From Rubrobacteraceae bacterium (GTDB taxonomy: Bacteria > Actinomycetota > Rubrobacteria > Rubrobacterales > Rubrobacteraceae), in contig JACCSM010000395.1 of the NCBI GenBank assembly GCA_013698525.1, positions 1 to 13,413 on the forward strand: a DNA stretch of 13,413 nt, read 5' to 3'. The position numbers were made by a program, and so were the translations under genes. Positions 1 through 13,413 of the stretch are shown one piece after another. How positions within the stretch are numbered: position 1 is the first letter of the stretch; each line of letters begins with the position of its first letter. Under the pieces are notes generated by a model that saw nothing but the letters and a program-made list of their open reading frames with translations, was not told the DNA's origin and did not search any database.

Positions 1-1
1 A

Positions 2-427
2 CCGGCCGGGGCGCTTCTGGGACCGCTAATCCTCGGAGTCGCCGTGGAGGAGCTCGGTGTAGTGCACCTCACATGGCCCCCAGGCGTGCCGCAGGCAGCC
101 TACCTCGTTCTCGGCCTGTGGGTGGGACTGCTCTTCGACGCGGCCTCCGTAAAGAGGGCGGGGCGGCTGTTTCCGGTCGTGCTCGCGTCCGCCGTTGGGC
201 TCGTACTCGCGTGCGCCGCACTGGGATGGGCGCTCGCTGCGCTCACCGGCGTCGACGGGATGACAGCCTACCTGGCGACCACGCCAGGGGGGATAGACTC
301 GGTGGCGATCGTAGCCCTTGGTAGCGGAGCCGACGCGCCGCTGGTATTGGCGGTGCAGATGCTGCGGCTCCTGGCCGTGGTCTTCGCCGGCTCGCTCCTC
401 GGAAGGTGGTTGTCAGCCTCCCGGTGA
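2..427 (+). CDS. AbrB-family membrane protein, C-terminal part (5' end outside window)
   Basis: This is the end of an integral membrane protein of the AbrB family (COG3180; the 'AbrB duplication' membrane family, unrelated to the Bacillus AbrB regulator). The reading frame is open from the window edge, so the gene starts upstream. The GTG at 44 is an internal codon, because the preceding residues PAGALLGPLILG already match the family. Hydrophobic segments are visible around AAYLVLGLWVGLLF, VVLASAVGLVLACAALGWAL and VLAVQMLRLLAVVFAGSLL. The motif TPGGIDSVAIVALGSGAD before the last membrane helix is a family signature. Transport of a small substrate has been proposed for some members, but no substrate can be read here. 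The gene converges on the phosphopantetheinyl transferase gene and overlaps its 3' end by 15 bp. No functional link to that cassette is apparent. Confidence 0.8.
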   Translation, partial: PAGALLGPLILGVAVEELGVVHLTWPPGVPQAAYLVLGLWVGLLFDAASVKRAGRLFPVVLASAVGLVLACAALGWALAALTGVDGMTAYLATTPGGIDSVAIVALGSGADAPLVLAVQMLRLLAVVFAGSLLGRWLSASR

Positions 428-1168
428 AGGAGGCCCGCGGCGGACGAGTTCGTCGCAACAAAACCCGGTCCTGTACTGCCAGCATGATAGCCGAAAGCCA
501 TTTCCTTCAACGGCCAGGGCGGCCACGTAGCCGGGGTCTGGGGCCAGTTCCTGCGAGGTCCATTTCGTTGGTTCGAGCGGATTCCCCCTGGTGTCCAGCA
601 GCATCGCGAGCCCTTTGCCCTCTGCCTTCGCGAAGGCCTCTCTCCGCGTCCAACAGGCGAAGAACGCTTCCTCGCGGAGACCATTGCGTAGCGAGTGGAG
701 CGTGGCGATCTCCCTGGGTGAGAACCAGCTCGCCGCGATCTCCTCCAGACCGAGATCGGCCCGCACGCGCTCGATGTCCACGCCGACGTCTCTGTCACGG
801 GCGAAAGCGAGGAGTATCAAACCGTGCGAGTGGGACGTGCTAAAGCGAATTCCGAAGTCGCCGGCAAGGTGAGGTTTCCCGTACGCATTGTAGCCGAAGC
901 CAAGACTGCCGGGATGCCTGCGCAGGTAACACCCCAAGAGCGCTCGCAGTACCCCTCGAGAGACGACGAACCGCTCCCTGTCACCATCGAAGAGGAAATC
1001 GTCGGCCTTCTGTCGTTCGTCGCCTGCCAAGAAGCTCCATAAGACGTCCCTGCGAGTGTAAGCTGACCCCACCACTACGCGCCACACGTGGACTTCGTCT
1101 CCGTCCAGCGCCAGCACGGTCGGTGGTGGCCTCCAGGGCTGGGTACTCAATAGCAAGGGTAGTTCCAC
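413..1168 (-). CDS. Sfp-type 4'-phosphopantetheinyl transferase
   Basis: This 251-residue protein is predicted to move phosphopantetheine from CoA onto the serine of carrier domains. The obvious partner is the ACP of the neighbouring PKS. Visible signatures are FSTSHS (109-114), VGVDIE (128-133, with Mg-binding Asp131 and Glu133) and the WTRREAFAKAEGKGL block (from 173, with Glu177 and Lys181). The WxxREA form replaces the usual WxxKEA. Length is slightly above the Sfp norm of about 220-240. The start is GTG at 1168. It is the only start codon after the in-frame stop upstream, but it has no clear Shine-Dalgarno, so a shorter form from an internal TTG or GTG is possible. It lies 68 bp after the thioester reductase stop and is probably co-transcribed with it. 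It is cytoplasmic. The family call is firm; the exact start is not. Confidence 0.9.
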   Translation of the reverse strand: MELPLLLSTQPWRPPPTVLALDGDEVHVWRVVVGSAYTRRDVLWSFLAGDERQKADDFLFDGDRERFVVSRGVLRALLGCYLRRHPGSLGFGYNAYGKPHLAGDFGIRFSTSHSHGLILLAFARDRDVGVDIERVRADLGLEEIAASWFSPREIATLHSLRNGLREEAFFACWTRREAFAKAEGKGLAMLLDTRGNPLEPTKWTSQELAPDPGYVAALAVEGNGFRLSCWQYRTGFCCDELVRRGPPSPGG

Positions 1169-1236
1169 TCGTCGGCCAGGAGTATAGCCTTCATGACCTC
1201 AACGGCTGCGTCGACCAAGCGGGGCCCCTGAGGTTC

Positions 1237-2544
1237 TCAGCCGCCGGTGGGGGAGTCCAAGAAGCCGCTCCTGACGAGGTGCACGAGGTAGTTCTCCATG
1301 AGCTCTCCATCTACCTGCGGGCACGAGATCTCTGTACCCGAGAGCGCCTCCGTGGTGTTGCGGCAGTCGAACTCGGGCATCTTGCCGACCAGCGCCTGCC
1401 CGTCCGCCGCTGCGCTCATGGAGAGCAGGGGCGCCATGGAGTACAGGGCGTCCTGCCGCAAGCCCTTCGCGGGGTTGATCAGGTCCGCCCGCCACTTGTC
1501 GTAAGTGACACGCTCGAGCGGGTAGCCGAACGTCTCGATCCAGGCCACCAGGTCGTTCACGCTTACGGGGTGGGGGTGCGCCAGGTGGAAACGCTTCCCG
1601 AGCGACTCGTCTCGCAACGACAGGCGGACGATCGCGCGGCTCACGTAGTCGACCGGTACCATATTCAACTCCGTGTCTAATTTCGGAGCGGTACCGAGGC
1701 CGACCCAGGTCTTTATCATCTTGCACGTGAAGTCGTCCTGGTTCCAAGCCCCCGTCCGGCTGTCGCCCGTGATCAGGGACGGCCGGTAGACGCACACGGG
1801 TAGCCCTCTCGCACGCGCGATCTCCACCAACTTCTCGGCGACCCACTTGGTCTGAGTGTAGCCGTTGTAGAGGGATCCACCGTGAGTCAGGTCGTCGTTC
1901 TCCCTAAAGACCTCGATACCGGATCGGCCAACCAGAGGGAAGACCCCGAGGGTGGAGATGAAGTGCACGGGCTTCACCCCATCCCTGGTCGCCAGCCTCA
2001 ACACCTCCTGCGTCCCGAGAACGTTGGTCGGCTTGAGCGCGTTGTACGGGTAGACCCAGTTCACCGAGGCGCCACTGTGGTAGACGGCGTCGATCTCGCC
2101 AGCCAACTCCTCGAACCGCTCGGGCCCGAGCCCGAGGAGCGGCTCCGACAGATCCCCAACGACAGGGACGATCCTGGATGATAGCTCTTCGTCCCACAGC
2201 CCGTAAGCCTCGAGCGCCTTCCTGAGCTTCTTGCCGCCCTCTTCGGTGTTGGCTGCGCGCACCAGGCAGTAGATGTCCGTCCGCGTGTGCCTGAGTAGCT
2301 CGGAGAGTACGAATGAGCCGAGAAAGCCCGTCGCACCGGTCAGCAAGACACGTTCCGGCCGGGGCGGAGTCCCGTTGAATGCGGGTTGGATCTCGGGGTC
2401 GAGCACGGCTTCTGCCTCGAGGTCATCCACCTTGACGGCAATGTGGTCGAGCAGCTTGTCGATGGCTCCGGACTTCCTGCGCAGCGTTTGCACGAGGAGG
2501 GCACGCTTCTCTTGCGGCGAGAGGCCAGCGAGGCGGTCGTTCAT
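1237..2544 (-). CDS. Stand-alone thioester reductase (R domain) that releases the PKS product
   Basis: This 435-residue short-chain-dehydrogenase-type thioester reductase resembles the terminal R domains of NRPS/PKS and carboxylic acid reductases. It should reduce the ACP-bound acyl thioester with NAD(P)H to an aldehyde, or in two rounds to an alcohol. The nucleotide motif GATGFLG is at 70-76, the catalytic Thr is in HFISTLG (about 198), and the YxxxK pair is Tyr229/Lys233. Residues 1-26 (LSPQEKRALLVQTLRRK) look like an NRPS/PKS docking helix. Residues 40-55 (DLEAEAVLDPEI) are the usual entry to an R domain. There is no carrier domain of its own, unlike cyanobacterial HetM. The ATG overlaps the PKS stop as ATGA, so translation is probably coupled. 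The PKS has no thioesterase, so this enzyme is the likely off-loading step. The released product (aldehyde or alcohol) is inferred. Confidence 0.9.
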   Translation of the reverse strand: MNDRLAGLSPQEKRALLVQTLRRKSGAIDKLLDHIAVKVDDLEAEAVLDPEIQPAFNGTPPRPERVLLTGATGFLGSFVLSELLRHTRTDIYCLVRAANTEEGGKKLRKALEAYGLWDEELSSRIVPVVGDLSEPLLGLGPERFEELAGEIDAVYHSGASVNWVYPYNALKPTNVLGTQEVLRLATRDGVKPVHFISTLGVFPLVGRSGIEVFRENDDLTHGGSLYNGYTQTKWVAEKLVEIARARGLPVCVYRPSLITGDSRTGAWNQDDFTCKMIKTWVGLGTAPKLDTELNMVPVDYVSRAIVRLSLRDESLGKRFHLAHPHPVSVNDLVAWIETFGYPLERVTYDKWRADLINPAKGLRQDALYSMAPLLSMSAAADGQALVGKMPEFDCRNTTEALSGTEISCPQVDGELMENYLVHLVRSGFLDSPTGG

Positions 2545-3662
2545 CCTTCGGCCTTCTCTTCTTCCTTCACCAAATCGCGCAATAGGGCGTCGACTTCCTC
2601 GTCCGTCAGTCCTTCCACCTGCGCCTCGAGACCATCCTCGGCCTCTTCGGGGGCTTCGGCCGCCGGCGCGTCCAACCCTTCGAGCAGCTGAGTCGCCAGC
2701 TGGGAGAGGCTCGGCCCCTGGAGCAACGCCGTCACCGGCAAGGAGGTCTCGAGGTCAGCTTCCACCCGGTTCTTCAGTTCGACGGCCATCAAGGAGTCGA
2801 TCCCCAACCTGTTGAGCGGCTCGTACGCGTCCCCCTTGGTCGGAGAGCACTTGAGCACCTGGGCTATCTGCTCGACGAGGAACCTCTCCACCAAACCCCG
2901 ACGCTCCTCGGGCTCGGCGGCCAAAATATCCTTCCTTACGGAGCTATCCTTCTTGGCCGGGCCTTCCCCAGCGAGTACCTCTTCCGAGAGCCTGGAGAGC
3001 ACCGGAGGCGTGTAGGAGCCGAGTATCTTGCCCCAGTCCATGGCGACGCCCATGCATTGAACGAGGTCTCGCTCGAGCATCCGCTCCATGAGCAGCACCC
3101 CCTGCTCCGGGGTGAAAGGCATGATGCCCTGTCGCGTCAGGTGCTCGACCCTGTCGGAGCGCGTCGCCAAGCCCACCTCGGTCCACGCGCCCCAGTTGAT
3201 CGCCAGGGCCGGCATCCCGAGGGCCCGCCGGTGGTGGGCCAGGGCGTCCAGGAACGCGTTCGCCGCCACGTAATTACCCTGCCCCGGGGAGCCGAGCACC
3301 GAGGCCGCCGAGGAGAAGAGCACGAAAAAGTCCAGATCGTCTTCCAGCGTCAGCCGGTGCAGGTTCCAGGCCCCGTTCACTTTGGGCGCCATGACCGTCG
3401 CGAAGCGTTCCTCGTCGAGCTGCATGAGGACCCCGTCGTCCAGGATCCCCGCGGCGTGGACCACGCCGCGCAACGGCGGCATGGAGTGTCGGATCTCCTC
3501 GATCACGCCGGCCACCTGACGTTCATCGGAGACATCAGCCTTCGCGACGACCACATCTACACCGTCGGCCCTCATCTTTGCTACAGCTTGCGTGGCCGCC
3601 TCGGAAGCGGCGCCGCTCCGACCTGTCAGGAGCAGGTGCCGCGCCCCTGCTCGACCAGCCAC
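2541..3662 (-). CDS. PKS fragment 3: ketoreductase remainder and acyl carrier protein
   Basis: This frame of 373 codons has a nominal GTG at 3662, which is not a natural start because it lies inside the KR fold. It resumes with ARHLLLTGRSG, directly continuing the TGGAGGLG of the previous piece. KR residues include the LDD motif at 74-76 (typical of B-type stereochemistry), Lys94, the FSS serine pair at 117-118, Tyr131 and Asn135, so the active site is complete. The ACP occupies about 255-330, with phosphopantetheine Ser290 in LGIDSL. The tail (331-373) is Ala/Glu-rich and ends in LTDEEVDALLRDLVKEEEK, which resembles C-terminal docking segments that hand a chain to the next protein. Its stop TGA overlaps the ATG of the thioester reductase. 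No thioesterase follows the ACP. Confidence 0.9.
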   Translation of the reverse strand: MAGRAGARHLLLTGRSGAASEAATQAVAKMRADGVDVVVAKADVSDERQVAGVIEEIRHSMPPLRGVVHAAGILDDGVLMQLDEERFATVMAPKVNGAWNLHRLTLEDDLDFFVLFSSAASVLGSPGQGNYVAANAFLDALAHHRRALGMPALAINWGAWTEVGLATRSDRVEHLTRQGIMPFTPEQGVLLMERMLERDLVQCMGVAMDWGKILGSYTPPVLSRLSEEVLAGEGPAKKDSSVRKDILAAEPEERRGLVERFLVEQIAQVLKCSPTKGDAYEPLNRLGIDSLMAVELKNRVEADLETSLPVTALLQGPSLSQLATQLLEGLDAPAAEAPEEAEDGLEAQVEGLTDEEVDALLRDLVKEEEKAEG

Positions 3663-6600
3663 TCGGCAGTGGAGAGGCCGAGGCCGCCGGCACCGCCGGT
3701 TACGAGGTAGGTGCCGTCCGGGCTGATGGCAGGGCGCTTGGTGGATGGGACGACCGGCACCTCATCCTCTTCCAGCGACACCACGACCTTGCCGATGTGC
3801 TTGGCCTGCGCCATGTAGCGGAAGGCATCCACGGCTCGAGATATCGGGAAGGTCTCGAAGGGCAGGGTTTCGAGCGAGCCTTCCTCGAAGAACTGTAAGG
3901 CCTCGCGCAGTATGGCGTTGCAGAGGTCTGGCCGCTTCAGCAGATGCTCAGAGAGGTCTATGGCGAAGAACGAGATGTTACTCCTGAGCAGCCAAAGGTC
4001 CAGCCGCGTGTGTTGCAAGAAGTCGACCTTGCCGATCTCGAGGAAGCGCCCTCCTGGCCGGAGCGTCGACAGGCTCTTGGGGATGAACTCCCCCGCCAGG
4101 GAGTTCAACACTACATCTACGCCCTCGCCGCCCGTCAGCTCCATCACCTCGTCTGCGAAATGGACGGACCTCGAGTCCATAACGTTGTGGATTCCCAGAG
4201 ACCTCAAAAATTCCCGTTTCTCAGGGCTACCCGCCGTGGCGAAGATTTCAGCGCCTTCCCGCTGGGCGATCCGTACCGCAGCCAGCCCGACTCCTCCGGC
4301 AGCCGCGTGGATCAGGACCCGCTCGCCCTCCTCGAGCCTACCCAGGCGGTTCAAGGCGTAATGCGCAGTGAAAAAGGCGATCGGCAGCGTCGCTGCCTCT
4401 TCGAAGCTCAAGTGGGCAGGCTTGGGCATCACGAAAGAGGAGTCAGCCGTAACGAAGGAACCCAGGCATCCAGGGGCTAAGGCGATCACGCTGTCCCCTA
4501 CCTCCAGGCTCTCGACGCCTGCCCCGACCGCCACGATCTCCCCCACACACTCGAACCCGACGTCCAGAGAATCCTTGTACAGTGGAGGGATGAGGTCCAT
4601 CGCGATCAGGACGTCCCTGAAATTCAGGCCGACCGCACGAACCTGGATCTCTACCTCTCCAGGTTCAGGCTCCCTGCGGTCGGTCTCCCGCAGCGTCATC
4701 TCGTCCAGAATGCCTGGCTTCGTCACCTCCAACCGGAACGGCTCGTCCGTGGACACCGTGGTCCGCCTCTCTTCAACGGCTTCGGGCGAGCACCGCACCA
4801 CCCTGGGCACATAACGCTCGCCGCCGCGCAGCGCGATCTGGTCTTCCCCGTCTTCGATCCAGAGCTCCCGGAAGAGCGACTGGACCTCCTCCGATAAGCC
4901 CAGGTCCACCTTGGTGCAGGCGAACTCAGGGTGTTCCAGAGATATGACCTTTCCCAGGCCCCACAGCGGTGCCTGGTCGACGGACACGGGTTCGTCCCCC
5001 ACGGGCTGGGTCCCGCGCGTCACCAGCCAGAGCCGGGGCGCGACGTCCAACCTCGTCAAAGCCTGCGTCAGGTGCAGCACGCCGGTGCACCCCAGCGCCC
5101 GTGCTTCTTCTAAGGACTCGATGAGGGCATCGGGAGGCGGACTTGATTCGAGGCCCCACAGGTACGTGACGCCTCTTAGGGGCAACGAGTCAGCCTCCGT
5201 GAGGTCGGCGAGCAGGCGCCGGAAATGTTCGGGATCGGCAGGGTCGAGCCGATAGCACCCCGGTCCCTCTTCCCTGTACTCATCCCCAGGGGAGACCGAG
5301 ACGCAGGCTTCGCCACGCTCTTCCAGGAATCTCTGGAGTGCCTGCCCGACCCCGCCTGCGTCGGCGAAGATAAGCCAGCTCGCGCGCTGGGCGGCAGGTG
5401 AGGGGGCAGGGGCTTTGTCCTGCTCAGGGAGCTCCTTCGGCTCCCACCGCACCTCGTACAGCCAGTCGTCGAGGTCTTTCTGCTCGTTCTCACGCCGGGC
5501 ATCGCGTTCGAGGCGCTGGAGGCGAAGTCCCGAGGCTTCCAACAGAACCTGCCCGCTCTCGTCGAGCAGGAACACGTCGCCCTCGAGATAATTGGCGTCC
5601 GCCGGCGCGTCCGTCTTCATGAGGGCGTGAGCCCACAGCTCAGCGTCAGGGAGGTCGTTGAGGTGGAGCCTGGCCAAGCTTACCGGGAGGTAGAGATCGT
5701 CCCCTTCCGCGCTCCCCTTTGGCAGGGCGGCGGCCAGTACCTGGAAGCATGCGTCCAGCAGAGCGGGGTGAATCTTGTGGCCGTTTTTCTGCGTGGCGAC
5801 CGCCTCCGTGAGCTGTAGTTGGCCCAAGGCTTCGCCGTCCCGGCGCCAGAGCCGCTCCACGCCCCGGAAGCTCGGCCCGTACTCGAGCCCCCGCTCTCGC
5901 AACCCCTCGTACAGATCAGTGCCGGCGATGGCCTCCTGGCACCGCACCATGAGCTCCTCAGGAGATTCGTGATGCCGCAGTGCCTGGTCGGCATGCCCGT
6001 TGGCCTGAGAGTAGTGGTGGCGGATCCTACCCGCCGCGTGCGGCGTCCACGACGCGTCGGGCTGCGTGGCATTCTCTTCCATACTGAAGAACCGGAAGGA
6101 AGTCTCTCCGACACTCCGAGCGGAGAGGACGAGCTGCACAGCCCTGGCTCCCTGCTCGGGAAGGAAGAGCGCTTTCTCGAAGCTCATGTCCTCCAGCGTG
6201 TGATCCCCGGGTCCCAGCGCTTCCTCAGCCGCCGAGAGGACCATCCCGGCGAATCCCGCGGCCGGCAGCACGGCGAGCCCTTGGACGCGGTGATCGCCCA
6301 GATAGCCGAACGTTTCTACACCAAGGTCCGTTTCCCAGTAGTGCGTTCCTGGATCGGCAGCGGATCGTAGGTGCATACCCAAGAGGCGCCTTCTGCCGTT
6401 CAGACGTGCCCTGCCGTCTCCGTTTCGTACGGGATCCTGGTCATGCAGCCAGAAGCGCTCGCCCTGCCAGCGGTAGGAAGGCAGCCGGGCGCACCGGCTC
6501 TTGGAGCGGTAGAGTTTGTCCCAGTCAACCGGGTGCCCCAACGTGTAGAGTGCCCCAAACGAGCCAAGAGGCGCCGCCCGCCCTTCGTTCTCCCGCAGGG

Positions 6601-7600
6601 AGGGCAAAGTGATCCCTTCACGGCCGTGGTGGCGCAGGCATTGCTCGACTGAGCTCAGGAGGATGGGGTGGGGGCTGACCTCCACGAAGACGTCGTGGCC
6701 GTCTTCGAGCAGCCGCTCCACGGCCTTCGACAAGAGCACCGGCTGCCTCAGATTCCGCGCCCAGTAAGCGGCGTCGAGCGTAAGGCCGTCCTCGATCTCA
6801 CCCGTCACCGTCGAGTAGAGGGTCACAGAGGAGGAGTGGGAGCGTATGCCTTCCAGAGCCTCTAACAGGTCGGGACGAAGTGGGTCCACCTGCGGGCTGT
6901 GAGAGGCGTAATCTACCCGGATCCGGCGGACGAAAACGTCTTGGCGCTCGAGTTCGGCCAGGACTTCTTCGAGCGCCGCCACCTCCCCCGAGAGCACGGT
7001 GGAGTAGGGGCTGCTGTTGACTGCGACCGAGATCCGATCTTCGCGGCCTGATATGGCGCGCTCCGCCTCCTCGAGCGGGAGCTGCACAACAGCCATGCTG
7101 CCATGCCCGCTGGTCCTTTTCACCAGTTGGCTCCGGCGGCAGATCACGCGCGCCGCGTCTTCCAGGGTCAAGGCTCCAGCCACGTGGGCCGCCGCCACCT
7201 CGCCCAAGCTCTGGCCAACCACCGCGTCAGGCTCGACGCCCCATGAGCGCCACAGGGCCGCCAGGGACACCTGCACCGCAAAGATGGCGGGCTGGACGAC
7301 ATCAACTTCGGACAATCGGGAATGTGCTTCGTCAGCGGCCAGCTCCTCCAAAATGGACCAGCCCGTGTACTTCCGGATCGCCAGGTCGCAGATCTCCATC
7401 GCCTCCCGGAACGCGGGTTCCTGCTCCAAGAGCATCCGTCCCATGCCGACCCACTGCGATCCCTGCCCCGAGAATACAAAGACGAGCTTGCGCCGTTGGT
7501 CGCCGAGCTTGCGGCCTGACGACATGTCAGGGCGGGCCCCGCCTTCGAGGAATGCCTCTAAATGCTCAGCGAGCTGCTCACGGGAGAGCTGCCCACCATG
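3626..7600 (-). CDS. PKS fragment 2: acyltransferase, dehydratase, structural KR, enoylreductase, start of KR
   Basis: The coding part runs about 1,324 codons from the KS-AT linker. Numbering starts at 7600. The AT occupies about 36-340, with GQGSQ, active serine 131 in GQSLGE and YASH at 231-234. DH occupies about 400-700, with HxxxGxxxxP from His437 to Pro446 and DxxxQ from Asp616 to Gln620. A KR-like structural region spans about 740-940. ER occupies about 950-1275, with GLNFRDV at 991 and the NADPH motif HAAAGGVG at 1098. The KR opens with TGGAGGLG (1301-1308), then the frame is lost after VEQG and ends at TGA (3626). The same frame stays open up to 8074, but that part lies opposite KS codons and is not homologous. 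The first in-frame ATG after the KS is at 7525 and has no convincing Shine-Dalgarno. The YASH motif usually goes with methylmalonyl-CoA, but GQSLGE is less diagnostic. Confidence 0.9.
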   Translation of the reverse strand, partial: HGGQLSREQLAEHLEAFLEGGARPDMSSGRKLGDQRRKLVFVFSGQGSQWVGMGRMLLEQEPAFREAMEICDLAIRKYTGWSILEELAADEAHSRLSEVDVVQPAIFAVQVSLAALWRSWGVEPDAVVGQSLGEVAAAHVAGALTLEDAARVICRRSQLVKRTSGHGSMAVVQLPLEEAERAISGREDRISVAVNSSPYSTVLSGEVAALEEVLAELERQDVFVRRIRVDYASHSPQVDPLRPDLLEALEGIRSHSSSVTLYSTVTGEIEDGLTLDAAYWARNLRQPVLLSKAVERLLEDGHDVFVEVSPHPILLSSVEQCLRHHGREGITLPSLRENEGRAAPLGSFGALYTLGHPVDWDKLYRSKSRCARLPSYRWQGERFWLHDQDPVRNGDGRARLNGRRRLLGMHLRSAADPGTHYWETDLGVETFGYLGDHRVQGLAVLPAAGFAGMVLSAAEEALGPGDHTLEDMSFEKALFLPEQGARAVQLVLSARSVGETSFRFFSMEENATQPDASWTPHAAGRIRHHYSQANGHADQALRHHESPEELMVRCQEAIAGTDLYEGLRERGLEYGPSFRGVERLWRRDGEALGQLQLTEAVATQKNGHKIHPALLDACFQVLAAALPKGSAEGDDLYLPVSLARLHLNDLPDAELWAHALMKTDAPADANYLEGDVFLLDESGQVLLEASGLRLQRLERDARRENEQKDLDDWLYEVRWEPKELPEQDKAPAPSPAAQRASWLIFADAGGVGQALQRFLEERGEACVSVSPGDEYREEGPGCYRLDPADPEHFRRLLADLTEADSLPLRGVTYLWGLESSPPPDALIESLEEARALGCTGVLHLTQALTRLDVAPRLWLVTRGTQPVGDEPVSVDQAPLWGLGKVISLEHPEFACTKVDLGLSEEVQSLFRELWIEDGEDQIALRGGERYVPRVVRCSPEAVEERRTTVSTDEPFRLEVTKPGILDEMTLRETDRREPEPGEVEIQVRAVGLNFRDVLIAMDLIPPLYKDSLDVGFECVGEIVAVGAGVESLEVGDSVIALAPGCLGSFVTADSSFVMPKPAHLSFEEAATLPIAFFTAHYALNRLGRLEEGERVLIHAAAGGVGLAAVRIAQREGAEIFATAGSPEKREFLRSLGIHNVMDSRSVHFADEVMELTGGEGVDVVLNSLAGEFIPKSLSTLRPGGRFLEIGKVDFLQHTRLDLWLLRSNISFFAIDLSEHLLKRPDLCNAILREALQFFEEGSLETLPFETFPISRAVDAFRYMAQAKHIGKVVVSLEEDEVPVVPSTKRPAISPDGTYLVTGGAGGLGLSTAEWLVEQGRGTCS
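3640..3662 (-). other. Frameshift site 2 in the PKS (KR Rossmann fold)
   Basis: The upstream frame reads VEQG then meaningless residues to a stop. The downstream frame reads ARHLLLTGRSG. Adding one G to the GGGG run on the minus strand (CCCC at 3644-3647) gives a seamless VEQGARHLLLTGRSG, the expected KR sequence. A one-base loss in a homopolymer is a common sequencing error and also a common natural mutation. Confidence 0.85.
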
Positions 7601-9093
7601 GCTAGCCGGTGGGCGTGGTGGGTTCTCCTGGCGCCGGCGGTGTAGCAAATGTCTTGCAAGGAGGAGAGAGCACCTTCCTCGGTGCGCAGGAACCCTATGT
7701 AGGCGCGCGCCGTGTCCTCGAGGACCTCGGGACTGTGGGCAGACAGGGGCAACAGGTGGGCTGTGGCGACCACTTCTGCTTCCGCTGGCGGGGCCTCGGG
7801 GGCCTCCTCTAGAACGACGTGGGCATTGGTGCCTGAGATCCCGAAGGAGCTCACCCCGGCGCGGGCGGGTCCTGGGGAGGGCGGCCAGGGGCTGAGCTCC
7901 CGCTGCACCGTAAGGGGGAGGTTCTGCCAGGGGATGTTGGGGTTGGGTGCCCGCAGGTGCAGGCTTGGCGGTATAGTCTTGTGTTTGAGGGCGAGGGCGA
8001 CTTTGATCAGGCCGGCCACCCCGGCCGCCCCCTCGGTGTGCCCGATGTTCGTCTTCACGGAGCCGACGACGCAAGGATGGTCATCAGGCCGCCCCTCTCC
8101 GATCACCGCCCCAAGGGCTTGCATCTCGACGGGGTCGCCCACCGACGTGCCCGTGCCGTGGGCCTCCACATACTGGACCTCACCCGGCGAGACACCAGCG
8201 CTCCGGTAGGCCTCCTCGAAGACTGCCTCCTGGCCCGGGCGGCTCGGTGTCATCAGCAGGCCACCGGAGTCGCCATCGTTGTTTACCGCACTGCCCCGGA
8301 TAACGGCGTAGATGGGATCCCCATCGGCGAGGGCCGAGGACAGCCGCTTGAGCACGACCATCCCGGCGCCCTCGCTACGCACGAAGCCGTCGGCGCGCGA
8401 GTCGCCGAACTTGCAGCGCCCGTCGGGCGCGAGCATCTGCGCCGTAGAGAAGGCTATGTAGGGTTCGGGGCTGAAGATCAGGTTCACCCCCCCGGCGAGG
8501 GCCACGGCGCTCTCCCCGGAATACAGGCTCTGGCACGCGAGGTGGACCGCGACGAGCGACGTGGAGCATGCGGTGTCCACCGTCATGCTGGGCCCCTGCA
8601 GACCGAGCGCGTAGGAGAGGCGTCCGGAGAGTACGCTCAAGGCGTTCCCCCCGGCGAAGTAGATGTCTATGTCGGCGGAGTCCTCGAGCAGGTTTCCGTA
8701 GTCGCTGTTGCACGTGCCCGCGAACACCCCGATCCGGCCGACGTCCAGCTTCTCAGGCACCAGCCCGGCGTCCTCGATGGCCTCCCAAGCCACCTCTAGC
8801 AACACCCGCTGCTGGGGATCCATGGCGGCGGCTTCGCGGGATGAGATTCCGAAGAAGTAGGGGTCGAACTCGTCAACCCCTTCCAGAAAGCCGCCCCACT
8901 TGGTGTTGAGCTTGCCTGGTATTCCTGGCTTGGGATCGTACACATCGCCAACGTCGAATCGCTCGGAAGGAATCTCCGTGATAGCGTCCACTCCTTCGCG
9001 CAGAAGGTGCCAGAAAGACTCGGGACCCTTCGCGCTCGGGAACCGGCAGCCAATACCGATTATGGCGATTGGCTCCCTCTCCGTCTTCCCCAT
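7558..9093 (-). CDS. PKS fragment 1: ketosynthase (KS) and start of the KS-AT linker
   Basis: This is a 511-codon frame beginning MGKTEREPIAIIGIGCRFP, the standard opening of a type I KS, with no N-terminal docking coiled coil. The catalytic triad is complete: Cys176 in DTACSTS, His312 in EAHGTGTS and His352 in NIGHTEG. The KS ends near residue 430 (GTNAHVVLEEAP). The KS-AT linker follows with the characteristic DICYTAGARRTHHAHRLAMVG. About 11 residues after that the frame drifts into non-homologous codons and stops at TAG (7558), while the next frame continues the expected SREQLAEHLEAFL. The ATG at 9093 has a near-ideal Shine-Dalgarno (GGGAGG, six bases upstream). Known KS chemistry is decarboxylative condensation of the chain with an AT-loaded extender. 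As a lone protein it would lack an AT and ACP. Confidence 0.92.
   Translation of the reverse strand: MGKTEREPIAIIGIGCRFPSAKGPESFWHLLREGVDAITEIPSERFDVGDVYDPKPGIPGKLNTKWGGFLEGVDEFDPYFFGISSREAAAMDPQQRVLLEVAWEAIEDAGLVPEKLDVGRIGVFAGTCNSDYGNLLEDSADIDIYFAGGNALSVLSGRLSYALGLQGPSMTVDTACSTSLVAVHLACQSLYSGESAVALAGGVNLIFSPEPYIAFSTAQMLAPDGRCKFGDSRADGFVRSEGAGMVVLKRLSSALADGDPIYAVIRGSAVNNDGDSGGLLMTPSRPGQEAVFEEAYRSAGVSPGEVQYVEAHGTGTSVGDPVEMQALGAVIGEGRPDDHPCVVGSVKTNIGHTEGAAGVAGLIKVALALKHKTIPPSLHLRAPNPNIPWQNLPLTVQRELSPWPPSPGPARAGVSSFGISGTNAHVVLEEAPEAPPAEAEVVATAHLLPLSAHSPEVLEDTARAYIGFLRTEEGALSSLQDICYTAGARRTHHAHRLAMVGSSPVSSSLSI
7583..7597 (-). other. Frameshift site 1 in the PKS (KS-AT linker)
   Basis: The KS frame reads HRLAMVGSS and then diverges. 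The AT frame supplies SREQLAEHLEAFL. On the minus strand the spot reads GGCAGCTCTCCCGTGAG. Removing one CT of the CTCT pair (AGAG at 7585-7588 on the plus strand) gives GSSREQLAEHL, which is what the family predicts. A one-base loss nearby would also restore the frame. Confidence 0.8.
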
Positions 9094-9099
9094 CTCAAA

Positions 9100-9105
9100 C
9101 CTCCC
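9100..9105 (-). promoter_or_regulatory. Shine-Dalgarno of the PKS gene
   Basis: GGGAGG on the minus strand lies six bases (TTTGAG) before the ATG at 9093. It fixes the start of the PKS at MGKTERE. Confidence 0.8.
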
Positions 9106-9161
9106 GACTCACGAGCATGTAAACGGACCTTCTCGAGCAGTTTCCCTCACACCTGGTTCCA

Positions 9162-9202
9162 CAACGCTACACTGAAAACCCTACCGACCAGCGTCAACGC
9201 TA
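9162..9202. repeat. Pair of CAACGCTA repeats 33 bp apart in the PKS leader
   Basis: CAACGCTA occurs at 9162-9169 and again at 9195-9202, about three helical turns apart. The second copy forms part of an imperfect palindrome AGCGTCAACGCT (9190-9201). Both lie between the candidate promoter and the PKS start, where a repressor or a leader-RNA element could act. An operator role is a guess; eight-base repeats can be coincidental. Confidence 0.3.
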
Positions 9203-9236
9203 GTGTCATACTGGCTACAGTGATGGCGAGCACTAC

Positions 9237-9265
9237 ATTTTGGAGCAGGACTGCGACGCCGTCAA
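9237..9265 (-). promoter_or_regulatory. Candidate housekeeping-sigma promoter for the PKS cassette
   Basis: On the minus strand TTGACG (9260-9265) and CAAAAT (9237-9242) are separated by exactly 17 bases. They match the -35 box at 5 of 6 positions and the -10 box at 4 of 6. Transcription would begin near 9230 and give a leader of roughly 135 nt before the PKS ATG. It lies downstream of the terminator at 9472-9492, so the cassette would be a separate transcript. No other start site of similar quality was seen, but box matches of this kind occur by chance. Confidence 0.4.
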
Positions 9266-9471
9266 CCAACCTGTCGTCTTCGAACGCTTCCCAGACTCTG
9301 TCGTGATATGGAGGGCCATGTTGACCTCCCCTTTCCTCCCGCTTCAGCTGCAGCGGGGTCTCCTTTCCACCGCAAGCATGATGCCATCTACTGAAGCCTG
9401 AAGCGAACCTCCATGAGAGGTTCCCCTACCTTCACATGTGTTGTCCCAGGTGCATATCCTGGATCACGCCG

Positions 9472-9492
9472 AAAAAGGGCCGAGGATGGCCC
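9472..9492 (-). terminator. Intrinsic terminator downstream of the phasin-like gene
   Basis: On the minus strand a GGGCC/GGCCC stem with a six-base loop (ATCCTC) is followed directly by TTTTT. It lies about 155 bp past the stop of the helical-protein gene and upstream of the PKS promoter candidate, separating the two transcripts. Confidence 0.65.
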
Positions 9493-9596
9493 CAGAAGAC
9501 CTCGCTATTGGAGATGGCTAGAAAGAATTAGCGCAGAGAAGGCTCTCAGTGCGGTCAAAGCCCAGAGCGTCACCCTACCCGCACGGGAGGAGCAGA

Positions 9597-9621
9597 GAGG
9601 GGCCGAGGCACCAGGCCCCTC
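9597..9621 (-). terminator. GC-rich hairpin after the phasin-like gene, no U-tract
   Basis: A perfect 8-bp stem (GAGGGGCC at 9597-9604 with GGCCCCTC at 9614-9621, nine-base loop) begins about 25 bp after the stop at 9647. No run of T follows it on the minus strand. It may stabilise the mRNA 3' end or act as an upstream helper to the terminator at 9472-9492. Confidence 0.35.
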
Positions 9622-9646
9622 CGCCGGACGTGGCCGCGCGGCCCTC

Positions 9647-10249
9647 CTACGAGGAGGCTCTGAGCCTGCTCTCGAAGCGCTCTATCAAGGTCTTGCGGTT
9701 CTGGTTTGCCCTCTCGTAGTCCCTGAGTCGCCGGACCTGCTCGTCGGTGAGAGCGTCTACTCTCTCTGAGATCTCCTCTACGTTCATCTCGTCGTAGCCG
9801 GCTATCGGGAAGGTGGCAGTCTCAGCGGTCCGCTGGGCGCCCAAGGTCGCGGCGTCCATGGTGCGGGCTGTGGCGTCGGTCACGGCGCCTGTCGCCGCTC
9901 CCACCACGCCTGCCGCGGTCCGCCCGCTCGCCATCGCCCCCGCCCGGTACTGGGAGAAGGAGGCGTCCAGGAAGTCCATGTAGGCCTCGACGGATTCCTG
10001 TGCCAACGCCCGTCCGGCCTCCTGCTGCCTGTCTGCCTGCTCGGAGAGTCGCTGGGCACCCGAGCGGCCGCCTTCGGCCTGCTCCCTGAGGTTGTTGGCC
10101 ACCAGCTCGGAGAACTCCTGGGCCAGACGTTGCTGGCGCTCCCCCGACTCGGCGGCCTGCCCGTAGACGACCCTGTATGACTCGGCGAGGGTCTCGGCAA
10201 AGCGCCGGGCTGCCTCGTTGACGTCGCGGGCCTTTCCTCGGTCCACCAT
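9647..10249 (-). CDS. Phasin-like amphipathic helical protein with a conserved C-terminal domain
   Basis: This 200-residue protein has no signal peptide. Residues 1-105 are long, charged, Gln/Glu/Ala-rich helices resembling phasin or apolipoprotein-like surface-binding proteins. Residues 105-145 are Ala/Gly/Thr-rich with short hydrophobic stretches (AAGVVGAATGAVTDATA). Residues 148-188 (FPIAGYDEMNVEEI, then RLRDYERANQNRKTLIERF) match a short domain common in actinobacterial proteins, typically IxGYDxLxVxEI followed by an arm ending in NRKT (I recall it as DUF8129). Phasins coat storage granules or lipid bodies, so a lipid or polymer surface role is possible here but unproven. The ATG has a good AAGGAG eight bases upstream. 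The gene lies 125 bp after glpD, and a hairpin occupies the gap. Confidence 0.7.
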   Translation of the reverse strand: MVDRGKARDVNEAARRFAETLAESYRVVYGQAAESGERQQRLAQEFSELVANNLREQAEGGRSGAQRLSEQADRQQEAGRALAQESVEAYMDFLDASFSQYRAGAMASGRTAAGVVGAATGAVTDATARTMDAATLGAQRTAETATFPIAGYDEMNVEEISERVDALTDEQVRRLRDYERANQNRKTLIERFESRLRASS

Positions 10250-10257
10250 GTTCTTTA

Positions 10258-10263
10258 CTCCTT
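10258..10263 (-). promoter_or_regulatory. Shine-Dalgarno of the phasin-like gene
   Basis: AAGGAG on the minus strand, eight bases before the ATG at 10249, supports this start and independent translation from glpD. Confidence 0.7.
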
Positions 10264-10309
10264 CCCTATGGGCTTGCGCACTGGAGACTATCTACCCAGG
10301 GAGGGAGGA

Positions 10310-10325
10310 CGCTACACCCGTAGCG
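10310..10325 (-). terminator. Hairpin between glpD and the phasin-like gene
   Basis: A perfect 6-bp stem CGCTAC/GTAGCG with a four-base loop lies about 50 bp after the glpD stop. There is no T-run after it, so complete termination is doubtful. It could attenuate read-through or protect the glpD mRNA end. Confidence 0.3.
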
Positions 10326-10374
10326 CTGCACGGATCGAGAGAGTGATCGGGGCGCCCGCTGGAAGCAATCCGCC

Positions 10375-12102
10375 CTACGCTCGCGACGATTCGCGGTCCC
10401 TGAACTCTTTGGGGGTGTAGCGTTCGATCCACTCGCGGTACTCCCGCACTTCGCGTTCGGCGCGCTCATCTTCCCATCCGAGATGTTTGACAGCGACCTG
10501 GGCGGCGGCGTCGGCGACGTCAAGGCCGACTCTGGGACCGTAACCAACCATCGTGCGCCTCAAGAGTACGTCGGAGAGCGTCTGGGCCATCTCCTCGCGG
10601 AGAGCCCAGATCACCTCGGCCCCGATCAACGCCGTTTCGACGCTTACGATGGAGGAGAGGGGCGTAAGGAGCTCTGGGTCGTCTTCGCCCACTTTCAGGA
10701 CCTCGGCGGCCCTGACGCCGTAGAGCTTGAGGAGCCTGCCTGAGAGTACCTCGGGTATGGTGCTCGCGGATCTGAAGCCGGCTGCGAACGCCTCGAAGTC
10801 CGAGGTCTCGCTCCCAGGCAATGGGACCTTGCGAGAGGTGCTCTTGGGCGCCTTCCGATCCAGCTTCTCGAAGACGGCGTCGACCGTCTGGCGGCTAAGG
10901 TTCAGATAGGTGGTCAACTTGCCACCGATGATAGAGAGGAGCCCCCCGACCTGCGGCAGCTCGGCGCTTTGGCTCTTTACCTTGCCGCCCGCCGCGGAAC
11001 CTCCCTTTGCATGGTCGAAGACGACGTGGCTACGGGTGACGCCGCCCGTCTCACCTTCGGGGTTATAGGGTAGCGGCCTGACTCCTGCGTAGGTAAACAG
11101 CACGTCCTCGCGGGAGAGCTTCGCGGCGGGGATGACGTAGTTGGTCTCGTCGAGAAGGTATTGGATCTCGTCCTCGCTCGCCGAGACGTGGTCGAGGTTC
11201 CCTTCGTAGCGTAGGTCGGTCGTGCCGATCAGGTACCTTCCGTTCCACGGCACGATAAAGTACGGCCTGCCGTCTTTGCGCGCCTCGACGTAGAGGGCCT
11301 CGCCCTCAGGGGCGCCGGGGAAAGGATCCACGATGAGATGGCTGCCCTTGGTGCCACCCATAAAGCGACCGACGTTCTCGTCGTTGCCTGGTCGGTGAAG
11401 ATCAGCGAGAATCTCATCCACCCAGGGACCCGCGACGTTCACCGTAACTGGGGCACGGGCCGCGTATCTCTCACCCTCGAAGACGTCGGTGAACTCAACG
11501 CCCCTTACCTCGCCGTTCTCCATGATCAGGCGCTCTACGTTCGCGTAGGTGATTATGGTCGCGCCGTTGTCGCGGGCGGAGATGGCGTTCTCTACGGCGA
11601 CCCTTTCTGCGTACTCCACCTGCGCGTCGTAGTAGAAGGCAGCCGCTTTCAAGCCTTCCGGGTTGAGACCGGGTTCGCGTTCCTCGACCTTCTTGCGACT
11701 GAGCATCTTGTGCCTTTCCATGCTCCTGTCGTAGGAGAGGGCGTCATAGACGTTCATGCCGAGCCGGATCATGAGCGGCCCGCGTGAGCTCCTGTCGTAG
11801 ATGGGAACCAGGAAGCCGAGCGGCTTGACCAGATGCTGCGCGACGTGCAGTATGGCCTCTCTATCCCTCAAAGACTCTCTTACGAGCGCGAACTCGTAGT
11901 GCTCCAGGTAGCGTAAGCCACCGTGGATCAGACGCGTCGCCCACTGCGTCGTCCCGCTGGAGATGTCGCCCTTGTCGAGTAGCAATACCCGCAAGCCCCG
12001 CATCGCGGCGTCGCGTGCTATGCCTGTGCCGTTTATGCCGGCTCCGACCACGATAAGATCGAAGACCTGCCTCTCGATGTCTTGCGGTATGCGTGATGAC
12101 AT
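10375..12102 (-). CDS. glpD: FAD-dependent glycerol-3-phosphate dehydrogenase
   Basis: This 575-residue membrane-associated flavoenzyme oxidises sn-glycerol 3-phosphate to dihydroxyacetone phosphate and passes electrons to quinone (EC 1.1.5.3). The FAD-binding GAGINGTGIARDA is at 20-32, followed by the family block SSGTTQWATRLIHGGLRYLE. The catalytic-core motifs NVAGPWVD, GGTKGSHLIVD, GTTDLRYEGN and IGGKLTTYLNLS are present. A helical C-terminal domain (DAO C-terminal type) follows from about 430, with ALIGAEVIWALREEMAQTLSDVLLRRT. Length is normal for the family (about 500-580). The ATG follows the upstream gpsA-like stop after only two bases, and its AAAGGA lies inside that gene, so the two are co-translated. 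With a GpsA-type enzyme in the same operon, the cell could run G3P and DHAP both ways. No glycerol kinase or GlpF is seen in the window. Confidence 0.95.
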   Translation of the reverse strand: MSSRIPQDIERQVFDLIVVGAGINGTGIARDAAMRGLRVLLLDKGDISSGTTQWATRLIHGGLRYLEHYEFALVRESLRDREAILHVAQHLVKPLGFLVPIYDRSSRGPLMIRLGMNVYDALSYDRSMERHKMLSRKKVEEREPGLNPEGLKAAAFYYDAQVEYAERVAVENAISARDNGATIITYANVERLIMENGEVRGVEFTDVFEGERYAARAPVTVNVAGPWVDEILADLHRPGNDENVGRFMGGTKGSHLIVDPFPGAPEGEALYVEARKDGRPYFIVPWNGRYLIGTTDLRYEGNLDHVSASEDEIQYLLDETNYVIPAAKLSREDVLFTYAGVRPLPYNPEGETGGVTRSHVVFDHAKGGSAAGGKVKSQSAELPQVGGLLSIIGGKLTTYLNLSRQTVDAVFEKLDRKAPKSTSRKVPLPGSETSDFEAFAAGFRSASTIPEVLSGRLLKLYGVRAAEVLKVGEDDPELLTPLSSIVSVETALIGAEVIWALREEMAQTLSDVLLRRTMVGYGPRVGLDVADAAAQVAVKHLGWEDERAEREVREYREWIERYTPKEFRDRESSRA

Positions 12103-12104
12103 CG

Positions 12105-13184
12105 CTATCCTTTCCCTGCTTTGCTATCCTCTTCGCCCCCGAAAAAAGTGTGCCAGGGCATGTTCAAAGGCTCGTCCGCCCCGACCACGGCGTGCAGGTG
12201 GCGCATCAGCGGGAAGTCTTCTGCTCCGATGATACCGCGCTCGGTCAGCTTCGGAAGCGCGCCACCGATCACCTCGATGGCCGCCGCCCCTTCGAGCGTC
12301 ACCCCCGGCATGCGCTCGCGCGCCTCCGAGAACCGCAGCCCCGAGCCGATGAGCCGGCCCACCTTCACGTTACGCCCTCCCATGCTGGTGACGAACATGT
12401 CCCCGACCCCGGCCAACCCGTATGGCGTCTCGGACTCGCCGCCAAGCAGTTCCATGAACCGCCCAAACTCCCGCGTCGCCTGGCCGAAGAGCGCGGCCCC
12501 GTAGTCGTAGTTGCGGTACTGCGATTCAGACTCGTTCTCACGGTCGAGTATGCCTTCCATGAAACCGGCCCCGAGAGCGTAGCAGTTCTTGGCCGCCGCG
12601 CATACCTCGACGCCGACGAAGTCGGTCGAGGTCCACACATGATAGTTGGGGGTACGGAAGAGGCCCGACATCTCCTCCAACACGCCAGCGTCGCGTCCCG
12701 CAAAGACCACGCACGTATCCCGCCGCACGGCGACCTCACCGGCGATGGAAGGCCCTGCGATGGCCGACCAGGACACCTGCTCCCGCAGGCCCTCGGGCAC
12801 CTCCCCGGCGAGCACCTCGGGGAGGATGCGCAGGTCGCCGCCCTCCGTGGCCTCCATCCCCTTGGCGATGGAGAGCACATGCATACCAGGCTCGAGCAGC
12901 GAAGAGAGTTGTTCGCCGGCCCAGCGCACCCCGAACGAGTTGACGCCGCTCATGACGACATCGGCGCCATCGAACGCCTCCTCGGCCTCCTCGAGCTGGA
13001 AGGCGCTGGCCGCCTGGGGGACCTCGAGGTCGAGGCCAGGATGCACACCCCTCTCCTTGATGCTGTCGATGATCTCGCGGTCGAGGTGAGTGCCGATCAG
13101 ACGCACATCGTGGCCGTTGTCCGAGAGCGGAAAGGCGAGGGCCGTGGCCATTATGCCAGAGCCGAGAACACTTACGGTCGTCAT
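12105..13184 (-). CDS. gpsA: NAD(P)-dependent glycerol-3-phosphate dehydrogenase, GpsA family (divergent)
   Basis: This 359-residue cytoplasmic enzyme is predicted to reduce DHAP to sn-glycerol 3-phosphate (EC 1.1.1.94), the usual entry to bacterial glycerolipids. The N-terminal Rossmann motif is GSGIMA (8-13), with Ala where the last Gly usually sits. Other family marks are SIAKGME (105-111), GPSIAGEVA (144-152), the catalytic-lysine block AAAKNCYALGAGF (Lys199) and GLAGVGDMFVTSMGGRNVKVG (256-276). A longer frame runs to 13274, but MTTVSVLGSG at 13184 is the true start. It has a strong AGGAGGG six bases upstream, begins exactly at the fold, and its ATG overlaps the upstream stop as ATGA. Length is slightly over the usual 330-340. 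Several motifs deviate from housekeeping GpsA, so a paralogue with a special substrate or partner is possible. Confidence 0.85.
   Translation of the reverse strand: MTTVSVLGSGIMATALAFPLSDNGHDVRLIGTHLDREIIDSIKERGVHPGLDLEVPQAASAFQLEEAEEAFDGADVVMSGVNSFGVRWAGEQLSSLLEPGMHVLSIAKGMEATEGGDLRILPEVLAGEVPEGLREQVSWSAIAGPSIAGEVAVRRDTCVVFAGRDAGVLEEMSGLFRTPNYHVWTSTDFVGVEVCAAAKNCYALGAGFMEGILDRENESESQYRNYDYGAALFGQATREFGRFMELLGGESETPYGLAGVGDMFVTSMGGRNVKVGRLIGSGLRFSEARERMPGVTLEGAAAIEVIGGALPKLTERGIIGAEDFPLMRHLHAVVGADEPLNMPWHTFFGGEEDSKAGKG
12108..12113 (-). promoter_or_regulatory. Shine-Dalgarno of glpD inside the end of the upstream gene
   Basis: AAAGGA on the minus strand lies five bases before the glpD ATG and within the last codons of the gpsA-like gene. 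This supports translational coupling. Confidence 0.6.
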
Positions 13185-13413
13185 TCTTCTCCCTCCTGCA
13201 GGGACATCCGGCCACCTGTGTGACGAGTCGCATGGCCCCAGAAGCCCTCCGGTGCGAACAGTTCGTCGACGCACTCATCGAGGATACCGGCCTCGAAGGT
13301 CAGGTCGAGGACTGTATAGCGCTTGCGGATCGTCCGCGCCCTCGAGTACGTCGCCCCGAAGTCCTCCCAGCCGAGCCCGATCTCGACGGGACTGGTGGGA
13401 CAACCGGCGGCCC
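13181..13413 (-). CDS. sn-glycerol-1-phosphate dehydrogenase (AraM/EgsA type), C-terminal end only
   Basis: The last 77 codons of a gene enter from the right edge and end in a TGA (13181-13183) that overlaps the gpsA-like ATG. The residues CPTSPVEIGL, then RARTIRKRYTVLDLTFEAG and ILDECVDELF, match the C-terminal region of bacterial AraM and archaeal-type G1P dehydrogenases. That region typically has a Pro-Thr-x-Pro-x-x-IGL stretch, a helix and an IRxRYTVLDL motif. These enzymes reduce DHAP to sn-glycerol 1-phosphate (EC 1.1.1.261), the mirror-image backbone used in archaeal lipids and, in Bacillus, for prenylglyceryl phosphate. The metal ligands and NAD site lie outside the window and cannot be checked. 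The call rests on this tail alone. Confidence 0.7.
   Translation of the reverse strand, partial: AAGCPTSPVEIGLGWEDFGATYSRARTIRKRYTVLDLTFEAGILDECVDELFAPEGFWGHATRHTGGRMSLQEGEE
13191..13197 (-). promoter_or_regulatory. Shine-Dalgarno that fixes the gpsA-like start
   Basis: AGGAGGG on the minus strand, six bases before the ATG at 13184, lies within the last codons of the upstream gene. It rules out the longer frame starting at 13274. Confidence 0.8.

What the first reader, a model, noticed from the sequence alone, without database searches (positions are those of the whole stretch)
413..9093. A compact PKS - thioester reductase - phosphopantetheinyl transferase cassette predicted to make a saturated long-chain aldehyde or alcohol
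Seen: one module with KS, AT, DH, ER, KR and ACP, then a separate thioester reductase coupled by ATGA, then a Sfp-type transferase; no thioesterase. Known: cyanobacterial heterocyst glycolipid synthesis uses a PKS (HglE), a reductase (HetM/HglB) and a transferase (HetI), and R domains release aldehydes or alcohols. Inferred: an actinobacterial analogue that gives fully reduced alkyl chains or fatty alcohols for a membrane or storage lipid. I know of no described product for this gene arrangement.
Basis: partly seen in the sequence, partly recalled or inferred. Interest (0 to 1): 0.75.

Follow-up and report, generated by a model that had tools for sequence, protein, structure and literature searches.

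The report
Decaying remnant of a glycolipid cluster
In this uncultured actinobacterium, lipid-making genes that look like a neat three-gene cassette are most likely the damaged leftover of a larger cluster that, in relatives, probably builds and exports a sulfated, methyl-branched sugar lipid.

Summary
But the PKS lies in three reading frames, broken at about 7585 and 3645, while a relative (P0251, 91-97% identical by piece) is intact. The compact order is secondary: between TR and transferase lies a 15-codon stub (1174-1218), 14/15 identical to the start of a relative's glycosyltransferase. The same-genus genome G006 holds there a whole GT21-type glycosyltransferase, a sulfotransferase and an MMPL exporter. 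The window's transferase also lacks a 16-residue stretch present in relatives. Two Geodermatophilaceae genomes carry PKS-TR-GT-transferase-sulfotransferase. The AT has the YASH signature of methylmalonyl-using ATs; the Geodermatophilaceae enzymes lack it but carry a C-methyltransferase, so both routes point to methyl branches. The G006 PKS resembles mycocerosic acid synthase. The heterocyst analogy holds for TR and transferase, not for the PKS. Whether the PKS breaks are sequencing errors or recent decay I cannot tell. Ten literature searches showed no description of the parent cluster; its predicted product is a sulfated, methyl-branched alkyl glycoside.

The parts
7558..9093 (-). PKS piece 1: ketosynthase and KS-AT linker; homology to intact relatives runs to 7585
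   Evidence: Pfam PF00109 E 1.6e-98; 97% to P0251 residues 1-503
3626..7585 (-). PKS piece 2: AT (6581-7483), DH, ER, start of KR; the mechanical ORF runs on to 8074 but homology starts at 7585
   Evidence: Pfam; 91% to P0251 residues 503-1813
2541..3662 (-). PKS piece 3: rest of KR and ACP; homology starts at 3647
   Evidence: Pfam PF08659, PF00550; 94% to P0251 residues 1813-2180
7580..7590 (-). frame break 1, between KS linker and AT
3640..3650 (-). frame break 2, inside KR
1237..2544 (-). thioester reductase, 435 aa, intact; ATGA overlap with the PKS end
   Evidence: PF07993 E 5.8e-74; NCBIfam TIGR01746 374 bits over cut-off 213; MxaA reductase 4u7w 375 bits
1174..1218 (-). stub of the deleted glycosyltransferase: 15 codons, LVDAAVEVMKAILLA
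   Evidence: 14/15 identical to the N-terminus of P0124; 0 of 200 base shuffles reach the score; position
413..1168 (-). Sfp/HetI-like phosphopantetheinyl transferase with a 48-nt in-frame deletion near 607-608
   Evidence: PF01648 E 2e-14; NCBIfam HetI 170 bits, cut-off 370; deletion
2..427 (+). AbrB-family protein cut by the contig end; not part of the cassette
   Evidence: PF05145 E 2e-37
9647..10249 (-). 200-aa ORF of unknown family; not shown to belong
   Evidence: no Pfam or NCBIfam match
10375..12102 (-). glycerol-3-phosphate dehydrogenase GlpD-like; neighbour only
   Evidence: PF01266, PF16901; same pair in loci of other genomes
12105..13274 (-). NAD-dependent glycerol-3-phosphate dehydrogenase GpsA-like; neighbour only
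   Evidence: PF07479, PF01210

Best explanation
The window holds a decayed remnant of a larger lipid cluster. In the ancestral form (seen in G006 and, reordered and without a neighbouring MMPL relative, in Geodermatophilaceae) a single-module, mycocerosic-acid-synthase-like PKS, activated by the neighbouring transferase, extends a fatty acyl starter with methylmalonyl units and reduces each unit fully (KR, DH, ER). The stand-alone TR then releases the chain reductively as an aldehyde or alcohol. A GT21-type glycosyltransferase adds a sugar to the alcohol, a sulfotransferase sulfates the product, and in G006 an MMPL transporter exports it: a sulfated, methyl-branched alkyl glycoside. In the window's lineage a deletion of about 5 kb removed all but 15 codons of the glycosyltransferase, plus the sulfotransferase and MMPL genes; the transferase lost 16 residues and the PKS is broken in two places, so the cassette probably no longer works. 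Shown: gene content, breaks, stub, motifs, gene order in relatives. Inferred: substrate, iteration, chemistry, order of tailoring, the ancestral order itself, loss of function.
For: The GT stub at 1174-1218 is 14/15 identical to a relative's GT start; 0 of 200 shuffles reach score 62, best 36. G006 has PKS-TR-GT-ST-MMPL-PPTase on one strand with start/stop overlaps at four of five junctions. Contig-length matches put a TR 89% like the window's, a GT and a PKS on one 12,054-base contig. In the held ~80% of G000 the G006 GT finds no match and the G006 ST only a 28% one, E 3.8e-4. The transferase lacks a 16-residue stretch that the four others aligned have (15 residues of it in HetI). Three PKS frames against an intact relative. 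Two Geodermatophilaceae genomes hold PKS-TR-GT-PPTase-ST. Methylation: YASH at the AT signature site in window, G006 and M. neglectum; VPYH there in both Geodermatophilaceae PKSs, with methyltransferase domains by Pfam in L045 and a methyltransferase-like motif in L204. G006 PKS to MAS 1292 bits, colinear; GT to ceramide glucosyltransferase and HpnI; MMPL to MmpL3.
Against: TR is intact and 93% identical to P0038, and the PKS pieces are 91-97% identical to an intact protein with no codons lost at the breaks, so decay would be very recent, or the breaks are sequencing errors. The contig comes from a fragmented, 80%-complete MAG, so a misassembly could mimic the deletion. A tblastn search of the window with the G006 GT did not show the stub at E <= 1; it stands out only against GTs nearer to the window's lineage. 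The window AT alone matches macrolide PKS ATs slightly better (264 bits) than MAS (243 bits). No product is known for any member.
Confidence: 0.68

Rival explanations
1. The compact three-gene cassette works as such. The PKS breaks are sequencing errors, the transferase tolerates its deletion (or another one serves), and the end product is a free methyl-branched aldehyde or alcohol, or one glycosylated by an enzyme encoded elsewhere.
For: TR intact and conserved; PKS pieces still 91-97% identical to an intact protein, no codon lost at the breaks; GlpD matches its relatives over full length and GpsA is one open frame.
Against: GT stub left in place; four separate lesions in one cassette; conserved transferase stretch missing.
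Confidence: 0.18
2. Assembly artefact: the true chromosome still has the whole cluster, and the assembly collapsed or misjoined it.
For: 639-contig MAG; breaks and deletion all lie in one contig.
Against: The junction is clean (stub running straight into the transferase); GT ortholog not found and only a 28% ST match in the rest of the held genome, though about 20% of it is missing.
Confidence: 0.12
3. True heterocyst-glycolipid-type system: HglE-like PKS, HglB/HetM, HetI making a long-chain diol glycolipid.
For: TR 51% to HglB-like and transferase 42% to HetI of a Nostoc island; NCBIfam's best match for the transferase is HetI.
Against: KS only 31% to HglE; HetI score 170 against cut-off 370; in G006 the PKS is one MAS-like polypeptide with DH-ER-KR, and Pfam shows only KS-type domains on HglE of L065; TR lacks the N-terminal ACP of HglB.
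Confidence: 0.02

Closest known systems
Mycocerosic acid synthase (MAS) and Pks2-type iterative PKS of mycobacteria
   Same: Same domain order over full length: G006 PKS residues 41-2188 against MAS 6-2111, 1292 bits; the window's middle piece has Pks2 (sulfolipid-1) as best NCBIfam match, 793 bits (a piece, so the whole-protein cut-off of 2400 does not apply, and the full G006 PKS was not scanned); methylmalonyl-type AT signature; MMPL gene nearby in G006.
   Different: A thioester reductase gene follows directly and a GT21/sulfotransferase block stands beside it. That MAS/Pks2 products are passed on as acyl chains without reductive release is recalled, not tested.
Heterocyst glycolipid (hgl) island of Nostocales: HglE, HglB/HetM, HetI
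   Same: TR and transferase are true relatives (51% and 42%); a PKS-made chain, an ACP-TER protein and later glycosylation in the hgl pathway (PMC11804610, abstract and passages; PMC8064123, passages).
   Different: The PKS is not HglE-like; in the hgl island the ACP sits on HglB; GT, sulfotransferase and MMPL of the parent cluster have no counterpart that I saw there.
MxaA reductase domain (myxalamid synthase)
   Same: Best solved relative of the TR, 375 bits; NCBIfam thioester reductase above cut-off.
   Different: Stand-alone protein here, a domain of the PKS in MxaA (recalled).
Ceramide glucosyltransferase / HpnI (GT21)
   Same: G006 GT: 118 bits to ceramide glucosyltransferase structures, HpnI 212 bits.
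   Different: Below the HpnI cut-off of 310; sits in a PKS operon; only a 15-codon stub in the window.
Single-ORF PKS-TR of Mycobacterium neglectum (L047)
   Same: PKS 54% and TR 50% to G006; YASH AT.
   Different: PKS and TR fused in one 2627-aa ORF; no GT, ST or PPTase relatives at E <= 1e-5 in the 21-kb locus; a carbamoyltransferase gene upstream.

Membership tests
Heterocyst glycolipid (hgl) system | HglE-type (PfaA-like) PKS | tested here: not met
   KS 31% to HglE of L065; HglE of L065 scores PfaA first, the window KS scores PKS_plus_SDR, Pks13 and Pks2 first
Heterocyst glycolipid (hgl) system | HglB/HetM = ACP + thioester reductase | tested here: not met
   Reductase part 51% identical, but no ACP domain on the window TR; L065 protein has PF00550 at 16-80
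Heterocyst glycolipid (hgl) system | HetI equivalog transferase | tested here: not met
   170 bits, cut-off 370; L065 control 441 bits
MAS/Pks2-type iterative PKS | KS-AT-DH-ER-KR-ACP in one polypeptide | tested here: not met
   Met in G006 and one intact protein in P0251; in the window the same order is split over three frames
MAS/Pks2-type iterative PKS | methylmalonyl-type AT signature | tested here: met
   YASH and VDVVQ in the window; same YASH in EryA ATs; that YASH means methylmalonyl is recalled
MAS/Pks2-type iterative PKS | iterative use of one module | not testable with these tools
   single module only
Thioester reductase (R/TER) | NAD_binding_4 / TIGR01746 above cut-off, nucleotide motif and YxxxK | tested here: met
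   374 bits over cut-off 213; TGATGFLG and YTQTK present
Sfp-type phosphopantetheinyl transferase | complete ACPS domain | tested here: not met
   window profile match 2-85 of 111 with a 16-aa gap against relatives; G006 2-110. Above Pfam's cut-off all the same; activity not testable
Intact PKS-TR-GT-ST-MMPL-PPTase cluster | GT21, sulfotransferase and MMPL genes present | tested here: not met
   only a GT stub in the window; in G000 no GT match and a 28% ST match; MMPL not found in the window, genome not searched for it

The most novel reading that the evidence does not exclude
The parent cluster defines an undescribed class of bacterial envelope lipids: sulfated glycosides of PKS-made, multiply methyl-branched alcohols. 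It is spread thinly over Rubrobacteraceae, Geodermatophilaceae and perhaps Chloroflexota; its methyl branches are made by two independent routes (methylmalonyl-type AT, or another AT plus C-methyltransferase), and the window catches one lineage losing it.
Probability: 0.4. Interest if true: 0.65.

Novelty: new variant of a known kind. Interest (0 to 1): 0.42.

Why it matters
The window itself is a caution: a tidy three-gene unit can be the scar of a deletion, and a 15-codon stub tells which. The parent cluster joins mycobacterial-type methyl-branched PKS chemistry to heterocyst-type reductive release and to sulfated glycolipid tailoring in Rubrobacteraceae, a family known for resisting drying and radiation (recalled). 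If it makes what its genes predict, it would be a new lipid class, with a product predicted closely enough to look for by mass spectrometry. Finding a methylmalonyl-type AT in one branch and a C-methyltransferase in the other, in much the same gene company, would suggest that the methyl branch itself is under selection.

Tried and rejected
Frameshift error rate of G000: 40 of its 639 contigs (181,303 bases) were compared with 322 ORFs from 400 kb of the same-genus genome G007; only 5 matched pairs (1,912 aa) passed, with 0 frame changes. Too few to separate error from decay.

Contig-length fingerprints: I first read the absence of a GT of contig length 90,298 as a sign that the closest relative also lacks it, and wrote that in a note. 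I rejected this, because the protein database is clustered at 90% identity and a GT from that contig could hide behind another representative; the listing is also capped at 120. Only positive matches (12,054, 13,670 and 21,696, each with a TR, a GT and a PKS) are used, and even these rest on equal lengths, not on seen DNA.

A link to the GlpD-GpsA neighbours (ether lipids): not supported, since the pair stands together in L147, L148 and L155, which show no TR, KS or PPTase (three of the ten short loci examined; the other seven showed GlpD only; G006 had no GlpD match at E <= 1e-100).

ARAGORN's tRNA-Arg at 3588-3665 lies in KR coding sequence; Rfam lists nothing in the window at gathering score; taken as a false call.

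Literature: ten searches, all of open-licence PubMed Central papers only. I saw the listings of all ten, abstract and passages of PMC11804610, passages of PMC8064123 and of PMC11520301. No title or abstract start in those listings described this cluster; PMC11520301 mentions gene cluster families shared by Rubrobacteraceae MAGs (GCF_2046) and by Actinobacteriota and Chloroflexota MAGs (GCF_2089), but the passages seen do not give their genes, so a prior computational sighting is possible.

Full report
WHERE IT IS. The window is the whole contig C223 of a fragmented MAG (G000: 639 contigs, 2,975,727 bases, 79.8% complete). Its same-genus relative G006 is matched at 100% by contig CADCVF010000082.1 (58,273 bases, as G006:C82), 'uncultured Rubrobacteraceae bacterium isolate AVDCRST_MAG58' (L043), so the window is most likely Rubrobacteraceae.

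WHAT IS THERE. On the - strand, from upstream to downstream, lie a PKS (9093-2541), a thioester reductase (2544-1237, ATGA overlap) and a phosphopantetheinyl transferase (1168-413). Pfam finds KS, AT, DH, ER, KR and ACP. These domains sit in three reading frames. The KS frame is homologous down to 7585, the next frame from 7585 to 3644, the third from 3647. A close relative, P0251 (2180 aa, listed with a 90,298-base contig), is intact and matches the three pieces at 97, 91 and 94% with abutting ends. Intact copies therefore exist, and the window's copy is broken twice without loss of codons. I cannot tell recent decay from sequencing error: a survey of other G000 contigs gave only 5 usable gene pairs, with 0 frame changes.

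THE COMPACT ORDER IS SECONDARY. In G006 (L024) the order is PKS, TR, GT21-type glycosyltransferase, sulfotransferase, MMPL transporter, transferase, all on one strand. Start and stop codons overlap at PKS/TR, TR/GT, GT/ST and MMPL/PPTase; ST/MMPL has a short gap. In the window, TR and transferase are 68 bases apart. Within that gap, 1174-1218 reads LVDAAVEVMKAILLA, 14 of 15 residues identical to the N-terminus of the GT P0124. The stretch 1169-1250 was compared in three frames with the first 60 residues of 25 GTs (P0121-P0145 of the 120 listed): score 62, while 0 of 200 base shuffles reached it (best 36). A tblastn search with the more distant G006 GT did not list the stub. Searches of G000 with the G006 GT found nothing, and with the G006 sulfotransferase only a 28% match; about a fifth of the genome is not held. 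A metagenomic contig of 12,054 bases, recognised by its length only, carries a TR 89% identical to the window's, a GT and a PKS. The simplest account is a deletion of roughly 5 kb in the window's lineage. The transferase has a further 48-nt in-frame deletion in a stretch that the four other transferases aligned keep.

HOW THE PARENT CLUSTER LIKELY WORKS. The G006 PKS matches mycocerosic acid synthase over nearly its full length (1292 bits, residues 41-2188). The window AT alone matches macrolide PKS ATs best (264 bits) and MAS at 243 bits. Both ATs have YASH and VDVVQ or VDVIQ; YASH is shared with EryA ATs. That these mark methylmalonyl specificity is recalled. By a mechanical pattern, 44 of 54 PKS sequences examined (those of 1400-2700 aa among the 120 listed, plus window, Geodermatophilus and M. 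neglectum) show YASH; 4 showed no motif by the pattern and 6 showed others. The two Geodermatophilaceae enzymes have VPYH at the aligned place; L045 carries methyltransferase domains by Pfam and L204 the same methyltransferase-like motif. Either way a methyl-branched chain is expected. The TR's best solved relative is the MxaA reductase, which releases an alcohol (recalled). GT21 enzymes glycosylate lipid alcohols (recalled); the G006 GT resembles ceramide glucosyltransferase and HpnI. The sulfotransferase is Sulfotransfer_3, its solved relatives being proteins without a functional name; the transporter is MmpL3-like. Inference: sulfated methyl-branched alkyl glycoside, exported. Chain length, starter, sugar and sulfation site are unknown.

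SPREAD. A close TR occurs in 2 of 39 genomes of the family: the window's own and G006. A close KS (83%) is in 1 of 24 family genomes other than the window's own; all 24 have weaker KS matches. The G006 GT at E <= 1e-30 finds 1 of 396 genomes drawn from the phylum, G006 itself. In the family of Geodermatophilus sp. LHW52908, 3 of 112 genomes hold the sulfotransferase at E <= 1e-60; two of the three show PKS-TR-GT-PPTase-ST, the third contig ends inside the transferase gene. No MMPL relative lies in the 21-kb L045 locus at E <= 1e-5, and none within the L204 and L206 stretches at E <= 1e-8. Mycobacterium neglectum has PKS and TR in one ORF. Source names of distant PKS, TR and GT hits include Chloroflexota, Chloroflexia, Anaerolineae and Bipolaricaulia; their gene context was not seen.

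THE HETEROCYST ANALOGY. The locus L065 (Nostoc) is an hgl island by its HetI (441 bits, cut-off 370) and its ACP-TER protein. The window TR is 51% identical to that TER over 403 aa, the transferase 42% to HetI, the KS only 31% to HglE. In a tree of 42 TRs the window, G006 and metagenomic kin form a supported clade of six rows apart from the cyanobacterial rows; the Geodermatophilaceae TRs group with the metagenomic row P0107 (seven inner forks, deep ones among them, are open). So two of three genes are related to the heterocyst genes and the PKS is not.

VERDICT. The window's cassette is best read as a decaying remnant; the parent cluster is the item of interest.

Noticed in passing
G000:C544:111-1280 and, with it, 27 of 39 family genomes; L008 1-4182: A second protein ending in a thioester reductase (40-53% to the window TR) is widespread in the family; 24 of its 28 matches lie in open frames of more than 800 aa. 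L008, the only one scanned, is an AMP-binding - PP-binding - reductase (NRPS/CAR-like) protein of unknown product.
   Followed up: partly
L047:1126-11230: Mycobacterium neglectum has a carbamoyltransferase gene directly before a fused 2627-aa PKS-thioester reductase.
   Followed up: no
L024:3-671 and 1410-2819: Beside the G006 cluster lie an IS110-type transposase piece and an EryCIII/GT28-like glycosyltransferase, perhaps a second sugar transferase or a hint at mobility.
   Followed up: no
window 3588-3665: ARAGORN calls a tRNA-Arg (CCT) inside KR coding sequence, across frame break 2; Rfam lists no match. Probably a false call.
   Followed up: yes
window 9647-10249: 200-aa alanine-rich ORF without Pfam or NCBIfam match, between the cassette and GlpD.
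   Followed up: partly
L081: Gloeocapsopsis crepidinum has a TR relative with a sulfotransferase (32%) and a weak GT (20%) relative within about 6 kb downstream, possibly a cyanobacterial version.
   Followed up: no
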